Position numbers and translations under genes: made by a program. Below are positions 1-47,641 of a stretch of 47,641 nt of DNA, piece after piece. Origin of the DNA: Candidatus Saccharimonadota bacterium (GTDB lineage: Bacteria; Patescibacteriota; Saccharimonadia; Saccharimonadales; Saccharimonadaceae); assembly GCA_017406775.1 (NCBI GenBank), contig JAFQXV010000012.1:1-47641 (forward strand), written 5' to 3'. The notes beneath the pieces are model-generated. The model saw only the letters and a program-made list of their open reading frames with translations, did no database searches and was not told where the DNA came from. The stretch's first letter is position 1, and the number at the start of each line of letters is the position of its first letter.

Positions 1-1
1 A

Positions 2-1051
2 ATCTACACAGCAGAAGCTGGTAAGACCTTAAAAGAATCTAATACTAATGGTACTACTTCCTTCCAATTTAAAATTGCCGCTAAAGCTTCTAACACCCAA
101 CCTTCTGGTGAATATAATAATGTGATTAATTTTACGGTGACCAGTAATCCAAGACCAATGGAGATTAGTGATCTAACCTATATGCAAGATTTTGCTACCT
201 TAAGTGAGACTGATATGGCTACAGTTTTAGCTTCTATGAATCTAGAGCAACAATACCAGCTGCGAGATTCTCGCGATAACAAAACCTATTACATATCCAA
301 ACTTGTGGATGGCAATATCTGGATGACGCAGAACCTAGATCACGACATAGACTCCACCAAGACTTACACTCCAGCCGATACTGATATTCCAGCTAACTGG
401 ACGCCAAGTACATCTACGTATGCTACTAGCAATACGACTTGGAATGGGTCGGATACTGCACCAGAGTCATATAATCCAGGTGATTACTACTGGAATGGTA
501 CCGATGGGATGAGTGCTTGGAGTGATTATTGGAATAGTGGTGGCACAAATCCAGCCTCAAACTTTATGAGTACTACTGGTAATTCTCATTATCACCTAGG
601 TAACTATTACAACTGGACTGCGGCTATGGCTATGAATGATAGCTCTAGCTATACTACAAGCACTACCCGAACAGATCAATCTATCTGTCCAGCTGGCTGG
701 ACTCTGCCTAGAGCTGGCAGCGGTGAGGATACTTTCTACGGACTTTGGAGCCAATATGGATATGATAATAGTGGCACCTTTAGCAACATTTCTACCTTAA
801 CTGGTTCCCCTGCTTACTTTGCTCCTACCGGCGGTTGGTACGGCTCGTTTGGAGACGTCGGCGCAGGCGGGTACTTTTGGTCGCCCGTCGTAGTGAGTAG
901 TGTCGATTCCTACTACGCCTACTTCTACATGTTTGGCGAAGCCGGCCCGTCCGGATACGACGGTCGCGACGTCGGTTACTCTATCCGTTGCGTTGCACGT
1001 CCAGTTGCTTCTACTATCGAGTGGGGTTCTGGTGGCGGGAATAACTACTAG
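2..1051 (+). CDS. Secreted FISUMP-domain protein, 5' end outside window
   Basis: The frame is open from the first bases, so the true start lies upstream; a GTG at 122 is internal. The first ~45 visible residues form the end of a beta-sandwich module (FQFKIAAKA...PSGEYNN) that resembles the plus-strand protein at 8432. The rest matches the Fibrobacter succinogenes major paralogous domain pattern (NIWMTQNLD, GNYYNWTAAMA, ICPAGWTLP, GYFWSP, GYSIRCVAR), a C-type-lectin/FGE-like fold used on cell surfaces. No C-terminal anchor is seen; the protein ends in a Gly/Asn-rich tail. Codon use changes abruptly from residue-equivalent 836 onward (see the variable-region entry). Ligand binding or adhesion is inferred from the fold only. 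It converges with pth. Confidence 0.75.
   Translation: MYTAEAGKTLKESNTNGTTSFQFKIAAKASNTQPSGEYNNVINFTVTSNPRPMEISDLTYMQDFATLSETDMATVLASMNLEQQYQLRDSRDNKTYYISKLVDGNIWMTQNLDHDIDSTKTYTPADTDIPANWTPSTSTYATSNTTWNGSDTAPESYNPGDYYWNGTDGMSAWSDYWNSGGTNPASNFMSTTGNSHYHLGNYYNWTAAMAMNDSSSYTTSTTRTDQSICPAGWTLPRAGSGEDTFYGLWSQYGYDNSGTFSNISTLTGSPAYFAPTGGWYGSFGDVGAGGYFWSPVVVSSVDSYYAYFYMFGEAGPSGYDGRDVGYSIRCVARPVASTIEWGSGGGNNY
836..985 (+). other. Candidate DGR variable region
   Basis: Across the 48 codons 836-979, 27 end in C (TAC, GAC, GTC, GGC, GCC, TCC, CCC, TTC, CGC), and there is no Asn, Lys or Thr codon. The preceding part of the same gene is Asn/Thr rich and AT-leaning. This is the footprint expected when AAC codons of a template repeat are adenine-mutagenised by a diversity-generating retroelement. 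The position (last 70 codons, lectin-type fold, ending at the GYSIRCVAR strand) also fits. No template repeat or reverse transcriptase is visible in this window, so the call rests on composition and fold. Confidence 0.5.
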
Positions 1052-1112
1052 CAGTTTGTTTAGTATTTTCCCCTCCAGCCTTTCCGAAATTCAGGATAAA
1101 ATTATAAAAAAT

Positions 1113-1634
1113 TTAATTAGTAAACTCATCGATTCTCATGCAAACTTCTCGCAAAATTTCGGGTAACTGGGCCTCTTCTTCCGGGGCAAAGCGCGAGAGT
1201 ACAAAATCTACATCTCCCATTTTGCGTCGCAATTCATCATTCTCTGTGCCTATTCTGATACGTGGATAATCAGATGATCCCAAGGCAGAATCTATAGATT
1301 TTAATCCATTATTTCCACCTGCCGCCCCAGATAAGCGAGATCTTACTTTGCCAAATTCTAGATCAAAATTATCGCAAATGACTAAAATATCAGAGGTTGG
1401 TATCTTGTAAAATTGCGCGTACCTCTGTACTACCGGACCAGCTTCATTATAGAATTCTTGAGGTTTGATAAAGATAATATCGCCTGTACGGCCATACAGT
1501 GCCCCTAGGCGCGGTTTATCACTGAAATCAAGGTGGTTAAGCTTAAAATAAAAATCTAGCGCCAGAAAGCCGATATTGTGTCTTGTAAAATTATATCTGT
1601 TGCCGGGGTTTCCCAATCCTACGATTAATTTCAT
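1113..1634 (-). CDS. pth: Peptidyl-tRNA hydrolase
   Basis: This cytoplasmic enzyme cleaves peptidyl-tRNA released from stalled ribosomes, freeing tRNA. At 173 residues it is slightly shorter than the usual ~190. It has the family signature GLGNPG near residue 6, the catalytic His in TRHNIGF (His19), the Asp region VICDNFDLEFG, and GAAGGNNGLKS for substrate binding. The ATG is preceded six bases upstream by an extended -10 (TGCTATAAT, 1641-1649) and no Shine-Dalgarno, so the mRNA is probably leaderless. It stands alone, converging with the FISUMP gene. Confidence 0.95.
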   Translation of the reverse strand: MKLIVGLGNPGNRYNFTRHNIGFLALDFYFKLNHLDFSDKPRLGALYGRTGDIIFIKPQEFYNEAGPVVQRYAQFYKIPTSDILVICDNFDLEFGKVRSRLSGAAGGNNGLKSIDSALGSSDYPRIRIGTENDELRRKMGDVDFVLSRFAPEEEAQLPEILREVCMRIDEFTN

Positions 1635-1640
1635 ATTGGT

Positions 1641-1649
1641 ATTATAGCA
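1641..1649 (-). promoter_or_regulatory. Extended -10 promoter of pth
   Basis: TGCTATAAT reading leftward, six bases before the ATG; no clear -35. It implies a leaderless transcript. Confidence 0.6.
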
Positions 1650-1669
1650 TGAAGTGGCGAAAGAAAAGG

Positions 1670-1874
1670 TTTCTAAACTGCCTTGCGAGGTATAAAGCCT
1701 TGATCTGATTGGCTAGATGGGGGATTAAATTTCTAGACTACCCTGCGGAATACAAAGCCTTAATCTGATTGACTGGGTGGGGATTAAGTTTCTAAACTGT
1801 CCTGCGGGACATAAAGACTTGGCCCGAGTGGCCCGGAACGTGCCCGAAGGGCACGTTTTAGAAACTTAATCCCC
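1670..1874. repeat. Three degenerate ~60-bp tandem repeats with inverted end
   Basis: This intergenic stretch (1635-1938) has no credible ORF. Units begin TTTCTA(A/G)ACT at 1670, 1730 and 1789 and share TATAAAGCCTT/TACAAAGCCTT, ATCTGATTG and GGGGATTAA blocks. Each unit starts with a small potential stem around TGCG; units 1 and 3 keep pairing with changed bases, unit 2 has two mismatches. The 18 bases at 1779-1796 are perfectly inverted at 1857-1874, enclosing a further hairpin (AACGTGCCC / GGGCACGTT, 1837-1857). It may be a structured RNA or a small mobile repeat; function unknown. Confidence 0.6.
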
Positions 1875-1889
1875 CGCTATTCCCAACAA

Positions 1890-1918
1890 GAATACCCCGC
1901 AAAACGCGCGGGGTATTC
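1890..1918 (-). terminator. Hairpin after phoH
   Basis: GAATACCCCGC and GCGGGGTATTC form an 11-bp stem about 20 bases past the phoH stop. There is no strong U tract, so termination may be imperfect. Confidence 0.6.
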
Positions 1919-1938
1919 TAAGGTGCCAAAGTGAGGAG

Positions 1939-3549
1939 TTAGTCCTTGGTAGTAGTCTTCCTATCCTTCTGACGCATAGCAATCATCTTGACCAACGGGT
2001 GACGAATCACTTCCTCTTCGGTAAAGCAAACCTGTGCCACCATTTCGCTATCCATCAGCTGTCTAGAAGCGTACACGAGGCCATTGCTCGAAGCGTCGAT
2101 GTAAGGAGCGTGGATTTGCTCCACGTCGCCAGTAATGACAATCTTGCCTTCAGCGCCAAGACGCTTGATCAAGGTGTCAGCCTGACTGACGTTTTGATCT
2201 TGGAATTCATCGTAGATGGCCAGCTCGTAGGCAAAATCGCGCCCGCGTGCATGGTCGATGGGAACGATGGTAAACCAGTTCTCAAAGATTAAATCCACAC
2301 GATCCTTCAGACATGCCTTAATGGAACGTTTTTCGGCATTGTCTTCGCCGTTCGGGCTCCTAGGTTGCTTTTTCCTGTCGGTGCCGAACTTCTTAAGCTT
2401 CTCCAGCTCGCTCTTAAACTTCTTCTCCTCATTGAGGAGGAAGTTGCGTAGAGCGTTTTTAAGCGGCTGCACGTCCGGGTCCATTTTCTCGTCAAGGTCC
2501 CCCGGGAGTGCGCCCAGTTTGCTGTGAGAATCACACGGCACTACCGTAACGCCAATATACTCACCGTCCTTGCAAGCCATATAGCCATACACTGTAGCCA
2601 TATAGGTCTTACCGGAGCCTGCTGGCCCCGTGCAAATTACGGCAGAGAAATCCCTGTTCATTAGCGCCTCGGCATAAATCGCTTGTCCGGGGTTATGCAA
2701 ATGAACCGGGAAATCCTTGATGTATTTCAGCGGAACGATAGCATCTTCACCTACATCGTAGCGACCAATGTTGCAAAAATCTGTGTTGTAACTAGGATTA
2801 AAGTCGTACGGATAATCCCAGTCATTCTCAAGGCTCATCACGATAAATTCATTCGCGATCAGCCTCGGCTGTTCTGGCATCAACTGCCGCCATTCGGTTA
2901 GCTCAATCCTGCGAGTGTTGTAGAACTTGTCGAACATTTCCTTGGGTACTACTACGTTGCGGCGTCCCGTGTACGGCTCTGGGTACTTGTACCCATAACG
3001 CTGAGTCTCAATTCCCCTTTCTCTTGCTCGGATTGCCAGGCCGTTGTCGTTGGTAAGAAGCACCACGCCGGCATTGGCAAAATTTTGACTAAACTCACCA
3101 CACTGGCTACCGTCGATTGCTCTCCCTTCTTTTAGAAAAATGATCGTCAGTGCGGCCAAGATGATCTGACCATCCATATCGTCCTCGGAAGGACAAAATG
3201 GCAGAGCGTGCTTAAAATTCTTGTGCACAGGAAGCACCGAGAACAACTGATCGCTGCCGGGCACCTTGTTGGGGCCTCGTAGCTCATAGTTCTCCTGAAT
3301 ACTGTGAAGCTTGGTACCGGTAATCTCAGAAATCCTCCTTAACGCAGTTCTGGCCGACTTACCACGATCGGACATTTCGCCCTTGAACTTGGAAAGCTCC
3401 CTTATCACCACCGTAGGAATCACGATGTGGGCGTGCGAAAGGTCAACTGTGGGCTCGTCGGGTTGACTGTGCGTGCTGCCCGGGATGATGTCAACGTAGT
3501 CTACGATAACGTTGGTATCAACCACATAGATGGGGCGATTGTCAGACAT
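1939..3549 (-). CDS. phoH: PIN domain-PhoH family ATPase
   Basis: The N-terminal PIN nuclease domain (residues ~8-190) shows VVDTNVIVDYVD, the acidic SEDDMDGQIILAA and LLTNDNGLAIRARERG. The C-terminal PhoH ATPase shows Walker A GPAGSGKTYMA (about residue 310) and Walker B AIYDEFQDQN followed by VITGDVEQ. PIN-PhoH fusions are thought to be RNA-degrading, helicase-coupled enzymes. The chosen start is the ATG at 3549, because AAGGAGG sits six bases before it; the upstream ATG at 3597 lies in the leader hairpin and would add 16 residues. Length is then 536. It is downstream of der, with its own promoter, and its base composition is more GC-balanced than that of neighbouring leaderless genes. Confidence 0.9.
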   Translation of the reverse strand: MSDNRPIYVVDTNVIVDYVDIIPGSTHSQPDEPTVDLSHAHIVIPTVVIRELSKFKGEMSDRGKSARTALRRISEITGTKLHSIQENYELRGPNKVPGSDQLFSVLPVHKNFKHALPFCPSEDDMDGQIILAALTIIFLKEGRAIDGSQCGEFSQNFANAGVVLLTNDNGLAIRARERGIETQRYGYKYPEPYTGRRNVVVPKEMFDKFYNTRRIELTEWRQLMPEQPRLIANEFIVMSLENDWDYPYDFNPSYNTDFCNIGRYDVGEDAIVPLKYIKDFPVHLHNPGQAIYAEALMNRDFSAVICTGPAGSGKTYMATVYGYMACKDGEYIGVTVVPCDSHSKLGALPGDLDEKMDPDVQPLKNALRNFLLNEEKKFKSELEKLKKFGTDRKKQPRSPNGEDNAEKRSIKACLKDRVDLIFENWFTIVPIDHARGRDFAYELAIYDEFQDQNVSQADTLIKRLGAEGKIVITGDVEQIHAPYIDASSNGLVYASRQLMDSEMVAQVCFTEEEVIRHPLVKMIAMRQKDRKTTTKD

Positions 3550-3579
3550 AACATCCTCCTTCTTAAGGTACGGGTATAC

Positions 3580-3604
3580 AAAAAGGAGTATAAACATATA
3601 CTCC
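3580..3604 (-). terminator. Terminator-like hairpin in phoH leader
   Basis: GGAGTATA/TATACTCC, an 8-bp stem with a 4-base loop, followed by five U on the minus strand. It can end der transcripts. Because the likely phoH promoter (TGTTACAAT, 3616-3624) is upstream, it also forms the very 5' end of the phoH mRNA and could attenuate it. Confidence 0.65.
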
Positions 3605-3615
3605 CACCTGCCTAA

Positions 3616-3624
3616 ATTGTAACA
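3616..3624 (-). promoter_or_regulatory. Extended -10 promoter of phoH
   Basis: TGTTACAAT reading leftward inside the der-phoH gap. It predicts a start near 3609, just before the leader hairpin. Confidence 0.45.
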
Positions 3625-3630
3625 CGTTTT

Positions 3631-4995
3631 TTAGGAATTTTTGTCATTTCTGAAGGAAAACATAATTGGCGTACCCACAAAAGGATATTTTTCACGAATT
3701 TTTCGTTCCAAAAACCTTTTCCAGGACCAGTGTAGCAGCTCTAAATCATGCCCATACACTACAAACCAAGGTGGACAGGTGTCGGTTTGTACGATATATT
3801 TTGGCTTTGGACGGGTATTTTTAAGCCCAGCCGGCGTATGAGACAAAACCGCATCGTTTAAAATTTTATTAAGCTCCGAGGTTTTAACCTCCAGATGGCG
3901 ATTTTGCTCTACTTCTAGAGCCAGCTCAAACAACTTAGTTACATTTTGACCAGTTTCCGAACTAGTGATTAGCACTGGTGCATAAGGCAAAAAGTCAAAA
4001 TCTTGCTCTAGTTTGTCTAGGATTTCGTCTGTGTTTTCTACTAAATCCGTCTTGGTGAGAACAATAATAATGCCTTTTCCTGCTTCCACGATTTGCCCAG
4101 CTAAAGATTGGTCTAGTTTAGAATGAGGCTCAGTGCTGTCTACTAAAAGAGCGCAGACTTCAGACTCTTCGATTGCAGCTAAACTCCTGATGGCTGAGAA
4201 TTTCTCAATCCCCACTTCGCGTTTGCCAGGCTTGCGTAGTCCGGCCGTGTCTAAGATTTCTAAATCTCGCCCTTTATATTTAACGATAACACGGTTTACG
4301 TCCCTGGTGGTTCCCTGTCTGGAGCTTACGATTGCTTGTTGCTTTTTGGCTAGAGAATTAAACAAACTACTCTTACCTACGTTTGGGCGTCCGATTAAGG
4401 CGAGTTTTAACGCAGGATTTTTCTCCGCTTTCGACCACGCTCGCTCGCGCCCGTCGTTACGGAGCTCGCTCTCTTCGGACGGCTCGTAAGCCGTCCGGGG
4501 CACGATCTCTAGCGAAGAAAAAATCCTGCGTTTGAGCTCATTAATACCCTGCCCAGTAGTAGCTGAAGTGCGGATAGTCTCAGTTGGCTTAATACCGAGA
4601 GATAAAAATTCTTCTGAAGCAAGCGCCTCGCCTAGATCCGACTTATTTAGCACTAGAAGTACCGGTTTTCGTGATTTTAAGGCTTTTTTTGCGATTTCCT
4701 TATCACGATAATCCGGATATTTAGCCGCATCAAGCGTAACCAAAATCGCATCGGCAGCATCAATCGCGTCTTCGATCTGATCCTGAATAGAAGCCTCAAA
4801 ATCGTCAGACGGATCTTTAAGTCCAGCTGTGTCAATTAACATAAAAGAATTATCAATTGTAGCCATTACATTATCGCGTGTTGTGCCCTCCTCACGTGCC
4901 ACAATCGCGATATTTTTACGGGCCATACGATTAAGAAGGCTAGATTTTCCAGCATTTGTCTGACCGATCAAAGCAACAATTGGTAACTTTTTCAT
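3631..4995 (-). CDS. der: Ribosome-assembly GTPase Der (EngA)
   Basis: A double-GTPase needed for 50S subunit maturation. The first G domain has G1 GQTNAGKSS (residues 11-19), the DTAGL G3 and NKSD G4. The second has GRPNVGKSS, DTAGLRK and TKTD. A C-terminal KH-like domain ends in GTPIMFSFRND. The length of 454 is typical. TGTTATAAT (5003-5011) lies seven bases before the ATG with no Shine-Dalgarno, suggesting leaderless translation. Adjacent genes are phoH downstream and a divergent radical-SAM-like gene upstream. Confidence 0.95.
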   Translation of the reverse strand: MKKLPIVALIGQTNAGKSSLLNRMARKNIAIVAREEGTTRDNVMATIDNSFMLIDTAGLKDPSDDFEASIQDQIEDAIDAADAILVTLDAAKYPDYRDKEIAKKALKSRKPVLLVLNKSDLGEALASEEFLSLGIKPTETIRTSATTGQGINELKRRIFSSLEIVPRTAYEPSEESELRNDGRERAWSKAEKNPALKLALIGRPNVGKSSLFNSLAKKQQAIVSSRQGTTRDVNRVIVKYKGRDLEILDTAGLRKPGKREVGIEKFSAIRSLAAIEESEVCALLVDSTEPHSKLDQSLAGQIVEAGKGIIIVLTKTDLVENTDEILDKLEQDFDFLPYAPVLITSSETGQNVTKLFELALEVEQNRHLEVKTSELNKILNDAVLSHTPAGLKNTRPKPKYIVQTDTCPPWFVVYGHDLELLHWSWKRFLERKIREKYPFVGTPIMFSFRNDKNS

Positions 4996-5002
4996 AACTC
5001 GT

Positions 5003-5011
5003 ATTATAACA
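5003..5011 (-). promoter_or_regulatory. Extended -10 promoter of der
   Basis: TGTTATAAT on the minus strand, seven bases from the ATG; leaderless arrangement. Confidence 0.6.
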
Positions 5012-5026
5012 TAGTTTAAATAAAAT

Positions 5027-5054
5027 TTGACAAAACTGCAAAAAAGTATATAAT
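5027..5054 (+). promoter_or_regulatory. Consensus promoter of gene 5101
   Basis: TTGACA and TATAAT separated by 16 bases. The leader runs ~40 nt to an AAGGAGGGG Shine-Dalgarno five bases before the ATG. Confidence 0.75.
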
Positions 5055-5100
5055 AGCAACATCCATTTGAAATGAGAGCACATTAAGAAGGAGGGGCAAA

Positions 5101-6231
5101 ATGTACGATGGCGTACTGACTCGTAACGGAATCATGGTGACTAGAGATCGTTCCAGTTGGGTTGATCTATCGTGTAAGTATGGTGTGCCGACGGAAGAAA
5201 TCGGCCTGATTGATTTTAACCGCACAGGCATTTGTCTAGAAGGCAAAGAAGTCAAGGTGGGGTTCCGAGCTAGGTTTAATGCCGAGCTATTCTACCACGA
5301 TGACTTTTCTTGGTTTGCTCTGCCAGTTAGGACACCAAAGGATTCTGAGTTTCATGCACGAGGCAAAACGCTAAGTTTCCTAGGCGAGCAAGTTGGCACC
5401 CTAGATCGGCCGGTCTTGGACACATGCAATATGTCCTATCAGCGAGGCGAGCATCTGCTGAATCTCAACAGTCGTAGTCGTAGCAATTGCGCTGGATGCA
5501 AAGCATGTGTGCATAACGACAAAAGCCTATACGACGACACAGTCATTAAAGACCACCAGGAACTTAGAACCAAAAGCGATTTGTACCGATTTTTTGCGCT
5601 CGAAGAGCAAAGGGGATTGAACGTGTGCGATTTGGAACAAATCGCCGTAGTTACGGGACTTTTTGCTGACGAACAAGACGCATTGCAGCATTTGAAGGAT
5701 GTTGCGGACGTCGCAAAAAATTTCGGCTTCCACGGCGAAATACTCTACTTTGGCTGTCAGATTATGTCACCATCGGTCATCGAGCAATTCGCGATGTTGG
5801 GAAATACGTCAATTGTCTTTGCGATCGACAACTTTACAGAACGCAAAACCAAGCTTTCCCGTGCAAAATCATCAATCGAACTTGCGGATTTCTATAAGTC
5901 TATGATGGTTGCAAAAAAGAGTGGCATACAGACCACTTTTGCCTACGTTGTCGGGCTGGACAATCTAAGCGATCTCTCGGAGGGCTTTTCGTATTTTGAA
6001 GAAGTATGTACGCGTTTTCCAGTCGCGAACATTTTTCAAATTCAAACCGATCTTCAAGCGAAAGTCATCAACGATGAGGCGAAGAATCTGGAATACTATG
6101 TGCGCGCCAGAAAGTGCATAGAAGAAATTTTCGACGCAAACGCAATGAGGCCTAGGCGTTGGGAAAACTATCGTCCTCTCTGGTATCGTAAGTTCGGCGA
6201 CGAACTGCTTACGGTTAAGCCTTATGGCTAA
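5101..6231 (+). CDS. Divergent radical-SAM-like protein
   Basis: 376 residues without a confident family assignment. The segment LNLNSRSRSNCAGCKAC resembles the start of a radical SAM barrel, but the cysteines are spaced CX2CX2C (Cys130, 133, 136) instead of CX3CX2C. The C-terminal half alternates strands and helices like a TIM barrel (GEILYFGCQIMSP, TSIVFAIDNFTE, IQTTFAYVVGLDN, ANIFQIQTDLQ). An N-terminal ~100-residue beta-rich part precedes it. The enzyme may bind a 4Fe-4S cluster, but the substrate is unknown. It has a strong consensus promoter, an optimal Shine-Dalgarno and its own terminator, so it is a monocistronic, probably well-expressed gene. Alternative: a zinc-binding protein. Confidence 0.5.
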   Translation: MYDGVLTRNGIMVTRDRSSWVDLSCKYGVPTEEIGLIDFNRTGICLEGKEVKVGFRARFNAELFYHDDFSWFALPVRTPKDSEFHARGKTLSFLGEQVGTLDRPVLDTCNMSYQRGEHLLNLNSRSRSNCAGCKACVHNDKSLYDDTVIKDHQELRTKSDLYRFFALEEQRGLNVCDLEQIAVVTGLFADEQDALQHLKDVADVAKNFGFHGEILYFGCQIMSPSVIEQFAMLGNTSIVFAIDNFTERKTKLSRAKSSIELADFYKSMMVAKKSGIQTTFAYVVGLDNLSDLSEGFSYFEEVCTRFPVANIFQIQTDLQAKVINDEAKNLEYYVRARKCIEEIFDANAMRPRRWENYRPLWYRKFGDELLTVKPYG

Positions 6232-6235
6232 CAAG

Positions 6236-6260
6236 GAGCCCCCGGCATACGGGGGCTCTT
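6236..6260 (+). terminator. Terminator of gene 5101
   Basis: GAGCCCCCG / CGGGGGCTC stem starting five bases after the stop, followed by a short U-poor tail. Confidence 0.7.
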
Positions 6261-6271
6261 CAGCATTGATG

Positions 6272-6280
6272 TGATACAAT
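6272..6280 (+). promoter_or_regulatory. Extended -10 promoter of GrpB-family gene
   Basis: TGATACAAT, seven bases before the ATG at 6288, with no Shine-Dalgarno; leaderless arrangement. Confidence 0.5.
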
Positions 6281-6287
6281 AGGTAAT

Positions 6288-6785
6288 ATGACAGTAGTGA
6301 TTGGTAATTATTCAAAAAATCTTAAGCGTCAATTTGATCAAGAAAAAGATCGCCTAAAGACATTGATTGGTGAAGAACCGACAATTGAGCACATAGGCAG
6401 TACGGCAGTAGGCATTGGTGGTAAAAACATCATTGATATTTTGATTGGCGTTAAAAAACAGTCTCAAATCGAAAAAATCAAAAATATTCTTATGGAAAAC
6501 GGATACTTTGCTGGGTCCAATAATCATCCGAACAGGATATTCCTGGCTTCCAGTGAGGAGGAAACCAGCGAAGGTGATTTTCATATTCACCTATGTCTTA
6601 AAGACAGCGAAGAATATCAGAATTTTATCTTGATAAGGGACTATCTACTTGGGAATCCCGGAGAGGCTAGTCGCTATTTTGAGAAGAAAAATGAATTTGC
6701 TAAGGATGCTAAATACAACCGCGAAGAATATAAAAGTTTGAAGTCTAAATACGTTAGCGAACTATTGAAACGGGCAAAAAAATAA
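6288..6785 (+). CDS. GrpB/UPF0157 family protein
   Basis: 165 residues, typical for the family of small nucleotidyltransferase-fold proteins. The signature EHIGSTAVGIGGKNIIDILIG (residues ~34-53), with Gly-Ser and the Asp pair, aligns with the nucleotidyltransferase core, and DFHIHLCL and YEKK-type C-terminal helices follow. Cellular role is not established for the family. The start is set by the -10 element seven bases upstream. A hairpin terminator follows the stop immediately. Confidence 0.8.
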   Translation: MTVVIGNYSKNLKRQFDQEKDRLKTLIGEEPTIEHIGSTAVGIGGKNIIDILIGVKKQSQIEKIKNILMENGYFAGSNNHPNRIFLASSEEETSEGDFHIHLCLKDSEEYQNFILIRDYLLGNPGEASRYFEKKNEFAKDAKYNREEYKSLKSKYVSELLKRAKK

Positions 6786-6812
6786 GCTCCTTCGGAGCTC
6801 TTCTTTCTTTTG
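6784..6812 (+). terminator. Terminator of GrpB-family gene
   Basis: AGCTCC TTC GGAGCT followed by a pyrimidine-rich CTTCTTTCTTTT run. The same CCTTCGGAGCTCT block recurs at 6871. Confidence 0.65.
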
Positions 6813-6915
6813 GTGATTCCGGCGGGAGAGTTTCTCCCGGGCGTCATCTCAATGTAAAAAAACAAGAACCCCTTCGGAGCTCTCTTTTTTTTTACATTGG
6901 TGATTCCGGCGGGAG
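6789..6915. repeat. Tandem duplication of terminator and tRNA 3' end
   Basis: CCTTCGGAGCTCT at 6789 and 6871, and an identical 18-bp block covering the 3' end of tRNA-Glu (CCA included) at 6811-6828 and 6898-6915. The region between contains an inverted pair AATGTAAAAAA (from 6851) / TTTTTTACATT (to 6897). The left copy is a fragment lacking the rest of the tRNA. Confidence 0.7.
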
Positions 6916-6974
6916 TCGAACCCGCGATTTTCTGGATGAGAACCAGACGTCCTAGACCACTAGACGACGGAACC
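6898..6974 (-). tRNA. tRNA-Glu (CTC)
   Basis: 77 nt with encoded CCA. The acceptor stem GGTTCCG/CGGAATC has one G-U pair. The anticodon stem is TCTGG/CCAGA with loop TTCTCAT, giving anticodon CTC. The T arm is GCGGG TTCGACT CCCGC. It sits alone on the minus strand between the GrpB and DUF3048 genes. Confidence 0.9.
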
Positions 6975-7083
6975 AAGTGAGTATAAAAACAAAAATTCAT
7001 TTTTGTTTTTACGCGAACGTCGGTTTCAGTATAGCAAAGCTAATACAAAACCACATTCTCCTATCATTATACCACACTTCTTA

Positions 7084-8331
7084 CTAATAATCAATGCCGC
7101 CATAGTTTGGTACTGCAGAAACAATGGTTTGGCCTGGTGCCAATTTTATCTCTTTTCCCTCTGGATCCAAGAATCTAATCTGGTCTGCACGAGAGGCTTT
7201 GTTCCAGGTACCCTTAATTGCGGTGCCATTTTGGAAAATGTAAGCATCACCGGAACCAATTGTGGTAATATCTTCGTGGTAATTATCAGAAGCACGGCGT
7301 TCCGATACTACCATAGCCACCACCACGGAAGGAGACATAGTGGTTAAATTACACACATCCTCAGGATTGCGCTCGCCAAGGTCTTCATTAGGACAGCTGT
7401 ATACCTCGTGCGGCCCAATTCCATAACTTCTGGTGTAGGTATTATTATCGGTATTATAGACGTAATTTACGTTAAATGTAGCCGAACCGCCAAATCTAAT
7501 ACCGATATTGCTAGTTTGGGCTGTCATTTTGGAGGTGTCTTCGGTAGTGGGCTCGGTAATATTTAACTTATGATTAGCTAGAGCATCCACGCGCGCCCTG
7601 GCGGATTCTTCTGGGGTCATTCTGGCAAATCCACTAATATTAGAAGTGGTTTTACCCGTATCTACGCTAAATATATTCAGATTGGCTGGCGTGGTAAATA
7701 AATTATTCCAAAGTCTTGTTCTGTAAGTTCCACGGTACATATAAGCGTAGTTTTCGGTTAAGTCTGAATAACCACCACTAGCTACTGCTCTCAAAGCGTC
7801 ATCTGCGCCTCCGGCATGTACAATTGTGCAATCAAACGGCGTATCCCACTCTAAGTAATATAATCTCAGCGAACGAATTGGCCCAATTACTGCTGCGGAA
7901 GGGTCCTGAAAAATTGCCGCAAATCTAGTTATCCCAGCTTCTGCAATTGCCTCGAAAATTACGCCAGCCTCATTCATTCCTGATTGTGGCCGTGCTCCGT
8001 CTGTCCCGTTGGGCACCTGGATACAATAAGTGGGGGAGTTTTTCTTGGCGGTATCAATTGGCATACCAGTTAAATCGCTATAAGCCGTATCTTTATTTGT
8101 GGTGGATGGTATTATGGGGAACTCCAAGTTATCGGCTTGTTCCGGTGGGAGCAAAAAAGACATCGTTAGGCAGGCTATGCCTGCCACTAAGCTAGCCGCA
8201 CCTATAATAACACCAATTAGCCAAGTCTTAGAAGTTTTTTCCTGGAAATCCGCCAAACTAAGTTCTGCCGAATCATTTTGTTTGGAGTTTTCCATCATTT
8301 CTTCGTCATTTTTTAATAATTTTTTGTTCAT
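7084..8331 (-). CDS. DUF3048 (YerB-like) membrane-anchored protein
   Basis: 415 residues from the chosen ATG at 8331, which has a GTGGAG Shine-Dalgarno; the frame stays open to 8400. A cytosolic tail of ~40 residues precedes one membrane helix (TWLIGVIIGAASLVAGIACL), so the bulk is outside. The external part carries the DUF3048 pattern: ARPQSGMNEAGVIFEAIAE, GPIRSLRLYYLEW, IVHAGGADDAL and, near the end, GTWNKASRADQIRFLD. The Bacillus YerB family is linked to the envelope, but its biochemical role is unknown. It is divergent from the secreted-protein gene at 8432. Confidence 0.8.
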   Translation of the reverse strand: MNKKLLKNDEEMMENSKQNDSAELSLADFQEKTSKTWLIGVIIGAASLVAGIACLTMSFLLPPEQADNLEFPIIPSTTNKDTAYSDLTGMPIDTAKKNSPTYCIQVPNGTDGARPQSGMNEAGVIFEAIAEAGITRFAAIFQDPSAAVIGPIRSLRLYYLEWDTPFDCTIVHAGGADDALRAVASGGYSDLTENYAYMYRGTYRTRLWNNLFTTPANLNIFSVDTGKTTSNISGFARMTPEESARARVDALANHKLNITEPTTEDTSKMTAQTSNIGIRFGGSATFNVNYVYNTDNNTYTRSYGIGPHEVYSCPNEDLGERNPEDVCNLTTMSPSVVVAMVVSERRASDNYHEDITTIGSGDAYIFQNGTAIKGTWNKASRADQIRFLDPEGKEIKLAPGQTIVSAVPNYGGIDY

Positions 8332-8390
8332 TTTGCTCCACTCTTCTCTGTTAATTGTTAAAAATGATGAATTTTGCTTATTTTTATATA

Positions 8391-8399
8391 ATTTTAGCA
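8391..8399 (-). promoter_or_regulatory. Extended -10 promoter of DUF3048 gene
   Basis: TGCTAAAAT on the minus strand. It predicts a leader of ~50 nt before the Shine-Dalgarno. Confidence 0.45.
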
Positions 8400-8416
8400 C
8401 AAAAATAAAAACTATG

Positions 8417-8425
8417 TGTTATAAT
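8417..8425 (+). promoter_or_regulatory. Extended -10 promoter of gene 8432
   Basis: TGTTATAAT six bases before the ATG with no Shine-Dalgarno; leaderless arrangement. Confidence 0.6.
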
Positions 8426-8431
8426 GTGATT

Positions 8432-9364
8432 ATGGTTAAACAAAAACAGAAGGTCATAACCAAAATTATTTTAGCAGTAGCATCTCTTTCTACTACCTTG
8501 GTCGGCGTCAAACCGATTTTTGCAGAAGAAACCGCCAACACGACTTTTCAGGTTAATGTAAAAGAGTCAATCACTGTTTCTATTACGACCCCAGTAACTG
8601 GCGCTACTGGCGATATGGATGAATTTTTAAGAAACCAAGTTGATCTAAGCGTAAATACCAATAACGTAGCTGGTTTTACTGCTTCTATGACTATGAAAAC
8701 CACAGAAACTGCCCTTAAAAACGGCGCTAACTCTTTGCCAACTCTTACCACTAGCTCTACGCGAGGCAGCTTCCCCGCCAATTATTGGGGTTATTCACTA
8801 GATGATACGTTGGCGGGTTCGGCCACCAGCAATTACGCTGCATTGGTCAGTGCAAATGCCACGCCTATTACTATTCTAACATCGAATTCAAGTTCTGGTA
8901 GCAGAACCTTTTACTTTGGCGCAAAAGGTAATTCGGCGCTTCCGTCTGGCACCTATAACGGTACAGTAGTAGTAAGCGTTGTTTCTGGTGTGATTGATGA
9001 CACCACTAACCCAATCACTCCTACCAACCCAGTTAAGCCTAGTACTTATGACGTAGCTACCTACCAACCAGCCCCAGCTGGCGGATCCAGCAATGGTGCT
9101 ACATATTACGCTACTAGCTCCACCACTGGTGATCGTACAACTACCACCACGGAAGTCAGCGATGGTGATAATCGCGCTGCATATGTTTCTCCGCTCGGCG
9201 AGTTGTATGATACCTATACCGGCATCGTTAATGGCTCACTCTTAGCAACTGCCCTAGCTATCACTGCATCCGTAGCTGCAACTTCTGGGATATTCTTCTT
9301 TGCACTAGCCAAGCGTGATGATGATGACGAAGACGAAGACGGAAACCAAGAAAACTACCGCTAA
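8432..9364 (+). CDS. Secreted beta-sandwich protein with C-terminal membrane anchor
   Basis: 310 residues from the ATG fixed by the promoter six bases upstream; earlier in-frame ATGs lie before the -10. It starts with a signal peptide (KIILAVASLSTTLVG...IFA). A beta-rich Ser/Thr/Asn domain (residues ~35-190) follows, ending FYFGAKGNSALPSGTYNG, which resembles the module before the FISUMP domain in the gene at window start. Then come a Ser/Thr/Pro linker, one membrane helix (ATALAITASVAATSGIFFFA) and a cytosolic DDDDEDEDGNQENYR tail. It has no sorting motif, so it is membrane-held. Function unknown; a surface role is inferred. Confidence 0.7.
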   Translation: MVKQKQKVITKIILAVASLSTTLVGVKPIFAEETANTTFQVNVKESITVSITTPVTGATGDMDEFLRNQVDLSVNTNNVAGFTASMTMKTTETALKNGANSLPTLTTSSTRGSFPANYWGYSLDDTLAGSATSNYAALVSANATPITILTSNSSSGSRTFYFGAKGNSALPSGTYNGTVVVSVVSGVIDDTTNPITPTNPVKPSTYDVATYQPAPAGGSSNGATYYATSSTTGDRTTTTTEVSDGDNRAAYVSPLGELYDTYTGIVNGSLLATALAITASVAATSGIFFFALAKRDDDDEDEDGNQENYR

Positions 9365-9403
9365 TCCCAGCTCCTCTTAGCTATATCTTAAAAAAATATT
9401 TAG

Positions 9404-9412
9404 TGATATAAT
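9404..9412 (+). promoter_or_regulatory. Extended -10 promoter of gltX
   Basis: TGATATAAT, seven bases before the ATG; no Shine-Dalgarno. Confidence 0.6.
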
Positions 9413-9419
9413 ATCAATT

Positions 9420-10856
9420 ATGATTGTTACTAGATTTGCACCTAGTCCAACTGGGTATATTCATATCGGAAATGTAAGATCGGCCATTTATCCATATCTA
9501 TTAGCTCGCCAAAATGACGGCAAGATGATTCTAAGGATTGAAGATACCGACCGAGCTCGTTACGTAGAGGGCGCTACCGAGCTTATAGAAGACACCTTGG
9601 AGTGGCTTGGTCTAAATTGGGACGAAGGTCCAATCGTAGGTGGTTCTCATGGGCCATATTTCCAAAGCGAACGTAAAGAAATATATCACGAATGGGCTCG
9701 TAAATTAATTGCGACCGGACGCGCCTACGCTGATCCTACCCCGCCAGAAAAAATTGACGAATATCGCAAGCAATGCAACGAGCAAAAAATACCATTTCTC
9801 TACCGTAATTTTCGTCCAGAAAATCCACCAGAATGGCAACCTGGCACGCCGCTCAGATTTAAAGTAGAGCCCAAATCTTATCAGTGGCACGATGAAGTCA
9901 TGGGCGACATGCATTCAGGCCCAGAAGTCTTAGATGATATTATCCTAATCAAAAAAGACGGTTTTCCTACATACAATTTTGCCCATATCGTGGATGATGC
10001 AGAAATGGGCGTTACTCACGTGATGCGGGGCGTAGAATATCTTTCAAGTACGCCAAATTACCTAGCCATTTATGAGGCTTTAGGTCTTACCCGACCCAAA
10101 CTAGTTTCTTTGCCGCACATTTTAGCGCCAACCGGTAACAAAAAACTTGGGAAACGTGATGGCGCCAAATCGGTCACAGAATATCGCGATGATGGTGTGC
10201 TTGCTGAGGCCATGCTTAATTATCTAGCTTGCCTAGGTTGGAATGACGGTACAGAACAAGAAATCTATACCAAAGCAGAACTTATCAAGAATTTTTCACT
10301 CGATCGCGTGCAGAATTCTGGCGCAAGATACGACGAAACTAAACTGTTATGGATGAATGGCCAATGGATTCGCCGCATTGTAGACGAGCAGGGTGTCGAG
10401 GCGCTTTATTCTCGTACGGATAATTTTTGGCCGGCCTCCGCGGCAAGCCACAGCCAAGAGTATCGGATCAAAGTTCTATCCATTATTTATGATCGTCTCA
10501 AAACTCTCTCTGATCTTCGTGAAATGACCGCCTACTTCTTCTCCGATCCAGAGATAAATACTGACATGATTATAAATAACAAATTTCTAAAGAAAATGCC
10601 AGAATCAGAGTTAGAATCACTACTTAAAGAATGCATCGCCAAACTAACCAACCTTAATAATTGGGATGCTGATAGTTTGCAGGCTGCGCTAAATGACCTG
10701 CTGGCAGAGACCAACAAGAAACCCGCAGAATTGTTTAGCCTGATTAGGATAGCCCTAAGCTTTGCGCCGTTTAGTCCCGCTCTAAATCTAACTATGGATG
10801 TGCTAGGTAAAGATACCACCCTAGCTCGGCTTAACGCCGTAGCGCGTGCTATTTAG
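9420..10856 (+). CDS. gltX: Glutamyl-tRNA synthetase
   Basis: Class I synthetase charging tRNA-Glu, and by inference also mischarging tRNA-Gln for GatCAB (genes at 36587-40099), since no glutaminyl-tRNA synthetase is seen here. The Rossmann fold opens with RFAPSPTGYIHIGN (HIGH-type motif, residues 15-18). The KMSKS equivalent is KKLGKRDG near residues 241-248. The LRIEDTDRARY and HGPYFQSER elements are intact. 478 residues is normal. A bidirectional terminator follows. Confidence 0.95.
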   Translation: MIVTRFAPSPTGYIHIGNVRSAIYPYLLARQNDGKMILRIEDTDRARYVEGATELIEDTLEWLGLNWDEGPIVGGSHGPYFQSERKEIYHEWARKLIATGRAYADPTPPEKIDEYRKQCNEQKIPFLYRNFRPENPPEWQPGTPLRFKVEPKSYQWHDEVMGDMHSGPEVLDDIILIKKDGFPTYNFAHIVDDAEMGVTHVMRGVEYLSSTPNYLAIYEALGLTRPKLVSLPHILAPTGNKKLGKRDGAKSVTEYRDDGVLAEAMLNYLACLGWNDGTEQEIYTKAELIKNFSLDRVQNSGARYDETKLLWMNGQWIRRIVDEQGVEALYSRTDNFWPASAASHSQEYRIKVLSIIYDRLKTLSDLREMTAYFFSDPEINTDMIINNKFLKKMPESELESLLKECIAKLTNLNNWDADSLQAALNDLLAETNKKPAELFSLIRIALSFAPFSPALNLTMDVLGKDTTLARLNAVARAI

Positions 10857-10862
10857 CCTCAA

Positions 10863-10904
10863 AATACCCCGCCGCAAATAAGTGAATATAATCGGCGGGG
10901 TATT
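10863..10904. terminator. Bidirectional terminator gltX / gene 10914
   Basis: AATACCCCGCCG and CGGCGGGGTATT pair across an 18-base loop between two converging genes. Confidence 0.7.
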
Positions 10905-10913
10905 AAATATTTT

Positions 10914-11774
10914 CTACAAGGATACCGCAATAGAGCGGATTTGTTTATTGGTGAGCGAACCAGATTTAGTGATAATTTTATACACCACACCACCATTTAC
11001 CCAGGCCGCATCACTTTCACTGATGTAGAGTGTAATGCCCTGTTCGCGTACGGCTGTGTAATTATCTTCGTATTTATCTTTTACATAATTAGTTAACAAA
11101 GCACTTGAGTCCCAGTATGATTTTTCCTCGATCAAGTCAAAGCTCGCATCAGTTTTGCTATTATAAAATGAAATCGTAACTTCCCCCTCCTCAGACGTGA
11201 TGCTGGATACAGCAAAATCTCTCGGTACGTAGCTAGGATAAGATGCGTTAATTCCAGTTTGCATAGCTGCAACCTTTAAAGATACATCTGGCATATTTAG
11301 ATTTACAAAATAAACAATGGCAAAGACAGCTACAGCGGTACAACCTAGCGCAAGCATCACCCTACCAAAACCAAAGTGAATTTTGCCAACCTTTTCTTTT
11401 TTGACTTTTTGCGTCTGCTTGGCTTCAATTTGCTCGTCTTTAGCGGCTACTGCTAGTGCCTTACGAATAGCCTGATCCTTTAATTCTTTGGCGGAAATTT
11501 TTTGCGTTTGGGGTTGAGCTACCATTTTGCGCGCTCTTACCATAGCGTTAGCCGAGTTCTGCAAAGGGTGTGCTTTAGCGGGCTGAATAGTCTCTTTAGT
11601 GCTATCCACCTGCGGCATTTGAGTATTAAAATGACTAATCTTGCTAGAACGACTGATAGAGACTGGAACCTCGGCAGAACGAGTTGGTCTTTTAACGTAT
11701 CTCCTATTTAAAGTAGTCGAAGCTTGTACCCGTCGATGGGCATTTTGCGCTATCTGACTATCATTTCTTTGCAT
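10914..11774 (-). CDS. Single-pass membrane protein with basic cytosolic tail
   Basis: 286 residues, not firmly recognised. The first ~135 are polar, Arg/Lys/Gln rich and probably disordered in the cytosol (including TLNRRYVKRP near residue 21). One membrane helix (residues ~137-157) and a ~125-residue external domain follow. The external part (YVPRDFAVSSITSEEGEVTI, LYISESDAAWVNGGVVYKI) is reminiscent of DUF4367-type domains, which is only a weak similarity. GAGGT lies a few bases before the ATG. It is convergent with gltX and divergent from the PEGA gene. Confidence 0.6.
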   Translation of the reverse strand: MQRNDSQIAQNAHRRVQASTTLNRRYVKRPTRSAEVPVSISRSSKISHFNTQMPQVDSTKETIQPAKAHPLQNSANAMVRARKMVAQPQTQKISAKELKDQAIRKALAVAAKDEQIEAKQTQKVKKEKVGKIHFGFGRVMLALGCTAVAVFAIVYFVNLNMPDVSLKVAAMQTGINASYPSYVPRDFAVSSITSEEGEVTISFYNSKTDASFDLIEEKSYWDSSALLTNYVKDKYEDNYTAVREQGITLYISESDAAWVNGGVVYKIITKSGSLTNKQIRSIAVSL

Positions 11775-11852
11775 ATGTTACCTCGCTTATACTTAATATC
11801 TATCATAACCTTTTTGATTTAAAAATGCAAGAATAAATTTTTTATGAAAATA

Positions 11853-11861
11853 TGTTATAAT
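11853..11861 (+). promoter_or_regulatory. Extended -10 promoter of PEGA gene
   Basis: TGTTATAAT ending nine bases before the ATG at 11871. It excludes the earlier ATG at 11844 as start. Confidence 0.55.
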
Positions 11862-11870
11862 ATGTCTAGC

Positions 11871-13277
11871 ATGGATCTAGAAAAAACAAAACGTACCCAA
11901 AGCTTAAAAATAATCATTTCGGAAGCGATTATGGTAATCGCCGTAATAATTACCGTCATCGTGCTGGCTTTAGCGGTGTCCGGTTATTGGCTGAATTCTG
12001 ATTTTAAAGTAGAGAGACAGGGGCTTCTGCAGATATCTTCCATCCCTACTGGTGCTGCTGTTGAAATCGATGGCGAATCGCCATGGTTGCAGCGTACCAA
12101 TACTTCCAAGGTGCTCTCGAGTGGAACTCATACCATTAAACTATCAAAGGATGGGTATGATACTTGGTCTAAAACGATTGATATTCGCGAGGGGTTGTTA
12201 TATAGGATTCATTATCCGAGATTATTTCTTAAAAACCGCGAAACAGAAAGCACAGTTTCGCTCCCTGACGCCACTTTTTCAACCGTTTCGCCAGACCGCA
12301 ACACTTTGCTAGCTACCAATAACACCACCGAATGGTCGGTCATCAAACTAAGCGACGAGAAAATCGTTCCTAAGCCCATGGATATCTCTAAGGTTTTTTC
12401 TGGCGTTACTATGCCAGATGATGGCAGCAAGGGTACATTTGATGATAAGATCATTCAGGCGGATTGGGCCAAAGACAATGCGCATATTCTAATAAAAACC
12501 CAAAACCACGAATGGATTCTTTTAAATGTTGATAATAGCAAAGATAGCATCAATCTTACCAAGGAATTTGGCATTGTATTTGATGAGGTGGAAATTTTAA
12601 ATAATTCGGCTAGCAGTCTCCTAGTCTCACAAGACCAAAGTTTACGCAAAATTGATGTTTCTAATAGACAAATCTCGGCTATTTTGGCGGAAAAGGTAAT
12701 TTCCTTAGACCACTACGAAAACGAAATTGTTTTTGTGGCGGAAAAAGATTCAGACCTTCAAGACGATAAAAATAAATACACACTCGGTATAATTAAAGGC
12801 GATAACAAAATTACTGAACTTGCCGATTTAGAAGAATCTGCCAAAGTGGTAATTAGCCGTTTCTATGACGATAAGTATGTCACGCTCCTTAATAAAAACC
12901 AAGTCAAACTTTATAAAGAAGTTGAGCTAGAGGAAGTAAAAACTTTTGAATTGCCGTTTACTCCTCAAAATATTAAAGTTGGTCACGCCGGTGAATTTAT
13001 CATCATGGACGATGGTGCCAAGATTGCTACCCTCGATATGGAAGCGCTCGATATTATTGATTGGCAGGCGGAATCCGCCAGTGTTCAATGGCTGGACGAT
13101 GATATGTTTTACGTTATTAGTAATGGCGATTTAATCGTGTATGATTTTGATGGTCTCAATCGCCGGGTTATTGCTAATGGCGTGTCTAGTGGTTTTCCTG
13201 CTACAATTACGGAAGATAAATGGCTATACTACTTTAGTAACGGTGTATTAACGCGTGAAGGGCTAATTGCCCGTTAG
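11871..13277 (+). CDS. Membrane-anchored PEGA-domain protein
   Basis: 468 residues. An N-terminal membrane helix (MVIAVIITVIVLALAVSGY) is followed by a PEGA domain (LQISSIPTGAAVEIDGE ... IKLSKDGYDTWSKTIDI, about residues 45-105). A long beta-rich region with repeated blade-like units (ADWAKDNAHILIK, HAGEFIIMDDGAKIATLD, ASVQWLDDDMFYVISNGDL) suggests a beta-propeller facing outward. PEGA domains occur in surface proteins with repeat scaffolds; the partner is unknown. Its 3' end overlaps the convergent sortase gene by 15 bp. Confidence 0.7.
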   Translation: MDLEKTKRTQSLKIIISEAIMVIAVIITVIVLALAVSGYWLNSDFKVERQGLLQISSIPTGAAVEIDGESPWLQRTNTSKVLSSGTHTIKLSKDGYDTWSKTIDIREGLLYRIHYPRLFLKNRETESTVSLPDATFSTVSPDRNTLLATNNTTEWSVIKLSDEKIVPKPMDISKVFSGVTMPDDGSKGTFDDKIIQADWAKDNAHILIKTQNHEWILLNVDNSKDSINLTKEFGIVFDEVEILNNSASSLLVSQDQSLRKIDVSNRQISAILAEKVISLDHYENEIVFVAEKDSDLQDDKNKYTLGIIKGDNKITELADLEESAKVVISRFYDDKYVTLLNKNQVKLYKEVELEEVKTFELPFTPQNIKVGHAGEFIIMDDGAKIATLDMEALDIIDWQAESASVQWLDDDMFYVISNGDLIVYDFDGLNRRVIANGVSSGFPATITEDKWLYYFSNGVLTREGLIAR

Positions 13278-14468
13278 CCAATTCCAGATACCCTCAAAGA
13301 ATGATGGTTCGTTAGAAGGCATTTCTGAATCCACATTTTGATCAATAGTTGGCAAGTCTTCTGCCGTTTCGGCTGATTCATAATTAGGTGCAATCTGCTC
13401 CGAAAACACTAACAAGCGATATCTAGATGTCCCAAGTGGCGTACAGGTCACCAAAGTAAGAATTGGCTTATCGGTATCGATCACCAACGCTGCTACATCG
13501 GTAGGCTCTACTACCTCCTTTTTTATTACTTTGTAAGTATAACGCACGGAATTATAATTAACATAAATTAAATCGCCATCTTCTAGTCGTTCCAATCCAG
13601 AAAAAATATATTTATAAGGATTAGAACTATAAATATCGCCAGCCGAATGTCCTGTAATCACTAAGTTGCCGATTTCGCCAGGATAAGCACTGGCGCCCGC
13701 GATACGATAATGCGCTACGCCGTTGTTCATGCTGGACATTACTTGGTTTAATGGTATACCAAAATGAACCGGCACATCTATATTAAGCTTTGGGATAATT
13801 AAACGAGGCTCCGGCGATACGTTTTGAGTAATGGTTGGATCAATCGCCTCAATTTCTGAAGCTGGAGAGCTACCTGGTGAAACATAGGCCATTAATGGTG
13901 CAAAAATCAATCTATTGTATTGCAGGAATAAAATAATTAAAACCACGGATAGTCCAGCTAAAATTGGCATTAAATGATGGTGACGACGGGTCTTTTTGGC
14001 GCTATCAGTAGCTTTTTTGCGAATTTTATGTCTTAACTTAGACTTGATGTCATCGGTAGAATTATAGGCGCCCACTTCTTCGCTACTGCCTGTTCCAAGA
14101 GGCATCCCGGCATTATTATTTATTTTAGCGCTAGATCGTGTTAGAGAGCTTAGGATTTCTTCTTCTTCAGCTTTTTCACGAGCATCCTTCAGCCTTTCCT
14201 TGGCTATGTAGTTTTGTGCGGCCTTAGAATAATATTCACTATAATATTTCTGATAATAATCCTGCCAAGCTGAATGATACTTTCTCCAAGATTCAGAATT
14301 AATTTTAGGGGCCAACGGCTCACTTTTCATATGGGCGTTACTGCTGGCGCTTTCGGCGGCTTTTTTTGCAGACTCGGCATAGGCCGCCAGGACTTTTTTC
14401 CTAGCGATAGCCGAAGCGGTTTGCCTTTGCAGGTCACTCGAAGACTGCCCACCGTTTTCTGAATTCAT
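13263..14468 (-). CDS. Sortase with long cytosolic N-terminal region
   Basis: 401 residues. The first ~165 are cytosolic and Ala/Lys/Tyr rich. A membrane helix (MPILAGLSVVLIILFLQY) leads to an external sortase domain: IPKLNIDVPV, catalytic His274 in VITGHSAGD, Cys342 in LVTCTPLGTSRYRLLV, and Arg351 as the likely third residue. The TCTP...RLLV pattern is nearest to class C/D/E sortases. It would cleave between Thr and Gly of sorting motifs; the only motifs of this kind seen in the window are APNTG (24707 protein) and APDTG (27749 and 30222 proteins). The promoter TGCTATAAT is six bases before the ATG. Confidence 0.9.
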   Translation of the reverse strand: MNSENGGQSSSDLQRQTASAIARKKVLAAYAESAKKAAESASSNAHMKSEPLAPKINSESWRKYHSAWQDYYQKYYSEYYSKAAQNYIAKERLKDAREKAEEEEILSSLTRSSAKINNNAGMPLGTGSSEEVGAYNSTDDIKSKLRHKIRKKATDSAKKTRRHHHLMPILAGLSVVLIILFLQYNRLIFAPLMAYVSPGSSPASEIEAIDPTITQNVSPEPRLIIPKLNIDVPVHFGIPLNQVMSSMNNGVAHYRIAGASAYPGEIGNLVITGHSAGDIYSSNPYKYIFSGLERLEDGDLIYVNYNSVRYTYKVIKKEVVEPTDVAALVIDTDKPILTLVTCTPLGTSRYRLLVFSEQIAPNYESAETAEDLPTIDQNVDSEMPSNEPSFFEGIWNWLTGN

Positions 14469-14474
14469 AGGTCC

Positions 14475-14483
14475 ATTATAGCA
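14475..14483 (-). promoter_or_regulatory. Extended -10 promoter of sortase
   Basis: TGCTATAAT on the minus strand, six bases before the ATG; leaderless arrangement. It lies back-to-back with the tRNA-Leu promoter. Confidence 0.6.
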
Positions 14484-14498
14484 TGTTTCAAAAGATTA

Positions 14499-14507
14499 TG
14501 ATATAAT
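14499..14507 (+). promoter_or_regulatory. Extended -10 promoter of tRNA-Leu
   Basis: TGATATAAT eight bases before the mature tRNA 5' end, so little or no 5' leader would need trimming. Confidence 0.55.
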
Positions 14508-14515
14508 TACCCTAT

Positions 14516-14602
14516 GGGCGAGTGGCGGAACTGGTAGACGCGCTAGACTCAAAATCTTGTGGTAGCAATACCGTGAGGGTTCAAGTCCCTCCTCGCCCAC
14601 CA
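14516..14602 (+). tRNA. tRNA-Leu (CAA)
   Basis: 87 nt, class II, with encoded CCA. Acceptor GGGCGAG/CTCGCCC. Anticodon loop CTCAAAA gives CAA. The anticodon stem CTAGA/TCTTG carries one U-U mismatch. The long variable arm contains GGTA GCAA TACC, and the T arm GAGGG TTCAAGT CCCTC is intact. Confidence 0.9.
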
Positions 14603-14622
14603 AGCGCATGAAGCGCTTTTTT
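14602..14622 (+). terminator. Terminator of tRNA-Leu
   Basis: AAGCGC / GCGCTT stem, 5-base loop and a T run immediately after the CCA. Confidence 0.8.
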
Positions 14623-14636
14623 GTTACAATCGCTTA

Positions 14637-15917
14637 TTAAGTGGTTATTTCGCCATTGAAATCATTGGTAGCTTTTAACGTCGTCCAGTCGCTACTAAAT
14701 TCCAAAATCCAATCCATATACCAAGAACTTGCGCGAAGCTTATGATAGCTACCATCCTCACTACTCAGCTTGTAGATGACTTTGCTGTGCGCTGTAAACG
14801 TAGCTGTCCCGTCTGAGTTGAAAGTCCAAATTCTATCACTGTGGTTTGATTCTGTATCTTTGATATATTGGCCAACACAACCACTTCTTTCTGCGAGTTC
14901 AGCTTGCCTTGCTGCCTCTTCTTCCGCGGCGCGTTTTTCTTCTGCGGCCCTCTCTTCTGCGGCGCGTTTTTCTTCTGCAGCCCTCTCTTCCGCGGCGCGT
15001 TTTTCCTCCTCGGCTTTCCTTTCTTCTGCTCTTTTTTCGGCGGCAGCGGCTTCTTCCGCTTTTCTTGTCGCCCACTCGCTATGGGCACCATCAATTAGAG
15101 CTTTATCTGCATCGGTAAACGAATAATGTACAGAAATATTTTTATATGCTACATCGTGGTTAAGTACAGTGTTTTCCAACGTAAGAAAAATCGTAACATC
15201 AAAACCATCAAGACTGAGCTTGTCAAAATCATCTGTCTGATATGTTGATATAGGCACGCTACTGCGTAGAGTTCTGGCGAATTGATTTCCATTTACGTTT
15301 GCGTCATTCCAATCGGAGAATTTTACAGTAGGGTAATCGGAAAATAAACCGGTAATGGTACGATCTTCACATAGCAGTAGCTCACCACCACTTTTTATGT
15401 TGCAATCAAAGCTGAATTGCTCGTCTGCGCTAATGTAATAATCACAATTTTCCTCGGTTGTAATTAAATTGCGCCTATAAATGATAGACGCAATAACAAA
15501 AATTACAATCACGACAATAATAACCACGATACTATTAACTAATATTTTATAACGATCTAGAAAAATTTTTAGGTCTTCTATCCTTTCCCTCCGAATCTTT
15601 CGACCTTTTTCTTTGTATGTGTCGTAATTTTCCCTGTAAGTTTTTCTAAGAGAGTTCAACTCGTCCTCTAGCTTAGTTACCTTTTCGTCGCGCTCCTTTT
15701 CTAATAAGGCAAGCTTATGTTTTGTTTCTTCCAGCTTTTGCCCTTGCTTTGCCTCCAGTTTCTGTGATAGCATGCCAATAATCACTGGCCTATTTCTGAG
15801 CTGTGTTTCTAATTGGCGTAAAAGGCTTATCTTGTTATTATAATATGATTTGGTTTGTGACAATTCTGCTTTAAGTGAGCGGATTTTATTTCGTATCTCT
15901 TTTGAACTTTTTTCCAT
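14637..15917 (-). CDS. Coiled-coil membrane protein with Ala-Glu-Arg repeat stalk
   Basis: 426 residues from the ATG at 15917, eleven bases after the metK stop; the frame is open to 15941 inside metK. No family is recognised. Order: cytosolic coiled coil (~residues 1-120), one membrane helix (IVVIIVVIVIFVIASIIY), an external beta-rich domain with conserved-looking cysteines (ENCDYY, FDCNI, LLCED), an Ala/Glu/Arg/Lys helix made of near-identical 12-residue repeats (AAEERAAEEKRA), and a C-terminal beta domain beginning GCVGQYIKD. It may span and grip the envelope. It is probably cotranscribed with metK, with no clear Shine-Dalgarno. Confidence 0.65.
   Translation of the reverse strand: MEKSSKEIRNKIRSLKAELSQTKSYYNNKISLLRQLETQLRNRPVIIGMLSQKLEAKQGQKLEETKHKLALLEKERDEKVTKLEDELNSLRKTYRENYDTYKEKGRKIRRERIEDLKIFLDRYKILVNSIVVIIVVIVIFVIASIIYRRNLITTEENCDYYISADEQFSFDCNIKSGGELLLCEDRTITGLFSDYPTVKFSDWNDANVNGNQFARTLRSSVPISTYQTDDFDKLSLDGFDVTIFLTLENTVLNHDVAYKNISVHYSFTDADKALIDGAHSEWATRKAEEAAAAEKRAEERKAEEEKRAAEERAAEEKRAAEERAAEEKRAAEEEAARQAELAERSGCVGQYIKDTESNHSDRIWTFNSDGTATFTAHSKVIYKLSSEDGSYHKLRASSWYMDWILEFSSDWTTLKATNDFNGEITT
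14920..15012 (-). repeat. 36-bp tandem repeats coding the Ala-Glu-Arg stalk
   Basis: Near-identical 36-bp units (CCGCGGCGCGTTTTT / CTGCGGCGCGTTTTT alternating with CTGCGGCCCTCTCTT on the plus strand) code for the 12-residue helical repeats. The unit number is likely to vary between strains. Confidence 0.75.
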
Positions 15918-15928
15918 AATAGATATTG

Positions 15929-16909
15929 CTATTTGTCCCAATCAAACCCTTCACCGTAGTGTCCCCATTTGGCGGTTTGTTCGTAAATCGGACGTTTTAA
16001 ATCTAAGAATTTAATAATGCCACGCGGCGATAAGTCGTAGCCTTCAATTTCTTCGGGTTTGTCATCTATAATCACTGTTTTTTCCAGTGGTTGATCATGA
16101 CCAATTGCATAGGCAAGACGCACCAAAACTTCATGAGCATTACGTTTGCGAAGATAATCTACCGCAACTTTTCTGGCCATATAAGCGGCGGAGCGATCCA
16201 CTTTGCTTGGATCCTTGCCGGAATAGCAACCACCACCAATAGCTACGCGTGGCCCGTAATTATCTACAATCAATTTACGACCAGTTAGCCCAGTGTCTGC
16301 ATCAAATCCACCCTGATTCCAATCTCCAGCCGGGTTGATATGAAGCTTGATGGCGTGCTTCGGACTATCTTCTTCTAGCCCATTTTTCCTAATAAACTCT
16401 CGTACTAGTTTTTCTAGTTCATCGTGCGGCACATTCTGGAAGCTTGCCACAATTGAATCAATCGAGCCGTCTGGCGCAATCGTAATCTGAGTCTTGCCAT
16501 CATACGGATACTTATCATAAATGAATTGATTTAGCCTACGCGAAAGCACGACTTCCCTAGGTAGCATTTCTGGGGTTTCGTCGCAAGCGTAGCCAATCAT
16601 AATTCCCTGATCGCCTGCGCCGCCTGTATCTACGCCTTGGGCAATCTCTGGTGATTGCTTAACAATTTTAGTGTGGACTTCTATCTCATCGCCCGCGATA
16701 CGGCGTACGATTGCCGGGATATCAATATCCTCCGCCGTAGAAGTAATCTCGCCAGTTACAAAGACCACGCCGTGCCCACCGCAAGTTTCGGCCGCCACCC
16801 GTGCTTCCGGATCTTGGGCTAGGTATGCATCCAAAATCGCATCACTAATTTGGTCACAAAGTTTATCTGGGTGTTTTGGAGAAACGCTCTCCGCAGTTCT
16901 ATAGAACAT
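15929..16909 (-). CDS. metK: S-adenosylmethionine synthetase
   Basis: Makes S-adenosylmethionine from methionine and ATP in the cytoplasm. Motifs present: the N-terminal ATP/Met region ESVSPKHPDKLCDQISD, the P-loop-like GAGDQGIMIGYA, GGCYSGKDPSKVDRSAAY with catalytic Lys/Asp residues, and the C-terminal IGHDQPL. At 326 residues it is well below the usual ~380-400, but all three repeats of the fold seem represented, so it is a compact form, not a fragment. AAAGGAAAGAT precedes the ATG, which is embedded in the predicted P1 helix of an upstream SAM riboswitch. Confidence 0.93.
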   Translation of the reverse strand: MFYRTAESVSPKHPDKLCDQISDAILDAYLAQDPEARVAAETCGGHGVVFVTGEITSTAEDIDIPAIVRRIAGDEIEVHTKIVKQSPEIAQGVDTGGAGDQGIMIGYACDETPEMLPREVVLSRRLNQFIYDKYPYDGKTQITIAPDGSIDSIVASFQNVPHDELEKLVREFIRKNGLEEDSPKHAIKLHINPAGDWNQGGFDADTGLTGRKLIVDNYGPRVAIGGGCYSGKDPSKVDRSAAYMARKVAVDYLRKRNAHEVLVRLAYAIGHDQPLEKTVIIDDKPEEIEGYDLSPRGIIKFLDLKRPIYEQTAKWGHYGEGFDWDK

Positions 16910-16998
16910 ATCTTTCCTTTCTGGTCGGACTTACCACCTTGGCTTTAGGCTAGGTTGGTAGGGGGTCACCGGGCCGCTCCCTCACCCCTTCTTGATAT
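16908..16998 (-). promoter_or_regulatory. SAM-I/SAM-IV-type riboswitch before metK
   Basis: On the minus strand the leader carries the SAM-clan core AGGGAGCGGCCCGGTGA (kink-turn side of P2), an outer GGGG/CCCC P2 pairing, CCAACC, and AAGGTGGTAAGTCC, as in S-box RNAs. P3 pairs UACCA-CCU with AGG-UGGUA. P4 is tiny (CC AGAAA GG). P1 can form from AUAUC (16998-16994) and GAUAU (16912-16908), which includes the first two bases of the metK start codon. The inferred action is translational repression by SAM. Confidence 0.8.
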
Positions 16999-17014
16999 TA
17001 ATATTGTGATGACT

Positions 17015-17023
17015 ATTATAGCA
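17015..17023 (-). promoter_or_regulatory. Extended -10 promoter of metK
   Basis: TGCTATAAT on the minus strand. Start predicted near 17008, giving a ~100-nt leader that is essentially the riboswitch. Confidence 0.6.
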
Positions 17024-17039
17024 CACTATAGACTGATTA

Positions 17040-17663
17040 TTATTTCTTTGCTTTCTTTGCTCGTGCGCGCTTTTTGCTAGCCAGCCTACGGGCTTCTTTG
17101 CGTGCAATCTCGTCTTCCTTTTCTTGTGAGCGGTTGTGTACTCCATAAATCAAACTAGTGGCCCCTACTATTAGCATATAGGCACCAAAGAATCTAATAA
17201 AAGTAGTTATTTCAAACTTGCCAGCATTTAGGATTACTATACCAATCACACAGCCACAAACCCCAGCAAACACACGGATGAAGCGGTCTGTTGGATCTAC
17301 CGTAGATAAGAACCCATGGAAAATATCAATAATCCCAGAAACAATCGTATATACAGAAATAATAATTAAACTGTTAGTGATATTATTTTTTGCAAAGAAC
17401 AACAATGCAAGTGCAGCCACAACGTCAATTAAAGCATCAATAATTGAATTTACCCAGCCGTGCTTTTTGGTAGAACCATAGAGCGCCCCCACGGCATCCA
17501 CAATCCCCATCAAAAGTAGCAATACGCTTACGGTAGCAATTACGCTCTGCATGTCAGCCAGCCCACCAAACAAAGCAAAGCAGCCAAATAATACCGCCAG
17601 CGCCCCTCTAAAAATAAATACTAACCAATGTTTGTCTATAAATCTGCGATTAATTTTTGCCAT
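17040..17663 (-). CDS. HdeD/DUF308-family membrane protein
   Basis: 207 residues, with about six membrane helices in three pairs (FRGALAVLFGCFALFGGL, VLLLLMGIVDAVGAL, LIDVVAALALLFFA, LIIISVYTIVSGIIDIFHG and two more) and a strongly basic cytosolic tail (KKRARAKKAKK). The helix-pair arrangement matches DUF308/HdeD proteins, implicated in acid or stress tolerance in enterobacteria; the role here is unknown. Shine-Dalgarno AAAGGAAT precedes the ATG, and the promoter is at 17690-17718. Confidence 0.75.
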   Translation of the reverse strand: MAKINRRFIDKHWLVFIFRGALAVLFGCFALFGGLADMQSVIATVSVLLLLMGIVDAVGALYGSTKKHGWVNSIIDALIDVVAALALLFFAKNNITNSLIIISVYTIVSGIIDIFHGFLSTVDPTDRFIRVFAGVCGCVIGIVILNAGKFEITTFIRFFGAYMLIVGATSLIYGVHNRSQEKEDEIARKEARRLASKKRARAKKAKK

Positions 17664-17689
17664 AAAAATTCCTTTTATTACTTATGTTT

Positions 17690-17718
17690 ATTGTAGCACC
17701 TATTGACATATAATGCAA
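17690..17718 (-). promoter_or_regulatory. Promoter of HdeD-like gene
   Basis: TTGCAT, 17-base spacer, TGC-TACAAT on the minus strand. The leader is ~20 nt with a Shine-Dalgarno. Confidence 0.6.
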
Positions 17719-17731
17719 AACGTGCTATAAT
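17703..17731 (+). promoter_or_regulatory. Consensus promoter pointing antisense into femX operon
   Basis: TTGACA, 17-base spacer and TATAAT with an extended TGC: a full consensus on the plus strand. Nothing coding follows on that strand; transcripts would run antisense to the femX gene ending at 17739. Confidence 0.5.
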
Positions 17732-17738
17732 AAATATA

Positions 17739-18755
17739 TTATACGTGACGAATCTTTTTTCTAACTGATTCTACGATTTTAGTCTTTTGGTATACTAAAG
17801 GTTTTAAAACTAGATCGTGCGCGGGTGTATATCTTAATTCTTCACACCCAAACGAGCGTTTAAATTCACTCACTCCATAAAAGCGATGGTCTTTTTCATC
17901 TGGCTCTACGATGCCCCATAAATTGTATCTAACGCAACCGCGTTTTCTTGCTTCGTCCATGGCGGCCATATGTAGCAGAGGCGCTGCCGAATACTTAGTT
18001 CCAAGTGCGGAAGATACCCCGTAATGGTAACTAGCCTCCGGTCCGTAGAAAATCATAAAATTTTGCGCCAATATTTCGCCGTCTTTCTTGGCAGTATAAA
18101 TTATTACCTCATCGTTTTTGCGAAAGGCCTCAAACTGCCTAGTTAAAAAGTCGCTAGAAAAAGCAACGTATTGCTGACGTTTGGCATGCAATCTCTCCAA
18201 TTTGCAAAAATCCTTAATTGCCACGTCACTAGTCTCGGCAGTAATCTCTACTTCGTTTTTCTCTGCCTTGCGCAGTTTGCGCCTAAATCCTTGCGAAGCC
18301 CCAGCTAAAATTTCTTCTTTACTCTTGGTTAAATCTAGAACACCTGCAAATTCTACCGACAAATACATCGGCGCTTTTTTGAGTCCGAGTTTCTGCATCA
18401 ACTTTAGAGATTTATCAGATAACTCTAATTGTGGCCGCACTCGTACAAACGCACAGTTAAAACGTTTCCCTTGCTCTTTAATGTCGGAAAAAGTTATTTT
18501 TACAACATTATGTTCATTCCAATCTAAAATCGGTCCACCTGCAATCGCTAAATACGTACCGCGCTTGGCGGTTTCTACTACACCAGCATATGCTCCGACA
18601 ATCTTTTTTTCATCCATGATTAAGCGGCGAACTACTTGCTTGCCCCTAGCAAGGTGAAACTCGTAAAAATCCCACGATTGCAAAAAATTAGCTTCTTGGT
18701 GCGATTTAATAAATTTATCCCACTCTTCTCTGTTAGTGGCATCTAGAACTTTCAT
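17739..18755 (-). CDS. FemAB-family peptidyltransferase (second copy)
   Basis: 338 residues with two GNAT-like halves typical of FemX/FemA/MurM, which add amino acids from aminoacyl-tRNA to the lipid II stem peptide. Features: EANFLQSWDFYEFH near the N-terminus, GGPILDW, FVRVRPQL, a basic helix RRKLRKAEK, and the terminal RYNLWGI...HRFYGVSEFKRSFG. It is paralogous to the preceding gene, overlaps it by ATGA and has AGGAGG before its start. It is last in the murF operon. Amino-acid specificity cannot be read from sequence. Confidence 0.88.
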   Translation of the reverse strand: MKVLDATNREEWDKFIKSHQEANFLQSWDFYEFHLARGKQVVRRLIMDEKKIVGAYAGVVETAKRGTYLAIAGGPILDWNEHNVVKITFSDIKEQGKRFNCAFVRVRPQLELSDKSLKLMQKLGLKKAPMYLSVEFAGVLDLTKSKEEILAGASQGFRRKLRKAEKNEVEITAETSDVAIKDFCKLERLHAKRQQYVAFSSDFLTRQFEAFRKNDEVIIYTAKKDGEILAQNFMIFYGPEASYHYGVSSALGTKYSAAPLLHMAAMDEARKRGCVRYNLWGIVEPDEKDHRFYGVSEFKRSFGCEELRYTPAHDLVLKPLVYQKTKIVESVRKKIRHV

Positions 18756-19726
18756 AAGTGCCTCCTTTTTTTGCGCGCCGTCTCCACGATTAGGTCTTTT
18801 AAATATCCCGCACGTGAAATTACTAAATCATGTGCTGGCACGTATTCTACGATCTCTCCGCCAAACCCCGTCTTAAAAGTCGTTACCCCGGCGTAACGAT
18901 GGTTAGGTTGGCCGGCCGGTGCGATCCCCCACAAATTAAATCGCTTATACCCCGCTTTTTTTAAGTCCAGCATCGCTTGCCAAAGCAAGGCATAGGCGCC
19001 CGGCAGTTTTCGATTTAAAGGTGTGGAAGCCGCTTCGTAATAATCACCCTCTTCTCCATCTTTAATAATTAAGCCATAGGCAATTTTTTCTCCCTTGGCG
19101 GTTTCAGCCACATAAATAACGGCATTGTCTTTAAACGCTTCCCTTTCTGCCATTAAGGTATCAAGATTTGGTGGTACAAAATTTTGTCGCCTCGCTGTTT
19201 CTAATTGTACTTGGTGAAATTCCTTAAAAATCTTTTCAGAATTGCTACACGTAACCTTGATCCCTAATTTGTTCGCCCGGCGCACCTCGTAGCGCGTTTG
19301 ACGGCGCATTTCCGCCAGCAGTTCTTCTTCTGTTTTAGTCAAATTTATCATTACAGTGTGTTCTGCAGCTAGATGCATAGGCGATTTTTTTAGCCCCAAT
19401 TCTTCTAAGACATTAGCCGTTTTGCTACCAGCCAAAATTTGAGGCCGAATCCTCACAAAAACACATTTTTCTGCTTTGGCGATTTCGCTAAGTTTTTTTA
19501 TGACTAAACGCGCGGTAGTTTTATTCTCCCAATCTATTAATGGTCCACACGGTATTTCGGCATAGCGTCCACGCTTAGCGTCACGGACAATGATTAAGGC
19601 GTACCCCTTTCCATCAAAATCTTCTACTATGGTTTTGGCGCCGATTAAGTTATTCATCTTGGCATAACTAGGCGATTGCAAAAAATTTGCTTCCGGAAAC
19701 TTAGCTACCACCTGTTCCCATTTCAT
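18752..19726 (-). CDS. FemAB-family peptidyltransferase (first copy)
   Basis: 324 residues, same architecture as its neighbour: EANFLQSPSYAKMN, CGPLIDW, FVRIRPQIL, TRYEVRRANKLG, and the C-terminal RFNLWGIAPAGQPNHRYAGV. It probably adds one residue of a peptidoglycan cross-bridge using charged tRNA at the membrane face. Two copies suggest a bridge of at least two steps, as with FemX/FemA. It overlaps DegT upstream and femX downstream by ATGA; GGAGG lies ten bases before the ATG. Confidence 0.88.
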   Translation of the reverse strand: MKWEQVVAKFPEANFLQSPSYAKMNNLIGAKTIVEDFDGKGYALIIVRDAKRGRYAEIPCGPLIDWENKTTARLVIKKLSEIAKAEKCVFVRIRPQILAGSKTANVLEELGLKKSPMHLAAEHTVMINLTKTEEELLAEMRRQTRYEVRRANKLGIKVTCSNSEKIFKEFHQVQLETARRQNFVPPNLDTLMAEREAFKDNAVIYVAETAKGEKIAYGLIIKDGEEGDYYEAASTPLNRKLPGAYALLWQAMLDLKKAGYKRFNLWGIAPAGQPNHRYAGVTTFKTGFGGEIVEYVPAHDLVISRAGYLKDLIVETARKKRRHL

Positions 19727-20898
19727 GCTTTTTCCTCCAAGTACTTTTCAATAATTTTGATTGCCGGTTCCAGGTTCTTTTTACGATAATACTTAGGTAT
19801 GTTAATAATATGCTCGGCGGCGTAAACTGCGTTTCTGCAATCTTTTTCTGGAAAATGCACTTTTTTATAATACCTTACCGGCGAAACCGGTTTTTCGTAC
19901 CAAAATCCATCAAAATAATAACCAGCTTCCTTTAGTTCTGCTAATAATTTATCCCTATCATGGACTAGATAAAAATTTCTTAAAGGTTTTTCGCCCGCTC
20001 TGCTTAAGCCCTTAATTTGCATCAATGCACGTTTGGCCTCAAATTTGCTCAATCTTCTTTTTAGGTCCAACTTACTATCGGCGGATCTTTCTACTAAATG
20101 TATTTTTAATAAGATTTTCATCAATACGCCACCCAGGTGTATGGTGGTTAGTTTGCGGCAAACAAGTCCAAAAAATGGATATAGCCTTGCCCTTAGATGG
20201 TCTCTTAGTCTCGGAAGTTTATTAGGCGCCTCAATTGTATTTTTACAGGGTTGGCGCAGCACTAGTGCCCCGCCGGCTACCGTATCTATAGACTTTTCTT
20301 TACCAAATGAGAGTACCGTTGCGGCTCCTACCGTCCCAACCTCGCGACCATCTATATATTTTACGCCCGCCGAATGAGCTAAATCTTCTATGATGGTTAA
20401 GCCGTGTTCCGCGGCGAATTTCTCTATCGCTACTATGTCAACGGGATTCCCTAGGGTATTTTGTATGATGATTCCTTTTATCATATTTGTAGTTGGGTTC
20501 GTCTTCTCTGCAGTAGATTCCGTCTCTTTCGTAGTATCTCTTATTGCGGAATTGGTTTCAAAAGCTGCGCCAAGTGTAGTGGTTGTAAAATTTAAATCGT
20601 TTAGAGAAATGTCTACAAAGACCGGCTCTAGTTTGGCTGCCTTGACGGCCTCATATACGGCATAGCAAGTAAAGCCGTTAACTAAGATTTGGTCTCCCGG
20701 TTCAAAATAAGCCTGAAGCGCCAAAGTCAAAGCCGAACGCCCGTTTTTGGTTAGAATCGCTTTTTCTCCCCCGTACCTTTTTAATAGAAAACTTTTTAAA
20801 TCAGTTAAATCTTCTTTTCTACCCACCATAAAAGTATGCGCAAAAATCTCATCCCCAGGGTAATTGGCTGCTAGCCCTAAGAAAAAACGCCTTTTCAT
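19723..20898 (-). CDS. DegT/DnrJ/EryC1/StrS-type PLP aminotransferase
   Basis: 391 residues. The fold-type I signature is visible: TKNGRSALTLALQAYFEPGD (cofactor-phosphate loop), VNGFTCYAVYEAV, the Asp of IIEDLAHSAG, and LSFGKEKSIDTVAGG, whose Lys should hold PLP. Between strands there is an unusual Thr/Glu/Asn-rich insert (about residues 112-140) that looks disordered. Family members transaminate keto-sugars, but the conserved sugar-site context is weak and the peptidoglycan operon suggests another amine acceptor. ATGA overlaps join it to both neighbours. Confidence 0.75.
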   Translation of the reverse strand: MKRRFFLGLAANYPGDEIFAHTFMVGRKEDLTDLKSFLLKRYGGEKAILTKNGRSALTLALQAYFEPGDQILVNGFTCYAVYEAVKAAKLEPVFVDISLNDLNFTTTTLGAAFETNSAIRDTTKETESTAEKTNPTTNMIKGIIIQNTLGNPVDIVAIEKFAAEHGLTIIEDLAHSAGVKYIDGREVGTVGAATVLSFGKEKSIDTVAGGALVLRQPCKNTIEAPNKLPRLRDHLRARLYPFFGLVCRKLTTIHLGGVLMKILLKIHLVERSADSKLDLKRRLSKFEAKRALMQIKGLSRAGEKPLRNFYLVHDRDKLLAELKEAGYYFDGFWYEKPVSPVRYYKKVHFPEKDCRNAVYAAEHIINIPKYYRKKNLEPAIKIIEKYLEEKA

Positions 20899-21575
20899 GC
20901 CTTTAACCTCTTTACTAGCACAGTTAACGCTCTCGCTAGCTCATCAGGATTAGAAATGTACGGCGCATGCGTCCAGTTGGCATAAAACTTTAACTCTGCA
21001 TTAGGTAATTTTTCATACATTGTTGTAGCTTGACGCGGCGGTGTAGTAGTATCCTTTTTTCCCCATAATATGAAGGTTTTAGTTTCAACCTTGCTTAAAT
21101 CTAATTCTTTGTCGGAACTTAACATATTAGTAAGAGTCTTTTTCATGTTTTCGGGCGCCTTGGAATAATCCGTAGATCCAGTCACTTTATGAAAAATTTT
21201 ATCAACCAAAGGGATTTTTTTAAGCGGCTTACCGAGTTTAGCTAGCCCTTCCACGGCTTTTTTCTTGGCAGATGGTTCGTATACCCCAGCGGCGTCTAGT
21301 AGAATTAAATATTTTAGTTTTTCCGGCTTGGCAGCACACAGATTAAGTAGGATCCTCCCGCCATTAGAGTGCCCTAAAGCAATCGCTCCATCCGGAATTT
21401 CTCGGTCTGCCCACTTCATATAGTCGTAAATTGTGAATTCCTTATTAGATTCCTCAGTTAAACCGGGTACATGAAGCATTTTTACACTAATGCCATTCTC
21501 TCTGAGCAGGGCAAGCGTTTTTTTCCATGGTTCTACTGTGTAAGTCCATCCATGAATAATATATAAATCTGCCAT
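20895..21575 (-). CDS. Alpha/beta hydrolase
   Basis: 226 residues. HGWTYTVEPWK follows strand 3, the nucleophile elbow is GHSNGGR, the acid lies in ILWGKKDTTTPP and the His in NWTHAPYISNP. This is a complete catalytic triad. Start: the ATG at 21575, with GAGGAGG upstream; a TTG one codon earlier is in frame. No signal peptide, so cytosolic. Its place between murF and the DegT/femX genes hints at a role in envelope precursor metabolism, but the substrate is unknown. Confidence 0.8.
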   Translation of the reverse strand: MADLYIIHGWTYTVEPWKKTLALLRENGISVKMLHVPGLTEESNKEFTIYDYMKWADREIPDGAIALGHSNGGRILLNLCAAKPEKLKYLILLDAAGVYEPSAKKKAVEGLAKLGKPLKKIPLVDKIFHKVTGSTDYSKAPENMKKTLTNMLSSDKELDLSKVETKTFILWGKKDTTTPPRQATTMYEKLPNAELKFYANWTHAPYISNPDELARALTVLVKRLKA

Positions 21576-21591
21576 CAAAACCTCCTCTTCA

Positions 21592-22863
21592 TTATGAATC
21601 TAGCCCCCAGCTCTTACGACGATTCACTGCCGCCTTCTCACGCCGACATAACTTTTTGGCGTCTTTTGGATCGGCCAGTAGTTTTTCTATTACCCATTCA
21701 AGATAATGACTTCCCTTAAAAACCAGAGTTTCTTTACCAGTAATATGTTTTTCAAGATAATCCAGTGCCTTACGCGGATCTAAAGTAGTAATCGCCGAAA
21801 CTCCCAGCGCCTTAAGCTCTGGTGCCGTGTATTTTTTAGTACGTTTGCCTACTAAGATTACTTTTTCGGGCTTAACGTCTGCGATTAAATGGGCTAGCTT
21901 CTTATGCTCTTCCCCAGTTAGTGAGCCTTGATCTACGATGTCGCCGATAATTAACCATTTATGCTCGGCATGCATCCGCTTTACCATATCTAAAATTGAT
22001 GCTACCGAGATCAAATGCGCATTATAGCTGCTATCTACAATATCAATACCTTTTTTGCCTTTAAAATGCGAGCATCTGCCAGGCGCCATCCGAATCCCCG
22101 TAAAGTCTGCCTTAAATGGAAGTTTTAAATATTTCATCAAATTTTGTAAAACTAAGAGGTTAAATGCGATATCCCTAGGCTCCGGATGGTTAAAATGAAA
22201 AGTAGTGTCGCCGTAGGTAAAATCAGTAGAATCGGGATAAACTACATATTTTTTTAGCTCACTTTTTTTGATTTCTATTACTTTAGCTTTGATGCTACCA
22301 GTGGCAGTCTTCATTAGTTTTGAATCTGCATCTATATAAACTAATTTTGAAGTATTTTGCGGCAGTGTGGCAAACTCCGCCGTAATCGCTTCATCCAAAT
22401 CCTTAAATTTCCCTTCTTCAACTACTTTTTCAAATTGCACTGCGTGGGAGCGCCCAATCGACACCCAAATAGTTACCTCGGGTTTTAGCCATTTAGCCAA
22501 AAACTCTGCCTCGTGCGGACGTTCGCCATCTATCTCAACTACGTAAAATTTTTCCTTGTATTTTTTAAATAAGCCTTTAAAGGGGGCTGCAATAAAAAGC
22601 CAAAGCCAGTACAATCTTGACCCCCTCACGCCCTTTAGTCCCAATAAATCAAAAGAAATTCCAAAAGCAGAGTTAGCATCATGTGAATAATGTGCCTTTT
22701 TCCCCATTTCGTGCTCTAAGAGATTAAGCATTGTGGTTTTACCGGCGGAGCCAGTAACGGCGATTACTCTAGGGTGCCACCGTCTAAAAACCCGGTCGGC
22801 AAAATGTCGAAAATATCCTGCAGCCACGAAATAAAAACGCTTTTTAAATTTAGCGATATTCAT
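21592..22863 (-). CDS. murF: MurF-like Mur ligase
   Basis: 423 residues. P-loop AVTGSAGKTTMLNLLEHEM, the Mur-ligase ATP/Mg region EIDGERPHEAEFL, the second domain MAPGRCSHFKGKKGIDIVDSSYNA and the C-terminal domain IIGDIVDQGS. MurF adds D-Ala-D-Ala to UDP-MurNAc-tripeptide. The N-terminal UDP-binding domain is replaced by a short basic/aromatic stretch, so it could also be a related Mur ligase acting on a different precursor. Start 22863, fixed by TGCTATAAT six bases upstream. First gene of the five-gene operon. Confidence 0.78.
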   Translation of the reverse strand: MNIAKFKKRFYFVAAGYFRHFADRVFRRWHPRVIAVTGSAGKTTMLNLLEHEMGKKAHYSHDANSAFGISFDLLGLKGVRGSRLYWLWLFIAAPFKGLFKKYKEKFYVVEIDGERPHEAEFLAKWLKPEVTIWVSIGRSHAVQFEKVVEEGKFKDLDEAITAEFATLPQNTSKLVYIDADSKLMKTATGSIKAKVIEIKKSELKKYVVYPDSTDFTYGDTTFHFNHPEPRDIAFNLLVLQNLMKYLKLPFKADFTGIRMAPGRCSHFKGKKGIDIVDSSYNAHLISVASILDMVKRMHAEHKWLIIGDIVDQGSLTGEEHKKLAHLIADVKPEKVILVGKRTKKYTAPELKALGVSAITTLDPRKALDYLEKHITGKETLVFKGSHYLEWVIEKLLADPKDAKKLCRREKAAVNRRKSWGLDS

Positions 22864-22869
22864 AAAAAT

Positions 22870-22878
22870 ATTATAGCA
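22870..22878 (-). promoter_or_regulatory. Extended -10 promoter of murF operon
   Basis: TGCTATAAT on the minus strand, six bases before the ATG. Confidence 0.6.
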
Positions 22879-22902
22879 CAACTTGCTTTTTTATTAAAAG
22901 TG

Positions 22903-22941
22903 TGATATAATAACAATGCGGAGTCCGTTCAGGACTTTTTT
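22903..22941 (+). promoter_or_regulatory. Promoter and 5' hairpin of the gene at 22977
   Basis: TGATATAAT (22903-22911) predicts a start near 22918. AGTCC GTTCA GGACT (22922-22936), extended by G-U pairs and followed by six T, sits at the extreme 5' end like an early terminator. The Shine-Dalgarno AAGGGGGAG comes ~30 nt later. Confidence 0.5.
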
Positions 22942-22976
22942 CACGTTCTTTAAAACTATTTCTAGAAGGGGGAGTT

Positions 22977-24155
22977 ATGAAGAGTAATCTTTGGACAGCA
23001 ATTATTGCAGGTGGACAGGGGACGCGCTTGTTCCCTATCAGCCACGAGCATCGGCCCAAGCAGTTTTGTCGTCTGGATGAGCGCAATACCTTTATCCAGG
23101 CAGTGATTGAGAACTTCACTAAAGTAGGCGTTAAGCCTACCCACATTGTGGTAATCACCACAAACGACAATCAGACCAACCTGGCTAAGCAGCAGGCTTT
23201 GCCTAGGGGCGTGTTGTCTCAGAACATCGTGCAGATCAGCCCCGATTACGGTTATGCTGGGGCGATGGTCAAGGCTTCGGAGTTCATTGTAAGGCATGAT
23301 CCAAGTGCAATTGTCATCAATACGCCTTCAGACCAATATCTGGATGCTAACGATGACTTTGCTCTCACAATTCAGCGAGCAATCGACGCGGCTAAGCAGA
23401 ACCACGCTGTGATCGTGGGCGTTAAGGTTAACGACCTAGTTACGGCTATGGGTTGCGGCCATGCGCTCTACGAGGAATCCGAGGATGATTGTTTCCAGGT
23501 AACTGGATTCGTGGAAAAACCGAGCCGTGAGAAGGCAGACCAGATTATGCGCCAGGGCAACTCTGCTTGCAATACTGGCATCAACGTCTGGAAGGCTTCA
23601 ACAGTGATTGCTGCCACTGAGGGCATGAGCCTAAAAGGCCTCGAAACCGACGCGTTGATGCGCGCTCTCGGTGATAAAAAGATCGCCGTGGGCAATTTCG
23701 AATGGCACGACTGCGGCACCCTTAAGTCGCTCTACGAGATTTCGCGCAAGACTCCCAACCATAAAAATGCCAATCTGGGAGATGGCGAGTTCGAGCGTAA
23801 CAACTGTCGTGGCAGCCTGCTCTATGCCTCACATGGCACAGAGCTCAGGGTTACTGGCGCCCGTGACGATGCAGTCGTCTTCACGGTGATTGATGAGAAA
23901 CCAATCATCGTGGTGGCCAAGCTGGCCGAAAGCCAGCGTATTAAGGACCTGGCCGACGACTTCCAGCGTCACAAGGCCATCTTTAGCGACGACTTTTCGT
24001 TTGGTGCACGCAACAACATCGTGTTGGCCTCCAACGTTTCTGACGATCTTACGGTAGGTTTTGTGGGCGTAACCAACTACGCTGTTTACGTGCACAAGCA
24101 TCGTGATGGTGCACTTGAAGCAGTGGTTTCCCAGCAGCTCACTGCTCAGCGCTAG
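22977..24155 (+). CDS. manC: Mannose-1-phosphate guanylyltransferase
   Basis: 392 residues. Makes GDP-mannose from mannose-1-phosphate and GTP. The nucleotidyltransferase signature AGGQGTRLFPISHEHRPKQF covers residues ~11-30. NTPSDQYL (metal/sugar site), VTGFVEKPS and NTGINVWKA follow, and a left-handed beta-helix-like C-terminus ends the protein. It may supply mannose for surface glycans. Divergent from murF. It is GC-richer with different codon preference than its neighbours and has a strong Shine-Dalgarno, as do phoH and the 5101 gene. Confidence 0.85.
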   Translation: MKSNLWTAIIAGGQGTRLFPISHEHRPKQFCRLDERNTFIQAVIENFTKVGVKPTHIVVITTNDNQTNLAKQQALPRGVLSQNIVQISPDYGYAGAMVKASEFIVRHDPSAIVINTPSDQYLDANDDFALTIQRAIDAAKQNHAVIVGVKVNDLVTAMGCGHALYEESEDDCFQVTGFVEKPSREKADQIMRQGNSACNTGINVWKASTVIAATEGMSLKGLETDALMRALGDKKIAVGNFEWHDCGTLKSLYEISRKTPNHKNANLGDGEFERNNCRGSLLYASHGTELRVTGARDDAVVFTVIDEKPIIVVAKLAESQRIKDLADDFQRHKAIFSDDFSFGARNNIVLASNVSDDLTVGFVGVTNYAVYVHKHRDGALEAVVSQQLTAQR

Positions 24156-24161
24156 AAATAG

Positions 24162-24187
24162 AAATCCCCCCGCATCTGCGGGGGGAT
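24162..24187. terminator. Bidirectional terminator manC / rpsJ
   Basis: AAATCCCCCCGCA / TGCGGGGGGATTT, a 12-13 bp stem with minimal loop and T/A tails on both sides. Confidence 0.85.
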
Positions 24188-24196
24188 TTTCAATTA

Positions 24197-24523
24197 TTAC
24201 ATTTTGATTTCGGCGTCTACGCCAGCCGGAAGCGAAAGATTTTGCAAACTTTCGATGGTTTTAGGCGTAGCATTTGAAATGTCGATTAATCTTTTATGAA
24301 CTTTCATTTCAAAAGCTTCGCCACCAGTTTTATATACATGTGGAGACTTCACTACTGTAAAAGTAGAACGCTTAGTTGGTAGAGGAATCGGTCCGCTCAC
24401 CGAAGCGCCAGTACGAATCGCGGTATCTACAATTTGACGTGCGCTCTGATCAATCACGCGGTGATCATAAGCTTTTAATCTGATGCGGATTTTAAGACCC
24501 TCATCTTTTTTGGTTTCAGCCAT
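24197..24523 (-). CDS. rpsJ: 30S ribosomal protein S10
   Basis: 108 residues. [21 protein letters not shown] at the N-terminus, [22 protein letters not shown] in the loop and [16 protein letters not shown] at the end are classic S10. It normally heads the S10 operon, but here it is alone between terminators with its own promoter. A 6-bp hairpin (GTCCGA/TCGGAC, 24570-24537) lies in its leader before AGGAAAGGA. See the tuf and fusA entries for the dispersed str-operon arrangement. Confidence 0.97.
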
Positions 24524-24596
24524 TTTATCCTTTCCTGTCCGATAACCTCCAAGACACGAGTTTTTCGGACTTGATAATTAATTAATATACAATTTG

Positions 24597-24605
24597 ATTA
24601 TAACA
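24597..24605 (-). promoter_or_regulatory. Extended -10 promoter of rpsJ
   Basis: TGTTATAAT on the minus strand; predicts a ~65-nt leader containing the GTCCGA/TCGGAC hairpin. Confidence 0.55.
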
Positions 24606-24638
24606 TATAATCTGATATTATCAAGACGGTTTTTAAAC

Positions 24639-24667
24639 TTGACAATTTTTCAAAAGCGTAATACCAT
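24639..24667 (+). promoter_or_regulatory. Promoter of gene 24707
   Basis: TTGACA, 17 bases, weak TACCAT. The leader contains AAGGTCATAAAAAACAAAAA, shared with genes 27749 and 30222. Confidence 0.55.
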
Positions 24668-24706
24668 TATCACCATAAAGGTCATAAAAAACAAAAAAGG
24701 AAAAAT

Positions 24707-26023
24707 ATGAAAATAAAAGGTATGAAGTTAGCCGCAGGCGCTGTTATGGCGGTCTTTTTATTGTCCAGCAGCGCCGATGTATTTGCTGCAAATACTTATA
24801 ACATTAATTACGCTGGTGGCGAGATACTTGGAAGTGATAACGTCCAAATTAGACCCGAATTAATCGAAAGTTTAGTCCCGCTATTTAACACCGATGATGT
24901 TAATATTTCGCTGTCCAACTCTAGTAAATGGCAAACGGGGTATCTTTCTTCAGAGGGGTGCCACAAATTTTCATATCTTAAAATAGACTCCAACAATACG
25001 GGAAACGGAGTGTCGGCAACACTCTCAAATGATAAATATACCATAGACGTCGCGTTTAACGGTGTTGAGCTGGAAGGTAATACGGATGATAAAGGCTATA
25101 CGGTAGGTTTTGTAGAGAAAATGGGTCTTGTATGGGGTGGCTACCAGGTTTATTCAGATGCAGAATGTACTAATAAGGTTGATGGGGTAGAACGTGCACT
25201 TATAAGTGAAGACGTTAGGATATTTGTCAGGATGAATATCAAACTACACAAGAAAGGCTCAAGCGAAATATACAAAACAAACGATATGTTCTTCGGTATT
25301 ACAGATATCGACGCAGCGCAATCGTATAAAATCTTAAATAGTGGCAATGAGTTAACTAGCGGCAATATGTACGCCAAATCAGCTGAAGGTCTACAAAAAG
25401 AAGGTTCTAGCCTAAAAAATAGATTTGTACCTAGCGGTAACTACATTTACTCGGAATTTGACGATGGCAAAGATTTTGCCATGAAGGGCGATAACAATGT
25501 TTACGTTAAATTGACTTCCGAGACACAATCCGACGGTCTAGATATCGTCTTTGGTTTTGCCGAGGCGGCCGCAAGTGGCGTGGAATATTATAATAAGCAA
25601 TACAAAGTCGCCTATGTCTCTGACGATAACGGTAAGATTACGGGTATCAAGAAAGAAGATGTTCTTTCGGGTAATAATCCAACTGGTTCTACGCAGGAGC
25701 CAAATGAGGGCTATGAATTCACCCATTGGACTGCGGATGTAGATGTTACGTTAAAAGACGGCAAAGTGATTAAGGCTGGTGAAAAAATAACTGAGGCTCA
25801 AATTAAGCAAGTAGTGGTAACACAGGATATCGAATTCAAGGCCTATCATTCTCCAGAACTAAAACCAGAAGAACCCGCCGCACCAAATACCGGTGCTTCT
25901 ACCGAAGAGCTTAATGCTACACAGATAGTTGTCTCTGTTCTCGGAATAGGATTAGGCGCCCTAATGATCGGCCTACTTCCCTACCTCAATCGCAAAAAGA
26001 TAGGCTTTAACAAGCGGGGCTAA
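24707..26023 (+). CDS. Sortase-anchored surface protein (APNTG)
   Basis: 438 residues. The signal peptide (KLAAGAVMAVFLLSSSADVFA) is followed by a ~280-residue beta-rich ectodomain not recognised by motif. Next is a domain resembling InlB B/Listeria-Bacteroides repeats (NEGYEFTHWTADVDV ... IEFKAYH), then a Pro-Glu linker, APNTG at residues 392-396, a membrane helix (IVVSVLGIGLGALMIGLLPYL) and a basic tail. This is a canonical cell-wall sorting signal with Ala instead of Leu. Probable substrate of the sortase at 13263. Shine-Dalgarno AAAAAGG. It sits between rpsJ and tuf, opposite in orientation. Confidence 0.8.
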   Translation: MKIKGMKLAAGAVMAVFLLSSSADVFAANTYNINYAGGEILGSDNVQIRPELIESLVPLFNTDDVNISLSNSSKWQTGYLSSEGCHKFSYLKIDSNNTGNGVSATLSNDKYTIDVAFNGVELEGNTDDKGYTVGFVEKMGLVWGGYQVYSDAECTNKVDGVERALISEDVRIFVRMNIKLHKKGSSEIYKTNDMFFGITDIDAAQSYKILNSGNELTSGNMYAKSAEGLQKEGSSLKNRFVPSGNYIYSEFDDGKDFAMKGDNNVYVKLTSETQSDGLDIVFGFAEAAASGVEYYNKQYKVAYVSDDNGKITGIKKEDVLSGNNPTGSTQEPNEGYEFTHWTADVDVTLKDGKVIKAGEKITEAQIKQVVVTQDIEFKAYHSPELKPEEPAAPNTGASTEELNATQIVVSVLGIGLGALMIGLLPYLNRKKIGFNKRG

Positions 26024-26030
26024 AATAAAC

Positions 26031-26059
26031 AAAAAACTCCCCCCTGGGGGGAGTTTTTT
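26031..26059. terminator. Bidirectional terminator 24707 / tuf
   Basis: AAAAAACTCCCCCC / GGGGGGAGTTTTTT, a strong stem with A/T flanks serving two converging genes. Confidence 0.9.
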
Positions 26060-26070
26060 AGTGGTATCAA

Positions 26071-27252
26071 TTATTTGATAACCTTAGTGATAACACCAGA
26101 ACCTACGGTCTTGCCGCCTTCGCGAATAGCGAAGCGATCTTGATCGTTCATAGCTACTGGAGCAAGCAATTTAACCTTAAAGGTTACTTGGTCACCAGGC
26201 ATGACAATTTCTTTGTCGGCTGGAAGCTCTACTTCACCAGTTACGTCAGTGGTACGGAAGTAGAATTGTGGTTTGTAACCCTTGGAGAACGGAGTGTGAC
26301 GACCACCTTCCTCTTTCTTCAAGATGTAAACTTGTGCTTCAAACTCGGTATGTGGGGTAATGGTGCCAGGTGCAGCAATTACTTGGCCACGCTCAATTTG
26401 ATCGCGCTCAATACCACGTAAGAGAAGACCAGCGTTGTCGCCAGCTTGACCTTGATCCAAAGTCTTGTGGAAAGCCTCAATACCAGTTACTACAGATTTT
26501 TGAGTGTCCTTAAGGCCAACGATTTCAACCTCATCGTTAATCTTAACTACGCCTTGCTCGATACGACCAGTAGCTACAGTACCACGGCCTTTGATTGAGA
26601 AGACATCCTCAATTGGCATTAGAAATGGTTTGTCTAGATCGTGCTCAGGGATATCAAAGTATTCATCCATAGCATCGATAAGGTCCATTACGGCCTTTTC
26701 GTTTTCTGGATCACCTTCAAGAGCCTTAGTAGCGGAGCCCTTGATGATTGGACAGTTACGGTCAAAGCCATTCTTTTCCAAGATATCACGGACTTCTTCT
26801 TCTACTAGTTCTACCATTTCTGGATCAGCTAAGTCCATCTTGTTAAGGAAAACAATAATCTTAGGCACGTTTACTTGGCGAGCCAAAAGGATATGTTCCT
26901 TAGTTTGTGGCAAAGCACCATCGTTTGCAGCAACTACTAGGATTGCGCCATCGATTTGTGCAGCACCGGTAATCATGTTCTTAATATAGTCGGCGTGGCC
27001 AGGCATATCTACGTGTGCGTAGTGGCGCTTGCCGGATTCATACTCCTGGTGAGAAGTTGCGATAGTAATACCACGAGCTTTCTCCTCAGGTGCATTATCG
27101 ATTTGATCGTAAGCTACAGGCTTGTTTACTTCGGATGGGAAGTTCTTAGCGAGTACGCTAGTGATCGCAGCCGTTAAAGTAGTTTTACCATGATCTACGT
27201 GACCCATGGTACCCACATTGATATGTGGCTTGGAACGGTCAAAATTTGCCAT
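26071..27252 (-). CDS. tuf: Elongation factor Tu
   Basis: 393 residues. Delivers aminoacyl-tRNA to the ribosome. G1 [10 protein letters not shown], switch [13 protein letters not shown]3 DMPGHADY and G4 NKMD are intact, and domains 2-3 have the usual [12 protein letters not shown] and [10 protein letters not shown] ends. Shine-Dalgarno AAAAGGAG. A 9-bp leader hairpin precedes it. It is flanked on both sides by plus-strand surface genes, with fusA ~6.5 kb upstream and rpsJ ~1.5 kb downstream in the same strand and order. Confidence 0.98.
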
Positions 27253-27275
27253 TTTACTCCTTTTATTTTATTAAT

Positions 27276-27307
27276 ATTTGGAGCGCTAATAAAAACCAGC
27301 TCCAAAT
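27276..27307 (-). promoter_or_regulatory. Hairpin in tuf leader
   Basis: ATTTGGAGC / GCTCCAAAT, a 9-bp stem with ~14-base loop between the promoter and the Shine-Dalgarno. It has no U tract, so stability or regulation is likelier than termination. Confidence 0.5.
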
Positions 27308-27319
27308 CTCTACCCTACT

Positions 27320-27348
27320 ATTTTAGACTATTTTTTTTATCTTGTAAA
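27320..27348 (-). promoter_or_regulatory. Promoter of tuf
   Basis: TTTACA, 17-base spacer, TAAAAT on the minus strand. The predicted leader is ~60 nt. Confidence 0.6.
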
Positions 27349-27386
27349 GTGTTTTTGGCAAAATAATTTTTTTAGGAATAACTAGA

Positions 27387-27414
27387 TTGACAATTTTTCT
27401 AAAAAAGTTATTAT
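27387..27414 (+). promoter_or_regulatory. Promoter of gene 27453
   Basis: TTGACA, 16-base spacer, TATTAT (overlapping TTATAA). Leader with ATAGGAGG before the ATG. Confidence 0.55.
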
Positions 27415-27452
27415 AAATATCACTAGGGGGAGCAACTTATAGGAGGCGTAAG

Positions 27453-27638
27453 ATGAAAAATGCAGTCGTAGCATTACTGGCTTCGCTTATGATATGGTTA
27501 ACGGCGGCTAGCTACTTGTTGGCCAATGGTGGCTTTATTTCGATGCGTGTTCCAGCCACAATCCTAGTCTTAGCCGCTGCAAGCGTCGCTGTATTAATTA
27601 TTTGTATACAGAATCAGGACCGACCACGGCCAAGATAA
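27453..27638 (+). CDS. Small two-helix membrane protein A
   Basis: 61 residues: two membrane helices (VVALLASLMIWLTAASYLLA and ATILVLAAASVAVLIICI) with a short loop GGFISMRVP and an Arg-rich tail RPRPR. Both ends face the cytosol by the positive-inside rule. The loop and second helix align with the 60-residue protein at 33563 (GKISMAIPAILLA...), so the two look paralogous. Strong promoter, AGGAGG Shine-Dalgarno and terminator indicate a real, separately expressed gene. The pair brackets the two giant APDTG genes. Function unknown. Confidence 0.75.
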   Translation: MKNAVVALLASLMIWLTAASYLLANGGFISMRVPATILVLAAASVAVLIICIQNQDRPRPR

Positions 27639-27648
27639 CGCCCCACCC

Positions 27649-27669
27649 AAGGCGCCCTCCGGGCGCCTT
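27649..27669 (+). terminator. Terminator of gene 27453
   Basis: AAGGCGCCC TCC GGGCGCCTT, a perfect 9-bp stem; weak T tail. Confidence 0.75.
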
Positions 27670-27678
27670 AAATTGTGC

Positions 27679-27707
27679 TTGACAAAAATAAAGCTAACGT
27701 TTATAAT
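27679..27707 (+). promoter_or_regulatory. Consensus promoter of gene 27749
   Basis: TTGACA, 17-base spacer, TATAAT. Confidence 0.8.
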
Positions 27708-27720
27708 CAAAACTACAACA

Positions 27721-27748
27721 GGTCATAAAAACAAAAAAGGTTCATAAA
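27721..27748 (+). promoter_or_regulatory. Conserved surface-gene leader (first of pair)
   Basis: GGTCATAAAAACAAAAAAGG (27721-27740) then TTCATAAA up to the ATG. It is identical at 30194-30221 and near-identical at 24679-24700. It contains the AAAAAAGG Shine-Dalgarno. Confidence 0.65.
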
Positions 27749-30097
27749 ATGTTAAAATTATCACGAGAAAAAATTCTACTGCGGTTTTCAATATTTGCTG
27801 CTGCTCTAGCCGTAACATTATTCGTTATTGGTCTGGCGCTTTCTCACAATGACAATAAAATGGCAACCGCCGCAGCTGGGGATCGTGTAAGTATTGACCG
27901 TACTCATATAGACTCACCAGATGACAAGATTAATTATGGACATGGCAACAATTCTTCTGGCGGGATTAATGACGGTTGGACCACGCGACTTTACAATGTA
28001 ACGACACCTAGTGGTAATACTATTCGCGCCTATTGTGCAGAGCCTAGACAAAATGACCCTACAGACACAACCGCAGTGGCCGGCGTCTATACAGGGGCAA
28101 ACGCGAATGCTATTAAGCTAATTATGTATATGAATCTAAACAATGCCTATTCCTCCCAAATTAGCACATATTATTCAAGGCTAGGTGTAGGCAATGACAA
28201 TAACTTGAAATACGCCTGGACACATGCTATCATCGGCTATCTTTATAGAAATAATGCCGATAGAGACGGTCAGTCCGATTCAGAATTAGCAATCGTTCGA
28301 GAAATTATAGCAGAATTAAATCGCGAGGTTAGCGCTAACCCAGCCAGTTCAACGTGGCGCATTGCTAAAAATTATACGCTTTATGAGGGTATCAATAATA
28401 CGTCTTTCCATCAGAATGTGGTTTGGCTAGAAGGCAGCGTTCAGCGCGGAAGTATCACGGTGCAAAAATGTGATAGTCTCTCCAGAGAGTGTCAGGTTGA
28501 AGGCATTAACTTTGGCGTATACAATAATTCTGGTGTTACGATTAATGACCCTAACGGCAATACTTATGCCAACGGTGCTTTAATTGCTAGCGGTAAAACT
28601 GGCGCAGACGGAAAAGTAACCTTCTCTAATTTATTGGTTGGCTTTGACTATACGGTCAAAGAATTAGCTACTGGTACTACTAACACCAAATATGCACTTA
28701 CCGCCTCTAACCAAAACGTTAGCCTCACTACAACAAACAAAAGCCCAACTTTGCAATTCTTTAATCGTCGGGCTCGCGGAGACATTAAGTTTACTAAACT
28801 AGACAATAATAATAATCAGCCGTTAGCTAACGTCCTGTTTAGTATTACGCCGATGTACGACGATGGTACTTTTGGCGAATCACACTATGTCGTAAGTAAC
28901 CAGGACGGCGTTGTTGATACGCGCTCCAGCTTCGCGCTTCATTCAAACCACACGAATGGTTATGATGCCATGGTTGAAGCTGACGAGACAATTATTTTCC
29001 AGGGCTTTGGTACTTGGTTCGCCGACAAAGATTATCCAAATGCGGCAATTGATGATACCGCCGGAGCATTACCCATTGGAAAATACTTAATTGAAGAAAT
29101 GCGCTGCGCATCAAATCGATTCTGCTACGAAATTAAGGACCAAAAGAAGATTGTCGAAATTACCAAGGAGGCAGAATTGATCGATCTTGGTAATTGGAAC
29201 AACGCCTGTGCCGTATTCAATCTTGAAACCACAGCGACCGACGCTGCGGACTCCGATCAAATTGTAGAAGCAACCAAAGATGCCAAAATTAAAGACACAA
29301 TCTCCTATTGCATCAAAAAAGATACTGATTTTGCACTCAAGGGTATCCTAATGGATAAAGCTACCGGAGAACCATTACTAATAGATGAAAAACCAATAGA
29401 AGCTTCACTTGTGCTTAATTCGGCAGAAGAATGTGGTACCGTGGAAATGTATTTTGATCTAGATGCCAGCGAATTAGGCGGCAAAGAAATCGTCGTCTTT
29501 GAAACCTTATACTATAATGGTGTCCCCATTGCCTCACACGAAGATATTAATGACGAGTCTCAAACAGTTTATGTGTTTAAATTAAAGACTATTGCTACGG
29601 ATGCAAATACTGGAAATAAAGTTTTGCCAATCACAGATAGTGCAAAAATTAAAGATGAAGTACATTATTGTCTGATTCCAAACATTGAGTACACTATTAA
29701 GGCTGTACTTATGGATAAAACCACTAAGAACGGCGTATTAATTAACAGTGAGCCAGTGGAACAAACCCTTACTTTTACGCCAAAAGAAGCTTGCGGTAGT
29801 ATAGACATGCATTATGACCTAAACACGTCAGATTTGGCCGGAGCCAAATTGGTATTCTTTGAGAGTCTATATGTAGATGATGAACTATTAATTGAACACA
29901 AAGACTTTAATAACGAAGATGAATCATTTGAGGTGGAGCTCCCTGCTCCAGATACTGGCGCCATGACTAAATCATCTAATCGTAGCACAGAATCTAACAA
30001 TATAATAATGATCTCCGCTGCTGGTGTCTTAGTCATCATGACTGGATATGTAGTATCACGCATCTCTTCACGTCGCAAGTTCTTTGGCCAAAAATAA
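27749..30097 (+). CDS. Sortase-anchored VaFE-repeat surface protein
   Basis: 782 residues. Signal anchor (residues ~10-31). The N-terminal domain with RAYCAEP (Cys96) and WTHAIIGYLY (His159) resembles thioester adhesin domains. CnaB/SpaA-like domains begin GSITVQKCD (~235) and GDIKFTKLD (~345). Two C-terminal VaFE (T-Q ester bond) domains follow: the first with Thr494/495...Gln605 (DINDESQTV), the second with Glu725 where Gln is expected. APDTG at 733-737, a membrane helix and a RRK-type tail end it. Many paired cysteines (MRCASNRFC, SYC...ECG) suggest disulfides. Likely a wall-anchored stalk or pilus-like adhesin. Paralogous to the gene at 30222. Confidence 0.85.
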   Translation: MLKLSREKILLRFSIFAAALAVTLFVIGLALSHNDNKMATAAAGDRVSIDRTHIDSPDDKINYGHGNNSSGGINDGWTTRLYNVTTPSGNTIRAYCAEPRQNDPTDTTAVAGVYTGANANAIKLIMYMNLNNAYSSQISTYYSRLGVGNDNNLKYAWTHAIIGYLYRNNADRDGQSDSELAIVREIIAELNREVSANPASSTWRIAKNYTLYEGINNTSFHQNVVWLEGSVQRGSITVQKCDSLSRECQVEGINFGVYNNSGVTINDPNGNTYANGALIASGKTGADGKVTFSNLLVGFDYTVKELATGTTNTKYALTASNQNVSLTTTNKSPTLQFFNRRARGDIKFTKLDNNNNQPLANVLFSITPMYDDGTFGESHYVVSNQDGVVDTRSSFALHSNHTNGYDAMVEADETIIFQGFGTWFADKDYPNAAIDDTAGALPIGKYLIEEMRCASNRFCYEIKDQKKIVEITKEAELIDLGNWNNACAVFNLETTATDAADSDQIVEATKDAKIKDTISYCIKKDTDFALKGILMDKATGEPLLIDEKPIEASLVLNSAEECGTVEMYFDLDASELGGKEIVVFETLYYNGVPIASHEDINDESQTVYVFKLKTIATDANTGNKVLPITDSAKIKDEVHYCLIPNIEYTIKAVLMDKTTKNGVLINSEPVEQTLTFTPKEACGSIDMHYDLNTSDLAGAKLVFFESLYVDDELLIEHKDFNNEDESFEVELPAPDTGAMTKSSNRSTESNNIIMISAAGVLVIMTGYVVSRISSRRKFFGQK

Positions 30098-30115
30098 TAT
30101 AGTGGCAGTTTAAGT

Positions 30116-30149
30116 AAAATCCAGATATTTTAAAATATCCGGATTTTAT
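30116..30149 (+). terminator. Terminator of gene 27749
   Basis: AAAATCCAGATATTTT / AAAATATCCGGATTTT, a long near-perfect stem ending in T. Confidence 0.8.
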
Positions 30150-30151
30150 GC

Positions 30152-30180
30152 TTGACAAATTATTTGCTTATGTTTATAAT
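30152..30180 (+). promoter_or_regulatory. Consensus promoter of gene 30222
   Basis: TTGACA, 17-base spacer, TATAAT; same layout as for gene 27749. Followed by the shared leader at 30194-30221. Confidence 0.8.
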
Positions 30181-30221
30181 AATAGGTACAAAAGGTCATA
30201 AAAACAAAAAAGGTTCATAAA

Positions 30222-33200
30222 ATGTTTAAATTATCTCGTAAAAAGGTTCTTTTGAAAACCAGCATAATTGGTATAGTCATTGTAGCTACCGCATTTGCTG
30301 CAGTCAGTTTTAAGATTAAACAACTCGATGTGGCTACCAATGCAGCTACTGCAGATGGCACCGAGGTGTTCACCGACATAACTCATGAGATATCTTACGG
30401 CATTGATGATGGACGTGCTAACGTATTTAGTCTTATGGATAGAGACGGCAATATTGTCGGCATTGGGCAATGCGTGAATCCTTCAAAAAATCGTCCATAT
30501 AATTGGTATGCAGCTAGCAAAGTCACCTCAAACAGTGTTACTTATCAAAAAATCAAATTATTAATTTATCTAAGTACCGTAAAGAACACTGTAACAGATG
30601 CTTTCGTGCATAACATGTTTTCTATAACTAACATACCAAATCCAACCGATGATCAGCGTTTTGCTTATATACACGCTACTCTAGGTTGGATTTACGAAGG
30701 TAATGCTGGTACCTTGCACCTAGATGCTAACTGGAAGAACTATGTCAAGAGATTTGATACAGAGTATCTACAACCAGCCATCAATAACAAGGAACCAGTT
30801 TGGACCTTGGCCGAAAGATATCAATTATATATGGTGAGCCCAGGTGGCAGCTATCAAGATATTATGTGGATTGAAGACAAGAATGTTAGCGGCTCAATCA
30901 CCGTTAACAAAAAAGCCTCCGATACTACCGAATGCGTTGCATCGTTTAATACAGATGTTAAATTTTCACTTATTAACAAGACAGGTTTAACGGTTAGTTA
31001 TAATGGTAGAAACTACGCCAATAATTCTGCGATCGTTTCTGGTGCTAGCCCCACCAACTGTACTTTGACTTGGTCTGGATTACCTTATGGCAATTATGAG
31101 GTTCAAGAAAGCGTTACGGACGGTAGCACTACTAGCATAAATTACGAAATCGATAGCGCTAAGAATGTAAGTTTAACTTCGTCATCAGCGTCTGTTACGT
31201 TTACAAACACAAGAATTCAGCATAGTAGTGTTACGGTGCGCAAGCGGAACCAAGACACTAACGAATGCATGGCCCCGTTTATAAACGATGTCAAGTTTTC
31301 ACTTATAAATAGTGCCGGTGTGACTTTGTACTCTAATTCCAGCCTGGATTCGAGCTGTAATCTTAAATGGGATGAATTACCCTATGATACGTACACCATT
31401 AAGGAATCTTATTCTGGCAATGATTATCTAGTGGTTACCGAAACTCAAACTGCTACTACCTCCGACACCAATTTAGACGTCACGGTAGACTTCTTGAATG
31501 CCCCAGTCAAAGTCCCTCTCACTGTTAGCAAAATTGATAGCGATACTGGCACTTGTACACCTTCTGGAAATCTCTCAATTGTGGGCACGGCATTTGAGCT
31601 GTATAGTAATAATAATTTTAAAATTAAGTATAATGGACAGATTTATGATAATGGAGCAAAAATTGACACCAAAGCAATTGAGGCTGGACAGTGCAGCGTA
31701 GTTTTCGAAAATCTTCCTCGTGGGAATTATACTGTTAAGGAGGTGTCGGCTCCAGCTGGGTATACGATAAGTACAGATCAGAAGAGTGTTTCTATTACAG
31801 GAAGCTCTGCTAGTGAGTCTTTTACCAACACCCCCAAAAAAGGCAAAATCACTATTAATAAAGTAGACGTCGAGACCAATTCCTGTTCCACTAAAACAGA
31901 AAAGTTATCTTTTGCCGGCACCACCTTTAAAGTTGTCAATAAATCTACTAATCCAATCAAATATAATGACACCTTGGTTAATAAAGATGCAACTATCCTA
32001 ACGAAAGTATTTAGTGCAACTGATTGCAGCTTCGTAATTGATGGTTTGCCATATGGCACTTACCTAGTGGAAGAAACCGTAGCCCCAACTGGTTATTCCC
32101 TGGCTGATCCTGTTACCGTTACTATTCCAACCGATGATTCCATTAATCTAACTCGCACCATCAAGAACCAACCTATTCGTGGCGATTTAGTTTTAACCAA
32201 AAAAGATTCTAACAATAACAAAGTTATACCAAATGCCTTATTTAGCATTACAGCGCTTGAATCTACTGGCGACAATATGGAAACGCACTACGTAGTAACC
32301 GATGAAAATGGTGTCATAAATACAGCTTCTAATCCTCATTCTAACCACACCAATGGCTACGATGTCGCCTATGATAATGGTGAGGATATAACTTATGCTG
32401 GTTACGGCACTTGGTTTGGACGCAACGATAAAGGTGAAGCATTACCAGTAAATGATGCCCTTGGCGCATTGCCATACGGTAAATATATGATTGAAGAAAT
32501 GCGTTGCGATGCCAACAAATTCTGTTATGAGATCGAAGACCAAAAAAAGATCTTTACAGTTAGTACGCAAAACCAAGTAGTTAATTTAGGCGAATGGGAT
32601 AATGAATGTGCCGAATTCAGTCTAGGTACAGAAGCCGTAGATGCTAAAGACGAGGATAAATATGTAGAAGCCTTAAAGACGGCCAAAATCATAGATCATG
32701 TTAATTATTGTGCAAAGCCTGACTACAAATTCACCATCAAAGGCGTCCTAATGGATAAGACAACTAATGAGCCACTAATGATTAATGGAAGTATGGTAGA
32801 ACAGTCTCTTGAGATCACACCAGAACAAGCCTGCGGATCTGCTGATTTAGTATTTGAATTTGATGGTACTGGACTAGGCGGCCATGATTTAGTAGTATTT
32901 GAAACCATGTATTATGAAAACGAGGTAGTAGCCTCACACGAAGACATTAACGACGAGTTCCAAACGATTGAAATGGTATATCTACACACTTTAGCCACCA
33001 ATAAAGAAAATGGAGAAAAAATCTTACCACCAGACCAAGATGTAGAAATTAAAGATACTGTTAAATACTGTCTGAAACCCGGTCTAGAATACACAGTTAA
33101 GGGTATCGTAATGGATAAAGTAACTGGTAACAGCATATTATACGATAATAAATCCGTTGAACAAGAAGTTACTTTTACTCCAGAAGAATCTTGTGGGGAA

Positions 33201-33491
33201 CTAGATATGTTCTACGCATTCAATACAACTGGCCTTGGCGGCAAAAAAATAGTTATCTTTGAAAGTCTGTATCGTGACAATGAGTTACTCCTTAAACACG
33301 AAGACCTAGAAAATGTAGATGAAGCTATGGATGTTGAGCTCCCTGCTCCGGATACTGGCTTATTTACGAAAGACGAGACGGGTCTTAGTGTAACTAGTGT
33401 TACGACTACCATCCTAATCATTTCATCGATTAGTTTTGGCGGATACTTAGTTGCGCGCCGTCTTTCCAGAAAGAAATCTCTAAAATTTTGA
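30222..33491 (+). CDS. Large sortase-anchored CnaB/VaFE surface protein
   Basis: 1089 residues, longer paralog of the 27749 protein. Signal anchor; thioester-like N-terminal domain (GQCVNP Cys84; AYIHATLGWIY His151). Five CnaB/SpaA-like units start GSITVNKKA, SSVTVRKRN, PLTVSKIDS, GKITINKVD and GDLVLTKKD. Each carries a strand-1 Lys, and several carry a late Glu (VKEVSAP, VEETVAP) that could support isopeptide bonds. Two VaFE domains follow: Thr803...Gln914 (DINDEFQTI), then one with Glu1034 at the Gln position. APDTG 1042-1046, membrane helix, basic tail. Length and repeats suit a fibrous adhesin or host-contact stalk; binding target unknown. Confidence 0.87.
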   Translation: MFKLSRKKVLLKTSIIGIVIVATAFAAVSFKIKQLDVATNAATADGTEVFTDITHEISYGIDDGRANVFSLMDRDGNIVGIGQCVNPSKNRPYNWYAASKVTSNSVTYQKIKLLIYLSTVKNTVTDAFVHNMFSITNIPNPTDDQRFAYIHATLGWIYEGNAGTLHLDANWKNYVKRFDTEYLQPAINNKEPVWTLAERYQLYMVSPGGSYQDIMWIEDKNVSGSITVNKKASDTTECVASFNTDVKFSLINKTGLTVSYNGRNYANNSAIVSGASPTNCTLTWSGLPYGNYEVQESVTDGSTTSINYEIDSAKNVSLTSSSASVTFTNTRIQHSSVTVRKRNQDTNECMAPFINDVKFSLINSAGVTLYSNSSLDSSCNLKWDELPYDTYTIKESYSGNDYLVVTETQTATTSDTNLDVTVDFLNAPVKVPLTVSKIDSDTGTCTPSGNLSIVGTAFELYSNNNFKIKYNGQIYDNGAKIDTKAIEAGQCSVVFENLPRGNYTVKEVSAPAGYTISTDQKSVSITGSSASESFTNTPKKGKITINKVDVETNSCSTKTEKLSFAGTTFKVVNKSTNPIKYNDTLVNKDATILTKVFSATDCSFVIDGLPYGTYLVEETVAPTGYSLADPVTVTIPTDDSINLTRTIKNQPIRGDLVLTKKDSNNNKVIPNALFSITALESTGDNMETHYVVTDENGVINTASNPHSNHTNGYDVAYDNGEDITYAGYGTWFGRNDKGEALPVNDALGALPYGKYMIEEMRCDANKFCYEIEDQKKIFTVSTQNQVVNLGEWDNECAEFSLGTEAVDAKDEDKYVEALKTAKIIDHVNYCAKPDYKFTIKGVLMDKTTNEPLMINGSMVEQSLEITPEQACGSADLVFEFDGTGLGGHDLVVFETMYYENEVVASHEDINDEFQTIEMVYLHTLATNKENGEKILPPDQDVEIKDTVKYCLKPGLEYTVKGIVMDKVTGNSILYDNKSVEQEVTFTPEESCGELDMFYAFNTTGLGGKKIVIFESLYRDNELLLKHEDLENVDEAMDVELPAPDTGLFTKDETGLSVTSVTTTILIISSISFGGYLVARRLSRKKSLKF

Positions 33492-33562
33492 TTGACATTT
33501 TAATAAAAAGTACTAAGATATATTGTACTGGGGGAAATGTACTTTAGAGGAGGGGGTGCAAA

Positions 33563-33745
33563 ATGTTACCATTAATACTGTTTTCTGTAGAACTGATGCT
33601 GGTGTGGTTCTTATGCTTGGCGTATGCCGAAGCGATGATAGGTAAAATATCCATGGCGATACCAGCAATACTGCTGGCTATCATTACCGTAATCACAATT
33701 AGCATTTTTATCTACGAATACTGCGCCTATCGAAACCGTAGATAG
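33563..33745 (+). CDS. Small two-helix membrane protein B
   Basis: 60 residues: helices LPLILFSVELMLVWFLCLAY and PAILLAIITVITISIFIYEY joined by GKISMAI, with a basic tail AYRNRR. It shares length, topology and the ISM..PA block with the protein at 27453. GAGGAGGGGG is a very strong Shine-Dalgarno; TTGACA at 33492-33497 gives a plausible -35, though the -10 is weak. A bidirectional terminator follows. Function unknown; it flanks the APDTG genes and may be linked to their export or anchoring. Confidence 0.7.
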   Translation: MLPLILFSVELMLVWFLCLAYAEAMIGKISMAIPAILLAIITVITISIFIYEYCAYRNRR

Positions 33746-33761
33746 GCTGCCTCCCCACCAA

Positions 33762-33790
33762 AAAAGGCACCTTGTCAATAGGTGCCTTTT
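33762..33790. terminator. Bidirectional terminator 33563 / fusA
   Basis: AAAAGGCACCT / AGGTGCCTTTT, an 11-bp stem with an A tract on one side and T tract on the other. Confidence 0.88.
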
Positions 33791-33804
33791 CTTTTGGTTA
33801 GAAA

Positions 33805-35904
33805 TTACTTAGAATTTCTTTTTTCGATAATTTCTTGAGCTACATTTGGTGGTACTTCCTCGTAGGAGAATAGTTCCATCGAAGAGGCCGCACGACCTTG
33901 AGTCATTCCCCGAAGATCGCCAGTATAACCAAATAGATTGGCTAGTGGGCAGAAAGCCTTAATTAGCTTAGCGCCACCATTTAGGTCTTCCATTTCGTCT
34001 ACGCGACCACGCCTTGCATTAATGTCGCCGATTACGTCTCCCATGAATTCTTCTGGGGTAGTAATTTCCATCTTCATGATAGGCTCAAGTAGCACTGGGT
34101 TAGCTTTTTTGATACCTTCTCTAGTGGCTAGGGCGCCAGCCAAGGTGAAGGCAAGCTCGGAAGAGTCTACGTCGTGGTAGCTACCGTCATAAAGCGTAGC
34201 TTTGACGTCTACTACTGGGTATCCGGCAATTACGCCACCAGCAAGAGTATCTTCTACACCTTTCTGAACTGGCTTGCGGTATTCCTGCGGCACTACGCCA
34301 CCCTTAATTTGATCAATAAACTCAAAGCCTTTTCCTGCTTCATTAGGCTCAAATTTAATCCATACATCACCATACTGACCACGACCACCAGATTGTTTAA
34401 TGTGCTTACCTTGAGCTTCAGCGGTGCCACGAATAGTTTCACGATACGCTACTTGTGGCGCGCCAGTATTGGCCTCTACATTGTGTTCCCTCTTTAGGCG
34501 GTCGATAATAATCTCAAGATGCAACTCGCCCATACCGGAAATAATGGTTTGGCCAGTTTCTTCATCAGTATGAACACGGAAGGTCGGATCTTCTTCGGCC
34601 ATCTTAGAAAGGCCTAAGGCCATCTTTTCTTGGTCAGCTTTGGTTTTAGGCTCTACAGCGATTGATACTGGAGGGTCTGGGAATTCAATTGACTCTAGTA
34701 GAATTGGATGAGTTGGACTACATAGAGTTGTACCGGTAGTACAGTTCTTAAGCCCAACCACGGCTGCAATATCGCCCGCTCCGATTTCGTTAATGTCTTT
34801 ACGGTCGTTAGCGTGCATTCGTACTAGGCGGCCAATACGCTCCTTGTCTCCAGTCGAAGCATTGAGAACAGTATCACCAGATTTAAGTTTACCAGCGTAA
34901 ACACGAATAAAGATTAATTTACCTACAAATGGGTCGGTAGCAATTTTGAAGGCGAGTGCAGTAAGTGGCTCAGAGTCATCGGCCTTACGGACAATCTGGT
35001 CGCCAGTTTTTGGATCGGTCCCAACGGTTTGGCCTTGATCGCGATCTAGTGGGCTTGGCAAATAATCTGTCATAAGGTCTAATACCTTTTCAACGATTAC
35101 ACCACGACCATCACCACCAGTAACTAGGAAGAAATCGCCATCTAGCACGCGCTTACGCAAGGCGGCTTTAAGTTCGTCTACGGAAATAGCATCTTCGCCC
35201 TCGCTAAAGTATTTATCCATTAATGCTTCGTCGGCTTGTACAGCCTCTTCGACCAGCATTGAACGGGCATTTTTAGCTTTCTCTACCATGTCGGCTGGGA
35301 TTTCACCTACGGTTAGCTCGTGGTCGGCATAATCTTTATAAGTATAAGCTTTCATATCGATAAGATCTACTACACCGCAGATATCTTTCTCGAAGCCAAT
35401 TGGCAAATGAATGGCTACTGCATTTTTGGATAAACGTTTGTGGATAGAATCTAGAGATTTGTAGAAATCACCACCAATCTGGTTGATTTTATTTACAAAA
35501 CAAATGCGCGGAATGCCATATTTTGTAGCCTGGCGCCATACCGTCTCAGACTGCGCCTCAACGCCCATTTTGCCGTCAAATACCACTACGGCACCATCTA
35601 GCACACGAAGAGACCGCTCTACTTCAGCAGTAAAGTCAATGTGTCCCGGGGTATCGATAATATTGATTTGATGATTTTTCCAGTAAACGGTAACCGCAGC
35701 GGAAGTAATTGTAATACCGCGCTCCTTTTCCTGCTCCATCCAGTCAGTGTCGGCACCACCAGTACCGCCCTTAACTAGGTCGATTTTATGCTTAAGTCCG
35801 GTACGATAAAGAATCGCTTCGGAAGTTGTAGTTTTACCAGCATCGATATGGGCAATGATACCAATATTGCGCATATCCGCCAGACTTTTGATTCCAGTAG
35901 CCAT
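33805..35904 (-). CDS. fusA: Elongation factor G
   Basis: 699 residues. Catalyses ribosomal translocation. G1 [13 protein letters not shown]2 [12 protein letters not shown]3 DTPGHIDF, G4 NKIN; domain IV ...[15 protein letters not shown] and the C-terminal [15 protein letters not shown] are intact. AAAGGAG precedes the ATG. Standard str-operon neighbours rpsL/rpsG are absent, and tuf follows only after three plus-strand surface-cluster blocks. Confidence 0.98.
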
Positions 35905-36000
35905 ATGCTCCTTTTACTTTTATTATTTGCGTCTCTTTAAGCTCCACGCTCAAAAAAACAAGACATATTTTCAATTAGTTTACCACATTTTAGCCAAAAG

Positions 36001-36037
36001 AAAAAGCCCCCATTTTCATAAATCGAGGGCTTTTTAC
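36001..36037 (-). terminator. Terminator of gene 36041
   Basis: On the minus strand, AAAAAGCCC(TC) / (GG)GGGCTTTTT flanks an AT-rich loop; it ends in a T tract before fusA. Confidence 0.75.
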
Positions 36038-36040
36038 TAA

Positions 36041-36529
36041 TTATTGTATTTTGATATATTCTGGCGTAGTCTGAATCACGAAATACAAAGATTCCTTTTC
36101 AACTACCTCACCAGTAATAGTAATCAGGTCTTCATCTTGTGGATAGTCGGATTCCTCGGCCCCTTCTATTACAAACTGCGTACCGATCTTTTCGGTCCCA
36201 TCCGCATTCTCTTGGACTATGGAGTAGGATGTCATTGGGTGCGACACCTTGCCAGTAATTTGGACGATCTTGCCGGTAGCCTCGCCGTTTTGGATGGCCT
36301 TAGATAGCTCTTTCATGCCATCGTAATCACCCAGCTCAATTATCTCATCGACTGTTTCATAGTTAGAAGTGTCTTCTGGCTCAGCTGGCTCTATAATTTC
36401 GTATTCGTCTCCTGCGGGCTCGGTGTTTTTGTTATTATTCATAATAACAATCCCAACTATCACTACGATTACTGCTACCACCGCTAAAGCAATGCTAGCA
36501 TATAGTCCAGCGTTTTTAGTTTTTGCCAT
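36041..36529 (-). CDS. Membrane-anchored OB-fold-like protein
   Basis: 162 residues: an N-terminal membrane helix (ASIALAVVAVIVVIVGIVIM), an acidic Pro/Glu linker and a ~90-residue external domain with alternating strands (ATGKIVQITGKV, GTQFVIEGAEE, DLITITGEVVE, SLYFVIQT), a pattern like an OB fold. No family assigned. A promoter TGGTATAAT lies just upstream (near 36555) and AAGGAGGAATT precedes the ATG. It follows the gat operon on the same strand. Confidence 0.6.
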   Translation of the reverse strand: MAKTKNAGLYASIALAVVAVIVVIVGIVIMNNNKNTEPAGDEYEIIEPAEPEDTSNYETVDEIIELGDYDGMKELSKAIQNGEATGKIVQITGKVSHPMTSYSIVQENADGTEKIGTQFVIEGAEESDYPQDEDLITITGEVVEKESLYFVIQTTPEYIKIQ

Positions 36530-36586
36530 AATTCCTCCTTTTTACTACTACTTATTATTATACCAAAAATAAAGCATTATTAATAA

Positions 36587-38002
36587 CTAATGTAATAGTT
36601 TTTTGCGCAATATTTCCTGTACGGCAGAAGGATTAGCCTTGCCTTTTGATTCTTTCATGGCTTGGCCTACTAAGAAGCCGATCACTTTTTCCTCGCCATT
36701 CTTAAAATCTTCTTGGGCTTTTTTAGTTTCTGGTTTAGCGAGTACTATGTCAACAATTTTCTCTAGTGCAGCCAAATCATTCTCTTGTATTAGTCCTAAT
36801 TCCTTGGCGATGTTTCTGACTCCGCGGTTTTTCATTTGTGGATCAAATAATCTTAAGAAAACTTCTTTGGTAGCAGTAGAACTTAGCTCTTTTTTACTGT
36901 TCATTTCCACAAGTTCATTTAGCTCTTGCCCAGACGGCAAGCTTTCTAGGTATTCAGCAGATTTTTCTTCGGCTAGCAATACGGAAGTAAATAAGTTTGC
37001 AATAGTTGTAAGATTTTTTGCGTCAATCTCCTCTAACGTGCGAACTAGGTTAGGATAATCCAATAATATCTCCAAGGTATCTTCCTTAATGCTGCCTTTA
37101 TATTTTTTTCTATAGTCGGACGGCATCAGTGGGAGCTTTTCCGATTCTGATTCGATAAAGTCCTGAGATAAATTAATTGGCGGGAGGTCTGGCTCCGGCA
37201 TGTAACGATAATCCTTGGCTTCTTCCTTGGAACGTTGTGCTGTAGTCTTGCCGGTAGCGTCGTTCCAGCCGCGCGTTTCCTGTTTAACTTTCCCCCCAGA
37301 ATCTAGAAGCTTAGTTTGCCTTGCGATTTCATATTCTACGGCTCGCTCTACTGAACGGAAGGAATTTAGGTTTTTTACTTCCGTACGGGTGCCTAGTTCT
37401 GTGCTGCCTTCTGGTGCTAGCGAGGTATTGACATCGAATCTCATGTTGCCATTATAAAGATCTCCGTAAGATACGCCCGCAAAAATCATTAATCGCCAAA
37501 GCTCCTTACAATAATCATGTGCGTCCTTAGCCGAGTGAATATCTGGCATCGAAACAATTTCGATAAGCGGAGTATCTACTCGGTTTAGATCCACTAGCGA
37601 ATAGGTATCAAAGTGGGTTAGTTTACCAGCGTCACCTTCTAGGTGTGCGTGCTCGATCCTTATTTTGGTGCCAGATGGCAATTCAACAAAACCCGCCCCA
37701 ATAATTGGACTATAAAACTGTGTAATCTGATAGCCTTTAGGTGAGTCTGGATAAAAATAATGTTTGCGGTCAAATCTGGACTTTGGGTTAATTTTGCAAT
37801 TCATAGCTTTACCGGCTCTAATTGCAAACTTTATTGCTTCCCCGTTTAGCCTGGGCAGCATACCTGGCAAGGCATAATCCACTGGTGAAACGCATGAGTT
37901 TGGCTCTTTGCCTCTCGCATCGTTATCTACTTCAGAAAAAAGCTTAGTCTTGGTGGCTAATTGTACATGGCATTCTATACCTATTGTGGGAATATATTTC
38001 AT
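36587..38002 (-). CDS. gatB: Asp/Glu-tRNA amidotransferase subunit B
   Basis: 471 residues. Binds the mischarged tRNA and, with GatA and GatC, converts Glu-tRNA-Gln (and possibly Asp-tRNA-Asn) to the amide. N-terminal IGIECHVQLATKTKLFSEVDN, VGPALPG-like VDYALPGMLPRLN, FDRKHYFYPDSPKGYQITQ and LRFDVN-like MRFDVNTSL elements are intact, and the C-terminal YqeY-like domain ends GQAMKESKGKANPSAVQEIL. It overlaps the upstream gene by one base (TAATG). Last in the operon. Confidence 0.96.
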   Translation of the reverse strand: MKYIPTIGIECHVQLATKTKLFSEVDNDARGKEPNSCVSPVDYALPGMLPRLNGEAIKFAIRAGKAMNCKINPKSRFDRKHYFYPDSPKGYQITQFYSPIIGAGFVELPSGTKIRIEHAHLEGDAGKLTHFDTYSLVDLNRVDTPLIEIVSMPDIHSAKDAHDYCKELWRLMIFAGVSYGDLYNGNMRFDVNTSLAPEGSTELGTRTEVKNLNSFRSVERAVEYEIARQTKLLDSGGKVKQETRGWNDATGKTTAQRSKEEAKDYRYMPEPDLPPINLSQDFIESESEKLPLMPSDYRKKYKGSIKEDTLEILLDYPNLVRTLEEIDAKNLTTIANLFTSVLLAEEKSAEYLESLPSGQELNELVEMNSKKELSSTATKEVFLRLFDPQMKNRGVRNIAKELGLIQENDLAALEKIVDIVLAKPETKKAQEDFKNGEEKVIGFLVGQAMKESKGKANPSAVQEILRKKLLH

Positions 38003-38421
38003 TAAATTGCTCCTAGATCTTTTAAGGCTTGCTTATAAATTTGTAATGCATTATACACTTGTTTGTAAGTAACATTGGCATCTGACTCGTGCGCAATTAC
38101 ATTGCGAAGCTTATGAGCGCGCCAAACTGAATTGATGTTTTCGAACCTACCGCTAGCTTTTTTGAGGCGGTCACCCATAGTCTTACCCGGTATTCCCATC
38201 TCTACCAAAGCCTTATCGAGTAATTTGTCTGCCTCTATCATTGTTGCCGTAAAGGTAGACGGATTATTTTGATCTAACTTGTTTTCTATGGCTAAAAACT
38301 TAGCTTGGTAATCCTTGATATTAAAATGATAACCACGTTTTCCGGTTAATAGGATGGCCAGGAAAATAAAAACCGCCACAATTAATATCGACAAAATAAA
38401 AGTTACTACCCCACCATCCAT
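38002..38421 (-). CDS. Membrane-anchored HEPN-like protein in gat operon
   Basis: 139 residues, not part of the known GatCAB complex. One N-terminal membrane helix (FILSILIVAVFIFLAILLTG) leads to a helical cytosolic domain ending WRAHKLRNVIAHESD. Arg106, Asn107 and His111 form the R(N)x3H motif of HEPN domains, which are often RNases. It is joined to gatA upstream and gatB downstream by TAATG one-base overlaps, so it is translationally coupled and expressed at the same level. An alternative is a non-catalytic helical bundle. Function unknown. Confidence 0.6.
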   Translation of the reverse strand: MDGGVVTFILSILIVAVFIFLAILLTGKRGYHFNIKDYQAKFLAIENKLDQNNPSTFTATMIEADKLLDKALVEMGIPGKTMGDRLKKASGRFENINSVWRAHKLRNVIAHESDANVTYKQVYNALQIYKQALKDLGAI

Positions 38422-39809
38422 TAAATGAGCTCCCTAGAAAATTCAATTAAAGTTTTATCGCTCCGACGTGGCCCCACAAGTTGCAATCCGATTGGTAAGC
38501 CAGACTTAGTCTCGCCAGCTGGAATAGCTAGTCCTGGTACGCCGGCCAGGTTAAGCGAAACGCTCATGACGTCTTCTAGATACATCGCTACCGGATCATT
38601 TACTTTTTCCCCTAGCTTAAAAGCTGGACTGGGTGACACTGGTGTTAGCAGAAAATCGCATTTAGAAAAAGCCTTTTCGTATTCTTGGATAATTAATGTC
38701 CTGGCTTTAGCGGCTTTAAGGAAATAAGCATCATAAAAACCACTCGATAGTACAAAATTGCCAATCATGATGCGGCGTTTATTTTCCGGCATAAAACCTT
38801 CGCTACGCGTATGGTCGTATAGTTCGTCCAGATGGCTAGAGATTTCGGAACGAAAACCATACCTCACGCCATCGTACCTAGACAAATTACTAGCTACTTC
38901 GGCTGGTACAATAATGTAATATGCAGCCAAGGCATACTTTAGGGCCGGCATTTCTAGTTCTACGATTTCATGCCCTTTGGATTTTAGCAGTTCAATCTTT
39001 GATTTTAGGGCCTCGCGAATTTCTGGGGCAACTGAATCATTGTCGAAATCCTTGATTATGCCGATACGTGAATGTCTCTTGGAGGGATTGGTTGGCTCGC
39101 CACTATCATTATTGTAATAATCTGGCAATGTAGTCATATCCTTAGTGTCTTGGCCACTTGTAATAGACATTAGTAAATCCATGTCTTCCGGGGTTTTAGC
39201 GAAAAAACCAATGCAGTCTGTAGATGACGCCATCGCCACTACGCCGTATCTAGAAATACAACCATAGGTAGGCTTTAAACCATAAACCCCATTAAAAGAA
39301 GCAGGTTGTCTGATAGAACCACCCGTGTCCGTGCCGGTGGCAAATTCTACGATATCTAATGCTACGGCTACCGCAGACCCACCAGAGGAGCCGCCGGCCA
39401 CCCGTTTTTTGTCATGTGCGTTAAGGGTAGGGCCATAATAAGAATTTTCCGTTGAGGAGCCATGCGCAAAAGCATCCAGATTGGTGCGGCCAATCATGAT
39501 TGCATCCTCCGCCTCTAATTTAGCTACAGCCGTGGCGGTAATTGGTGAATTAAATCCACCCAAAATATGCGCGGACGCAGTAGTTTCTCCCTCTGGGCTT
39601 AAGAAATTATCTTTAAGCGCATATGGCACGCCAGCTAGGCGCCCCACCTTTTCGCCTTTTTTGATGCGTGAATCGATTTCGCGGGCTTTTTTAAGTGCGG
39701 CTTCTTCATTTAAAAAAGTAAAAATATTATAATCAGCAAAATGTTTTGCCTTTTCCAAGGCGTCTCTCACTAATCTCTCAGCGGTTACTTTTTGGTTGGC
39801 TATTTTCAT
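38421..39809 (-). CDS. gatA: Asp/Glu-tRNA amidotransferase subunit A
   Basis: 462 residues. Amidase-family subunit that hydrolyses glutamine and passes ammonia to GatB. The Ser-cisSer-Lys triad is visible: Lys in PYALKDN, the GGSSGGSAVAVA nucleophile loop and GTDTGGSIRQPA. AGVPGLAIPAG lies near the C-terminus. It starts two bases after gatC ends and overlaps the HEPN-like gene by one base. Confidence 0.97.
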   Translation of the reverse strand: MKIANQKVTAERLVRDALEKAKHFADYNIFTFLNEEAALKKAREIDSRIKKGEKVGRLAGVPYALKDNFLSPEGETTASAHILGGFNSPITATAVAKLEAEDAIMIGRTNLDAFAHGSSTENSYYGPTLNAHDKKRVAGGSSGGSAVAVALDIVEFATGTDTGGSIRQPASFNGVYGLKPTYGCISRYGVVAMASSTDCIGFFAKTPEDMDLLMSITSGQDTKDMTTLPDYYNNDSGEPTNPSKRHSRIGIIKDFDNDSVAPEIREALKSKIELLKSKGHEIVELEMPALKYALAAYYIIVPAEVASNLSRYDGVRYGFRSEISSHLDELYDHTRSEGFMPENKRRIMIGNFVLSSGFYDAYFLKAAKARTLIIQEYEKAFSKCDFLLTPVSPSPAFKLGEKVNDPVAMYLEDVMSVSLNLAGVPGLAIPAGETKSGLPIGLQLVGPRRSDKTLIEFSRELI

Positions 39810-39811
39810 TT

Positions 39812-40099
39812 TTATAATACCTTTGGTACTTTAATTTGATGTTCGCGTTCTTCTTTGGTTAGATTTAATAGCATTTCTCTGTCAGCATCTTGTGGCAAAA
39901 TTTCATCATCGCGCCAAACATTTTCCATCTCAAAAACTTGATAGGTTGGCTCGATATTATCGGTATCTAGTTGATTTAGCTGTGAAATATATTTTATAAT
40001 GCCGTCTAAATCATCGCCAAGTTTATCAACCTCTTCGTCTGTAAGCGAAAAATTTGACAACTCAGCCAAATGTAAAATATCCTCGCGTTTTATTTCCAT
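39812..40099 (-). CDS. gatC: Asp/Glu-tRNA amidotransferase subunit C
   Basis: 95 residues. Small subunit stabilising GatA-GatB. LHLAELSNFSLTDEEVDKLGDDL, the tail WRDDEILPQD and LTKEEREHQIKVPKVL match the family. Operon head; TGCTATAAT ends eight bases before the ATG and there is no Shine-Dalgarno, so probably leaderless. Confidence 0.92.
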   Translation of the reverse strand: MEIKREDILHLAELSNFSLTDEEVDKLGDDLDGIIKYISQLNQLDTDNIEPTYQVFEMENVWRDDEILPQDADREMLLNLTKEEREHQIKVPKVL

Positions 40100-40107
40100 A
40101 CTATCTA

Positions 40108-40116
40108 ATTATAGCA
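40108..40116 (-). promoter_or_regulatory. Extended -10 promoter of gat operon
   Basis: TGCTATAAT on the minus strand, eight bases before gatC. Confidence 0.6.
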
Positions 40117-40117
40117 G

Positions 40118-41758
40118 TTATTTTACATTTTTAAAGAGAATCTTTTTAAAGTAACTCAAAATTGGCCCAGCTTCTTTTAGATTCAAAAAATAACTGGCGA
40201 TAACGTATGAACAGGCTGAGACGATCGTAATTAACAAGAATTTAGGAATTGTGATCACGAGAGAATTATCTGTGGCCATAAGTGGTACAAATTTTGTCAT
40301 GGAAAACGCTACACAGCCAGTAATTAAAGTGGCAAATAGCATCCTAACAAAAGCTCGCCAGAACGATTTGTCCATTAATTCGCCACCCGAGCGTTTTTGT
40401 AAGATATAAAGTAAAATTATTATTTCTACTAGCGCACCAATGGATTGTGCCCAGCCAAGTCCATCTACGCCCCAGCCCAAAACATAAAACAAAACAGATA
40501 ATACGATAGTTAGCCCAATCGCAAAAATCGATACGATAAAAGGTGTTTTAGTGTCTTGATAAGCGTAAAATCCTCTTGAGGCGATGTGAAAAACTGACCT
40601 TGCAAAAATCGCTACACAAAGTGTCCCTAAAATTGATGCAATTGTACCATTGCTAGCGTTATTCCCAATGTTAGAAATAAAACTAGTTACGTAACCTCTG
40701 CCAAAAAACGCAATAATCGCTACTGGTAGAGAAATCCAAATAATCATACGCAAAGCCGTAGTAAAGGTCTTATAAAACTCTTTCTTATCACCGCTGCCTA
40801 ACTGTTCGGTAAGTTTAGGAAAGAAAGCCGTAGAAATCGCCACGCCGATTAAATTTACCGGCATTTGATGTAGTGATGATGCTTGGTTGAAGGAGCGTAC
40901 CGCACCAGCTCCCATTCTAGAAGAAAGGTTAGTATTGATGATCCCATTGACGTAATCAATTCCCTGGTCTAGCGAGCGCGCCGGCAATAATCTAAAAATC
41001 GAACGAAATCCTTGGTTCCGCCAATATATTTTAAATTCGTAGTCCATACCTAGTCCAAACAAACCAATCAAAGAGACAATTAGCTGCATAATAGCGCCTA
41101 AAATTACGCCCAGCGCTACGCCCATAATTCCACCTTCAAATAGTTGCACACCAAACAAATTGATTCCGTTAGTAAACCACGTAATCCCGATGATGATTCC
41201 TATATTATATATAGCGGGCGCAAAAGAATAAAATATAAAACGCCCCACCGCTTGCTGAATAGAAGTTAAAACCGTTGCAATGGAGAATAAGAACGGATTA
41301 ATAGCAATTACCCTAGTCATATTTATGGCTAGAATCATCCCGGATTCATCTAGTCCAGGGCTAACTACGTAACGGATTAAGGGGTCCGCAAAAATCATTA
41401 TTACAACGCTAGTAATCAACGTGAGAATTGCCAATAAATTTAATAGACTAGAAGATAATTCCCAGGCGGATTTTTTGTTACCAGATATCAAGCGCTGATT
41501 AAAAACTGGAATAAAAGAAACTGATAATGCTCCAGACGTTAAAATAAAGAACATAAAGTCGGGAATAGTGAAAGCTGCAGTGTACGCATCAATTCCAGTA
41601 GGGTAGGTTCCAAGGTAGTACGAATTTAACAAACGATCTCTAAATAAGCCCAGAAGTGCAGAGATCAGAGTGGAGCTAGCTAGTACAATGGCAGCAGATT
41701 TAACGGACAACTTCATGTTGGCCAGTTGCACCACTGATTTAAATCTAAAACGTCGCAT
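40118..41758 (-). CDS. murJ: Lipid II flippase MurJ
   Basis: 546 residues, ~14 membrane helices of the MviN/MurJ family (MOP superfamily), which flips lipid II outward. The opening SALLGLFRDRLLNSYYLG, DAYTAAFTIPDFMFFILTSGALSVSFIPVF and the loop FNQASSLHQMPVNLIGVAISTAFFP are diagnostic. The start at 41758 follows TGCTACAAT by nine bases; an internal ATG at residue ~16 is possible. Divergent from the PBP gene, 85 bp apart, and in a peptidoglycan context. Confidence 0.93.
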   Translation of the reverse strand: MRRFRFKSVVQLANMKLSVKSAAIVLASSTLISALLGLFRDRLLNSYYLGTYPTGIDAYTAAFTIPDFMFFILTSGALSVSFIPVFNQRLISGNKKSAWELSSSLLNLLAILTLITSVVIMIFADPLIRYVVSPGLDESGMILAINMTRVIAINPFLFSIATVLTSIQQAVGRFIFYSFAPAIYNIGIIIGITWFTNGINLFGVQLFEGGIMGVALGVILGAIMQLIVSLIGLFGLGMDYEFKIYWRNQGFRSIFRLLPARSLDQGIDYVNGIINTNLSSRMGAGAVRSFNQASSLHQMPVNLIGVAISTAFFPKLTEQLGSGDKKEFYKTFTTALRMIIWISLPVAIIAFFGRGYVTSFISNIGNNASNGTIASILGTLCVAIFARSVFHIASRGFYAYQDTKTPFIVSIFAIGLTIVLSVLFYVLGWGVDGLGWAQSIGALVEIIILLYILQKRSGGELMDKSFWRAFVRMLFATLITGCVAFSMTKFVPLMATDNSLVITIPKFLLITIVSACSYVIASYFLNLKEAGPILSYFKKILFKNVK

Positions 41759-41767
41759 ATATTAATA

Positions 41768-41776
41768 ATTGTAGCA
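41768..41776 (-). promoter_or_regulatory. Extended -10 promoter of murJ
   Basis: TGCTACAAT on the minus strand, nine bases before the ATG. Confidence 0.5.
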
Positions 41777-41828
41777 CATTTAAACTTTACACAAAAAAGT
41801 ATAAATATTTTTATTTCCAAAACATTAA

Positions 41829-41837
41829 TGCTATAAT
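41829..41837 (+). promoter_or_regulatory. Extended -10 promoter of PBP gene
   Basis: TGCTATAAT six bases before the ATG; no Shine-Dalgarno. Confidence 0.6.
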
Positions 41838-41843
41838 AAATAC

Positions 41844-44552
41844 ATGATTAAAAAGAAGTCTGAGGTTATTTTGCCGTCAAAAAGACTAAAGGCAAAAAAC
41901 TCCTCAAAGAAAACTGCGAAGAAAAATATGAATCTTTACTCGAGTTTGGCCTATAACCATCGAGAAAGAAAGGAAGCTAACTCTAGGAAGCGAGCCGAAG
42001 AGTTGGCCAAATTACCTAAAGAGCCAGTTAAGCGATTTTTTGCGAGACTCCACCCAAAGCGTGTCTTTAAGTGGTGGTTTTCCTGGCGTGGTCAAAAAGC
42101 AATTCTTAAGTTTTTTGCTGCCTGTATTTTGATTTTTATTATCTTTGTGGGTGGCCTGTTCTTGTATTATAAAAAAGACCTTGACGAGATTAGACTTGAT
42201 GAAATGACGATTTCAGAAACAGTTAATACCTATCTAGATCGTAACGGTGTGGTGCTTTGGAAGGATACCGGCACGGAAGATTACCGCCTGGTGGTTAAAG
42301 ATGATGAAATCGCCGATTATATGCGCCAAGCCACTATCGCCATCGAAGATAAAAATTTCTATAACCATATGGGTGTAGATTTTGGAGCCCTGGTTAGGGC
42401 TACCTTGTCAACCGTTACTGGGCACGGAGTGCAGGGCGGCTCCACGTTAACTCAGCAACTGATTAAACAGGTTTATTTTTCCGATGAGGCAGCTAGCGAA
42501 AACCGTGGTGGCCTAACTCGTAAAGTTAAAGAGCTGATCTTGGCTATTGAGCTTGAACGTATGTATTCAAAAGATCAAATCTTAACTATGTACTTAAATC
42601 AATCACCATATGGCGGTCGTCGTAATGGCGTGGAGTCCGCGGCTCAAACTTATTTTGGTAAATCCGCCAAAGATCTCAATTTGGCCGAGTCTGCCCTTTT
42701 GGCTGCTATTCCAAATAATCCAGGCGTATTAAACCCATATAATATATATGGTAACGAAATGCTGATAGAACGTCAGCATAAAGTTCTAGATGATATGGTT
42801 TCTATGGGATACATCACAGAGCAAGAGGCCACCGAGGCTAAAGAAGTGGCTATTCTAGATACGATTCGTCCAGAATCTAGCCAATATTCAGACATGCTTG
42901 CACCGCATTTTGTACTGGAGGTTCGTTCTCAGCTGGAAGAAAAATACGGTATCCAAACCATGCGTGCCGGTGGTTGGACTATTAAAACTACCCTAGACTA
43001 CCGCGCGCAAAAAATCGCCGAAGATGCGGTCGCTGTAGGCGCTGGCCATACTTATAAAAACCGTAGCGATGATATCGCGCTAGTTTCTATCGACGTAGAA
43101 ACTTCACAAGTTGTTGCGATGGTTGGCTCTATTGATTTTTACAACTCTTCTTACGGTGAGCTAAATGCTACCACGGATTCGTTGATTGAGCCAGGTTCCT
43201 CCATTAAGCCAATCCTAGATTATGCGCCTTTATTCATGCAGCGCGAAGGTATTAATTATGGCCCAGGCTCCGTGCTAAAAGATGAAAACATTGACCGAAT
43301 TTACTGTGCCGGCGCTCCGCGTGGATGTACTATGACAAACGCCACTAATACCTACTACGGCAATGTTACAATTCGTTTTTCGCTTGGTCACTCGCTTAAC
43401 ATTGCTGCGGTTAAGGCGTTATATATCAATGGCATCGATAATTCTCTAGAAGTAGCACATGCCCTCGGCGACAAAACCTACTGCGACGGGCGTGAAGGTT
43501 ATGGCCTTTCAATTGCTATTGGTTCTGGCTGTAATGTTCGTATGGTGGAACACGCCAACGCCTATGCTTCCCTGGCTCGTGGCGGTTCCTATAAAGACTT
43601 AGCTTACGTCCTGGAGGTTAAAAATTCCTCAGGAGAAACTATCGAAAGCTGGACTGATTCCGAGGGCGAACGCGTGGTGGATCCACAGGTTGCTTACATG
43701 ATTTCTAGCATCCTCAGCGATCGCTCTGCCCGCTGGTTCAATAATGATGGCTTTGTGGTGCCTGGAGTATGGACTGCTACCAAAACTGGTACCACCACCA
43801 CTGCCAACGCAGCAGTTACCAAGGATTCGCTCATCGAAAGTTATTCCACCGCTCTTTCTACCTTTGTTTGGAACGGTAACCACGATGGCTCTGGCCTGGC
43901 TTCCAACTCTAACGATGTAGTTCGTTATACAGTTGGGCATTACATGGAAAGAGTCCATAAGGAAGTATATGAACCGGATGGTCGCTGGCATTCGGGAGAT
44001 CAACCAGTACGTCCTGCTGGTATCCAAACTCTAACCGTTAACGGTAGATCCGATATCTGGCCAAGCTGGTTTAATGCATCCAAGAATTCTGGTATTGCTA
44101 GGGAAACGCTCACCTTCAACCGTTACAATCATCTTCTTGCCTCGGAATGTACCGATGAATCCTACAAGATTGAGGTTGAAGTAACTAAGACTACCGACCC
44201 AATGACCGGTAATGCGATCTATAGTGTACCAGAACCATACAATCGCGACACTAAAGACACCTGCGATTATGAACCACCTAGGCTGTCGCTTTCTACTAGT
44301 GGAGGCAAAATTATTGCCACCATCCGTAAGGGTACCTATAATGTCAAGGGCTACACGCTTTACGTTAATGGCGTAGAGCAATCCGGCATTTCACTTAGCG
44401 GAGACGGAACCATTAATGGTTATACCTTAAAGGGTACAGAAACTTCTGTTAAATTTGTTATCACTGATGAATCTGGCTACACGGTTTCTAGTGAAATGAC
44501 CTTAACCCCAACTAGTAGCTCCACCAACGTAGATTCTAACGACAAGGAATAA
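41844..44552 (+). CDS. Class A penicillin-binding protein
   Basis: 902 residues. A basic cytosolic tail (~85) and a membrane helix (FFAACILIFIIFVGGLFLYY) are followed by the GT51 glycosyltransferase (ATIAIEDKNFYNHMGVD, catalytic Glu in EDKNF; GGSTLTQQLIKQVYF). The transpeptidase has SxxK in EPGSSIKPI, SxN in GHSLNIAA and KTG in TATKTGTTTTA. A C-terminal ~150-residue extension (after ~730) looks Ig-like. It polymerises and cross-links peptidoglycan outside the membrane. It ends exactly where the convergent PIN-TRAM gene ends. Confidence 0.95.
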   Translation: MIKKKSEVILPSKRLKAKNSSKKTAKKNMNLYSSLAYNHRERKEANSRKRAEELAKLPKEPVKRFFARLHPKRVFKWWFSWRGQKAILKFFAACILIFIIFVGGLFLYYKKDLDEIRLDEMTISETVNTYLDRNGVVLWKDTGTEDYRLVVKDDEIADYMRQATIAIEDKNFYNHMGVDFGALVRATLSTVTGHGVQGGSTLTQQLIKQVYFSDEAASENRGGLTRKVKELILAIELERMYSKDQILTMYLNQSPYGGRRNGVESAAQTYFGKSAKDLNLAESALLAAIPNNPGVLNPYNIYGNEMLIERQHKVLDDMVSMGYITEQEATEAKEVAILDTIRPESSQYSDMLAPHFVLEVRSQLEEKYGIQTMRAGGWTIKTTLDYRAQKIAEDAVAVGAGHTYKNRSDDIALVSIDVETSQVVAMVGSIDFYNSSYGELNATTDSLIEPGSSIKPILDYAPLFMQREGINYGPGSVLKDENIDRIYCAGAPRGCTMTNATNTYYGNVTIRFSLGHSLNIAAVKALYINGIDNSLEVAHALGDKTYCDGREGYGLSIAIGSGCNVRMVEHANAYASLARGGSYKDLAYVLEVKNSSGETIESWTDSEGERVVDPQVAYMISSILSDRSARWFNNDGFVVPGVWTATKTGTTTTANAAVTKDSLIESYSTALSTFVWNGNHDGSGLASNSNDVVRYTVGHYMERVHKEVYEPDGRWHSGDQPVRPAGIQTLTVNGRSDIWPSWFNASKNSGIARETLTFNRYNHLLASECTDESYKIEVEVTKTTDPMTGNAIYSVPEPYNRDTKDTCDYEPPRLSLSTSGGKIIATIRKGTYNVKGYTLYVNGVEQSGISLSGDGTINGYTLKGTETSVKFVITDESGYTVSSEMTLTPTSSSTNVDSNDKE

Positions 44553-45242
44553 CTATTTTCTCCGGCTGGCAATTTTGGCAAAAACCATTTTGCCAGCCGA
44601 AGTTTCATGAAATCTTACAAATTCTACTTCAATAGTCTTGCCGATTTTATTTGCGGCTCGGTCTACTACTACCATGGTGCCATCCGACAAATGCCCCACG
44701 CCCTGTCCGCGGTTGGAGCCTTTATCAGTAATTCTTAATTCGATTTTTTCGCCCGGCAAAAACTCTGTCCTTACCGCTAGTGCCAAGTCGTTAATATTTA
44801 AGACGGCAATTTTTTCCGCCTCGGCAACCTTAATTAAATTATAGTCCAAGGTTAGAATCGTGTCCTTATTCTCTTTGGCGATTTTTAGCAGTTCTTCGTC
44901 TACTTGTTTGTGCCCCTCTCCATCATCTACTATCTCGGTGTTTACTTCAATAATTCTTTCTAGCTCGGATACATTACTGAGCCCAGTCCTGGCACGCGTT
45001 CTTTTTTCGTAATCTTTGCTATCTGCAAGTAGCTGCAGTTCCCTTAAGACACTTTTTAATATCAATAGATCGCCATCGATAAAACCAGTTCTAGCAATAT
45101 TTAAAATTCTCCCATCAATTAGTACCGAGGTGTCTACGTAAATTTTTCGCATCCCAGTATGAGTATTTTGATGTTTTTTAAATACCAAAAACGTTGTTTC
45201 TGACAGCACGATTAAACTAACAATTAACGTAAATAATTCCAT
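44553..45242 (-). CDS. PIN-TRAM domain membrane protein
   Basis: 229 residues: a short N-terminal hydrophobic segment, a PIN nuclease domain (YVDTSVLIDGRI, acidic QVDEELLKIA, TILTLDYNLIKVAE) and a TRAM RNA-binding domain (GEKIELRITDKGSNRGQGVGHLSDGTMVVVD). Compared with YacL-type proteins it has one membrane segment instead of four. Presumed membrane-linked RNase. TGATAAAAT ends eight bases before the ATG. Located just after (downstream in transcription of) the phosphoketolase genes. Confidence 0.85.
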   Translation of the reverse strand: MELFTLIVSLIVLSETTFLVFKKHQNTHTGMRKIYVDTSVLIDGRILNIARTGFIDGDLLILKSVLRELQLLADSKDYEKRTRARTGLSNVSELERIIEVNTEIVDDGEGHKQVDEELLKIAKENKDTILTLDYNLIKVAEAEKIAVLNINDLALAVRTEFLPGEKIELRITDKGSNRGQGVGHLSDGTMVVVDRAANKIGKTIEVEFVRFHETSAGKMVFAKIASRRK

Positions 45243-45248
45243 AATAGA

Positions 45249-46421
45249 TTATTTTATCAAATCCTCACCATATTTAATAGCGTGGAGATGATTATTGGTT
45301 AAAAGTGTAATATATTTTGAGGCTAAATCCTCGCGTTTACAAACTTTTGCAATATCAAGCGCAAGGTCGTAGCGCGATGCCCCGTTCTTTCTTAGCATTT
45401 CAAAAGGCGTAGTGGTGGAACCTTCTTCCACAAATCCATGTACGCGTAGGCGCTTGCGGTCGGTATAATTTTCTAAGATATTTTCCAATGTTTCGGGGTA
45501 ACCGTGGAAATTGGCCAAAATTGGCTTATCAGCAGTAAACAGCTCCATAAATTTATCTTTTGATAGTTTATTATCTGTAGTGCCAATTCCGCGATAGGAT
45601 AAAGCATTGATATAGATAAATCTAATTCTAATTTCTGGCAAATCTTCTTTTAGTATTTTAATAGCTTCAATCATCTCGCTCGCCACGATATCTCCGCAGG
45701 CGGTAAAAATAAAATCTGGTTCTGGTTCGGAAGCAAAATCATAAATCGATGCACCACCATTTTCAAACTCGAATTTAGCGTGGTGGGAATCGATATAACG
45801 GGGACGCTCATTTTTATCAAATGTTGTAAGATTTACAACATTAGTGGAATCAATCATAAAATGATAAGCTTCCTCTGCGGCGACGTCGTCTATTGGAAAA
45901 ATGCAGTTAGCCAGATTTGATGGTATAGATAGTAGCTGAGAAATTAAAGCTGGTGATTGGTGGGTAAAACCGTTATGGTCTTGACGCCAACAGGTAGAAG
46001 TAGAAAGTAAATTAACCGCTGGTATAGGGTTACGCCAAGGCGTGCGTTTGGACTGCTGGATAAATTTCATTTGTTGCAAAAGCTGCGCGGTAATAATTGG
46101 ATAAAAGGCCTCGTAACTTCCCATCATGGCTCTCTCGCCATTCGCTAGGTGCCCAGTCATAACGGAAAACAGCACATTCTCGGAAAGCATTTCTACGATC
46201 CGCCCATTAGGAGATTCCGGTAAATCCCACGGCTCCTCAGCTAGACTTCCCCAAGCTCGCTTTTCTATCTCAAAAACCTGATCAAACTTATTAGAAGTGG
46301 TTTCGTCTGGCGAAAAGAAATAAAAGTGTGGATCGTTCTTAAATTCTTTCGTTAATAATTCACCAATTTTTCTAGCTGGCGAAAATAGTTCTGCCCCTGG
46401 CTCTAGCACTCGTTCTATCAT
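45249..46421 (-). CDS. Phosphoketolase, C-terminal subunit
   Basis: 390 residues covering the pyrimidine-binding and C-terminal domains of xylulose-5-P/fructose-6-P phosphoketolase. Motifs: FFSPDETTSNKF, MTGHLANGERAMMGSYEAF, CWRQDHNGFTHQSP, and the C-terminal VHGFVEEGSTTTPFEMLRKNGASRYDLA. Its ATG overlaps the upstream gene's stop (ATGA) and is preceded by AAAAGGAG, so it is translated as its own polypeptide. It has to pair with the product of the adjacent gene to form the thiamine-diphosphate site. Makes acetyl-phosphate and a sugar phosphate. Confidence 0.88.
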   Translation of the reverse strand: MIERVLEPGAELFSPARKIGELLTKEFKNDPHFYFFSPDETTSNKFDQVFEIEKRAWGSLAEEPWDLPESPNGRIVEMLSENVLFSVMTGHLANGERAMMGSYEAFYPIITAQLLQQMKFIQQSKRTPWRNPIPAVNLLSTSTCWRQDHNGFTHQSPALISQLLSIPSNLANCIFPIDDVAAEEAYHFMIDSTNVVNLTTFDKNERPRYIDSHHAKFEFENGGASIYDFASEPEPDFIFTACGDIVASEMIEAIKILKEDLPEIRIRFIYINALSYRGIGTTDNKLSKDKFMELFTADKPILANFHGYPETLENILENYTDRKRLRVHGFVEEGSTTTPFEMLRKNGASRYDLALDIAKVCKREDLASKYITLLTNNHLHAIKYGEDLIK

Positions 46422-47347
46422 ATTAACACTCCTTTTTCGCGGTCAAATAATTCCTCGACGTGATATGATTTTAGCCAAGCTTCTAACTCCTTTAACTCCC
46501 CCTCATCGGTGCGAGGGTTTTTGAGTGGGATTTGATGTGCATTTTGATGCTCGGTCGGACCACCTTCGCCTTTTTTGCTAGCAAAAATATAAAACGGAGC
46601 AACTACACTCTTATTTAAAGCCTCTTGAAACTCGTTCGCGTCATCATTTATCATTACGGGAGTATATCCAAAACCACGGATTAATTCCAGAAGTTCACGT
46701 TCGGATTTTCTGGCATAAATAGAAGGGGCGGATATTTTATAGCCGTTAAGATGTAGAAACGGCAATACATTGCTATTTTTAGGGCCATCTAAAAGGTTCC
46801 TTAAATTAAGCGAATCAATTGCGGTGGCGGTTTCTAGCTCGCCATCACCAATCAGTACCCCAATAGTTTTTTCTACATGGCCCAAACTCAGTCCGTAAGC
46901 ATTAGCCAGTGCGTAACCAAGCTCTCCTCCCTCGGTAATTACTCCAGGAGTAATTGGACTGGCGTGGCTTGGGAACCCATCCGGCCAAGAAAATCTCCGA
47001 CAAAAATATTCCAGCCCAGCAACATCTACCGTAGCGCGGGAATCTACTTTAAAAAGTTCGCCGTCCAGCCAGAGATTCGCATTTAAAGCCGGAAAGCCAT
47101 GTCCAGGTCCCAGAATAAAAGAAAAATCAGGATCACTACCGTATAGGGCCTTAAGGTTAGCGTAAACAACGTTTATGCCGTGACAGGTCCCCCAGTGACC
47201 TAACAGACGCGGTTTGATATCATCGTATTCTAGTTTACGTTCTAATAAAAAATTATCCTGCAAAAAAAGTTGAGCCACACATAAATAATCGCATAGCCTA
47301 ATACGTTTTTTTATTTTTTCGATTTCTCCAATGCCCACCGCGCTCAT
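46418..47347 (-). CDS. Phosphoketolase, N-terminal (TPP-binding) subunit
   Basis: 309 residues. Contains GHWGTCHG with the substrate/TPP His, GPGHGFPALNANLW, EGGELGYALANAYG, the diphosphate-Mg motif IGDGELETATAID with HLNGYKISAPSIYAR, and ends EGGPTEHQNAHQIPL plus a short linker. Single-chain enzymes are ~790-830 residues; here the two chains total 699. TGGTATATT ends six bases before the ATG, a leaderless arrangement. Operon of two, followed by the PIN-TRAM gene. Confidence 0.88.
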   Translation of the reverse strand: MSAVGIGEIEKIKKRIRLCDYLCVAQLFLQDNFLLERKLEYDDIKPRLLGHWGTCHGINVVYANLKALYGSDPDFSFILGPGHGFPALNANLWLDGELFKVDSRATVDVAGLEYFCRRFSWPDGFPSHASPITPGVITEGGELGYALANAYGLSLGHVEKTIGVLIGDGELETATAIDSLNLRNLLDGPKNSNVLPFLHLNGYKISAPSIYARKSERELLELIRGFGYTPVMINDDANEFQEALNKSVVAPFYIFASKKGEGGPTEHQNAHQIPLKNPRTDEGELKELEAWLKSYHVEELFDREKGVLI

Positions 47348-47385
47348 GCTTATAATATACCATATTAAAGGATAAAAATAAACTC

Positions 47386-47415
47386 TTGACTATGCGACGA
47401 CATAAGCGGTATAAT
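47386..47415 (+). promoter_or_regulatory. Promoter of gene 47434
   Basis: TTGACT, 18-base spacer, TATAAT. AAAGGT serves as Shine-Dalgarno before the ATG. Confidence 0.65.
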
Positions 47416-47433
47416 TATAAACATAAAGGTAAT

Positions 47434-47641
47434 ATGCTAAGAAAGATAAAACAAACTATTATAATTCTAGGAGCAACGGCTGTTTTGCCACTAGTTTCTG
47501 TTCCCCACTCCTCCGCCCTCACCTACCAACAAGATATTCCAGTCTCATTCACCTTTAATTCTTCTATCATTCTTACGCTCTCCTCTGCAGATCTTAGGAT
47601 AAATAATCTAGTTCCTGGCACCGCATCAGATAGTAACATTA
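47434..47641 (+). CDS. Secreted surface protein, N-terminal part
   Basis: 69 residues visible; continues past the window end. Signal peptide TIIILGATAVLPLVSVPHSSA, then LTYQQDIPVSFTFNSSIILTLSS, a beta strand pattern like the start of the beta-sandwich protein at 8432. By analogy with the truncated gene at the window start it may end in a FISUMP or another surface domain, but that part is not visible. Confidence 0.65.
   Translation, partial: MLRKIKQTIIILGATAVLPLVSVPHSSALTYQQDIPVSFTFNSSIILTLSSADLRINNLVPGTASDSNI

Follow-up and report, generated by a model that had tools for sequence, protein, structure and literature searches.

A probable diversity-generating retroelement target in a Candidatus Saccharibacteria genome carrying three inverted-template cassettes

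A codon-biased block in a FISUMP gene

Does the codon-biased block near the start of this contig represent the variable repeat (VR) of a diversity-generating retroelement (DGR) and, if so, which template repeat (TR) wrote it? The window, that is, the whole analyzed stretch of 47,641 nucleotides, corresponds to the entire contig C10 of a 14-contig, 720,418-bp Candidatus Saccharibacteria genome (99.5%-complete assembly). Its first gene (positions 2–1051, forward strand, as are all window features below) is a 349-aa open reading frame (ORF) with an open 5′ end cut by the contig start. An earlier note, based on the letters of the DNA, had assigned the product to FISUMP-domain proteins, and the score against the FISUMP model TIGR02145 (46.3 bits; cut-off 41.65) confirms this assignment. 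The same note had proposed that positions 836–985, which are in frame with the ORF, constitute a DGR hypervariable region, citing an excess of C-ending codons and a lack of Asn, Lys, and Thr codons. The excess is real, although the count of 27 of 48 becomes 28 of 50 upon recount, compared with 64 of 299 codons in the remainder of the gene (Fisher p=1.4e-6). The lack of Asn/Lys/Thr codons likewise stands (0/50 versus 76/299 outside the block, p=3e-6), and codons of the ANN type are depleted (n=4 versus 114/299, p=8e-6). By contrast, the description of the block as spanning nearly every NNC codon was overstated: only 10 different NNC codons are present. Equally extreme 50-codon windows occur 13 times among the 39,277 (overlapping windows counted) in the long open frames of this genome. 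A structure prediction for the window protein, inspected for the C-type lectin fold, reached a pLDDT of 45 and gave no meaningful fold matches; a PDB sequence search with the FISUMP protein returned nothing useful.

DGR cassettes elsewhere in the genome

As the earlier note had stated, neither a TR nor a reverse transcriptase (RT) lies in the window. However, an RVT_1 profile search of the whole assembly recovered three RTs, on contigs C2, C12, and C13, each accompanied by a TR, so that the genome does contain the components whose absence, together with a lack of excess variation at these codons, the note had named as refuting its proposal. All three RTs carry the motifs IGN[LY]TSQ and YVDD, which conform to the DGR-type signatures [ILV]GxxxSQ and YxDD, and match the PHROG 1423 reverse transcriptase family with E values of about 1e-68 to 1e-72. 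PDB searches with two of the RTs ranked the 328-residue chain 8ub7_A first; this chain, titled 'Reverse transcriptase', is taken here to be the BPP-1 DGR RT.

Three DGRs can thus be recognized, each comprising an RT and an inverted TR, with five TR-matched VRs in total, the window VR not counted. In DGR1 (C13), a FISUMP gene with VR1 is followed by a putative accessory ORF, the RT, and TR1 on the opposite strand. Over 204 bp, TR1 and VR1 differ at 28 adenine positions and at 0 of the 151 other positions, showing that the DGR family is real and active in this genome. DGR2 (C12) has the same layout; within the repeat its TR and VR are mismatched at adenines only, with non-A mismatches beyond the repeat end. 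The TR of DGR3, located at the end of C2, has three matching VRs, which lie at the contig ends of C2, C7, and C4; each shows 18–24 A mismatches, and the few non-A mismatches are mostly found where the alignment ends on its 3′ side. Mismatches therefore fall at TR adenines in DGR1 and, within the repeat, also in DGR2 and DGR3, and the single DGR3 template seems to have three target genes or more.

An ORF precedes each of the three RTs. The three ORFs align weakly with one another (18–21% identity) and match neither a known family nor a solved Avd; PDB sequence searches with these accessory ORFs yielded nothing useful. The accessory ORF of DGR3 (L010:10997-11789) falls into two parts that lie in different frames on either side of a C run (near 11317-11325); a sequencing error, decay, or phase variation could account for this.

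The window repeat and its template

Positions 813–1016 of the window align without gaps over 204 bp to TR1 (C13:135940-136143). Within the diversified core (833–985), 31 of the 48 TR1 adenines are substituted, compared with 18 of the 105 other bases (p=1.5e-8), whereas a control on the upstream portions of both genes shows no A bias (9/57 adenines versus 53/184 other bases). Nearly all core A changes (28/31) affect codon positions 1 and 2, most non-A changes (13/18) fall at the third codon position, and every TR1 Asn codon in the core has been rewritten in the window VR. The repeat ends at the C-terminal core of the FISUMP-model protein, placing it at the 3′ end of the target gene. The conserved 3′ gene end (980–1051) is where an initiation of mutagenic homing (IMH) site would be expected, judging from the 3′-end alignment of the window, VR1, TR1, and the homologous gene from the sister species G039. 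Beyond the stop codon, a non-coding stretch (1060–1098; AGTATT..CC.CCTCC.GCCTTTCCG) is alike in the window, VR1, and TR1, and has no counterpart in the G039 homologue. No significant hairpin was detected after the window VR (in the 1060–1098 stretch) or VR1, whereas hairpins are present for VR2 and VR3.

The G039 homologue (locus L077) is intact, with a signal-peptide-like N-terminus, and provides a comparison between species, each represented by one genome. The window and G039 genes differ at 25 of 42 positions corresponding to TR1 adenines and at 10 of 114 others (p=2e-10). In the VR, pN exceeds pS (0.292 versus 0.215), whereas just upstream the relation is reversed (pN 0.099, pS 0.354); the excess is confined to the VR block. 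At ten non-A positions of the core, the window and G039 share a state that differs from TR1.

With A-biased mismatches to a genuine TR, the same bias relative to G039, and three DGRs in the genome, the proposal of the earlier note is largely borne out, and we consider it highly probable (about 0.9) that 813–1016 is a DGR variable repeat of a gene for a secreted, putatively C-type-lectin-like FISUMP protein of Candidatus Saccharibacteria. That no DGR is involved, and that the block instead reflects codon bias of the usual kind or selection acting on a lectin-like domain, is hardly credible. Other FISUMP domains in the genome (on C1 and C6) match no TR, so a FISUMP domain alone does not imply a DGR, but ordinary evolution of the domain would not account for a gap-free 204-bp match to a genuine TR in which substitutions single out the template adenines, a pattern that recurs in a second species. 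Simple codon bias is rejected by the base-specific test (31/48 versus 18/105) together with its upstream control.

In the mechanism that we favor, a DGR reverse transcriptase would misread adenines while making cDNA from a TR rich in AAC/AAT codons, and the mutagenized cDNA would replace the VR; NNC/NNT codons would result at set positions, with the remaining residues kept constant. The writer would be a sister of TR1 (denoted 'TR4') located outside the assembly and served by its own RT or, in trans, by one of the three RTs described above. The variable residues would be expected to face ligands, and the target protein may contact host cells, neighbors, or phages.

Active homing leaves the VR equal to its TR at non-A positions. 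VR1 is identical to TR1 at all 151 such positions; the window VR departs from TR1, the nearest template, at 28 of them. TR1 is thus not the present template, and the window VR is not an active target of TR1. Accordingly, the near-copy with mismatches at template adenines anticipated by the earlier note does exist, in the form of the 204-bp TR1, but the silent non-A differences mark TR1 as a sister of the true template. It is therefore very unlikely that TR1, from C13, writes the block as a remote DGR1 target: TR1 is the closest template and the homology spans 204 bp without gaps, but the non-A differences are mostly silent and spread evenly over both halves of the repeat, exact runs do not exceed 11 bp, and ten of the differences from TR1 are common to the window and G039. 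As the current template, TR1 was rejected, given the persistence of these silent differences. The A bias relative to G039, the ten shared non-A states, and pN > pS identify a template lineage sister to TR1, from which, on this comparison of sequences, the window and G039 genes descend or by which they are still fed.

No template closer than TR1 was found in the assembly by scanning the genome without gaps and scoring the non-A positions, or by blastn with the window VR. Using the window VR with A placed at the TR1 adenine positions as a query, no matching template was recovered from 174 genus or 394 family genomes, nor was one found in viral contigs with one constant-position pattern. These results, together with the lack of the post-stop element in the G039 homologue and of a detectable RT in the 79%-complete G039 assembly, would suit a fossil target, in which diversification took place in the past, 'TR4' was lost, and the frozen gene now undergoes ordinary evolution. 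We regard this history as possible but rather unlikely, because the excess of changes at adenine positions continued after the window and G039 genes separated, and because the assembly ends within this very gene family. More probably, 'TR4' still exists, unassembled, and would have the window gene as its active target.

The state of the assembly bears on this question. Both ends of contig C10 (window positions 1–250 and 47392–47641) lie within FISUMP-type surface genes. A stretch of 141 bp is common to three contig ends (C1-L, C9-R, and C10-R) and lies in FISUMP-type N-termini, the homologous counterparts of what the window gene lacks at its 5′ end; a search for contig overlaps found no partner for the C10 left end. 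A cassette immediately to the left of the target gene, as the earlier note suggested, would fall beyond this contig end. The FISUMP-type repeat family broke the assembly at contig ends, and an assembly that failed among these very genes may plausibly, though not provably, lack a cassette.

Template orientation and relation to known DGRs

To place the inverted TRs in a broader context, we considered DGR loci from the genus (L001, L002, L003, L080-L094, L125-L152) and from the wider phylum (L153-L182). An RVT_1 match is present in 95 of the 174 genus genomes. A TR/VR pair could be detected in 20 genus loci: the TR runs opposite to the RT in 18 of them, the VR remains on the RT strand in 12 of those 18, and the two exceptions carry other RT motifs (IGAMTSQ and IGSQISQ). 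In the wider-phylum sample, by contrast, the TR is on the RT strand in 24 of 26 loci and inverted in 2. When genus loci were counted by motif, the TR was inverted in 23 and on the RT strand in 4, indicating that TR inversion is common in the genus but not fixed. The loci, from genus and wider phylum alike, were picked by RT score and are not independent.

Orientation variants of DGRs have been listed by Yan et al. (PMC6642488), and the DiGReF survey reported, as a rare type, inverted DGRs whose TR and VR both run opposite to the RT (PMC3521204). The cassettes described here resemble the latter in having RT and TR on opposite strands, but DGR1 and DGR2 invert the TR only, with the VR staying on the RT strand. 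A literature search covering part of the key DGR surveys found no description of TR-only inversion. Tentatively, and with somewhat less than even confidence, we propose a DGR layout peculiar to this genus, in which the TR runs against the RT and often against its own VR, template RNA would come from a separate transcript, TR/VR inverted repeats flank the accessory ORF and RT, and several cassettes per sub-megabase genome diversify secreted FISUMP lectins, the window gene being served through a fourth, unassembled template. Inverted templates would make the production of DGR template RNA separately from the RT transcript amenable to testing.

Like the prototype BPP-1 DGR (target rules in PMC3240598), the system described here combines adenine mutagenesis with a VR at the 3′ end of the target gene, an RT, and a candidate accessory gene; unlike in BPP-1, the TR is inverted, and a significant hairpin follows some of the VRs only. 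Human microbiome DGR targets include 9 Fib_succ_major and 47 DUF1566 proteins (PMC4159848), the same target domain family as here, although, in contrast to those targets from human microbiome assemblies, the window gene comes without a template in hand. Among Patescibacteria/CPR, cellular DGRs were described by Roux et al. (PMC8144416), and genomes with multiple DGRs each have been reported (PMC10907252). In the excerpts of these accounts considered here, the likeness extends to a cellular location, a small genome, several cassettes, and a C-terminal VR; the same excerpts contain no mention of Saccharibacteria.

Saccharibacteria are very small and rely on other cells. In this one, three hypermutation cassettes and at least six variable genes of surface type within 720 kb suggest that the ability to alter contact proteins quickly lies at the heart of its way of life. 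Assemblies also break at target and template repeats, which sets a practical trap: the template of a real target can be absent from a 99.5%-complete genome. Apart from the DGR-related repeats, the window contains intergenic direct repeats at 1670–1860, with a period of ~60 bp and 78% alike, the last part of which is found again on C8, C2, and C12 at 82–89% identity, as a dispersed intergenic element.
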